This document shows positions 1 through 64,000 of a stretch of 64,000 nt of DNA, one piece after another (position 1 is the first letter of the stretch; each line of letters begins with the position of its first letter). The position numbers were made by a program, and so were the translations under genes. The notes below the pieces were generated by a model that ran no database searches, was not told the DNA's origin, and saw nothing but the letters and a program-made list of their open reading frames with translations. Location: assembly GCF_964355755.1 (NCBI RefSeq), contig NC_092673.1, positions 3,229,001 to 3,293,000 on the forward strand. The letters run 5' to 3'. This DNA is from Antedon mediterranea (Eukaryota > Echinodermata > Crinoidea > Comatulida > Antedonidae).

Positions 1-1030
1 GCGGCCGCCAGAAAATTAAGTGGCGACCGCCAGATAACTGCTTTTAAAATATAGTTAACTTGTGGCCCGAACGGGCTTCCGTACACTATAAAAAGACATT
101 AACATAATATATGCACATACATAGCAATATTTATGATATAAATAGTTATAATGTGTTGTTATTTACTTATCTTACAAAAGATTACAGAAGAAAAAGCATG
201 TTATCGCTGAAAAAATGTTTTATTCTCTTCATTTCGTTTCTGAAACTGTACATATTTTACAAGTTGATCTAAAGATGTCATGTACTAAAAAAGAACACAT
301 TTTACACACTAACATTAAAGAAGTTATAACAAACAAATGATTACATGTTTTACATTACAACATTATAGATATAATGTTACAAATTATTTCCATCGAGGTA
401 TTTTTTAAATTTAGGCAGTAAATAAAGGTACGGATATTCCTTATTCTTCATAACCAAATTCATTTAACAATGCAATTACACACAGTTATATATTAAAAAA
501 TAAATACAATAAATGTTAGGTATCTAGAAGCAGCCTGGTATTCTTTAAGTGAACATTGCTTTAGTGTGAACCAGCCTGTATTCACACAAGTTTCATGTAG
601 ATACAATTCTTACAGATACATTTGTTAGTTAACTAATTGGTTCCCAGCACCAGATATGACCTTTAAACTTTACTACAATTCTGTGTTTTGACATTATATG
701 AAGACCACAAACATGAAAAAATGGCAAATCTGTCGTTATTTGTATTGTGAAGGAGAACTACTAATTGAATATCATACAGAAAATATCGTTAGTTACAGAA
801 AATGTACAGAGTATCTTCTCAATGTTTCACCATTTTCAAATTCCACTTCAAAACATGCAGACCACAAATACATTATTTTACATTTTACATTAAACTCATT
901 CTACAGAAACCATCAAATGAATTTGTTACGTAAGAATTATCATTTACAAATGATCAAAATGCTGGTATTGCTTAATTAGTATTTTATTTAAGCACACTTT
1001 ATATTTAACTGATTGAAACAGTTGTAGTAT

Positions 1031-1418
1031 AAAAGCCAATTTACACAGAATAAAAATATATTATTATTATTGTTATTTCTTATGACCATATACACACAAT
1101 ACAGAGCGGACAGACTGTTTCTGCTCAGTATAGATACAAATTTTATGCGGGACAAGCTACGCGATTTGCGGGACAAGCTACACGGTTTGCGGGACAAGCT
1201 ACACGGTTTGCGGAACAAACTACACGGTTTGCGGGACAAACTACACGGTTTGCGGAACAAGCTACACGGTTTGCGGGAAAAGCTACACGGTTTGCGGGAC
1301 AAGCTACACGGTTTGCGGGACAAGCTACACGGTTTGCGGGACAAGCTACACGGTTTGCGGGACAAGCTACACGGTTTGCGGGACAATCTACACGGTATGC
1401 CGCTTACTGTTTAACTTA
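1031..1418. repeat. MITE carrying a 21-bp minisatellite (~12 units)
   Basis: The flanks (ccaatttacacag; tatgaccatatacacacaatac; gagcggacaga) match two other copies of the same element near 50722-50872 and 54690-54854. Between them, from about 1147 to 1395, the unit gcgggacaagctacacggttt repeats about twelve times with a few substitutions. In the other copies this segment is present only once (gtgggacaagctatgtagttt in one of them), so the array grew inside the element. Because 21 is a multiple of three, both strands read open here; the resulting ORFs are artefacts. Confidence 0.85.
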
Positions 1419-2938
1419 ATTCTACAGTTGTAGTAGTATGGAGCAAGGAAACAGAGACTGAAAACCAGACTAGGAGGAGGAGAAGAAGGAGGAGGAGGAG
1501 AAGGAAAGTCACCTGGGGGATGCAGATCGAAAGCCAGTGATGGATAATCACAAAATTTGTAGGGTGATATACCTTCACACAGACTGGTACATCATCTATG
1601 AACTGACTAGGTGATGCAAATACTTATCTTCTCGCTACTTCAGTTTTGCCCTTTTTAAAAATGTTAACCTTATGTAATTTCAATATTGCTGCCATAAATG
1701 CGCTTTTCTCTGTGTACCCTTTTTACAAATGCATTCATTTTACACAGAAACACATGTTATATCAGTATTATGATACTCAATTGTGATACATATTTTTCTA
1801 TTATTTTATAAATTTAATAAACTACCAAACTACTTGCTTTTTACATAATTTTAGTATCATCAAGTAAGGCACCATGGCACAACATGGAAGACAACAAACA
1901 TAGCAACAAATATTAAATATATGTATTATATTATAGAAAAATATGTTAATGATGATATATCATTAAAACTCACTATAATAAAGGCTACTATACATTACCA
2001 TTCTTGTAAAGATAATAATATAATATATTATATATAAAATATAATATGTATGAAAATCATTTTTTTTTTTAAAGATTTCTATCGAAATAATTTTGTTCCA
2101 AATCACTATGATAAATATGTATAATAAAATAGTTTTTAATCAAACCTAAGAATTTCAAAAAATACTTCAGAACTGATATTCACATTGTATAATGAAATAC
2201 ATAACATAGTAGGAGTACAATGAGAATTATGTGTAATAACATAATCAATCCATTCCATGTTTGGTAGCCAAATAATATTCATTCACAGGGAATTTTTACA
2301 GTACATTGCAATTTTATTTAACTGCACAGAGAACAAAAACTTCTTTTTTAACTGCACAGAGAAAAAAAATCTTTTTTAACTGCACAGAGAAAAAAAAAAC
2401 AACAAATATCAACATACAGTAATATCAAGAAATGAAAATGACTAAATAGCTTAAGTTATTCATATGAAACGCCATATGTGCCAAAATATTTATCTTGTTA
2501 CTGTTGTTATATTAAGTCTAAACAGAGCGTAGAACCTAGCCTGAATAAAGACAACAGGTTTCTAAGTAAAAGAAAAGAATTGAATAAACAGCTGGAATAC
2601 TTTTTAAGATACAAAATAGCATGTAATTAAATATAACAATGTAATGGTATACAAAAAGATGGAATACATATTGGAATAGTTTTAACACAAAATCAACAGT
2701 GGAAGACACAAATTCAAACGAAACATAAGCATTAACTTGTTTTATATATTTAAAAAATATACATCGAAAAAAAACCCATAAAAACTTTAGATTAAGATCT
2801 ATACTAGGTTTTTTTTCTGCTTTATTTAAAACGAAAGTAATTCTTAATAAATTATCATTAAAATAATAATGTTGGTAGTGCTCAGATAAATAGGATAGTG
2901 AGTCAGCATTATACTCCATTCACATTGCCTAGCTACAT

Positions 2939-3098
2939 TAAGCTCTGTCTACACTATCAAACTTTATGTGAAAAAAAATGTGATGTGCCCATATATGGAC
3001 ATGAGGATGTCAATATCACTAACATATTTGGAGATATCACTACCATATTTAGGCACATCACACTTTTTTTTGTCAAACTACTGTAGTGTAGACAGAGC
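2939..3098. mobile_element. MITE 'GCTCTGTCTACACTATCAAACT' family, copy 1
   Basis: Terminal inverted repeats read ttaagctctgtctacac on the left and gtgtagacagagc on the right. The interior has the family hallmarks: a run of A before tgtgatgtgcccatatatgg, one or more units of tatcactaccatatttgg, then gcacatcaca and a run of T. The ends are palindromic and there is no coding capacity. Other copies are listed separately. Confidence 0.85.
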
Positions 3099-5941
3099 AT
3101 ACATTTTACACACACTGTTTTAGGCAATGTCAAAAGGCTACTACAGTGAAAATGATGGTAAGTGGCTCAATAACTTTTGTTCACTTGAACTATGTTAAGG
3201 TATTAAGTACAATGTTATGATACTAGTCCCTTTACATTCATCTCATGTCATAGTTAATTCTACCCGTCTCAATTGGGATAAAGGGCCAAATTGATGTGGT
3301 TTCTTTAACGATTTTAACTGGTAGAATCATTACCCCGATGCAGTAGGGCAAACTAGGTTTACTAAATCATTCATATACCCTTTTATGTGTTAGCATATTA
3401 GATAATTCAAATTAATAAAACCTCCCAACAAATAATATAATATATATATATAGAGTGAGTGCAGAATCTGTTTGAGCCTTAGCCTATTCCCAGTATTGGT
3501 TATTTTTCATTGGTGACTGAATAAATATTATTATTATTAATGAACCACAGTGAATGCAAGACCATTCATTGAGGCAACCTCATTGACATATTGTTAATAA
3601 TTTAAATAAATTATTCCCATAGTTTTTTGTTATACTTGAATATTTTACTTTTATTGCGGATTCAAGTTAAACCACAAGATTAGCAAACCAAAACATAATT
3701 TGGTGCGGACACTCCTCTACAGACAACAGTCAGTATACATCATTTATTGATAAATAGTAGAAAAAACAGTAGAAAAGGCGAATGATGATGAGGAGGAGAT
3801 ATTGTCGATGTTAAATCTTGTTAAATCCATGCTACCGTGGGAGGGTTGAACTTCTTGTGTTGTATTTTAAGCTTCCCGTCCTTCTGAAGGTTCCTCGACT
3901 CTGTGAATAAAGTTAGAGATGTGCGTGAGGAGAAGGATACGTTAGTGGGTCAACATAAGGTGCAATATTCAAAAGCAACATCAACCAAATATTTATAAAT
4001 TTAAATATAAGATAAAATAAGTTTAAAATGATTCTATACTACTAAGAAGAAAATAAAATATAAAATTACAATGAACATAATAAATAAAATAATTTCTTCT
4101 AATCCTAAATGATTAAACTATTTAGATAAGAATGTATTTATTTTCCTGGTTTTTATCATAGTTACCGCTTGTTTACAACTATAGTTAAATATTTGTGCTC
4201 TATAGTGCATTTCATAATAAAACATTTACTATTTATTTTTTCTGCTTCTTACTTTTCTGTAGACTGTTCAGCGCTTAGAGGCGCCCTGCATTTTGCGCTA
4301 TATAAATTGAACATTATTACTATATTATTATACAAAACATTATATTTTAATAAATGAATTAGGTTAAACTTTCTACTATGAGGTAAGCATTTTCAAATTA
4401 TCAAACAAAATGATGCTTAAACAAGAATTTGAGAAAAGAAAAACTTTTGAAATAAGGGTGCGTTCTAAAGCGCATGTTAAGCGGATGACAGAATAGCAGG
4501 AGCATATTACAAAAGCAGAGTTGATGTTGCTTATGATGAAGATAATGTTTTCAATTTGAGAAAGAAATATTATGCAAAAAAAAAATAAAAATTTGAGAAT
4601 ACAGTATAAATTAAAATAAGCAAGCGTTTTAGTAATGAAAAAAAAAATGTTAAAAACCATCGTTGTACTGTATTGCATAGTGCATGCCAATAGCAGAAAC
4701 AAAACAATCAATCACCTAAGACTCTTATAAGCTATTGTTTCTACATATGATTACACTTTTTCCCTTGTTATCCGTCGTCAATTCTATATTTTTATTCTTA
4801 TTATTTCCTATACTACTCTAAACCTGAAACAATAACAGTTGAATGGTTAAAACTAGGCACCGTGCGAAAAAACTATTTAATAGCCACTTGAATGAAGTAC
4901 TGTAAAATATTAAAATCAAATTTATAAATTTAAAATGTCAAGGTTTGATAAAAAAAATATAAATTATAAAATAGCACCACATATTAGTGAGAGAACATTT
5001 TAGTCTCTCAATGATTTAAAAAAAAAATTCTTAAACAGCTACCATAGAAATGAGTAATTTCACTCGTCCCTGCATACAGTAGAACTCCTAACTATTAAAA
5101 TTACTTGCCTAGCTTTAACTAAATTCTAACAAACCTAACGAATCATTGATTGGCTCTTCATCAATTTGGACTCTATTCATTGGTCTTAAGTTTAAACTAA
5201 AAAGGCATGGATTGGTTCATACGATAATTGAACAGTTGGTCTTCAATCACTTTTTACTCAATTGGCTCTATCAGTAAAAATAGACCATGCCATCACAAAT
5301 GATAATTTACCAGGATTAATAATAATATATAGATTATTATTATATCAATATTGCAAAGAAGATGAAATGTCAATAAAGGTATTTAAAGTATGTAAATTCA
5401 ACACATAATAATATTGCTAATAAAAATATGCAAGACAAGAAATTGGTTTAAAAAAATAAGTAGGTGATAAAATTTAAAACAGAATGTTTTCACCAAATTG
5501 TAAAATAAATACTCAACCTCTTTTACAAGGAGCCTATAACAACTGTTTAGCATTTCAAAAGATAATATCAAAATATATTCTTTACATAATATTTTTCTGG
5601 TTTTTAAGTATGACCTGGTTTAAATACTGAGGTAATATATTTGTAAGAAATGGTTTTATAAATGAGTTTATTGTTAGGATTAATAAAATATTAATAAAAT
5701 TTACCTATTACATAGCCTCTAATTAAATTATAAGCCTCTTGTGTCATAAAATTCAATAAAATATCAAAATATTACACTATAAAAACTGTTAAAAAATTTC
5801 TATTTCTAATATATATTAAGAGAAAAGGGATAGTAGAAAATAATTATTTAAAAGTATTGAATGTGTTAACATTTAGGAAACACTTTTTCTATAGTAAAAT
5901 TGTTAAAATACAGATAGACTTTTCCCCACTAACTTCCACAT

Positions 5942-8900
5942 TTACATATCTCCCTCTAGACTTTTAGATCGCTTCATTTTTGGAGATTTAAACCTGCGAA
6001 AGAATCGTTTCAACTTTTTGTGTCGCCCTACCTCTGAGTTTCTAGAAGATGTCGATCCTCCTGAACGTTTTGACAGCGCCTCCGTCGACTCATGATAGCT
6101 ACGCTGTTTCAATTGCGGGGACTGTCCAATTTGTCGTCTGGAGATGTTATCCATCGACGAATACATGCTACTGCTTCTAGGTCTTGCTCGATTACGTGAC
6201 GATCTATATCGAACTTCGTCCACACTTTCGTTATCAATATCTTCCTCGCTGCCGAATTGGTTAAAATCAATGTTGTTGTACGTAGGTGGAGGATAATAAG
6301 TATTGTTTGTTCTTTGTGTGGCAAAATGCATGTTAGGTTGGTTTGAATGTCTAGTATCGTATGGGGATTGCACTGTTCTATGTGGAGGTGGTAGGCCTGT
6401 TATGTTTTCTCTGCTAGTGTTCAAGGCCTTGTTGCTACCATAACGTGTTGAATAGCGAGGGCTCGGTTGGGGTGGCTCGGGTGCAAAATCAGGCTCAAAG
6501 TCCATGTCTGAATCGGTATCCACTTCCTGGTAATCTTCTTCATCTTGCGCACTTATTTGCAATTGTTCTTCAACTATTCTATTATCCAATGGTTCTGCAT
6601 TTTCCTTGATCACCACACCTTCATCAATTTCCTCTGAAAACGAAGATAACAAAATAAATCAAGAATATAATCAATAAAAAGGTTTCTGTTTACAAAGACA
6701 AATGAGCTTTGGATTTGAAATACAATTTAAAGGAAGAAAGGACCTCTATTTCCACCTTTTTACTGTACATATGTAAAGGGTTTCGCACCTGGTTCGATAC
6801 AGGTTCCGATCCAGCAAATCAAATCGAACATCAATGCTTTTGTTTTCACGTGGCATAGCCACGTGGTGCATTGTGAAAACGAAACATTGACGTTCGCTTT
6901 GATTTTCCGGCACCGGAGCGGAATCAAGCCGGAACAGGTATGAAAGACCCTCAAAAGTGTCATTGTAACCCATCATGGAGGTAAACTTTCATATTTCTCA
7001 CAAGTGACGAATCATGAATGAATCAATACTTTCACATTTTAACTGTCAATATCAATAACTTATAATATGAATAATTACTAAATTAGCCTTTCAATGTGTC
7101 TTAACCTTTACATTCAACTTTCATTCTATCTATCACTTAATAAGAAAAGTTCCACAAAATTTAGAAAAATACATCAAATCAACTCTCAAGATCATGGAAC
7201 CTTGTTAGTTGCTTAACATGTATTATAGAAAAAAATCACAGGTTCAATTCAGCCTACTGTACATGCAAGTTTGACTCGATTCTATAGTTGAACGAGTACA
7301 GTTGCAGGGGGGGGGGGGGACCCTGGGTGCAACAGTTGGCAAAAATTGAATTAATTTACAAAGTCGTGTCCAAATTTTGGTTCATTTACTACACTAAGCA
7401 AACATTTCATTCTTTAAAAGTTAGTTACAATAACAAATAAATTCTGTAGTGCTTCTGAAATGTTTGTTAATTTTGGTTTTTCTAGTTTGATGAATTTATT
7501 TTTTTCAAACATTAATCTTTTTAAGTCTCTATTTTTGATACTTCATATTATTTTTATGCATTGAATTTGCAAAATAAAAGTTTATATATATTTTTAGTCT
7601 GAATTAGCTAGTTGGATTTAATCCTTTACACATGCTATACGCCTTTTCTTGTGAACGTTATAGACGCTTTGTTTTGTCTATTTACCTTCTGGTTCTTCCT
7701 GTATCGTTCTGTCAATGATCACTTCCTTTTTATTTTCATCTTGATATCGGCGGATTTGATCAATTATGGTTGCTTGACCCTGTCAAAGAAAAACAAAGTG
7801 ATTAACTCGTAAACATTTTATTCATATTTTAGTTCATAATGCAAAGAAAAATGTCTTGAAATAAAGATATTTATTTTGGTACATCAACATTTCTATCATC
7901 TATACATTAAGGGGGAGGGGGTTGAATTTATTCAAAAATGGAAATTATGTGTATTAATTGCAATTGTATCCTCCGAGACCAATACTATGTTCCTTCTCCA
8001 GTGAAATTAGTGAGAAAAAAAACTTTCAAGATAATATAGCCTAAATAATTATTATTAGAATTGGGAAATTATTCGTCTATGTTGTGAATAACATATTGCT
8101 TGAAATACCTTCAATATAATGCAACGTTTCATATGATTATATATTACATTATAGGATGCTTTTAGAATATTGTACATTAGACAATGTCACAGTGATAATA
8201 GAGATGTTGATGTGTCTAACACTTTATGATAATGTATAACAAATGGGCGCTCACTACTCAAATTCACAGCATTCCACAAGGAAGGCGAAATGTATTAAGA
8301 AAATGCAATCTTAATGATGGTAGACCTTGATACAAATAGCATAACAGATACGGCAGCCAATCAAAACTGATGAAAACCATTGTGATTCAAAATCATTTTA
8401 AACTTTAGGATTGCAGAGATGTATACTGTACATAGATAGTCATTTTATGGATGGATGATAATAGGATATGATGCACGCACAAAATCCCTTTCCATCATCC
8501 TCTTGGGTAACAACTGTAGTAGTACCTAGTATTGATTCTATTATTGGAGCTGTTTATATTATATATTGTAGTACCTCTTTGATTTTATTTTTGGAAACTG
8601 TATTATGCAGTATGAAATAAAATGATTTAATACTATTCTTTCAGCAGTTAAACCAGAATCTACAGGCAGTAGTTACCAATTGCATAAACACATCCAAATT
8701 TAGAGGGAAATTAAGAATGTCAGATATTGCAATTCTGGCTAAAATACCGCATTAAAGACTAGATCATTGTCTGCTGTATGCAGAACACAGTACTGACATA
8801 CAGACCAATATTTTGTCTACACTACATGTTATAGAGCAATCCAGTGAATTCAAATGTTTGTCAAATAGGGAGATGATGATGTCAAATAAAGTATTTGAAT

Positions 8901-11900
8901 GTCTATGTCAGTTCCCTCCCACTGGGAATAGATACATAATATTCATTGACTTCAATGATACGACATTATTCAGTTAAATATTTGTTATCTACAGTATTTT
9001 TGTTTGTTTTGAATATGTTATGGAAAAGAAATGAAATAATTGTTTAATTAATTTGAAACGATAAAAATGAGGAAATCGTTGAGAGTGAGAAAAAGCCCCA
9101 ACCAAGATTTGAACCCGGAATGTTCTAACAATTAGACCACTGGGGCTTTCATAGTATTGTTCAAACCCGATTGGATACAGTGGAATAGAACAGCACTTGT
9201 CCCTCAATTGCATGAATGTGCACCAGAGATCAAATTTATAAAAATTTGCAGGCACACAGAAACTCCGGAAATTAATTAATTCATAAATGGTGAAGATGAA
9301 GACTATTAAACATTGTTTTATAATTTGTATTCTCACTAATTTTGAAATAAATGTTACTTATTATTACCAAATATGTATTGGTAGATTTATGAAATATTAA
9401 TAATCCAGCGATGCTAAACTATGCAATTCATAGAATGATGAGCTGTATATCATCACATTTACAAAGAAGGTATAGCAATATATCATATTAGGTTTATTAG
9501 TTAATGGTTTCCGATCTAGCCTTATACAGCATAAGTTACAGAGCACTCTCGCCTGTAGATCAAAAGCTGTCCGTTACAGTTAAACGTTAGAAGATGGTAC
9601 ATAACAGGTGAGCATATACCTGTTCTTCTTAATTAAATTACCAAGTTTTAACTGAATGTTATTGCCTAAAAGGAAACTTAAACCTGAACAGGGATTCCCC
9701 TGTCAACACTTTATATTCACCGTTCACATGCAAAATGCAAGTATGACTTTTTTTTTCTTGGAAGGTTCAGGAAAACCATTTTGATTCATGATTGATAAGA
9801 TAAAATGCAACATTTTCGCTGTACAGTAGTTAAACTCTTCAATTCAATTCAAAGTAACATTTATTTTCTTCAAAATAAAACAGTCAACAAAATGGTGTAA
9901 AGAAAGGTAATATGATTGAAGAAGGCATGATCAAAAAAGCAAAAAGCTTGTGACAGACATGCCTAAACAAAGATTAGATAAAAACAACACGGAAAAAGAA
10001 AATAAATAAATAAATAAATAAAATAAAAAAAATAAAAAGAAATAACAACATAAAAAATTTACATAACATGGGTTAAACTAAATAAGTAAAATAACAACAA
10101 CAAAAAACAATTTTGGTATAAATAAAGAATTGATTCGTCTTCTTCTTGTTACTCATCATTAAAATTATTATCATAAAATGTAATATAATAAAAATTAATA
10201 CTTGGATGTGATATATCTTTTAAGTTTAAATGAAAAGCTTTTCTTAGATACAGCAACTTTAATAATAATAATAATAAAATCTTGCCAATAGACTTTAATA
10301 TCTTTAATTGAAAACATACCTTATTTTGATTATGAAAACTAAGTAGAACATACAAATTATATGAAAATTGTTCAATTTGATTTAGGTAAAAATAGTGCAA
10401 AATCAAATAATTACATCTCATTTAATATTTAAAAAAAAGCAAGGATTAAGAAAATCTATTGCAAAATTAATCAGTCCAATTACGCTCTGTAAACTGAATT
10501 TTTTTTAAAGTTTTCCATGATCAATGCATGACAAAACTTTGGTTGAACAGACAACTTTTATGCAATGCCATGATAGTTTCTAAATTAACTTTTGTTTGCA
10601 TCTTTTATCAATGGTAATTAAACAAAATTGTGATTTTTTTTTAAAAGTAAGTCTGTATTTGGATTCATAATTATCTACTGAACTCGGGATAGATTTAATC
10701 AACTTAATTTTTTGCGTTTGAGTTCTGTCTGCAAATTATTAGCTGAACCAACCAGGTAAATATTCCTTCTCCAGGTCAGGCCAAATGTAACTGTCTAGAG
10801 ACGGCAACAATTATAGGATAATTCCTTAGTTAATGCCACTCTGGTGGTAGCATAGTATGCAAGTTCATTTTCGCATTTAAACCAGCCAAGTTAAAATTAA
10901 TTTCAGGTCAGTTTAAATTAGTAACAATGAAATAAAGATAGAGCTGCATGGGTACTCCAGACCACACCCAGGTGAATATGCTACGGTGCAGACAATAGAG
11001 TCTATTGTTTGAGGCCACTAGATGACTAGTTCAAATCATATTGTTTCTATCAGTTCCATGCTGTCTGAATTAAGAGACCTAACCCTGGTTAATGTGCTGC
11101 CATATGACTCAAAATTTCATGAACAATGCCACAACATTTTATGATTGCTCTATCTGAATTATCTGCCCGTCGAACCCACCTGAATACTACTTGCCAATTT
11201 CAGACTATCTTAAGCTCTGTCTACACTATCAAACTAGTTTGACAAAGTGTGATGTCCCCAAATATGGTAGTGATATGCTTAAATATGGTAGTGATATGAT
11301 ATCATAATGTTCAAATGTATGTTTATCATCTAAATTAACAAGCAAACATTTTATTTCATTAATCATCAACACATACTGTTACACATCAACATCCCTTTGA
11401 TCAACCACTCGACACCAAACTACCGTCAACAACGTAAACTAATCGTTTGACCCTGTTTCAATCAATTTCCTTCCACAGGTATTGCTAACAATTTTTGTCA
11501 AATCAGCATGAATTCATTTTTATTATCTAGTAGCCACTGTTTTGGAATGCTTTTTCATAGTATGTGGTCTCAACCTAATCAAATTGACATTAATATTTGA
11601 GATATATTCAAATTCTATTTTGATTTTCCAGCAGTAATCAATGTATTGTACTATATTATTGCAAAACTTTATTTAAATGTGAATAGATTCACATAGATTA
11701 AAGTTTGGTTCATCTTTATTGCTGATAAGTTGTTCTATTTATGTCTCTATAGATATTCGTTTATTAAATTGATTTAAAAAGGATAAATTTACAATTTTTT
11801 TTACTAACTATGCTCTCTACAAACTCATTCATACAATATAAAAACAAATCTTGATTTCAATAATAAATATTTATTTCAATTTTGCGTCAGCATATCATGC

Positions 11901-14900
11901 TCTAGTACTTTGGCATTACATAATAGTGTAGGAATTCTCATAAGCACCACACACACACATTAATAATACTGTTTTGAGAAGATATTACAAAAATATAACT
12001 AGTACAATTTAAATTGCAAATATAAATATGGAACTTCATAGCTCTATAATGTTCAAATATTAGGCATTTGTGTATTAGTACTGGTCCAAAAATGTGTTTT
12101 TATTCACTAAATGTACAGTTTATTTCTTCATTATAACTACGCAGTATTTTGAATACATCTAAGAAGTTCAGGGAATTGCGGTATGAACGCTGATAAGATC
12201 TGGTAACCAATTAGTGTTGTAAATGAAATAAACCAAATTCTTTCACATCTACTTTATGTCTTTAGTGTTGATGAACTTTGAAGTTTACTGTATTTCACCA
12301 TTACTTGTTCTGTAAATAAAAGCCAATTTAAAGATGATGACAACGGGCAATGAACTCGCAACATTCACATGACCACCATTGGCCAATCAGACACCTAGAT
12401 ACAGTACACATTTTCCTACCTGGAACTTACAATATATAACTTACATTATTATAAATACCTGACTAATGTTTCTATACTATTATTTTATTATGTAAACATT
12501 GCATGTTTTTCCGTTCCATCATGAAATTTCTTCTTGGCAAACTATGTAAGATCTGGCATTTTTCAATTCCCTTTCCCAGACAAATTTGTCGACAATTCCC
12601 TGGCACAAATTTGTCAGTAAATGCTTCATGGTTTCTTTTTCTTATACACAGGCATTATGCTTGTAACTCTGCCTGTAATATATATTAAATTAATGCTGTA
12701 ATAAGCAACACACAAAAGGATCAGTACTATATTGTGACGTAAACAAAAATCAACACTTCAACCGCAGTTCTACTGTACACAATAAAAATAAAATGGTTTT
12801 GTGAAGTCGATGTAAATGTATTGTAGGAAAATGGTTGCAATACTTCATATCTAATATAAACTGTATTATAGTAGGGGAACTTGGTGATTAACATGTTTGC
12901 CTTCCAATTCCAAGGTACATGGTTCGATCTTATCAGGGTTATAACTAACGAATCTCTCTATTCCAATCTCTCAGCTTTAAATGATCTTTAGTTTATAAGC
13001 TCAATAAATTAAAGTTTATTCATCCTGAATAGGCTGCTGCTGTTGGATATTGTAAGTATGAAAAGGAAAACAGGATGGTTCCACTAGGCTTTGAGAAATA
13101 TATCAGCTGATAAACGTGTTTTAAGGAAGTCCACCTGACAATGGTCAGCATACAGGGTCAAAAACCAAAACAGCACCTGTGTCATCCCTCATTTTCAATT
13201 AATCCAAGTAATTCCAACCAAATATAAACATATAATGAATGTTTCTGAGACTGTAGGGACAAACGTTACATGATTTGAAATGACAGGTATCATCATAAGA
13301 AAGTTTTTGTTGAATTCACATAATCTGTGAGTAACGGTCTGTCTACACTATCAAACTTTATGTGACAAAAAAATGTGCTCATATATGGACACGATGATAT
13401 CACATCACTAACATATTTGGGTATATCACTAACATATTTGGGTATATCACTACCATATTTGGGTACATCACTATCATATTTGGGCACATCACACTTTTTT
13501 GGTCAAACTAGTTCGAGAGTATAGACCGAGCTTAGTAAAAAATGTTATGGGCCAACTTGGCTACAACTAGATTTGAATCAACAACAAATGAAGTTATCTG
13601 CATGTGCAGCGAACATTATTAATTTAATATTATACATAGTTCTATCATAGATAATGTGCTATGAGTCTAATCCTATGACATTTCTAGTAACTGTGCCAAC
13701 AAAAAACTAAACATACTTTAGAATTATCTAAAATAAAGTTAGGCCTAGAGAAGACGACTTTATACCAATGATGTATAGTACGATGATTGTGAACTAATTT
13801 GTAATTTAAAATAATTGTTTCATCATCACATTACACCACAGCACGGTAACCTCATAACCTCATTTTAAAACAATAGAACTGATGTAAACCAATCTTTTAT
13901 TAACCAAGTAACCTTGTTAATCGTCACTGAAATTCTACATCTTGTACCGATTTTCTAAATTCGTTTCTTTTAGCTTTGTACGAGATATAATCATATTTTA
14001 GGATACAAACTCATTTTCACTTTCCAAAATTATCCACTTGTCTTTTCCGTCTAATTTATCAAAAACACCAGTGTACATATTTTCACATTCAGTTACATCC
14101 TACTTAAAATGGTATTATTTATATACTTATATATATAAATAAACACAATGGAAGGCAGTCACATACTCATGTGCTCACCATATATAGGCATGTGCTCACC
14201 ATATATGGGCATGTTCTCATCATATACTGTACAGGCACATGCTCACCATATACAGGCATGTGCTCACCAATACTGTATGTACAGTGTATTCACCATACTA
14301 TATCTTCAACATATATACAGGCATGTGTTCACCATATATAGGCATGTGTTCACCATATATAGGATCATACTCACCATAATAGAAAATTAAACTCAATATT
14401 TAAATGCAATGTTAACTGTGTACTGTTAGTAATAGTGAAAAGTTTTTGTAGATGAGAACATCCTAAACTCTAAGATAAATAAGCTTGGTTCCCACTAGGA
14501 TGTAACGCGAGGAAGTAGCACAGATCCATCTTGCCGTGACTGATCAAATTACTCTCCTTGCACTTACGTCCTTGCGTTATGTCCTAGTGGGAAACAAGCT
14601 TTATAAGCAGCTATTTTGACAACAGATAAATGTACAAAGGACACCAAACTCTTTTGAAAAAAGAAAATAATAGTTTCATGATGATGTCATATCACTACTA
14701 TATTTGAACACATCACACTTTTTTTGTCAAACTAGTTTGATAGTGAAGACAGAGCTTAATAGATTTTGGCTAAACAACATTATACGGCCTCACGACATCC
14801 TCGTCATCAGGAAAAGTGCTCATGAGAGGATCTAAATAAAGATAGGTTCTGTTGATAGATCCTTGCCTTCTAACTAATGAAATAACTAATTGAATGATTG

Positions 14901-17900
14901 AATAATTAATCACGATACATTAGTTACAACTTATTTCTTTGTCTTAAATGAACAACTTTACTTTCTTTTCCATCAGGAAGTTGATGATTTCAAAATCTAG
15001 TCAAATTAATTCTTAATGAAACAATCTGTATAATGACCTGAAACTGTAATCTCAACTAACAAATTTCAACATAATTTGAATCTTTTTCTGTCACAGATGT
15101 GTTTGTAATTGAATTTAGAGACTACAGACAACTCAAAACACAAATGTTTCCTTTTTATGGCCCATTAGTTAAAATTAGATTACTTATGGGGTAATAAACA
15201 ACATTTATTAAAAGGTTATGCTAGAGCGATTTATGACAGTGTCAAGAAAACATACAAAATGTGAACATTAGTACAAAGGGTTCTAATGTGAACATAAGTA
15301 CAAAGGGTTCTAATGTGAACACATGAATGAATGCTTTTCAGCGTGAACCTGTACACAGTGAATAGATTATTCCCCAGATCTACTGTTCTGCCTAGACCTT
15401 CATATAGGACGTTACGCCCTATAATCATCATAAAAATTATTCTGACTCCATGCACCTATCAATCCTTTTAATGATTATGCTACAATGCATACCGTATATC
15501 AACATGTTTAATAGTAGTATAACGAGATACGAGAAACTTTAAAAGACACACAGTAATTTTACTTGGACATCTTGTTATACTACTACAGTGAAAACAAATA
15601 TTTATTTAAGAACTTTAAGCACTCATACTCAAGGCTTAGGACCACTAACTTGCAGCATAGTAATTCATTATGTCATTCATGTCAAGCCTGTAAGCAGGCT
15701 ACAGTCAGTAAATGGGATGGTACGAACTTTAGCAATAATGAAAGGGTAGGATATCAAAATATAGCCAAATAATTCACCATAACCAGGAATCCATTAAATA
15801 GCAAAGAATATAATACATTTCTCTTATATCTATCAACGGTAAAATCTAGGAGAACCCTCAATCAATTGGAAAATCAAGTCGCATCAAAAGCCTATCAAAA
15901 TAACAACATGTGTTGGCTAAACATTATCCTATTTGCATCAATGTCGACGGATTCAATTTTATTACTCAATTCAATGTATGCATTTTCACAGCTGTGTTCA
16001 AACTATCAGAAAGTTGAAAGACAAGTCTCCCATGATAAATCTGCCAAATAAATTTAAACCCACGGGCAGTTTTTTTTAAAGAATAAAATGTGTACTGTAT
16101 TTACACATACACTAATATTACTTAATCATTCAGTATAGTGGCTGAACAATCATCCTGTATAATACAGTAGTGTTACAGTATTGATTTAAATCTTTGGAAT
16201 TAAAATTTCTGGTTTTATTGGTGCTACTGTATGTTTTGACCATACCTACTTAAAACAGAAAAAGGAGGTGTATTTAGGGCATGTATTGGGACTTGATGCC
16301 ATCTTTTTAAAAATTAAAATTACCTGTGAAAAAGTGGGAGAATATTAGGGAGGTTTCGCAACCTTACGAATACGATAACGAAAACGGATACGTCACACAT
16401 TTGTGAATCTTTTGAGCTGATCCCCATTTTATATTCGTAAAGCGTATTCGCGTTGACAAATATCACCAGTCATATTCGTAACTACATACAAAACAAGTAT
16501 AGTTTTTATCTATTTTGCACATTTTGCATTTGAATCAGGAATGATTTAGGATTATAATATAATTATATATTTATTGATTTATTTACAAAGCAACACTTTT
16601 TTACTGGCTTACAAAAACGAATACGTGTGCGTGACGTATCCGTTTTCGTTATCGTATTCGTAAGATTGCGAAACCTCTGTAATATAAAACAAAAAATTTC
16701 GAAAACTCCAACTAAATCTTAATTACTAATATTAAGGAATATTGTACAGAAATAAATTCAAATTTATGGAAAGACATAAAGTTCTATAATATGTCCTTGT
16801 ACTGTATAAAATTATACATTTATATTCTGATAGAACAATTGAAACAGGGAGAAATTCTAAGGAAATTGAAAATCAGGGAGAACATATTATATTCTTAGAG
16901 CCCTTGAGATGAACCAGAAATCCAAGAGACTCCAGGCAAAGTCTCACGAGGGTTCTGTATGCCAAGAGTTGTGACTGTCAGATCGCAACTTCCGATTACA
17001 CAAGCATTCAATGTTCTATCAACTTGTTCAAATTCGGATTTTGTAAACTACTAAATACTACTGTACTGTATGACAAACAGTCTCTTTAATTTAATTAAAA
17101 CATTACATCCTAATCTAAATCCTTGTCTACACTATCAAACTTTATGTGACAAAAAAATGTGATGTGCTCATATATGGACATGATGATGTCATATCACTAC
17201 CATATTTGGGCATATCACTACCATATTTAGGCACATCACACTTTTTTTGTCAAACTAGTTTAGGCAGAGCTTAATATGCCTGCAGTATCAAAGCTTAAAC
17301 AAATTAGGAAGAAAAAAAGAAATTAATCTGGCCTAAAGAAGGACGATAGATCTACAAACGCTTATTTCCGACAAGCATATTGGCAGCGTCGCTGTCCCCT
17401 TATTGTTGTAGACACAAATAATGTATCTTTGCCTGGCCTAGATGATGCCTAATGTCTTGAGTCAATGACGCTGCGAAGGGATTAATCACATTTATTACAT
17501 CCCATGAGTGTGCTTAGTCAGGGCCTCAGTCTGCTGCCGTGGGAAATGAACATCACAGTGATATTAATATTATAATTGAACTTACTAGCAAGTTTATTCA
17601 TAGCTACAGTATGCTATTATAGGCCCCATGCTTTAAAAAAACACAAGGCTAGTGTAGTTAAGTTTACTTCATACTTTGGTAATTGTGGAAGATGGCCCCA
17701 CATGATTATGACGTACAGAACTGTGTACATAGTCCAAACTATTGTAGTATTAAAGGGCTTTTCTCTATGTACTAAAGTTTACTTGTAGTAAGACTCCATA
17801 GCTTTACCAGCACAAAAAACTCACCTACTAAGATACAGTATCTTGGAGTGTTTTTAGTAGATACTGTATTACATCTATAACCAGCACTAAATTGAGCTGA

Positions 17901-20900
17901 TGATATGGTATATTGAGAAACCATCATAATACAGTACAGTTATTTATTTATGTTTATACTTTCCTAGTCACTTTCATCCACAGGTGCTCATCTAATTCCA
18001 TCAAACTCACCACCACTTATATTAAATGTTAGCAACCCGATATGAGTGATGAATATATAATAAATTCCCTGTAGGAGATATGTAACACACTGTACTTCAT
18101 TCTCTCTGCAGGAGAAGTGTAATAGAGCACTGGAAACGCCAAAGGCGGTTGTTATGTATACACTGGTTTATGTCAATAACTTTCTTGATTTAGATAGCTG
18201 TAGTCAACACATTTGTACCATGCAATACTATCACTGGGCTAGCCCATAGGTGCCCGGGACATTGACAGTCTCCTACTGTAGATGCAACATATCAGTATTC
18301 AGGAATGTGTCTACAAAAGTGGTGGAACTTGACCACTAAAATCTATGCAGGAAAAGTTCAGCTGAATGGAAACCGAAGCTACATGTACTGTATGTGTGGA
18401 TGCAATTCCAAATATCACAGCTTCTATCATCTTATACCCTTTTCACACTGCATAAATTGTTGTAACAAGTTTTAACCAGGTTTGATTTCCCCACTTATTA
18501 CACGTTTTCACACATGCCTACGCAAACCTTGTGAAATCTCGGTAGAATTTCCCCAAATTTGTATTCACACTTTGCAAACCTGGTTTGTTTGTTTGTTAGC
18601 AGGATTACTCAAAAAGTAATTACAAGATCTTTACCAAAATGAATATACAGATAGATATGTGGTCTGGGACCATTCCATTAAATTTTGGGACCATTTGGGA
18701 CTATGGTCCCAATTCTGGACAACTTTTTAGTATACTTTTCAGACATGCTAGTGTTAAAAGATACGACAGAAGTTTTCAAAAGGCGGCGAGCAGTCTTACA
18801 CTTTGCAAACTTGGACACAACTCGTTAAATTTTGCAGATGTGAAAAGGGTATAAAGAGTTCTTTTATATTGTGTAAACCACCTTAAAATGCAATAAAACC
18901 ATAAAAAAATGTAATAGTTATTGCTATGCATGAACACAAATTATCATTAGTTTTACCTTGACAGCTGACTTCATGACAACATTAGCAGCAATTTGAAGCC
19001 CATTTTGACTAACTTTACGAAATGCTTCATATCCCTTATCGCTAGCATGTGCTATATAGTCATCGATATCCTGAAATATCAATTTAAAAAGTTAATTTTC
19101 ATTTTCATAAGTTTTGCTGTTTGGTTTTGCAGATTACCCTCTATCTGACAGTAACTAATTTACTATTGGTAGTCCTTGGCCACATGTGCCTAATATAACT
19201 GCATCTAGCTGGCAGTACAGTACTGTAGGACTGGAGTGGTAAAGTCTACAAATTCCATTCAATCCAGTTTGCATCTAAAATGAAATATCTCTCTCTTGTC
19301 TTGAAACGTTTTCCGTCATTCCGACATTATGCTGTCCACGATTTGTTTCCATATTTTCCTGTTTTGGGCAGGATGGTTTGTTATTGTGCAAAAGTCTACA
19401 TTTTTTCCCTTTACATTTAAAAAAATTTGGTATATCCAAAATATAAATAACCTACTATTTACTATAGATGCAGACCTAGATGGAATGTAATGTTAATGAC
19501 AATATTAAACTGTTTATCACTAATGATATTATCCTGTAGTAGGCTATTAGAACACCTACACAGCTACTTAGGATATGACGTTCTCTTACATGCAACTACC
19601 ACAGCATGTAAACACCGACCACAAACAATACCAAATATTTTATATTAAATAATAATTCTTGTTAATTGTTCATACATAAAATCATTTCTTTTTTTGGTGT
19701 TTATTTCATAATTTTCATAGATAACATAGTTGAAAGTTGTACAGTAAATTCTCTGTACTACAGTAAAAAATAAATTTGTTTTTAATACTATACCTTCTCT
19801 TTCTTGCTTAGTGTAGGATGAATAAATTTTCTATACAGGTATGTGGCTCCTTTTGTCCAAGGCGAAATTAACCAGAAAATAAATAGAATTTTTGCCTCAT
19901 AATAAAAAGGAATACTGTGGGAAAACAGACAAAATTGGTTAATATTGACATTTTTTAGAAGCTGTACAGATATTATCTTCCTAAAAAATCAATTTTATCC
20001 ACTAATTTTTCAAAAAACTACTACAGCATTGTTGATATAAATTTTGCGGTACACCATAAATATTAGTTCTGAAAAGAACTGTTGAGTTTCTCCTCACTTT
20101 ATATCAACATTTGATTTCGCCATGCAAACCTTCAAACAATATATACTAAAGCATTGTTAAAACTATAAGTTATCGTCTTATTTTACTGACACAGAGACAG
20201 TTCATATTGTATCTATAGATAATAAACCGTACACTTGACTGTAGTACTTCTTCCGGAAAACCTTATTCAGAGGACACAACACACACCCCTACTGTATTAG
20301 GGGGGACTTCTTGGTTGATTCTTTGGGGAAGGTGTCTCCTTAATACTGTAGTAATAGTAGTAGTACAGTATGAATAATATAACTATAAATCATATTAATT
20401 TTCAGAGACATTTTCAATTGACCTAAAGTATCAAATCCCAAACTGAATTATTGAACTTTTCTGGAGTTCAATCATTTCAAGTGTTGTGTAATAGTTGGGA
20501 TAATTGAAGCTTTGAAATAAAGTCAGTGACTAATCACTTCATGTAATCCTTGGCTTCTGACTAAATGTTTTAAATAATGACATACAGCTTCCTTAACCAC
20601 TCTCATGCTTACTGTATAATACCTATTATTATGGTAAATAAAAACATTAACGTTAATGTTATATTATACAATCAAAATATAATTATGTAATGAGACAATT
20701 TAAACTACATAACAGTATATGAATTCAATATGATTGTTCTGTCTAATGTGCTTATATCCACAAATAATGTGGCAGCAATTTTTCCTGGATTATACAAATA
20801 ATAGGATACATATCTGGTTGAACTATTACATTTATATTTTTTTCCTTTTATTTAGAAAAAAGCTGTCAGTGCATGGACCAAATGATGTGTGGTCTCGCTC

Positions 20901-23900
20901 TCTCTCTTTGTCGCCCCCCCCCCCTTCCCAGATAAATGAAAATATCAATCAGAGATCATTTCTAATAATAATAATTGAATCATTGTCCTATGACATTACC
21001 TTTTTACCAAATTTACCGGTGAAATAGAAAATATAACAAAATCATTTCTAATTATAGAAACTTGTTTCATTGTCCAATGATACTTGTTAAAGTACAATAC
21101 AAATAAATAATGGTATAGTACAACAAACAATCATAAATACAGTATAATTATCTTTAATGTAAAAGTGATGATTCTAAATCTAAAAAGTTGGAGATAAATT
21201 GTATTTTGTCTACAATTTCTTCTCCTTCAATCAAGGGCTATTGTATTTGGATAAACACTGTGTTGATGGTTTTTACTAGCTGTATAATCTATTTAGTGGA
21301 GAGCTGTAGCTTGATGGTTAACGTGCTTGCCTTCCAAACCCAAGATCCGGGGTTCAATCTCGACCTAATGCAGGGTTGTAACTCCTGACTTTTTCAACTC
21401 CACTCCCTAAGCCTTAAAATAAGACTTAGTTTAGAAGCACAATACATTATTAAATAGTTTATCCATCCTGTAATTTGCGAGTTATAAAATATAAAATTTT
21501 AAAAATAAGCTATTTAGTCATGTGACCAGTTTAAAAAGAAGAAGAAGAAAAAATATTCTGTAATTTCTTTTAGATGGAAATGTTTTTTAACCCTATATTT
21601 TGCATTTCTGATACCATTAAAGAGGGACATTTTGGATGACTATGCATTTAATCAAACACAATAAACTTATTCAAACATAGTAAACAGGAAAATCATCTTT
21701 TCCAATTATGTATTATTATCGTCAAAGAGACAAGATTGGACAGAAACAAACAAGTCAAGACATACACCAAACACAATCAGACAAGCCATGACAGGATAAC
21801 AATAGAAAGGTAGTCGCATTCTGGATAGGTCTTGTATAGATCTATGCTCACTGACAACGTTAAACCATCATAGACTTGTTCCTGTGTGCTTCCTGACCTA
21901 GTTCATTGCGTTTCAATTTAAATCATTTTAATGCAAAACATTTGATTTAAATTATTATTGATATAAATCTGATGAAATTGTCTTTCAGAAAATGTCACAA
22001 TCTATAAACTTTTGAAAGTTTTTAAATAAAATTATTATTGAAAATGTTCCTGTTTTTTATTATAAAACCAGATATCTCTTAAAAATGCATTAAAACTAAA
22101 AATCCTTTTGCATAAAATCAACTGATTTATGTACATTCGTACTTACATTGCAGCAAAAATATCACTAAATGTTTCAACACAGGAAAATAAGGCAAACACT
22201 ATCCAGTACATCATCCATTTTACCTGATAAAAAGATAAATCCAATGGAATGGTTAATTGCTTTTAAGATTTAAACGTGTATAAATTGATCATTGGCTGGC
22301 ATATTCGATTGGGAAATGTTTGTGTTCAATTTGAAACGTGAATTAAAAAACGTTGTTCATCGATTATTAATTTCAAAATACGACATATAAACTAATATTC
22401 AAATTGATGCAAGTACCATATTAAGGGGATACTTTCAGGACTCATCAAAGTGTACCCTAAAGTGATGTGCCCATATATGGACATGATGATGTCATATCAC
22501 TACCATATTTGGGTATATCACTACCATATTTGGGTATATCACTACCATATTTGGGTATATCACTACCATATTTGGGTATATCACTACCATATTTAGGCAA
22601 TAGGAACCATATTATGGGGACACTTTTAGTACTCATCAAAGTGTACCCTAAAGAGGGATGTTCCTAAAGCTCTGTCTACACTATCAAACTAGTTTGACAA
22701 AAAAATGTGATGTGCCCATTTCTGGACATGATGATGTCATATTACTACCATATTTGGATATATCACTACCATATTTGGATATATCACTACCATATTTGGA
22801 TATATCACTACCATATTTGGATATATCACTACCATATTTGGATATATCACTACCATATTTGGATATATCACTACCATATTTGGATATATCACTACCATAT
22901 TTGGATATATCACTACCATATTTGGATATATCACTACCATAAGGAGGGGTTCTAATATACAGTTGTACTATATCTTATAATACCATAGAGGAATACTTAT
23001 ACAGTCACCTCTCTTCCCTACCGCCCCTTAGGCTCTGTCTACACTGTCAAACTAGTTCAACAAAAAAAAAATGTTATGTACCCAAATAATATGGTATAAT
23101 GATACGCCCAAATATGGTAGTCATCATCATGTCCATATATGGGCATATCACAGAGCTGTACTGTATACATATACTTTACAAGATCTCTAATTTAGGAGAG
23201 ATTAATCAGAATATATTAGCTACTATTTTCTTGTGTATACATTCCACAGTAGAACAACCCAGTGACCAAGTTTAATCGAAAAAATGTTTAAAGATATATT
23301 GTCCCCCTAAAAAAAATTTTTTTTTTTTCATTTTTTTTGTTGAATATGTTATTTTAATGTCACATAATAGTTATTCACTCTCACAAAAAATTGGGTCTGA
23401 AAAAAATTTATTTACCTGAAAAATGTAATTTAAAGCAAAAAATGGTCAAATTGTCTGGAAGACAATGAGTTTTTGGGTAATTTAACTGTTTATTTTGTCT
23501 TTTTATAGGTGAAATAATTTTTTTCCCCCGTTTTTTTTTCTTATGGAAGTGAACAACTTCATTAAAACTGCAAAATGGCCTATTCAAAGTCCGATTTTAA
23601 AAATCTTTATTTTTCATGATTTTGGGGGACAATACATCTTTAAATTAAAACATTATTTGACTATTGAACATCATGAATGTTATAAACCACATGTGCCAAG
23701 AATAGCCTGGTACGACGAACTTTAATGTTTTGTAATGTTCACTCATTTCCCGACATTGAGCAGAAATAGCCGCACAAAATGTTAGCCTTACAGTCGGATT
23801 AACCCGTTAGCAATTGGTCCGTGAGAAAAGGGGCTCTGAGAAAAGTGTGACGACCGCCGAGACCAGCCATTTCCTTTGACAGAGTCCATGCAGTCTCGGA

Positions 23901-26900
23901 AGAATTTAATTATGATTTCTATGATCACGCATGGGTTTAATATTTAGCTAACAAGGCAAAGTAATTCATAATATAACCCAGACAAGGGACAGGTACCAGT
24001 TTGGCGTAGAACAACGGTGAATAATACAGATTTACTGTAGCAGTTGGCAGTAAATATTTCAAGTCATGCACTTAATATAAATTGAAAGGAGCATTTGAAA
24101 ATGGTATTATTGTTGCATTAATAGTATTCTAGAACAATCGAGTGAGACAAATGTCAATTGTTCTTGACTATCCTTTTAATTTTGAATGATTTTGCCATAA
24201 AAAAAATTGTTATACGCCCAAATATGGTAGTGATATGACATCATTGTATCTATATATGGGCACATCACATTTTTTTGTCACATAAAGTTTGATACAGAGA
24301 AAGGGGATAGTGGAGGGTGAACCTTTGCTTGAAATTACTTAATTAGTTCTTCACTTAATAGTACCGTATATTAATAATCTTATACTTTGTACTGTATGTT
24401 TGATTGATCAATACTACTGTACAGTATGCCGATCAAATAATATGTGAAATTATTGGCAATGATAAAAATTGCCACATCATGACTCTGTGAAGTTCAACAT
24501 CTGTGAATCGTTACCAATAAACAAGAGATTACAAGGAGATGTTCCTTTATAAAATTCCCTTAAAATTCTAAAGGATGTGAGTAAGATTACATAATGCCTT
24601 TGGGAAACATCCAATTTAAAAATGTGCATTTGTTTTTAATTTTTAATGCCATTGCTGAACATAAACTGATGGTGGAAGTACTGTGTATAGTTATTAAGGG
24701 TAAATAAATGTATCCTTGGCCAACAACAGGGTCAGAAAGAACAAATGAATTGTTAAAGCGGAAAGAAAATGCAAAAGTCAATGCTATACTGTACAGTAGG
24801 ATGCTTTTTTTTTAAAACAGACATCCAACAGAGATACTGTAAATTAATTTACTCATCTTAAGATAGTTGTACATATCATTGCGCTGTGAGACTCGGTAAA
24901 AAGTGCTTTATATGTTCGATATTATTATTTTAATATTATTATCAATATCATGTGTATAGTACTTCGCACAATTTCCCGACTAGTCCACTCAGCATCTGTA
25001 AATGAGTACCTAGTTTAAAAATACTAGGGAGGATAAAGCGGCGCGGAAAGGAACGGTCTATCTTACCACATAATGTTTTAAGAAACATCTTTATTCTTCT
25101 TCTTTTGGTAGGATAGACAGATGACTTTTTCTCATATGGGAGCTTCAAAATGCAGGAGAACGGAGCCGTGTAAATGGTTCCTCTGCTTTTCTTCTTTCAT
25201 TGACTATCTTAAGCTCTGACTACACTATCAAACTTTATGTGACAAAAAAATGTGATGTGCCCATATACTGTATGAACATGATGATGTGATATCACTACCA
25301 TAGTTGGGCATATCACTACCATATTTGGGCACATCACACTTTTTTTGTCAAACTATTTTGAAAGTGTAGACTTGTTAGCTTTAGGATATTTTTATGGATC
25401 ATTTTTGTGTGTGAAGCTCGTAGAAACATTGTATTAAGGCGCTACTGTACAGACTACTATTATTATTAATAAGGCGTAGTACACTGAGCTGATAATCATG
25501 GTAATGAACACAGAACTCACTTTTACCTACAGATTATTACAGAACATTATAAATGTAAGGAGGCTTGAGGCTTTTTGCCACATGACTGTTATCATGCACA
25601 GCTGTGAAGAATGATGAGTATTAACATAATAAACACAACACTTTAGACGAACGAACGGTTATCTAAATAAGACAAAGTTCATCATCTCCACTTGCCAATA
25701 GGAGGGGGGAGGGGGAAACTTACGTATTCCTTGACGTTTCTTGATTTAATTGCTTTATAAGATGAGTAGCCTGGATACAAAGTTCCAAACACCAGCCTGA
25801 AAACAGAACACATAATGTATGTTTATTAGAGCTGTCAATACAGTGTGTTACAACAAAGTTGATTTAACAAACTGTGCTAACTGCACTGTGTTTTGTTGCT
25901 CCCTTTTGAATTTATTTGGTTTATCATACATAATAGTGACATTTTCTGTATTACTATTAGTAAAGCTCTGTTTACACTATCAAACTTTAACAAAATGTGA
26001 TGTGCCAATATATGGACATGATGATGTCATATAACTACTACATTTAGGCACTTCACACTTTTTTTGTCACACTAGTTTGATAGTGTAGACAGAGCTTTAA
26101 GCCTTGTCTACACTATCAAACTTTATGTGTCAAAAAAGTGTGATGTGCCTATATATGGTAGTGCTATGCTTAAATATGGTAGTGATATGACATCATCATG
26201 TCCATAAATGGGCACATCGCATTTTTTTGACACATAAAGTTTGATAGTGTAGATAGAGCTTAACAGTATTGAGCTACAGTAATGTACTGTGTATCTCTTT
26301 CACTGCAAATAGTTTTTCCATCGTTGATTTAGTATACAAGGCAATAAAAACAAATTAAACTAAACAAAAATTAATCAACCACAAATCATGGTTTCAAACA
26401 TGAACCTTTATTTGTCAAAGATAAATGTGGGCTAGAGCAGAAAAGCAGCAGTTTCACACTTCATTAGGTAACATCAATAGCAGATTAATTCAGATATTCA
26501 ATATAAAATTCCTAAACAGAATTGTGACAGTAACAGTGAACAAAGTATTGTGTTAAATCTAATCGCCTACCTACAGTACTACGTAATACTAGTAACTGTA
26601 AACTATTTTGCCTCCCACTTTAACTAACCAAAGTTCACCAATGTCCAATTTATTACAGGGAGAAGTTGATTTTTATACTGTAACAAAAATAAACGATGGA
26701 GGAAAAAAAACATACTTCATACAGTATTTATAAATATATGTGTGTGATACAGAATCTTTTGAATTAGCTATATTATCAAATGTTGGATAACAATTTGTCA
26801 ATTTGTCTCGCAATAAATCATCAAATTCATTTTTGTTATAGATTTTAATTTTATTGTTTTGTGCAATTTGAATAAACTCCTTAAAATTGTGCAAGGAAAT

Positions 26901-27591
26901 CCATGCGCAATTTCAAATTATTCAGATCATAAATAACACAAAATGGCCATATATCAATACTTCTGATATGAAATTACTGTACGTATCCACATATAATTGT
27001 AAAAAATTGTCCTCTACAGTAGGAAAATGGCGAGAAAATAAATATACCAAATATATATACCAATTATGTGATAATTCCATTATGATTATTGAACAATGTA
27101 GCAGATGAACCAGAAATTGCTGCCCTTTAACTAATTTCGCACCGAGGCTAGGTTATTTCTGGGTGGGATGGCCACTGTACTTAATTATTTGTTATGCATG
27201 ATTTAAAAGATTTGCAAAATTTGAAAATGAAACTGCCAACCAAGCAAGGAATTGGATTTTCTCACATCCGCCGACAAGCCAGGTTTGATTTTGACAACAT
27301 ATATAGGCCTACTACTACTACTACTAGTCTAGGCTAGGCCATATCAGGGTAAATAAGGCAATTATCTTTTGAAAAATAAATGTTGGCTTAGGACTAGGCC
27401 TAATTGAATTAAAATAATAGTCTAGCCCCCGCCTAGGCCAGTGCGATTTTCCGTGGCCAGACAACAGATCTGAAACGGACCAGACAAAAATGCCATGATG
27501 CGCCCGTTATCAACAAACATGAATAGCCTAGCTAGGCCTAGCTAGCTAGGCATACTTACACAACTAAGCGGGACACAATGTAAGACACCAT
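5942..27591 (-). CDS. Receptor expression-enhancing protein, REEP1-4 subfamily (7 exons, ~400 aa)
   Basis: Coding exons in transcript order: 27591-27560, 25796-25724, 22223-22147, 19914-19794, 19070-18957, 7779-7686, 6633-5942. All junctions are GT..AG and the phase closes throughout. The product starts [11 protein letters not shown] and runs on as [37 protein letters not shown], then [28 protein letters not shown]. This is the TB2/DP1/HVA22 domain (about residues 8-100) in the form typical of REEP1-4, with no N-terminal extension of the REEP5/6 kind. Such proteins sit in ER membrane hairpins, shape tubules and link ER to microtubules. Residues ~102-140 ([17 protein letters not shown]) also match REEP1-4. 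The last exon adds a long acidic-to-basic, Ser/Pro/Tyr-rich tail ending in a Lys/Arg-rich segment ([18 protein letters not shown]), so the protein is longer than the roughly 200-260 aa I recall for human REEP1-4. The reading frame stays open upstream of the chosen ATG, so the start rests on family similarity. Which vertebrate paralogue is closest cannot be told. Confidence 0.93.
6765..6957. mobile_element. Foldback MITE with TIR 'gggtctttcacacctgttcc'-like ends
   Basis: The ends (gggtttcgcacctggttc and gaacaggtatgaaagaccc-like) are inverted copies of each other, and the centre contains a second palindrome around cacgtggcatagccacgtg. A better preserved relative lies at 42408-42523 in the second amine oxidase gene. 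It falls in the last REEP intron. The ORFs read through it on the minus strand are not genes. Confidence 0.7.
9093..9148 (-). other. tRNA-like sequence lacking the anticodon arm
   Basis: On the minus strand a 7-bp acceptor-like stem (aagcccc/ggggctt) encloses a D-arm-like AGTGGTCTAATTGTTAGAA segment and a T-arm/B-box-like CCGGGTTCAAATCTTGG. There is no room for an anticodon stem-loop: the whole unit is 56 nt. It is probably a tRNA pseudogene or a SINE promoter region rather than a functional tRNA. Confidence 0.55.
11211..11306. mobile_element. MITE 'GCTCTGTCTACACTATCAAACT' family, truncated copy
   Basis: Left TIR taagctctgtctacac is followed by caaactagtttgaca and two units of the aaatatggtagtgatatg array; the right half is missing. 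Confidence 0.8.
12873..13030 (+). mobile_element. tRNA-derived SINE (family with 21299 and 41362 copies)
   Basis: A tRNA-like head (ttggtgattaacatgtttgccttccaattcc ending in a ggttcgatc B box) is followed by a body 'ggttataactaac...ctcagctttaaatgatctttagtttat' and a 'ttcatcctgaat' tail. The same order of motifs recurs at 21299 and 41362. It is non-coding. Confidence 0.65.
13335..13534. mobile_element. MITE 'GCTCTGTCTACACTATCAAACT' family, copy with 4 array units
   Basis: The left end ggtctgtctacactatcaaac and right end gtatagaccgagctta are inverted copies. Four tandem units of tatcactaacatatttgggt fill the centre. Confidence 0.85.
14160..14370. repeat. Minisatellite, unit about 21 bp
   Basis: Imperfect tandem copies of caccatatataggcatgtgct (variants with tatgggcatgt, tacaggcatgt) run through this stretch, broken by a diverged segment near 14280-14310. 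It is not part of a recognised TIR element. The 80-aa ORF across it is an artefact. Confidence 0.75.
14489..14603. mobile_element. Small foldback element (~115 bp)
   Basis: The arms aagcttggttcccactagga and tcctagtgggaaacaagctt are near-perfect inverted repeats, continuing inward (tgtaacgcgagga / tccttgcgttatg). The spacer between the arms is under 50 bp. No coding capacity. Confidence 0.75.
14676..14758. mobile_element. MITE 'GCTCTGTCTACACTATCAAACT' family, right half
   Basis: The copy begins inside the element at atgatgatgtcatatcacta and runs to the right end agtgaagacagagctt. The left TIR is absent. Confidence 0.75.
16348..16678. mobile_element. MITE with long (~50 bp) terminal inverted repeats
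   Basis: The left arm begins agaggtttcg-like (gggaggtttcgcaacctt) and continues acgaatacgataacgaaaac-ggatacgtcac. The right arm is its inverted copy, ending gattgcgaaacctct. The two arms match over about 50 bp with a few substitutions, and the spacer is about 220 bp with no ORF of note. The superfamily is not clear from the ends. Confidence 0.8.
17121..17273. mobile_element. MITE 'GCTCTGTCTACACTATCAAACT' family
   Basis: Left end cttgtctacactatcaaac; interior with tgtgatgtgctcatatatgg and two array units; right end gtcaaactagtttaggcagagctt, which has lost part of the TIR. Confidence 0.8.
18433..18856. mobile_element. TIR element with 'tatacccttttcaca' ends
   Basis: The ends tatacccttttcacac and gtgaaaagggtata are inverted copies about 420 bp apart. 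The interior has short sub-repeats (gggaccatt; cacactttgcaaac appears twice) but no credible coding sequence. The 71-aa ORF inside it has no recognisable domain. Confidence 0.65.
20031..20150. repeat. Dispersed repeat shared with the amine oxidase intron
   Basis: Two parts recur elsewhere. The segment ctgaaaagaactgttgagtttctc recurs at about 37415. The segment ctttatatcaacatttgatt through ccttcaaacaatata recurs at 39285-39345. At 37415-39345 the two parts flank a LINE insertion; here they are adjacent. The preceding ttttgcggtacacca is the inverse of tggtgtaccgcaaa found at 39280. Confidence 0.6.
21299..21475 (+). mobile_element. tRNA-derived SINE (family with 12873 and 41362 copies)
   Basis: The head gctgtagcttgatggttaac followed by gtgcttgccttccaa and the B box ggggttcaatctc mark a tRNA origin. 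The body 'gggttgtaactcctgac...ccactccctaagccttaaaataagacttag' and the tail 'tttatccatcctg' match the other copies. Confidence 0.7.
22417..22655. repeat. MITE-internal array flanked by a ~47-bp direct duplication
   Basis: The core (about 22462-22600) is the interior of the abundant MITE family, without TIRs: gtgatgtgcccatatatgg followed by five units of tatcactaccatatttgggta. On each side lies a direct repeat beginning accatatta(a/t)ggggaca/tactttt and ending actcatcaaagtgtacccta (22417-22462 and 22608-22653, a few differences). Confidence 0.75.
22665..22943. repeat. MITE copy with a 21-bp array expanded to ~10 units
   Basis: It begins with the intact left TIR (aaagctctgtctacac). From 22741 to 22940 it contains about nine and a half virtually identical units of tatcactaccatatttggat(a). 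The right TIR is missing and the sequence switches abruptly to unrelated DNA after the array. Both strands are open because the unit is 21 bp; none of these ORFs is a gene. Confidence 0.85.
23029..23156. mobile_element. MITE 'GCTCTGTCTACACTATCAAACT' family, short copy
   Basis: Left end taggctctgtctacactg; interior with two aaatatggta-type units; terminates near gggcatatcacagagct, with most of the right arm lost. Confidence 0.75.
23287..23644. mobile_element. TIR element 'tttaaagatgtattgtccccc' family, copy 1
   Basis: The ends tttaaagatatattgtccccc and gggggacaatacatctttaaa are inverted repeats 358 bp apart. The same element occurs at 47797-48073 (minus orientation) and 50088-50398. Shared interior landmarks are ttttaatgt(c/t)ac, gttattcact, aatttatttacctgaaaaatg and gtgaacaacttcattaaaac. 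No transposase ORF is visible, so all three are non-autonomous. Confidence 0.8.
24198..24299. mobile_element. MITE 'GCTCTGTCTACACTATCAAACT' family, right-half copy
   Basis: The interior and right side are present (cccaaatatggtagtgatatg, gggcacatcacattttttt, gtcacataaagtttgata). The left TIR is lost and the end is eroded (cagagaa). Confidence 0.75.
25209..25372. mobile_element. MITE 'GCTCTGTCTACACTATCAAACT' family
   Basis: Left end ttaagctctgactacactat, two array units, right end gtcaaactattttgaaagtg-tagac. It lies in REEP intron 2. Confidence 0.8.
25962..26264. mobile_element. Two MITE copies abutting head-to-tail
   Basis: Copy one spans about 25962-26100 (aaagctctgtttacac ... gtgtagacagagcttt) and copy two about 26099-26264 (aagccttgtctacactatc ... 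gtgtagatagagctta). They are directly adjacent, sharing at most a few bases at the junction. They differ internally: copy one runs tgtgatgtgcc to actacatttaggcac, while copy two reads the array in the other orientation (aaatatggtagtgatatg). Confidence 0.85.
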
Positions 27592-28543
27592 TTTTAGTCG
27601 TCGAATCGATCCCAATCGTCTTCGTAAGGTCTTTACTTCATCGATACAAACTTCTTTATTTTTAAAGCGGAAATTGCATAAAAGAAAGAAAACCAACACA
27701 GCAAAAACAGAGAGAGAGAATGTGAGCAACAGACACAGTACAAAATCAAAACATTGAATTGATTGGTTTATGCGCATTCCAATCAAATTGTTAAAAAAGT
27801 AGAGGGCGTTGTCATATTTTTTTTATTCATTCATCATACATTCATTCAATATTTTATTTTTGAATCTCTCAACTAAAGTACTAGTAAAATTACGTATAAA
27901 TTTAAAACAATTAAACCTGTACTGACTAATTACCAAAAGACGACGCACTATTATATTAGAATGGCATTCCAATTGGAGAGCATTTTTGACTAATAAAAAC
28001 GTTGTCTAGATAAGATAAGATAAATTTATTGAACGAACGCTTTTGTATCAGCGGCACACGTTTATAAGACGGTGCGTTCATTTACAAGGCAATGTAAAAA
28101 CAAAAAGAAAAGTATCAAAAAATAACATTTAAGTCTTAACTAAGAAGCGAATTATACAAGTAAAATGAAATTAGTAAAAACAAGGTAATCTTACATATCG
28201 AACAATACTTAACCTATATGATGGAGTTAATGTTATTATCTATTTATTATCAGTATTATTAATATTTTCAAGTTTTAAGCGAATATATTATCATTATTAT
28301 TACTAAAAAAAAAAAAAATATATATATATATATATATAATTGCTAATTGATTTATTATACTGTTATTATTAAAATAAATGCAACTCTTATATGATTATTT
28401 GTTCTTATTATATTTAATATTAATAGTTATTTGTAATTTAATTAAATGTGATACAATTTTTATTATACTATTTAGTCTTATTTTTAGTACTGTATTATTT
28501 ATTTATTTTATTTAGATTTAGGTTACATTATATAATTTTGAAG

Positions 28544-28578
<35 letters not shown>

Positions 28579-28660
28579 TAAAAATATAATATATTATTGA
28601 ATTAGATAAATGGTAAAATAATGTTAGTAGATAATATGGTGGGCGGTAAATATTTATATA
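27592..28660. promoter_or_regulatory. REEP upstream region; no gene seen
   Basis: The DNA just upstream of the REEP-like start (27592 onwards) should hold its 5' UTR and promoter, but I see no convincing TATA box or initiator. Beyond about 28000 are a segment resembling a retroposon 3' end (gataagataaatttattgaacgaacgc), a TA microsatellite (28318-28338) and a poly(A) run of about 30 nt at 28546-28574. Confidence 0.35.
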
Positions 28661-29473
28661 TTATATATTAAGTGTAGTCTTTCTATGTCTCCATGCAGCA
28701 GTTAAGTATTGTTTACAGTGATAGTCTACAATTTCACCGATTCTCTCAAATGGAAATTCTAAATAAAGGTCATCAAGTAAAATATGATGTTGGTATTCGA
28801 TTGTACCACTTCTAAAATTCTCCCAGAATGTATCATAACCACAATACAATAAATCCATTTTTAGTAAGTTAAAATGTGTTTCTCTTACATTTTTAAGGTT
28901 TGAACATTCAAGTAGAAAATGGTCTGTAGTTTCAATTAACTGATTGTTGCATAGCTTGCAAAAACCAGTCTCATTTTCTGACCATGTATTTTTTCTACCT
29001 TCTAAATCAAGAGAGTTAGACCTCGCTTTAAACTTTAAACTAATGGAATCAAAATTCACCATATCAAACATGTATGTCTCTGCTTTAGGTTCATGTTTAT
29101 ATTTCAAATATTCGGAGAGGGTTGACTTTGTTTTTGCACCTTCTAACCATTCCTTGATATTTTCTAGAGAGTTGGCATGTGTAAAACTCTTGAACCATTG
29201 ACTTTCCGGATTTAAATTAAACTTATTTCCTAAATCAAATTTACATAATAAATCTTTGATATGGTTAATCCACTTCCATTTCACCTTATCTTCTACATCC
29301 ATTATAGATCTACATAGTAGTTTTTGCCACCTTTGGTCATCCATATTTTTAATTCTGTTAAAATAGGACATCCTAGATTTATTTTGGATGGTGTAGAGTG
29401 TCTCCCATCCTAGGTCACCAATCAATGCCGCTTTCGCGACGTTTCTTGGTGCCTTCAAAATAATTCTAGCCAT
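28661..29473 (-). pseudogene. 5'-truncated LINE ORF2 fragment (C-terminal region)
   Basis: A 270-codon minus-strand ORF starts MARIILKAPRNVAKAALIGDLGW, a form typical of the region after the reverse transcriptase domain in non-LTR retrotransposons. It carries a Cys/His cluster (FCKLCNNQLIETTDHFLLEC, about residues 170-190) of the zinc-finger type found near the end of such ORF2 proteins. The RT and endonuclease domains are missing, and an in-frame stop lies just upstream of the first codons, so this is a dead 5'-truncated copy. The clade cannot be fixed by eye. Confidence 0.8.
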
Positions 29474-29996
29474 TTGGTATTGTAAATTTTCTAACTATAT
29501 CGACTTTCTTTAAAAATTCATAAAAAGAAGGAATTCTACATTCTGCTGTAAACATGTTGGCACTACAAATGCAGTACAATACAAAATAGAGTATTTATTT
29601 TATTGTCATAATTATTATAATATGTATATTTATTATTATATTTTAAGAAGCCCTCCATCATAATTAGATAACTTTTTAAACAAAATATTCGTTTATGTAT
29701 CGATGTATGACTAAAATCAATAAAACTCCCTAATGTTTGGACTGGGTATTTATTTATTTTTTATTTTATTCAATCGAAACCAAAAGCGATAATTACCGCT
29801 ACTAACAGGTTTTGATACAAACAAACCCCAGGACTGTTTAAAGCACCTTAATTGGTCCTGACATTGATCAGGGGCTTCTCTCGTCCAGTGCCCACCTTGA
29901 CCAGAGGTCTGAGGCATACTAGATGTATGTTCAAACGCACGGCGTTAAGGTAGCTCTACGCAAGGCGAACGATAATCCGTGGCGTCAAAATAAATG

Positions 29997-31624
29997 TTAA
30001 TCCTCGCTATACGTTATCTTGTTATAGTAGTTATTTGTGTCATAATTGTTGGTTTCATATACAAGTTGACATCCAGTAGCATTCAGTCGAAATCCCTGGC
30101 AATCTGACCTCCTTAAGCACTGCATCGCACATCTGGTGTGAGACATTGTCACAGCATCACCAGATGACGACTGTTGCTTGGATTGAAAGTACACCGGCTG
30201 GTCTACGGAAAAAATCGATACATTATTATGATGAAGTCTTACTAAAAACTCACTTCTCTAATTTTTTTTATACATCGTACTGTATTCCTTATAAATCAAC
30301 AAATCGCAGTCAAAGACTGAATTTTTAATTATGATAAAAACAAATTTATGCAGGTCATTATTAGTAAATTGGACTCGACTTCCACCTTATCCTCTTCTTA
30401 AGCTCTGTCTACACTATCAATCTTTATGTGACAAAAATGTTAGTGCCCATAATATGGACATGGTGATGTTATATTACTACCAAATATTTAATCATATTAT
30501 CACTACCATATTTGGGCACATCACATTTTGTTGTCACTAAAGTTTGATAGTGTAGACAGAGCTTTATCCTCCACCAAAGACCCTCGAGTACTATTCCTCC
30601 TAAACCCTACAGTAAATGATTTAAGCGGTCATTATTCTCTCGGAAATTGAGTAAGAAAGTAAAAAGCAGCCTACCATATTCACAGATGTATCCTTCATTA
30701 AGGTCAACTGCAAACACTTCATCTGCATCAATATCTTTTATTTCAATCGAATTCGCTTTTATCCTTGTTCCAGCATCTACGTCATTATCACTCCTTGGAT
30801 TACTAAGTATCCATGGTGTCAACTGGGAGTCCAACGTGGTACCACTCCCGTCACACTTCCAGTTTGTGTCTAGTTCACGACCCAGACCCGCTTGGCGCCA
30901 AAATCCAATCCCGTATTTACCCCTTGGACAAACATCAAGAAGTGTGGTCAGAACGAACTGCAACTCATCAGATGTGGTGAGACAAGCAAGGTAACCACCA
31001 GATGTTTCGCAAATGTCTTTGAGATCCATCCAATTTTCTGTTGACGTGTTGGTTAAAATATTTACACGGTACGTTGATGATTGGTACTGTACATTTAAAC
31101 ATTCTGGAAACAGATTAAAGAAAATGATGAACCATAATTGGTTATTAGAATTAAACATAAGCCTACAAAATAAGTATTTTTGCCTGGACTTGTTCTATCA
31201 CGAGAGAGCTAAGGTAATGGAGCCTGGAAATTTGCCTAAGGAATATAGCCAGTGGCGTACCGTACCTGGTGTAGGAACCCTAAGTGGCCCTTTTTGTCCG
31301 TTTTAGCCTTTTTTGATATATATTTAGTTTTAGTATTCTGTTTTTCCCTCTGGGCACTGCTCAGGAACCCCCACAAGCTCCTGGGCCCCTGGGCTTAGGC
31401 TGAGCTCATACCCGTTACGCCACAGTGTATAGCAAAGACGATACAAAAAACATAATGGTGATGTATTATAAAATGTAATAAATATAATATTAAGCCTAGG
31501 TCTAATGGTATGTAATTTGCAATAAAAGGCCAAACAAAAAAATAAAAGAAGAAAATATCATACCGTTAGATGCTCCGATAATGGCGTTTATTTTGAACAC
31601 GATGAAGAAAATAAAAGAAAACAT
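29997..31624 (-). CDS. Secreted C-type lectin-like + PAN/Apple-like protein, copy A (3 exons, 231 aa)
   Basis: Exons in transcript order: 31624-31564, 31103-30675, 30202-29997; GT..AG borders, phases 1/1. Exon 1 gives a hydrophobic start (MFSFIFFIVFKINAIIGASN), read as a signal peptide. Exon 2 (about residues 21-164) is a C-type-lectin-like domain: W-x-D..IC..SGGYLACLTT..EL, GIGFWRQAG, TNWKCDGSG, LTPWILSNPRSDND, and the closing GYICEYG. No EPN or QPD sugar-binding triplet is visible, so Ca-dependent sugar binding is uncertain. Exon 3 is a short PAN/Apple-like domain (CAMQCLRRSDCQGFRLNATGC then QLVYE) ending in an Asn/Tyr-rich tail. The same gene repeats about 2.8 kb upstream. A role in recognition or immunity is inferred only from domain type and duplication. 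Confidence 0.85.
30398..30565. mobile_element. MITE 'GCTCTGTCTACACTATCAAACT' family
   Basis: A complete copy with ttaagctctgtctacactat on the left and gtgtagacagagcttta on the right, inside the second intron of lectin gene A. Confidence 0.85.
31249..31440 (-). mobile_element. 'CAGTGGCGTAAC'-type transposable element remnant
   Basis: On the minus strand this reads cagtggcg-type ends (cactgtggcgtaacgggtat) followed by ggggcccaggagcttgtggg and ttcctgagcagtgcccag. A related remnant lies in plus orientation at 34053-34170 in the corresponding intron of lectin gene B. The 'GTGGCGTAAC' motif is common at the edge of repeats in many animal genomes; the class is not resolved here. Confidence 0.55.
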
Positions 31625-31964
31625 TTTTATGGAACGAATCTCGAATGCCAACATGACAACACACATGTTTAATGTAAAATGATTTTATTTAAACACACCA
31701 ATTCTTACAAGTTGTTATAGTCGTTTGTATCTTATACTAATAGCTAATAGTGCATGGTGATTCGCATTATCTACTTAAACGAGGTCTTGTTAATTGACCA
31801 AAATGTACAAAAGGTTTTAAGCAACAAGATGATTACAAACTCGTGTAGCTTTAATATTTTAATCGATTTAACTAATTTAAATCAACTGCGTTTTGGTCCA
31901 GGTCTAGATTTTAAATTGATACACTAATTATAAGAAGCGAGTAATTGGAATAAACCCTTTTGTA

Positions 31965-32870
31965 TCATAATGCTACTACGACGAATGAGGTAGGAATTAA
32001 AGGGGAAATGTCACGACGAATATGAGGTGGGGGGAATGCCACAATAAGGTATAGAAAGGGAGTTGTGAATTCCACGACGAGATGAGGTGGTAGAAAGGGG
32101 GAGGTGACATAACACGACGACATGAGGAAGGAGGAGAGAAATACCACGACGAAATGAGGTGGTAGAAAGCTATAGGGAGAGGTGAATGCCACGACGAAAT
32201 GAGGTGGTAGAAAGGGGGAGGGAATACTCCACGACGAAATGAGGTGGTAGAATGCTAGGGAGAGGTGGTGAATGCCACGACGAAATGAGGTGGTAGAAAG
32301 GGGAGGTGACATAACACGACAACATGAGGAAGGAGGAGAGAAATACCACGACGAAATGAGGTGGTAGAAAGCTAGGGAGAGGTGAATGCCGCGACAAAAT
32401 TAGGTGGTAAAAAGGGAGAGAGAATACTCCACGACGAAATGAAGTGGTAGAAAGCTAGAGAGAGGTGAATGCCACGCGACGAAATGAGGTGGTAAAAAGA
32501 GGGGGGGGGGGGGGGAGGGAATACTCCACGACGAAATGAGGTGGTAGAAAGCTAGGGAGAGGTGAATGCCACGACGAAATGAGGTGGTAGAAAAGGGGAG
32601 GGAATACTCCACGACGAAATGAGGTGTTGGAAAAGGAGAGGTGAATGCCACGACGAAATGAGGTGGCAGAAGGGGAGAGGTGAATGCCACGATGAAATGA
32701 GGTAGAAAGCCAGAGATGCAACGACAAAATGAGGTAGCAAAGGTGAGAAGTGACATATATGACCACATGAGAAAGGAGGAGAGGAAGGCCACGACGAAAA
32801 GAGGTAAAAATGGAGAGGGGAATGGAAAATGCCACGACAAAAATGAGGTAAAAATGCCTTGCTACAACTT
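31965..32870. repeat. Degenerate minisatellite, unit ~38-45 bp, between the two lectin genes
   Basis: About twenty imperfect copies of a unit like cacgacgaaatgaggtggta followed by gaaagctagggagaggtgaatgc fill the interval. Sub-variants alternate (ggaatactccacgac; gtgacataacacgacgacatg; aggaggagagaaataccacg), suggesting higher-order copying. A run of G at about 32503-32516 interrupts it. The overlapping minus-strand ORFs rich in 'PPHFVV' are translations of the repeat. Confidence 0.85.
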
Positions 32871-32963
32871 AGGCTACATCGATGAATAGCTATAGCTCCA
32901 TATACTAAGCCTTCTGTAAAGTATGGACCTACATATTTTTTATCACAAGGATTTTCTAACGTT

Positions 32964-34389
32964 TTAATTCTGGCTATACGTTAACTTATTATAATAGTTA
33001 TTTGTGTAATAATTGTTGGTTTCATATACAAGTTGACATCCAGTAGTATCCAGTCGAAATCCCTGACAATCTGAACTCCTCAAGCACTGCATGGCACATC
33101 TGGTGGGAAACATTGTCACGACATCACCAGATGACGACTGTTGCTTGGATTGAAAATACACCGGCAGGTCTACTGCTTGGTCTACTGCTTCTATATAGAA
33201 AATTAATTAAATACATTAAATACACATTTCAGTTTAAAATACCTTCAAAACATCATGATAAATGATCCCAAAAGTACTTTACTAAAAATGCAGTTCTAGG
33301 CCTAAATTAGAAAAAGTTGGAACTGAACCGACAACCCCCACCCGACGACCCTGTGCGGTAATTTATTGCATTTAGGTATTTAAAAAAAATCGTGTTGGCG
33401 TCAATACTACCAATTATTGTACCCATTTTGGCGTCAGTCTTCTGTGGTGTTTTTTAAAATCGAAAATAAAATACAATCCGTACCATATTCACAAATGTAT
33501 CCCTCGTTAAGACCTAAAAACGGCTCATCTGTATTAATATCTTTTATTTCAACATTATCCGCTCTTATTCTTGTTCCAGCATCTACGCCATTATCGCTCC
33601 TTGGGTTATTGCTTGCCCATGGTGTCAACAGGTTGTCAAAAGTAGTACCACTCCCGTCACACTTCCAGTTTGTGTCTAGTGCACGATCCAGGCCCGCTTG
33701 GCGCCAAAATCCAATCCCGTATTTACCTCTTGGGCAAAAATCAAGAAGTGTGCTCACCACAAACTTTAACTCATCAGAGGTGGTGAGACAGGCAAGGTAA
33801 CCACCAGATGTTTCGCAGATGTCTCTGACATCCATCCAATTTTCTGTTGACGTGTTGGTTATAATATTTACACGGTACGTTGATGATTGGTACTGTACAT
33901 TTAAACATTCTGTAAAAACGAATATTTTGAGAAGATTTTCAAAAAGGCAAGACAAATCACTGATTCGATTATTAGAAATAAAAAAATATAATATAGAGGA
34001 TGGAACTATTTATCTAATATGTAGGCTTACACCATTATTATTACATTTTCCTAGACAGTGGCGTAACGGCTATGAACGCTTGCTGGCTAAACCCAGGGGC
34101 CCCGGGAGCTCATGGGGGCTCCTGAGCAGTGGCCAGACGATAAAAATAGGCATTAAAATATTCCGAAAAAAATTAATAAAAACGCCCGAGGACTCCAGCG
34201 TTGGAGGGGCACTCAAGGTTCCTAGGCTCCTGTTCCTAAACCAGGGGCCTCATGTCGTCACTGTTCCTGGACCTAAACCTAGCTCTATGGGCTGGTCAAC
34301 TAAAAGAATAACATACCATTGGATTCTTCTCCGTTAATGCTGCTTAATTTGAACATGATCGTAAAAAAGATGAAAGAAACAGATTTCAT
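32964..34389 (-). CDS. Secreted C-type lectin-like + PAN/Apple-like protein, copy B (3 exons, 234 aa)
   Basis: Exons in transcript order: 34389-34317, 33909-33484, 33169-32964, with the same intron phases as copy A and an identical exon-3 length (206 nt). The start is MKSVSFIFFTIMFKLSSING, a likely signal peptide. The lectin-like domain carries the same cysteines and the TNWKCDGSG and GYICEYG motifs, with NNPRSDNG in place of NPRSDND. It has one codon fewer than copy A. The PAN/Apple-like exon is nearly identical to that of A (CAMQCLRSSDCQGFRLDTTGC). The two genes arose by tandem duplication. Low divergence in exons 2-3 against a rather different exon 1 suggests faster change of the signal peptide or later homogenisation. 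The ligand is unknown. Confidence 0.85.
34053..34300 (+). mobile_element. 'CAGTGGCGTAAC'-type transposable element remnant (gene B intron 1)
   Basis: Reads cagtggcgtaacggctatga, then ggggccccgggagctcatgg and ctcctgagcagtggccag. It is related to the minus-strand remnant at 31249-31440 in gene A, but in opposite orientation relative to the genes. The downstream part (cccgaggactccagcgttgg) has no match elsewhere in the window. Confidence 0.5.
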
Positions 34390-34974
34390 AAAACGGTCCG
34401 CCGATGTCAACATGATGACAAATACAGTCTTAATGTAAAATAATTTACTTGTAAAATGATTGGCTTTCGTTTTTGTATCTTAACTTACATACGTGATTCA
34501 CAAACAGAGCTATAGTGCATGATAAATCACATTACTTTAATCGAGGTCTTGTTAATTGACAAAATGTTAAAAAAAAGAAAATGTTAATTCAACGAGATGA
34601 TTGCAAACTCGTGTGGGTTATAATGTTTTAATCGATTCACACTAACTGGTTTTTTTTTGGTCCAGCCAGGTCTAAGGTTAAAATACTTAATAGGATAATC
34701 ATTAATTGAGGAATTACTTCGTTTCTAATGAAAATATTATTTTGTACTTTTTTCTCATGAATAATTGGTTCGTAATCTTATGTTTGTAGTATGGGCCTAC
34801 AAATAAATATTAGAAAAAATGTGTAATATCATGGAGTAAAGATTCTTTACTCCATGGTAATATTAACAAATACAAGCATGCTAAAATATTTATAAAAAAT
34901 ATATAGAATTAATTAACTTTAAAAAAAAAGAAACACACAAAAGAAGGACCATTGCCGTGACATTGTTTTATCAA
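34390..34974. other. Intergenic, contains a short palindrome
   Basis: No ORF of note. A hairpin of about 38 bp at 34827-34865 reads aatatcatggagtaaaga then ttctttactccatgg-taatatt, arms nearly perfect with no loop. A partial tRNA 3' end (attgccgtgac) at about 34952 precedes the complete tRNA. Confidence 0.5.
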
Positions 34975-35046
34975 TGCCGTGACCAGGATTCGAACCTGGG
35001 TTATTGCGGCCACAACGCAATGTACTAACCACTATACGATCACGGC
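34975..35046 (-). tRNA. tRNA-His (GTG)
   Basis: On the minus strand the 72-nt sequence runs from GCCGTGATCGTATAGTGGTT to CCTGGTCACGGCA. The acceptor stem GCCGTGA/TCACGGC is perfect and the anticodon stem TTGCG/CGCAA encloses TTGTGGC, giving anticodon GTG. The T arm is CCAGG-TTCGAAT-CCTGG. The A box and B box fit the consensus. The discriminator base is A. There is no intron. It stands alone between the lectin and oxidase genes. A 3' fragment of the same tRNA lies about 22 bp further along the plus-strand left side. Confidence 0.95.
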
Positions 35047-35421
35047 GAGCTACTAGTCCGGATGCCCGTCAAACTAGCTTGCTCAGTAACTGGATGTCAG
35101 ATAAGAGAATTACGTAATCGATGTGCAGTAGACCGTGACAACACAATTGTCGGCAATTTATAGTAAGTCTATTTTTTACAACAATTTACTAAAATAAAGT
35201 GCATTATATTAATATATTATTATATATAATTTTATTTTAACGTATAATCTTTAACATTACATAGGTAAAATATGAGTTTTGTTTATTTATAATATATAAA
35301 TAACCATTTGAGGCTAGGCCAAGTAGGCTAGGCCTTTTCTCTCTGGGACGGAAGGAGGTACTCCACGGTGGACGTGTCTTCTAGGTGGCGCGCTAGTGGT
35401 AGAATTTGGAAAAGAAGCAAA

Positions 35422-40706
<5,285 letters not shown>

Positions 40707-40882
40707 AATGTCCAATATTTGTCAATTCTATTACAGTACTTTTCACTGTGGACATGTTTTTGTATTTTAAAATGATACGTTTTGTATTTCCCAGTGCAAT
40801 ACAGTACTACTATATTATAATTAGTATTGAACACTATATTATGGCAAAGTACAGTAATAAAATATACTGCATGTATGTAGAA

Positions 40883-41263
40883 TGACCATATACTGTTAAA
40901 CCCAAAACTACTTACCATATACTGTTAAACCCAAAACTACTTACCATATACTGTTAAACCCCAAACTACTTACCATATACTGTTAAACCCCAAACTACTT
41001 ACCATATACTGTTAAACCCCAAACTACTTACCATATACTGTTAAACCCCAAACTACTTACCATATACTGTTAAACCCCAAACTACTTACCATATACTGTT
41101 AAACCCCAAACTACTTACCATATACTGTTAAACCCCAAACTACTTACCATATACTGTTAAACTCCAAACTACTTACCATATACTGTTAAACTCCAAACTA
41201 CTTACTATATACTGTTAAACCCCAAACTACTTACCTTATACTTTTAAACCCCAAACTACTTAC
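40883..41263. repeat. 29-bp minisatellite, ~13 units, just downstream of oxidase 1
   Basis: The unit ttaccatatactgttaaacc-ccaaactac repeats about thirteen times with single-base variants (first units 'cccaaaac', later ones 'ctccaaac'). It starts about 180 bp after the oxidase 1 stop, just past the candidate poly(A) signal, and ends abruptly. Confidence 0.9.
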
Positions 41264-41361
41264 CCAATCTGATGTCACAGTTTCCGAAAGCATATATTTA
41301 CTTAATATACAATTATTGAAAATATAGTTTTATCTAATCGGAAAACTAAGTTTACTTTTAG

Positions 41362-41600
41362 GAGTGGAGTTGTGGCTTGGTGGTTATGATGCTTGGCTAC
41401 CATTCCAAGGGTCCTGGGTTGAAGTCCCGTCACATGTCAGGATTTTTTCTAAGGACCAAATTACAACTCCACTCCCAAAGACTTGTAATAAGACTTTGTT
41501 TATGTAGAGCATCTTGTGTATATAGTTGTCTTGTGAACATCTGAGGGTCCCTAATAATCAGATTAGCTGGATGGATCACCCTCATTAAATATGGTTAAAA
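41362..41600 (+). mobile_element. tRNA-derived SINE with poly(A) tail
   Basis: The head ggagttgtggcttggtggtt followed by the B box cctgggttgaagtcc is tRNA-like. The body 'ttacaactccactcccaaagacttg' parallels copies at 12873 and 21299. A long A-rich tract (41596-41657) follows. This is the best preserved copy of the family in the window. Confidence 0.75.
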
Positions 41601-42045
41601 AAAAAAAAAAAAAATGAAATAAAAAAAAAAAAAAAAAAAAAATTAAAAAAAAAAAAAGCCCTATGCATTATTTTTTCCATGGTCAACCCTTCGGCATTTT
41701 GTTCAAGATGGGCTGGCCCAAGAGTGTCCAGTTTTCTTGAACCTGCTTTTAATAATGACACAGAGAATAATACATATGAAAAGACAAATGTTTTATTGTA
41801 AATAAATATCAATTTTTAACCAGCTAAGCTAACTGTTTGTGTATTTTTATTTATGTAACTAGAATGAATCTGTTTATTTATACTTCTGAACCCTTGAGCA
41901 CTTTTTCATAAATCACCTGGTGTGGGGATAAGCCTAACCAGCAAAAAAAAAAATATATATTTCAACATGTGGTAGAAACTAAACAAACTATTTAAAGAGA
42001 TAAATATAATACAATAATATATAGAAGTACAGTATTTAAAGCAAA

Positions 42046-45812
<3,767 letters not shown>

Positions 45813-47077
45813 CTTACACTAAAGTGTACTTAAGAACAGTCTATACAAAAGTTGGGTAGTATGCCTTTACCTAACAGTCTATACCAGAATGTGGTAGCCT
45901 AACCAGTTTACAAAGTTAGGTAACCTGCCTAAAGTTGCATGGCCAAAATGTCCATACCAAAGTCTGTCCGGTACCCTAACACTTTATACTATAATAGAAG
46001 TCTGTACACCTGGTAATACCGAATGTAAAAACATATGAAACAATAAATGTACAAGTAGTTATTGAATTTCTTATTACCTTGGTGTCTTTAAAGCTCGTGG
46101 CAGACATATTTAATAATTCAAAACTTTCAGATCAAAGTTACACAAGTTGCAACATTCATTTTAGCAACTGCTACATCAAATCATACTCACACTTGGCCAT
46201 TATAAAACACATTTACTGAAACACTTGATACTTTAATAACACGACAATAAATAAATATACTTTTTTATATAAATTGATGTTAGGTGAAGTTGTCGGCAGA
46301 TGAAACAGTGTGCGTAAAATTGTGAGCACGGTATGAGCAGTATCTAAATACATCACTAACAGCACAAACAATTCATTGCACATTGAAAATTGTTTAGTAC
46401 AGGAGTTATCAGTAACATATATATTGCAATAATAAATTGAGCGGTACTGTATATTATATGTCTATATTACACATTTATATATATATATATATATGATGAA
46501 GGGCTAGTGTTGCCCGAAAGCTCTGCTAACTTTTCTGGCTGTTTTACTTCTCGTTTTGATTTAGCTTTTCGCTTTTATTTTGTATCTCCATTGAGATCCA
46601 GCCACTGATACCCACAGCATTGTCATTTTTTCAGTAATTTGTCTTTGGATTTATATATATATATATATATATAAATCAAAGAGCTGCATAGGCAGGATAT
46701 AGAAAAAAATCAAGATCAAATAAGTTAAAACTGCCTCAATATACGTTTATATATATATTTATATGTATATACTGTATATCTCAATTCAATTCAAATATGT
46801 GACATTGTACGAATATTTTACACAATTTTGTAACAAGTTACCTTTGATTAAAACATATATTTAAAAATTGCACAGCCTCTTATCTTTAATTTTCCTGGTC
46901 TTTAAATAATGCTTGGAGGAGCCAAATAAAAAATACTATAAATAAAATAAAAATATAGTCAAATTAGGTTGCATATTAAAACAGAGATATTATAGTATAA
47001 TATCTCTATGATTAAATAATAAAAAAAAAAAAATAACCAGTAGAATTTAGTTTGTCCATGAGAACGTCCATTTTAAT
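45813..47077. other. Intergenic between oxidase 2 and P450; TE remnants
   Basis: After the oxidase 2 poly(A) signal (46042) there is a retroelement-like segment at about 46470-46640, flanked by TA microsatellites (46478-46493, 46653-46672). It contains 'gatgaagggctagtgttgcc' directly followed by 'cgaaagctc'. A 25-bp perfect palindrome (agagatattatagtataata-tctct) lies at about 46984-47008. No gene is seen. Confidence 0.5.
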
Positions 47078-50000
47078 TTATGCAAGTTTCTCTACAAACC
47101 GGGCCATCAATTGACCTTTAGGTCGCGACACAGGTAACCATTTGTATTCAAGATCCTGATCACTTGATACAGTCCAGTCATAGTTGCTAAGCATAAATGT
47201 ACAAACTTCCTGTTTAAACAAAAGATACAGGAACGAATACTTGAGTTTTATAAGTCAATTTCAAATTCTTTATCCTTTTTCTTTACAAATTCAAGCCTAG
47301 TCATTACCTTCACTTTATTATATGCCGCCAATAATAATAGTTTGTGCGTTACAAATGATTGGTTAGTAAATGTACAGTTAAAAGAGAAAATCTTCTGAAA
47401 ACATTGAATACTCTACCTTAATTATTTTCTTTATGAGTTGTATGCCAATACATTTTCTTTTTCCACCACCATAGCAACACAATAGTTTTTCCAATTCATC
47501 TCCACTGTTAGAATAAACAATAAAACAATCTCAATGCTTGTCAAATCAACTACAAAATTTAATTGTATTAATGTATTACAAAATGTCTTACTTTTCTTCC
47601 CATCTTTCTGGCTTAAATTCTTCTGGATCTGGAAAAACTTTAGGGTCTCTGTGTGCTGCGTGGGTCATATAGATGACAGCTGTACCCTGTTGTACTTGTA
47701 TTCCATCTAAGACACAACTCTGAGGAGAAACAGAAATGATTACGGCTGTATATATTCAAGATTACTGAATCAACTAAAATGTACACAGTACGAACATTTA
47801 AAGATGTATTGTCCCCCAAATACTTGAAAAATGAAGATTAATTAAATCAGACTTTTAATAAAGTTAATCACTTAGAAAAAGACTAAATAAATGGTTACAG
47901 TAAATTCAACCAAAAACCCATTATGTTTTGCTTTAAATTACAGTTTTTTCAGCTAAATAATTTGTTTTTCAATCCAATTTTTGGTCAAAGTAAATAACTA
48001 TTATGTGACAATACTGTATTCAACAACAAAAATGTTAAAAAAATTATTTTTCAGAGGGGGCAATATATCTTTAATGCCAAACACTGAATCAACTTATAAT
48101 TTTAAAAGTTTCTAACAGAAAAACAGTTCACATTTACTTTTCTAGTTAGACGTCTGCCTCCGAAAAATGGTGGCCATAACCTTTGAACTTCTAGTAGAAC
48201 ATGATCTAAATATTTGCTGTCTACACAGGCTTGGTGACGCTGTGAAGACTAGAATGAAAAAATAAAAAAATTATCATTCATTTATTGTTTATTATTGGGG
48301 TGAAAGTAGAGGTATTGGGTGAAAGTTGAGGTATTGGGTGAAAGTTGAGGTATTGGGGCCATGGTAGCAGTCTGATGAAACATTTGTAATATAATGTAGG
48401 AATTGGTGGTGATGATGGTAAATTTGTAGTGCAGATGGTAAATTGGTAATGATAGTGAAGAATTGGCGGTGTGTTTGGTAATTTGTAACACATGAATTAT
48501 GGTGTTCATTAATTGTGGTATTAATATGTATCTTAATTACACATCTAGTAGGTTCACTGATACCCTATGACATCATTTTGAAGATTTTTGCATAATATGG
48601 CAAACATGTCAACAAGCAAGTTTGAGAACTTCTTCAATACAGCTACCCACCTTATCTTGACCTGACAAAGCCAACGTGAAGGATGTTAAAATGGAAGCAA
48701 ATGCCTTTGGAACTAAGGCAGATATGAATAACAACAAATGATTTTCAACTTCAGTTTGATTCTGAAAGCCAGCTTCAGTTATCCGATGAAGAAAATCTCC
48801 TTTATTTGCTTTTTCTAAACGATCTCTGATTATTTCTATAAGTTTACCCTGAAAAAACAAATAATGCGTTGAAATAATCATTAAATCGCAAAATCAACCA
48901 GAAAAATTGATTATTTGAATTACAAAATACATTTTAAATGATTATTCCTGAAAGCTAAATATGTAAATAGTACATTGTGTTCACTCCGGAATAACGTTTT
49001 ACGATGTTTGGTTTGAGGTAATTAAAAAGGTAATTATGTGATAGTCATGAGCATCATAAATATTAATGAGCCTTGTGCTACGACCCGTAATAAATATATT
49101 TATCATTGAAATAATTTCATCTATTGGACAAAATACAGTACCTTAGCCTCTACAGCTTTGTTGTATCCAGATTTGGATCCCCAATAAGGCATTCTTAAGC
49201 TCAACGGTACGGAAATAATACCTAGAAAGAAAATTGTTTGAATTTCATTAATATTTGCTAATATTCTGGGTACAACCAGGGTCACTCTTCCCTGGTACAA
49301 TACACAGTCTAAGCCTGTTTTGAAATGATTATTAGCAGTTTATTTATTTTCTTGTTCTGATTAATCAATTTATGTTTAAATTATCTTAAACAGTTGATGT
49401 ATGAATGAAAAGGAGCATCAGTAGTGTTTATACAAATATAAATTATTAAATATAGGATTAAGAAATATGTATACATATCAAATTTATTGAAGAGAGTTTA
49501 AGAAACACTAACAGCTAAAATAAGACAGGAAATGTACCAGCTAATACATAGGAAACAACCCTTCATTTTGACCAATTTTTATCTGTTGCTAATTTCAATA
49601 TTCAAAAGCTCTGTCTACACTATCAAACTTTTTATGATAAAAAAATGTGATGAGCACATGTATGGATATGATGATGTCATATCACTACCATATCTGGGCA
49701 TATCACTACCATATTTGGGTAGATCACACTTTTTTTGTCAAACTAGTTTGATAGTGTAGACAGCTTTATATCTACTAGTGTTTACTACTGTACAAAACAC
49801 TGAAAATAATTACCATGCCAATGGGTAGTTATAAGCTGGCTAAGTAGTTCGTTGACCTCATCCGAGTGATCAGGAACAACATCTAAGAAAATACTAAAGG
49901 AAAGTTCTGTAGCAAAATGTTTGAATCGTTCATATGCAGAGATCTCAGTGCTATGAAAAACAAAGAAAGAAACAGTCAAAATGACTACTACTGAAATCCA

Positions 50001-51175
50001 CCACATTGAATAGAACAGTCAATCAACTTTATTTTTCCCATTCAACTCATTTGCTGTTTATTTCAGTCTGTTCATCTCTATGGTCTGTTTAAAGATATAT
50101 TGAAAAAAAAAAAACAATTTAAAAAAAATAATAAATGCCATTTTAATGTTACGTAAAAGTTATTCACTTTGACCAAAAACTGGATTGAAAAAAATTATTT
50201 ATATGAAAAAAATGTAATTTTGTGAAAGAAATAGTTAAATTGTCTGCCATACAATGGTTTACAAAAAATTTTTTGTTGTCTTTTTATAAGTAAAATAATA
50301 ATTTTTTTTTGGCTTTTTTTTTACAGTGAACAACTTTATTAAAACTGATTTTATTCATCTTCATTTTTCATGTTTTCGGGAGACAATACATCTTTAAATA
50401 ATAGTAGGCTTATTTTTTACTGCAAATTACCCTGTGTCCATGTGACTAAAGTGCTTAACAATGAGATCTTGCAGTTTGTTGTTAAATTGTTGCACGTTAT
50501 CAGGTTGAAATATACAATGAAGGACGTCTCTAAGTCGTTTAGCTTCCTCTCCTTCCGAGAATACAACATTATCGCCATAGAGACCATGCATAAACACTTT
50601 ATAACCCATTTCAAAGTTATGACTGCATTCTGAGAAAAATTGAGATGAGACCATTAGTTCAATAAATAATATTGATTACAATTTATAACACTCTTAATTA
50701 ATTTGCATTCGTATCTATATTAAGGCCAATTAACACAGACGAGCGGTAATGGTAATAAAAATATAAGAATGTTATTCCTTATGACCATTTACAAATAACG
50801 TGGAGCGGACGGGCAGTTTCCGCTCAGGACAGATACATATTCTATGTAGGACAAGTTACGCAGTTTTTCGCTTCTTCTTTGGCCTTTTCACTCTCTTGAT
50901 AAACACATTTTGGTAAAGTTTAAGGGGTAGGATTAACCCCATCTTTAGCCTATGATACATGACCGAATACTCAAATATTATTTACCTCCAACTAAATCCT
51001 GGACACCTTGAATTGTTCCCAAAAATATTGTTGGTTTGTTTAGAAGTCTAGATTGAAAGATCCGAGTGTCGTGTTCCTGCATCTGTTTGTTCACGAACGT
51101 AATTGGATCACGGTAGAATTCTATAGACTTATCACCAACAAACATATACCCTACATTTCCTTTTGGTTGTGCCAT
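47078..51175 (-). CDS. Cytochrome P450, soluble-type, with atypical I-helix (9 exons, 417 aa)
   Basis: Exons in transcript order: 51175-50986, 50629-50431, 49950-49814, 49221-49142, 48848-48651, 48239-48138, 47719-47592, 47504-47417, 47209-47078; all GT..AG, phase closed. The heme-binding loop is YGGGKRKCIG (Cys363 as thiolate ligand; Tyr where the consensus has Phe). The K-helix ExxR is EVQR (285-288), followed by PPFFGGRRL; the meander holds FKPERW. The first codons lead straight into GNVGYMFVGDKSIEFYRDP, so there is no N-terminal membrane anchor. At the I-helix the usual (A/G)Gx(D/E)T(T/S) is absent: the segment reads LFISALVPKAFAS (residues 242-254). P450s without this acid/Thr pair usually rearrange peroxides or epoxides rather than use O2. 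The general layout recalls the CYP26/CYP120-like and CYP74-like groups, but the family is not assigned. No typical acceptor lies just before the ATG, so the start is taken as first-exon. Confidence 0.9.
47797..48073. mobile_element. TIR element 'tttaaagatgtattgtccccc' family, copy 2
   Basis: Left end tttaaagatgtattgtccccc, right end gggggcaatatatctttaa. The interior is inverted relative to the copies at 23287 and 50088. It lies in a P450 intron. Confidence 0.8.
48290..48500. repeat. Short tandem repeats in P450 intron 5
   Basis: Three copies of gtgaaagttgaggtattggg (about 48300-48357) are followed by a looser 20-30 bp periodicity of 'ggtaaattggtaatgat'-like strings. ORFs on the minus strand across it are artefacts. 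Confidence 0.6.
49605..49768. mobile_element. MITE 'GCTCTGTCTACACTATCAAACT' family (P450 intron 3)
   Basis: Left end aaagctctgtctacactatc, two array units, right end agtttgatagtgtagacagc. Confidence 0.85.
50088..50398. mobile_element. TIR element 'tttaaagatgtattgtccccc' family, copy 3
   Basis: Left end tttaaagatatattg (the C-run is lost), right end gggagacaatacatctttaaa. The interior is collinear with the 23287 copy. Confidence 0.75.
50722..50872. mobile_element. MITE 'ggccaatttacacagac' family (P450 intron 1)
   Basis: It begins aaggccaattaacacagacg with agcggtaatggtaataaaa and holds tatgaccatttacaaata, gagcggacgggcagtttccg and a single taggacaagttacgcagttt. It is the same family as 1031-1418 and 54690-54854; the right end is truncated. 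Confidence 0.7.
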
Positions 51176-52227
51176 ATTTAGTATTTAATAATTATTTATT
51201 CAGTTAAATAGTTGTTATAAACAGGAAATCAATGTTGGTATTTTGTTTGAATACAATAAGGAATGATCATAAACAAATTTATTGCACATCAAAAATTAAT
51301 AGTTTAAACTTCATGTTGACATTTATTTGGAAAAGATTTAATATTTAAATTGAAATGTAATTTAATTAGTATTAAAAATTGATATGAGGTAATAAATATG
51401 TAGTCCTATTTTATATAAATTAATTATTTGAAGGACGTGTTAAATTCACTGATGCACTAATTTACACAGAAAAAACCTGAAAAAAAGTTAAATGTTAATT
51501 ATTGTTAGAGTATTGATTTACAGTATTATAATACACATGGCTATACGAACTGGAAACACAGATATATATTGTATTTACTATTAAGTATTATTTAAAAAAT
51601 TAAAAATAATTCTATTCATGAATATTTCAATATAATAAATTAGCTTTGTTACATACAGGCAATCCTGTGTTAAATAATAAAATATTAGTTATTTCCTTTA
51701 CGATTTACATAACAATAGGCTAACCGTTTAAATCAATTTTCCTACAGCAATTTTGCCTTACCCGTAACCTGGGAGATATAGGATAGGATGTAGTTATAGG
51801 CCTAGCTAGGCAAATTAGCTAGCAGTTGGGCCTAGATGAATATCTGTATAAAATAAATTATAACTAAAAATTATGTTATTAATTTAAACATACTTACCAT
51901 ACGACATGTTTATGATCTGTTTATTAATGTTATTGTAGAACATCAACTATAACGAGAATACGGAACAATTTGCTGTTAATATCCGCTCATTTATTTCACA
52001 TTTTTTGTTTAATCGCTCTCAATAAACTGTGCTACGCTTGGTTAATTACAGGGTGGGCGTCAACAAAAACAAATTGATTGATTGGTCAGTTAAACGGGTT
52101 TCTTCATGGTTGATTGGTTTAGTTCTACAACAATTTGTGAAAATCCGCGCGAAAGTTCTACATGTTGTTTCAGAAGTCGAACAGTATTTTCTGTCTTAGA
52201 AACATTAAAAACTTAATTGTATGGAAC
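51176..52227. promoter_or_regulatory. Shared head-to-head interval between P450 and UNG
   Basis: The two start codons are about 1.05 kb apart on opposite strands, so this holds both promoters. No TATA box stands out on either side. A minus-strand ATGTCGTATG followed by gtaagtatg at 51909-51891 looks like a tiny exon with a donor, but no AG acceptor lies near the P450 ATG to join it, so it may be an upstream non-coding exon or chance. The G/C content rises slightly near 52030-52160. Confidence 0.45.
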
Positions 52228-55086
52228 ATGTCCGGGCAACGAAAAATATCATCTTTCTTTTCTTCTAATACTTGTGGAATTAAGAGGAAAGCAGAGGTTT
52301 GTATCCAGCATTGATTGCTGCTGTTGTCACACCAGATTTGCACTTCACACACACTCACAGAGAGGGCAGGGGTGCATATTTGAGTTTCCGTATTATTTTT
52401 AGTTCCACAAGCTTGAATGATAGATACAGATTCAGAGGGTTCAGATACGGAGCAGGCATGGCCAACTGTTTCTACAATTTATTCCATTGGCACGGCTGGA
52501 CTGTGTGTGATAATTCATTGTTTCTCATTGGATTGGCATTGTGTCAACCGCATATGATACGTATAATATTAAAATAATGCCTTTTCCCTGTCATGCCACA
52601 GAAATTAATAAATAGTATGTAGACCCTTTTATTTAGTTTTTCTTCTCTGACTCTGTGATTTTCCTTTTCCAATTTTATTAAATAGGATAATGAAAACCAA
52701 CCTCCTATGACAGACAAAGAAACATTGACAGAAGAACAAGAAGTAAACAAAGTAAAATTAGGAAAAATAGAAAATAGTGAGAAATGTCAAAATCTTATGT
52801 CTGAGGACTCTTTATCTAACAAGAAACAAAATACAACATCAAAGGAAACATTGTTTGATGGGTCATCATTAACAGAAGAACAAAAGGATGCTATAGAAAA
52901 GAAACGGACAGAAGCTTTGGAAAAACGGGCAAAACGATTATCTGGTTGCGACTCATCTTTGATGGGAGATAGCTGGTTAAAAGCCCTTTCACCACAATTT
53001 GTGAAACCTTACTATATTAATGTAAGTTGTATATTATTATTTACTAAAGATATCGGTTTTTAATTTTACTTATCTCCTTCATTTATGCTTAATATATTTT
53101 CTGCAAACCCCGAAAAACGATTGAAACCTTTTGTATTTATTAAGTTCATACTTTACTACTGTACAGAACCTGAAAATTGACCCAATTATTGTGAAAATAA
53201 TGTGATTTTGTATTATACAAAATATTGATTTATTAATTTCAGTTACAAGCATTTGTAGACAAAGAAAGACAATTTCAAAGAATATTTCCACCAGCTGATC
53301 AAGTCTATTCCTGGACAAAAATGTGCAACGTAAAAGATGTAAGGAAGTAAACAGTATGATACTATTATTACTATCAATAAGCTTAGATATTAAAGCAAGG
53401 TTATCAATTTGGCATCTCCAATCTATGTTTTTTGCAATTTATCAGGTTAAAGTTGTTATTCTCGGACAAGACCCATACCACAATGTTGGACAAGCTCATG
53501 GTAAGCTATGATCATTATTTTTTAAAGCCTTTTGTTCAGCTGACTAGATTTATATACACAAATAATAAACCCAAACATTTGTGAAGTCAATATTTAATCA
53601 GTCTTTTCATGGAGTTTTATTTGTTTAGTTTTGTTTCAACTATGGTAAACTTTATTTTAATATACTATAGGGCTATGCTTCAGTGTTCCTCATGGAATAG
53701 CTCCTCCACCAAGGTAAGTTCTTTAAAACAAATCATAAATTAATTAAATATTGCTCCTCCAGGTAAATAATCATAATTTGTGGTAATTTTAACCATACAA
53801 ACCACAGCAGTAATGAATGAATTTATTATTTCTTTCATTATTATTAGTCTTATTAATATGTATAAAGAACTGGAGAAAGACATAGAAGGATTTGAAAGAC
53901 CATCACATGGCAACTTGACTGGTTGGGCTAAACAAGGTAAGAAAATAATATATACAGACATAATTTATGATAGGTAATACAACAAAAAAGTTGTCAAGAT
54001 GGAATGGAGAGAGAGCTGTTGAGACACATAAATCCAAACTTCACCAACATTGCATGAATGGTCAAGACTTAGTGGCGAGTGAGTGGTCGAGCGGTTAAGA
54101 CAGTGGAACCGTAATTACGTAGCCATAACATCAGCAAGGGATCGAGGCTCACTCACTCCATGGTTGTGGTAGAACGAGTCTTCTCGGCCACTGCCACACA
54201 CAGCCACTGTGCAATTGGGACTGGACCATTTTTTAGAGGTGTTTACCACCTATTGGTCCAGATCCTTCACTAACAGAGTTAGTGAGAAGTTGAATAAATA
54301 AAGACACTATGCTAGTCTCTCAGATTGGTAACCATAGTCTTTTACAAAGATCTACTCGCGGAAAAAAGTGAATTTTACTTAATTGATTCGAACCAACTCT
54401 TTTTTCAGGTGTGCTCTTACTCAATGCCGTTCTCACTGTTCGTGCCCACACTCCAAATTCCCATAAGGATAAAGGATGGGAGAAGTTCACCGATGCAGTG
54501 ATTAGCTGGATCAACAACAATTTAAACGATGTGGTGTTTATGCTTTGGGGTGCCTATGCTCAGAAAAAAGGAAAAGTCATAAACAAGGTACATAAACATA
54601 TTATATTTGTTAGCATTGTCTGCAATTTAATAATGGAGAGGTTGTCAAGCCTGGTTTGTCTTCTTTTGAAAAATTGAACAGTAGGTTAAAAATGAGTTGT
54701 AATGGTAATAAAAATATAGAATCTATGTTATTCCTTATAACAATTTACACACAACACTGAGCGGACGGGCTATGGACAGATACATATTCTACGTGGGACA
54801 AGCTATGTAGTTTCCGCTTACCGTTACCGATTGTCTGTGTAAATTGGCCTTTATGGTATGAGAGATAACACCTAAACAAAAACTTATTGTTAGGCTGCAC
54901 TGTTTTCCAGTGATGAGCTCTAATGGTTTTCTTTTTTCTTTTCAGAAACGACACAAAGTATTGACCAGTGTGCATCCTTCGCCACTATCTGCTCATAGGG
55001 GGTTCTTTGGCTGTAAACACTTCTCTCAAGCAAATGAATATCTTGAGAAGAGCAATCGAACACCGATTGATTGGAAACAGTTGTAA
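52228..55086 (+). CDS. UNG: Uracil-DNA glycosylase, nuclear (UNG2-like) form (8 exons, 335 aa)
   Basis: Exons: 52228-52296, 52686-53021, 53243-53338, 53446-53500, 53671-53713, 53848-53936, 54409-54587, 54946-55086; all GT..AG with closed phase. The enzyme removes uracil from DNA at the start of base-excision repair. The N-terminus [11 protein letters not shown] has the PCNA-binding QxxIxxFF box, as in human UNG2, and KRK follows as a possible nuclear signal. A Lys/Glu-rich linker (24-110) precedes the fold. Catalytic motif A is GQDPYHN (Asp176). Other landmarks: [36 protein letters not shown], and the HPSPLS minor-groove loop (His299). It ends IDWKQL. A different-frame ATG occurs 7 bp upstream; the chosen one gives the PIP box. 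The last 75 bp of the CDS, stop included, are duplicated immediately downstream. Confidence 0.96.
54076..54300 (+). mobile_element. tRNA-derived SINE (Ser/Leu-type head), in UNG intron 6
   Basis: The head gagtgagtggtcgagcggtt followed by aagacagtggaacc and the B box ggatcgaggctc resemble a class II tRNA (Ser or Leu). The body 'tggtagaacgagtcttctcgg' and the tail with 'gttagtgagaagttgaataaat' follow. Related copies: 60339-60640 (+) and 59620-59937 (-). Confidence 0.75.
54690..54854. mobile_element. MITE 'ggccaatttacacagac' family (UNG intron 7)
   Basis: It contains gtaatggtaataaaaatata, gagcggacgggc, a single gtgggacaagctatgtagtt, and the right end cgattgtctgtgtaaattgg-cct. It shows the unexpanded state of the unit that is amplified at 1147-1395. 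Confidence 0.75.
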
Positions 55087-55220
55087 TGTAAACACTTCTC
55101 TCAAGCAAATGAATACCTTGAGAAGAGCAATCGAACACCTATTGATTGGAAACAGTTGTAATGTAAACACTTCTCTCCAACGCCAACTGGTACCTTGAGA
55201 TGAACAATCGAAAACACATT
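55087..55220 (+). repeat. 75-bp tandem duplication of the UNG C-terminal coding end
   Basis: Units: 55012-55086 (end of the real CDS), 55087-55161, and a decayed partial copy from 55162. Each full unit begins TGTAAACAC and ends CAGTTGTAA. The second unit stays in the UNG frame and would encode the same 24 residues and a stop. The two differences I see (TAT/TAC and CCG/CCT) are synonymous. The third copy diverges after about 16 bases. Confidence 0.92.
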
Positions 55221-55732
55221 TGTAAATATTGTACTATAGGTCTACTCAAAGACAATGTATTTAAACTTTCATGACAAAATATTAGTTTTTTGACAATTGT
55301 TTTTTAATACAGCACAGCAGAAAAGAACCATATTGCAGTTAACATAGGTAACCATAATATTTCAACTATAATGGACCTTTTTCTGGCGATACCAAATCAA
55401 CCTCAGTTTATCAAGTATTTGAAAAGTAATACTCTCCGTCTTTTATAAACATGCTTTTAAAAAAGATAATGATTGTGCTGGACTCGTTAAATAGTTTTTA
55501 TAAAGAGCTGCGGTCTAGCTGTTGTCACAACTGCGCGGGAAATATGTCTAGCAGTTTACAGGTACAGACTACTCTATTGTAGATAATAAGATGGAAACAA
55601 TGATATGCTGTTTATGGCTGTCCTTATATTCATCAACTTGTACATTAAACATACAGTTTTGGCTAAACCTTTTTTGTATGCTTGGTTTACTTGCCATTCT
55701 TGTAATATCTATATTCTATTATTTCTGGAAGA
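55221..55732. other. Convergent 3' region of UNG and mitofilin
   Basis: The two genes end about 650 bp apart on opposite strands, so this should hold both 3' UTRs. I see no further gene or clear repeat. AATAAA-like strings are not distinctive enough to choose a poly(A) site. Confidence 0.5.
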
Positions 55733-58700
55733 TCACAAATGCAGACCACCAACACCTGACGCTGTTGCAAATGTAGACAATAAGGATGCCGATTGGTTCA
55801 TTTCTAGTAAAAGCCTTGCTTCTTTCAACCAATCAGATGCTACTAATTTTGGCATACCAGATAATTGATTAACAAATCTGACAGCTTGTTCTAAATTACC
55901 TTCCTCAACATAGTGCGTCGCAAAATCTAATAATTTAAACGTATCAAGAGAATCTAAAGAAATTTCATCATCTGTCTCTGGGGCACACCGTGTCCCAACG
56001 AGTAAAAATGATTGAAAATAAGATAAAATATATTTATAGAAGCTTGCGCCAGTTTCATCAATCATAGACATGCGACTGCAAACCTTACGGACGTGTCTCC
56101 ATCTCTGTTTGAGAGAATCTTCTGTCATGACACCTCGAGCTAGAGCTTCTTCCGGGAGGGTGTGAATGATTGATGCCACAAACGGGTGGTTGTCACCAGC
56201 TTCTTTCACAGAAATAACTTCATTGGCTAATGGTTTTAACTTGTCTTCGTAACTCTTTCCATCTTGTCGTCCTAATAAAACAAAAGAACAAAATAAAACA
56301 TTTAATAAAGATTGAATCTAGATTTTTGTTTAAATTTTTTAATTATTTATTTGTTGACTACATTTGAAATATTCAGTTATATATATATATATATATACTT
56401 TTTGAATTCTTTTTGGGCTTATTTAAGTTTCTCCAACATAAGTGCATTCTACTCACATGTTATTACATATGCTGTATCTTATGAAAATAAAATTGAATTG
56501 AATAGAGTTAAAAGAGTCAACTCTATCTAACACCAAGGACACAACCAAGCAGATACCATAGCAAGCTCACACAAACGATCAGAACACAACCAGTGGATTT
56601 AAATAACACTATTCTCACCTAGTTCTATAGTTCGCTTGAGGTTTTCACAGGCTAGCCATAATTCCTGCGCCTTCTTGTTTTGCTTCTCTAGATTTGCACG
56701 TCCTGCAAAAATATATTGATATTAATAATTTAGTATTTTATGCAACTTTTATTTACTATTACTACATTATAAAGCTAAGGTACACAATTTTCAATCAAGG
56801 GATACAAAAACTAAAATTATAATAATACAATAATAAATATACAATAAAATACTAAGAATAATATACAGTGGCAACATACAAAGACGAATGTTTTTTTGCA
56901 GAATAAGAACAGCATAATATACAGTATGAATACCATGCGGTCTCACCTAAATCTATGCCTAGGATATCAAATGCATTGCATATGACTGAAAGATAGTGAA
57001 ATAGCACAAATAAGCCAAAACTAGAGACAAGATTAGGGAACAATGTTACAGGGGCAGACCTAAGGGGGAGGGGGGGGGGGGGTGTCCACCCTTTATTACA
57101 CCATTTTTAGGCCCCCCCCCACCCCCTCCTATTTCAAAATCCTGGATCTGTCATTGTGTTATATAATACAAACATTTGATTTGTGATTTAAAGAACTATA
57201 TATAGAAAGAGTAATGAGAGTAATGGACTACAATATTCAAACACATTGAACTGATATTTAATTACCTTCAATAGCCTTCTCTACACCTCTAAGCTTCGCC
57301 ATTGCAATTTGTAGCTCTGTTTGATATTTATCTTGTTCTTCAGATCTGATCTCTACATCTTGTAGCTTTATCTTCTGTTCATACTGTTTCTCTTGTACCT
57401 TTAACACCTCTGATATATGATCACTATGCGCTGCTGCTTGTCGTTTCAATTGCATTCGCATTTCTTGCTCATAATCAGAGTCTAGTTGTTGTAGCTGTAA
57501 CAGAAAGTATGATGTTGGCAAGGGAATACGTTTTACAAAAATGACAACTTGAAGGATTTCAAAGCTAAAATTAGATAACATAGACAAATTCAATTGAATT
57601 CAATTCAATTAAAACTTTATTATCCCCATGGGGAAACTCTGTTGGCCTTTTCAAAAGTACAGTACATACAAATATAAAATGGATACAGTACATAAAATAT
57701 AAAATACGATAAAAAAAGCCATACAAAATATACATATAAAATCCTAAAAAGTCGATTTAAAATACTACAAAAAATAAAACTAGCGCATAAAATACGATTA
57801 TACAATGAATGATATTATCATTCATTATATAATCGCATAGCGACAGGGACGAATGAATTGCCATATAATATGCATAGTTTTAGATGTGTGTGTATTTTAG
57901 TACTTTGTTTTATTTATTTTGAGAATTAAGCTGTCTACACTATCAAACTTTATGTGACAAATAAATGTGATGTGCTCATATATGGACATGATGATGTCAT
58001 ATTACTACCATATTTTGGCATATCACTACCATATTTGGGCACACCAGACTTTTTTTTGTCAAACTAGTTGATAGTGTAGACACAGCTTTACTGCATATGG
58101 GAATAAGCTGTGGTTAAAATGATAATACCCTCTACTGATGTATTACTGCCAAATTTCCATAGAAAACTGGTATTATCATAGATCAATCGCCCTCACCTTT
58201 TTATGTAGTTCAATCTCTAATTCAGCTCTTTGTCTCTCTAGTTCTGCCATGACTACATCTTTGGCTTTTTCTTCATCTTCTTCCTGTTTCTTAACCAGTG
58301 CTTCCTTCAACCTTGTTTGTTCCAACACTTGTTGCTCTACTAGTTGTTTCTGCAATTGCTCTATTCTACGGTGAGCATGGGCAATCAGAGAGTTCAATTC
58401 AGACTCCGATAACTTTTTGCCTATAATATAACAACAGAAATGGTGTATTTATTTTATGGATTACTTTTATTTTTATGTGAAGCGCATAGAGGTATTATGT
58501 GCTTAAAAGTCCAAATTTATTATTATTATATTTTTTTTTACAAATCTGGCTCGTGTGCACTTTAAAGAACCCAGTTCATCTTTCAGAAAGGTAGGGGGTT
58601 ACCCCGGTGTACTGGTCCATTCAGCCCATGTGCTTGTGGACAGACGAACAGGCGCCGTTTGGTGGCAGTACTCGACACCCTTAGGGGAGTAGAAAGTTGT

Positions 58701-61700
58701 GTGTGTCGTCCACACCTGTGGGCAATTCAGCCCATTAGGCTGCAAGTTATTCCCAAATTTACATTTACATCAATCAAAATGTAAGACAATGTATAGAATA
58801 GTGTTGTTTATTTGTATAACAAAGTTTTTAATTATGATGTTTGACTTTGACTAAGTTTCATACCTTTTTCACCAAGTTTCACATCTGGCATAATACTTTG
58901 TAATTCCTTTGTAAACTCTTCCTTTCCCTTCTCCACCAGGTCACTGTACTCCTTGTATATCTTTCCTTCTTTCTCTAAAGATGATGTCTGTTTTTACAAA
59001 AAAATAATAAAACCAAAAATGAATAAGCAATTAAGACCACTCTCACTGTGCATTGAAAGTGTCTCCACAACTTCTTCATTTTGCAATATATATTACAACC
59101 CCAAACACTGCTTAATTCTAATCTAGCACCAACTAGAAGACCCTCAACAAACCCCATTAGTTATACTAACTGTCATTAGTTGCATCCCTTTGACTGAACT
59201 AGTCTAAATTTAGTGATTACTTCACTACATGACAGTATTACTACAGCATGACATTGATGTCTTTCAAAGAAAATTCAAAAAGAGAATAATAGGTATAAGG
59301 TTGCTGGAGAAAATAAAAAATGAAGATATAAAAGAACAGGAGAGATTGAGTGGAGAAAGGATGTAAAGAAAAGAAGGCTGACATGGTATGGTCATATGCT
59401 TCGGTTAAATGAAAATACACCAGCTAAAATCACACTCAGAGAAGCTCAACGAAAGACCAAAAGGAAGACCGAAAACAGCATGGATGGCAAACATCAAAAA
59501 GGAAACAGAACTTTTCACATGCAGACCTATACACATGCTTGCTAAAAACATATAGAGTGGCGAACACATGTGAGACATGCAATGTCTAACCAAAATTAGC
59601 ATTTAAGATGATGACACTTGTTTGTTTGTTTGTTTTATCTTTATACTGGGTGACCTCTTCAGTCAAAGACTGATCTCCCAGAGGGCCCAGTTGGTGATCA
59701 GTGGCTGTGATGTACTAATACACCGGGGTAACCCCCTACTCGTCTCGAAAGATGTACTAGGTTCTTTAAAGTGCACACGAGCAAGTTGTGTACACTGGAC
59801 CTACGGTTTATAGTCCTTATCCGAGAAGACCCGTTCTACCACCAGAACCATGGAGTGAGTGAACCTCGAACCCCTGCCGATGTTATGGCTACGTGATTAC
59901 GGTTCCACTGTCTTAACCGCTCGGCCACTCACTCATTTATATACCCACATATATACTGTCACTTAAAGTAAAAACCAACAACATCAAAATGTCCTTATGT
60001 GTACATACCACTGATATGGCCTTGTCTAATTCATAATTCATCTTCATAAGACTCTCCTCAGCTTTAATCACTTTATCTCCAATCCCAAACTGGCTCTTAG
60101 TCTTCTTACTTTCTGCAATCACACTTCTCAATTTCTCAAGCTCTTCTCTGCAAAATAAAAACAAACAAAAACAATTAGATTCAACATTTCACCAATTAAT
60201 CTGTTCCATGTAATTATGGTAATGATATTAGCTGTATTAATACATCATTCATTCCAATTTTTGTAGTGCAAAAAGTTATTTATTGTATTTGGAAAATGTT
60301 TTCATTTTATTGTATAGTAAAAACACCAACCACTGCTAGTGAGTGGCCGAGCGGTTAAGACAGTGGAACCGTAATTACATAGCCATAACATCGGCAAGGG
60401 TTCGAGGCTCACTCACTCTATGGTAGAACGAGTTTTCTTGGATATTGGACTATAAGCCATAGGTCCAGTGTACACATCTGGCTCATGTGCACTTTAACGA
60501 ACATAGTACATCTTTCAAGACGAGTAGGGGTTACCTCGGTGTACTAATACACACAGTCACCGTCACTCACAGTCACTGATTAGAACTGGGCCCTCTAAGG
60601 GACCAGTCTTCGGCTGAAGAGGTCACCTAGTATATATAAATAATAAATAAATACAATAGTATGATCGAAATGACGAACTAATGATACCTAGCAAAGTTTG
60701 TTGTTTCCGTAGCAGTCTTGACGGCTTCTTCCTTGACATCCGCTGACCTCACAACAATCTTCCAGTCGGCTTCTGAACCCTCTGTCATTCCATCTTCCAT
60801 TGCCAACTTTATCAGTGATGTATGTTCCTTCGTAATCTCTGCCACAAGTTTCTGACTTTCTATTGCTGCTAATGTTATGGTCACCGCTGTGTTCATAGCA
60901 TCGGCCATTATTACTTCATAAGCTAAAAAAGAAATTCCTTAAATAATTTCTCCTCTTAACTCGGTTTTCAGCCAGTCTGTCCAGACTGCCATTGGTATGC
61001 ATAGATGATTTAGGTTTCATTTGAAATCAATAATTGTAAAGCACTATAAATACACTGTTAAAGCTCCGTCTACCAGGCCTTGTCTTTTGAAAATTATAGG
61101 TGTGCTACAAATTGCACTCCTCAATACATTCAGAGGTGTTGTAGGTGTGCTGTTTGTATTTTGGTGTGTACAAGTTTCCAAAATTTAATGGTTTTGTAAA
61201 TCGCATTCCTCAATAACAGTTTTAGGAGTGTGTTAGGTGAGTGATCACACTCGCTCGCCTTAAAAGACAAGGCCTGGTCTACACTATCAAACTAGTTTGA
61301 CAAAAAAAGTGTGCCCAAAATATGGTAGTGATATGCTCAAATTTGGTAGTGATTTGACATCATCATGTCCATATATGGGCACATCATATTTTTTTGTCAC
61401 ATAAAGTTTGATAGTAGACAGGGCATACCTGCTGCATTAGCTGCTTCTTCTATCTCTTGATCAATCATTTTTTCTTTTAACTCTTTCGCCTTCCTTTCCT
61501 CTTCATCTCTTTTTCTGGCTTCTTCAAGTGCAGCCTCATTTTCTGCTTTCTTTTTAGCCGCAGCTAATTTCTCTGAATCTTGTTTAGCTTTCGTCTGCTT
61601 GGAAGTAATCTCAGATTTTTTTGTTACTGGTTGTTGTTTTGGAACTATTGGTTCAGGAATCGGTTCCGGCTTCCTCATCAAACTCTCTGCCTGGATTTTT

Positions 61701-63053
61701 TCCTTACTGACATTTATCAGTGGTCCTGTATCTAAATTCCTGCTAAAATAAATTAATGTTTATTTATAGTCCGATCATAGATAAAATGATTACTATATTC
61801 AGAGAGAGAAAAGACTAGAATTGATTTTTAAACAATTTGCTATGGAAAGAAGGTTGGATTCTTATATGGCAAGGGCACAGTGTGTTGGATGTTGGATTAC
61901 TGATGGTGAACCCAACTCAAACTGAATTGCTTGTATCCTTAGGCAAGATACTTTATTTAAATTTGCCCCTCTTTACCCAGGTGTATAAATGGGTACCTGG
62001 TAAGGTAAAAAAACAACTTTGCGTGGATTAAACGCTGCAATATTGGAATATTTTTTCCATACGTGTTTGATCAAAACATGACCAGTGTAATAAAGCTGAT
62101 AAAAACAAATATTTATATTATTATTATAAATTATTATCAGTTGTTTAAATAACTACTCATGTAACTTTTTTTTTCTACAATTATTTTCTTTCCTGGATTG
62201 TGAAACTTACTCATCTTTGATTTTCTTGCCCTCATTGAGGTCATACATAAACGAGTCAAAGAGTGGGTTTAAAAATGGCCAATTGTTCTCTACTTGTCTT
62301 CTAAATTCCGGATTACTTTTCGCATACAGAACAGTTCCAGTGACAGCACCACAACCAATCAACACAGAGCCACTGATGATCTTCACCAAGGTTCTACCGC
62401 CAGACCTGAAAAACATCAAACAAATTGATAAATACATTTTTATTATTGTGTTAAAACAATAAAGAAATATGCAACAATAAGGTAAATTCACTTACTTCCT
62501 TGGTGGCAAAGGAACTTCTGGTTTTGTGCACATCAAACATTTTTCTAACTTTAGAGCACTGCTTTTAGAAATTTGGCTAGCTCCCTAAAATAATTAAAGA
62601 TTATGTAAATAAAATTTTAATTGGTCACTTAAATAAAAGTATTCATTAATAATAATTAGGCCTACTAAATAAATGTGGATACGTATTGCAAAAGGTACTA
62701 CTTGTTTAAATAATGGAGTAATTTCAAGTAATATTAATGCCTTGCAATACACCACCAGGATCGAAATGACCAGATAATACGGACATACGTTCAAGCGAGG
62801 CAGGTGCCGATGAAAGTGCCGGTGTCTCTCTACTCTACCGCCTATCTACTCTAGCAAGAAGTAGGCCTAGGCCTAGCCTACTAGGCATAGTACATCATTA
62901 TTAGCGTATACATAACCAAATGGGGTCTAATAAAAATGTAGATATGTATATAAGATCATATAATTATTTAATGAGGCTAATTAATCTTTAAACTAATAAG
63001 AAATATGTAAATACCCGAATATTTCTCGATACTTTTCCCGAGGTACGCCACAT
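55733..63053 (-). CDS. IMMT: MICOS subunit MIC60 / mitofilin (11 exons, ~736 aa)
   Basis: Exons in transcript order: 63053-63015, 62584-62496, 62405-62211, 61742-61429, 60922-60688, 60147-60009, 58987-58864, 58420-58197, 57494-57266, 56702-56619, 56271-55733. All are GT..AG with closed phase. MIC60 anchors the MICOS complex at crista junctions of the inner mitochondrial membrane. The start MWRTSGKVSRNIR is Arg/Lys-rich without acidic residues, as for a matrix-targeting signal. A single membrane segment (about residues 48-71, TLVKIISGSVLIGCGAVTGT) precedes YAKSNPEFRRQVE. Residues ~125-530 are Lys/Glu/Gln-rich and coiled-coil-like. The C-terminal mitofilin signature is unmistakable: RWRHVRKVCSRMSMIDETG, FKLLDFATHYVEEGNLEQA, RFVNQLSGMPKLVASDWLKE. 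The length is near human IMMT (about 758 aa). The exon 4 acceptor reads AGCAG, so a one-residue alternative start (61742 or 61739) is possible. Confidence 0.96.
57055..57160. repeat. G/C homopolymer-flanked repeat fragment
   Basis: A run of G (about 57067-57082) and one of C (57111-57118) surround 'tgtccaccctttattacacc'. The following 'tatttcaaaatcctgga' matches 36610. Confidence 0.4.
57595..57850 (-). mobile_element. Retroposon 3' end ('ttattatccccatggggaaa')
   Basis: On the plus strand 'aaaactttattatccccatg' followed by gggaaact opens a stretch of acagtacatacaaatata-like repeats. Such a palindrome next to an A/T tail is typical of LINE 3' ends. It contains no coding part and lies in mitofilin intron 8. 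Confidence 0.45.
57927..58089. mobile_element. MITE 'GCTCTGTCTACACTATCAAACT' family (mitofilin intron 8)
   Basis: Left end ttaagctgtctacactatc, two array units, right end agttgatagtgtagacacag. Confidence 0.85.
58540..58750 (+). mobile_element. SINE body/tail fragment (same family as 60339)
   Basis: It starts at ctggctcgtgtgcactttaa, continues agaacccagttcatctttca and then ggggttaccccggtgtactg. These strings match the second half of the SINE at 60339-60640. The tRNA-like head is missing. A shorter fragment of the same kind lies at about 44030-44110 (tttaaagaacccagttcatc) in oxidase 2 intron 3. Confidence 0.65.
59290..59600 (+). pseudogene. LINE ORF2 extreme C-terminal fragment
   Basis: Plus-strand translation gives KRRLTWYGHMLRLNENTPAK, which matches the 'RRL.W.GH..R' block near the end of RTE/I-like non-LTR ORF2 proteins. 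A frameshift follows and the reading continues as RPKGRPKTAWMANIKKET. It lies in mitofilin intron 6. Confidence 0.7.
59620..59937 (-). mobile_element. tRNA-derived SINE (Ser/Leu-type head), minus strand
   Basis: Reading the minus strand, gagtgagtggccgagcggtt then aagacagtggaaccgtaatc leads to the B box and the body 'cgagtaggggg-ttaccccggtg' and 'ctgaagaggtcacccagtat'. It is an almost complete copy of the 60339 element in the opposite orientation. Confidence 0.8.
60339..60640 (+). mobile_element. tRNA-derived SINE (Ser/Leu-type head), full copy
   Basis: The head gtgagtggccgagcggttaa and B box gggttcgaggctc are followed by a body with acgagttttcttgg and ctcatgtgcactttaacgaa, then the tail 'ggctgaagaggtcacctagt' and 'ataaataataaataaata'. 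It lies in mitofilin intron 5, about 190 bp from the minus-strand copy's head. Confidence 0.8.
61057..61424. mobile_element. MITE 'GCTCTGTCTACACTATCAAACT' copy split by an inner element
   Basis: The left end aaagctccgtctac (to 61073) is separated from the rest (gtctacactatcaaactagt, from 61277) by a 203-bp insertion. The right end gatagtagacagggc stops within a few bases of the mitofilin exon 4 splice donor (61428-61427 on the minus strand). Confidence 0.85.
61074..61276. mobile_element. Inner TIR element nested in the MITE, with 6-bp target duplication
   Basis: The ends caggccttgtcttttg and taaaagacaaggcctg are inverted repeats. The outer element's GTCTAC occurs on both sides (61068-61073 and 61277-61282), a clear target-site duplication. 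The interior has an imperfect internal repeat (gcactcctcaata / gcattcctcaata) and no ORF. Confidence 0.9.
61850..62145 (+). mobile_element. SINE/LINE-like repeat with conserved 'cccaggtgtataaatgggtacctgg' core
   Basis: The string acccaggtgtataaatgggt followed by acctggtaaggtaaaa is a pattern seen in the 3' half of many animal SINEs. After it, 'ccatacgtgtttgatcaaaacatgacc' and an ATT-rich tail complete a retroposon 3' end that also occurs, interrupted, at 42370-42600. It lies in mitofilin intron 3. Confidence 0.55.
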
Positions 63054-64000
63054 TTTTAATTCTGCACGTCGTACACATGAAATAGAAACGAAGAACGCCA
63101 CCTATAATTGATATCGACGATGACTTTCTACAACTTTTACAAATTAGTCTCTATGTTTTCTGCTTTGCGTATCGGATTTTTATTATTAAAAGCATACATT
63201 GCAGTGTATTGGCCTATTACAATTAATGAATTGACCAATACCTACATTACTTACATAATTACTAATTTAAAAAAAATTAAATAAACATCTTACATTTTAT
63301 AAACATTTAATTTACATACACTGTATTTACACACTCTGAATACCCAACATACTATTATACATTTCACACTCTTTTATTTTTTAACATACTATAACTATTA
63401 TATAAGTACTTTTTTCTTTGGCACACACTTAGGTTTAAAACAAATTATCATTGCGATATTAGGTTTAAAAACCATGTAAAGTATAAAAATACAGATTGTT
63501 CAAAATAGCTTATAAAATATTGGTTGTGTCTAAAATTTGACATAATATTAATTATGAACATGATACTATCTCTCTCTCTCTCTCTAGGTGCCATATCTAC
63601 AAACATAGGCGATCATGGTCTGCCACAATTTTCTGCATCTTGCTTTCTATATATGCATGTATAAAACCTAAAGTTTCTTCTTTTACAGTGTTTTAATTTT
63701 TTTACTGCATGTTTTAAAGTCAATAAAGAGGAAAGTATTAATTAATAGTCAACAACTTTATATTCTATTAACAGGATAGATATATATTTATAGATTTGTT
63801 TTATTAACTTATTAAAAAATATGATTTTCTTATTAGTATCTTACAGTATATTTTGCAATATATAAATACATACTCTCCCTGTGCATAAATAATACACATT
63901 TACGTTGATATTGTAAATGAGCAATATAAAAATAATTTTATGTTTTGGTCGCTTAAGGTTTTTTTTGACAAAATCATCATGAGCTAGGTTGTTAGGTCAA
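63054..64000. promoter_or_regulatory. Upstream flank of mitofilin; no gene seen
   Basis: The first hundred bases beyond the mitofilin ATG should contain its 5' UTR and promoter; no TATA box is obvious. The remainder is AT-rich with a short CT microsatellite at 63570-63586. No ORF with a recognisable domain was found. Confidence 0.4.

Follow-up and report, generated by a model that had tools for sequence, protein, structure and literature searches.

Introduction

The closest solved relative of the protein described here is CYP120A1 (PDB 2ve3), a soluble retinoic acid hydroxylase. Animal CYP26 enzymes are characterized by an N-terminal ER anchor and an AGxET-type I-helix. Two other groups of soluble P450s have dispensed with the distal pair of the I-helix. 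In CYP152 peroxygenases an Arg-Pro motif stands in for the acid-alcohol pair; it binds the carboxylate of a fatty acid, and this carboxylate helps split H2O2 (PMC5818669). Enzymes of the CYP74 clan, which lack the acid-Thr pair, carry a conserved Asn in the I-helix groove and a nine-residue insertion in the heme loop (PMC8124189). Among animals, CYP20 has a degenerate I-helix (PMC8110760) and thus offers a precedent for loss of the motif. The CYP16 clan, of orphan function, clustered with clan 26 in a study of cnidarians (PMC8110760); it occurs in Nematostella, Fugu and Oryzias and is missing from mammals and zebrafish (PMC5751882, PMC11184212).

Here we describe a P450 gene in the 354 Mb genome of the crinoid Antedon mediterranea, located in a stretch of 64,000 nucleotides (NC_092673.1, positions 3,229,001 to 3,293,000) that we refer to as the window and compare with these systems.

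Gene structure and genomic neighborhood

The gene occupies the minus strand from 51175 to 47078, exactly the span given by a first-pass annotation of the same DNA, and the joining of minus-strand open frames yields nine exons, introns that are all GT-AG, and a protein of 420 residues (Table 1). The spliced protein matches the Pfam P450 profile (PF00067, E 2.4e-31) and carries both EVQR at residues 288-291 and the heme loop YGGGKRKCIG. The first-pass annotation had recognized this loop and the ExxR motif correctly, with figures three too low throughout (417 for 420 residues, Cys363 for Cys366, and 285-288 for 288-291). The best-matching solved structure was CYP120A1, aligned over the full length (residues 4-414) at 6e-31 and 27% identity, a colinear match that makes a chance assignment to the P450s untenable.

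Table 1. Features of the P450 gene and of its surroundings, in positions of the window
Feature	Position	Strand	Description
Flavin amine oxidase (spermine/polyamine oxidase-like)	43890-45812	+	Convergent neighbor; PF01593 in three exons
MITE-like elements	45459-45630, 45031-45186, 49611-49763		About 150-170 bp; inverted ends with GTCTACACTATCAAACT
Exon 9 and stop	47078-47209	-	C-terminal end LPVSRPKGQLMARF, as in CYP120/CYP26
Exon 8	47417-47504	-	Heme Cys loop
YGGGKRKCIG, residues 359-368	47444-47473	-	Heme ligand Cys366 (predicted) at 47450-47452
Exon 7	47592-47719	-	Meander, PERW
Exon 6	48138-48248	-	Shortened J region and K helix
ExxR (EVQR), residues 288-291	48180-48191	-	
Exon 5	48651-48848	-	End of helix G, helices H and I
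I-helix LVPKAF, residues 247-252	48699-48716	-	Replaces AGHETT; register may be off by one residue (low HMM posterior)
Exon 4	49142-49221	-	Short; rests on splice sites and frame
Exon 3	49814-49950	-	Open frame, splice sites
Exon 2	50431-50629	-	C-helix Arg97, heme-propionate position (alignment to CYP120A1)
Exon 1	50986-51175	-	Start codon and PxGxxG hinge; in-frame stop upstream; donor gtaaataat
Possible 5' coding exon	51899-51908 (approximate)	-	ATGTCGTATG followed by gtaagt; read from sequence, candidate only
Uracil-DNA glycosylase (UNG)	52223 onward	+	Head-to-head neighbor; GQDPYH motif; PIP-box-like start

A profile of the CYP120/CYP26 clade, run across all minus-strand frames of 46500-52222, detected six of the called exons clearly and exons 3 and 5 weakly; exon 4 was not seen and no convincing new exon was found. 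Exon 5 is recognizable through its flanks, KLIEIIRDRLEK...TEVENHLLLF. Neither the consensus (A/G)Gx(D/E)T(T/S) nor the form [AG]xx[DE][TSN] that we searched occurs in any minus-strand frame of this interval, and intron 5 (402 bp) contains no J-helix coding sequence. A missed I-helix or J-helix exon in this interval was rejected as the cause of the odd features described below, and a Thr supplied from another exon, the circumstance that the first-pass annotation had set against its own reading, was not found in the DNA of 46500-52222.

The protein opens directly at its catalytic domain, and its first 60 residues reach a best 19-residue hydropathy mean of just 0.37. The space for an upstream exon is limited by the UNG gene, which starts head-to-head at 52223, and the best corresponding mean of any upstream open frame was 1.23, too low for an anchor. 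No upstream anchor exon was found, the membrane anchor is absent, as had been noted at the outset, and the protein is predicted to be soluble. The candidate 5' exon would join in phase to AAAAG/GAAATG of exon 1 to give MSYGNVGY..., a change that would only exchange the start MAQPKG for MSYG and still leave the protein without an anchor.

The start of UNG lies about 0.3 kb from this candidate exon, and the two genes may share a promoter. One of the MITE-like elements sits within intron 3 of the P450 gene. Flavin amine oxidases of the spermine/polyamine type generate H2O2; we gave the adjacency of such a gene no weight as a context for peroxide supply, given that it is only a convergent neighbor.

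Phylogenetic placement

Phylogenetic trees sampled P450s of clans 2 and 3, CYP51-like and CYP152 sequences and various bacterial P450s, with CYP74 added in the second tree. Both trees gathered our protein, cyanobacterial CYP120, the three CYP26 genes of this genome and one P450 from Chloroflexota into one clade (support 100/99 and 100/98), within which the exact placement of the protein received weaker support (84/78). Membership in the CYP120/CYP26 assemblage is therefore a direct result of the analysis. A sister position to CYP26 over CYP120 was not recovered in the trees. Pairwise scores were 91-138 bits to CYP120, 39-64 to CYP26, 45-61 to clan 3, 8-35 to CYP152, 14-16 to CYP74 and 14 to CYP20. 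The kinship with oxylipin-forming P450s envisaged in the first-pass annotation found no support: when the protein was placed against CYP74, CYP26 and CYP120, as had been proposed there, it fell with the latter two, CYP74 remained outside the clade, and the CYP74 scores are far below those of CYP120. Note however that, as expected with so long a branch, AU tests rejected none of the forced pairings, whether with CYP74 (p 0.37), with CYP26 (p 0.19) or with CYP152 (p 0.099, which is no firm rejection).

The likeness to CYP120A1 covers solubility, full-length colinearity, the start PPGxxG and the end RPKxxL. CYP120 differs, however, in having AGHET, a full J region and the pocket residues Trp80 and Phe322, all of which our protein lacks, and the heme loop of CYP120 is the longer one. 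With animal CYP26 the protein shares the clade and the C-terminal LPV..PK motif, whereas the full-length CYP26 copy of this genome is membrane-anchored (the models of the other two lack the first exon) and intron positions differ; the ER anchor and the AGxET-type I-helix are both missing here. Two of the CYP26 genes form a tandem pair (C4:319300-322600 and C4:327300-330200) on the chromosome of the window gene, about 2.95 Mb away. The third (C9:2330200-2334400, minus strand) apparently reads HENP in the I-helix, where Asn substitutes for the Thr, the exon junction being guessed. The position of animal CYP26 in our trees, among cyanobacterial CYP120 and sister to the group of CYP120A1 (85-90/99), is relevant to where CYP26 came from.

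The protein resembles CYP152 in solubility, in comparable length and in carrying a basic residue where the acid would be, or close to it, but CYP152 has its own RP motif (our protein reads VPKAF), an altered Cys loop and a separate clade supported at 100/100. Kinship with CYP152, suggested by the short J region and the I-helix Pro, was rejected: the tree is against it, and a short J region is also seen in several relatives whose motif is normal. Some CYP120-like P450s of Chloroflexota or picocyanobacterial type (L126, L127, L129-L131) have a short J region and keep AGHDT or AGYET, and we consequently dropped this feature as a sign of peroxide use. Orthology with CYP20 is excluded by a separate CYP20 gene at C1:39267640-39272818 (exons at 46% identity), identified with a query that we take to be CYP20A1.

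The search for a bacterial donor covered 386 cyanobacterial genomes, 1292 genomes of Pseudomonadota, Actinomycetota, Chloroflexota and Bacteroidota, plasmids, viral contigs and GTDB contigs; none of the full-length relatives recovered exceeded 31% identity. The nearest sequence (L089), a cyanobacterial CYP120-like P450 at 31%, has an AGHETT I-helix and a full J region. With this ceiling, and with a nearest relative whose I-helix is normal, no recent bacterial donor is visible in the searched data; we therefore reject recent transfer, and the gene either has a long animal ancestry or was transferred very long ago.

Because CYP16 clusters with clan 26, the animal CYP16 lineage is probably the home of this gene, a likeness that we draw from the published description of an orphan clan, patchy among animals. 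The existence of this clan makes it doubtful that the family is undescribed, as the first-pass annotation had supposed. An expressed salmon gene annotated as 'putative cytochrome P450 120' (PMC10616884) hints at further animal members.

The I-helix, the substrate pocket and the heme site

The I-helix reads LFISALVPKAFAS and, as first reported, lacks the consensus (A/G)Gx(D/E)T(T/S). In most alignments Lys250 replaces the acid and Ala251 the Thr, in a register unsure by one residue; in the alternative register Lys250 may occupy the Thr position. Relative to CYP120A1, Gly255, His256, Glu257 and Thr258 correspond to Val248, Pro249, Lys250 and Ala251, and one additional residue (Leu247) precedes these positions. 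Three positions of the retinoic acid pocket have also changed (Trp80 to Tyr73, Phe322 to Arg300, and Trp340 to Thr318), as has His101 (to Ala93).

Divergence extends beyond the I-helix to the entire N-terminal half of the protein. Columns conserved in the clade are retained at 2 of 10 positions in the I helix, 6 of 21 from the C helix to G, 11 of 18 in the K helix region and 7 of 10 in the Cys loop. Retained residues include Arg97, Glu288, Arg291, Arg301, Arg344, Arg364, Cys366 and PERW. From this pattern we infer that heme is bound through Cys366; since the proximal side is retained, heme-thiolate chemistry should be possible.

Evidence for selection

The gene is single-copy, with no paralogue in the genome. 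Its frame is intact across the nine exons, splice sites are clean, and there are no stops. In both trees the branch of the protein measures about 2 changes per site. When neutral substitution was simulated on the coding sequence and stops were scored, change at 8% of sites left it stop-free in 1% of the trials and change at 20% in none. The open frame, the branch length and the simulation together indicate that selection acted until recently, and with the frame intact a long-dead pseudogene is unlikely. Relaxed constraint is possible, given that divergence is spread over the N-terminal half.

Proposed chemistry and alternative explanations

Our preferred reading, held tentatively and with somewhat less than even confidence, is that this intact single-copy gene encodes a soluble P450 of the CYP120/CYP26 assemblage, probably a CYP16, that would bind heme via Cys366 and be driven by peroxide without a redox partner. 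Proton delivery to O2 on the iron depends on residues that appear to have been lost here, Gly having been replaced by Val248, the acid by Lys250 and Thr by Ala251, and without them the NADPH/O2 cycle of the CYP26 cousins is most likely not run. A ready-made peroxide, either H2O2 or an organic hydroperoxide, would be the most likely oxidant, and the substrate is presumably lipophilic. Lys250, whose sequence position suggests proximity to the iron, might bind a carboxylate or aid O-O splitting; by analogy, it could act as the Arg of CYP152 does. The first-pass annotation had read solubility and the missing distal pair as signs of peroxide chemistry without O2, which is fair, and had tied this to CYP74, a kinship that our trees do not support.

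A somewhat unlikely but serious alternative is that the protein is still an O2 monooxygenase in which water, the substrate or Lys250 substitutes for the acid-Thr relay. Such an enzyme could be reduced by, for instance, the domain of P450 reductase that faces the cytosol, and would hydroxylate a retinoid-like or other lipid. The characterized neighbors, CYP120A1 and CYP26, are monooxygenases, and certain P450s that have lost the Thr, such as P450eryF and CYP7-type enzymes with Asn, continue to use O2. Here, however, neither the acid nor the Thr nor the groove Gly is preserved, a Pro lies adjacent and a residue has been added, and a protein with neither an anchor nor an evident mitochondrial signal has no clear redox partner.

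We consider it unlikely, though a possibility to be taken seriously, that the protein is a pseudoenzyme that has kept the P450 fold and its thiolate heme in order to sense, store or transport a lipid, a gas or heme itself. Retention of the structural heme-binding residues alongside loss of the distal catalytic ones agrees with this explanation, as do the very long branch and the altered retinoic acid pocket, but a mere binder might not need the thiolate ligand and the complete ERR triad that are retained here.

An oxylipin-forming P450 of the CYP74 or CYP5/CYP8 type is improbable. The missing acid-Thr pair and solubility resemble CYP74 in a general way and the AU test leaves the pairing with CYP74 standing; against this, CYP74 falls outside the clade with very low scores, and its hallmarks are missing, LFISALVPKAFAS having no groove Asn and the heme loop no nine-residue insertion, which excludes membership in CYP74 itself. 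A recently dead or dying gene, to which the long branch and the lost catalytic residues might point, is very improbable for a complete frame of nine cleanly spliced exons, when 8-10% neutral change nearly always leaves stops.

Implications for animal P450s

Few animal P450 clans still lack an assigned role, and CYP16 is one of them. If the gene described here is a CYP16, the intact heme site, the missing anchor and the missing distal pair predict a peroxide-using or non-monooxygenase protein. If CYP16 proteins generally lack the anchor and the acid-Thr pair, the gene would be another member of an orphan family; otherwise it would be a strong variant. That a conserved soluble animal family of clan 16/26 abandoned O2 activation, with a peroxygenase or peroxide isomerase evolving, independently of both CYP74 and CYP152, out of retinoic-acid hydroxylases, is a broader proposition that we regard as quite doubtful at present. 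If true, this natural animal P450 peroxygenase would bring to three the independent losses of O2 activation, after those of CYP74 and CYP152.
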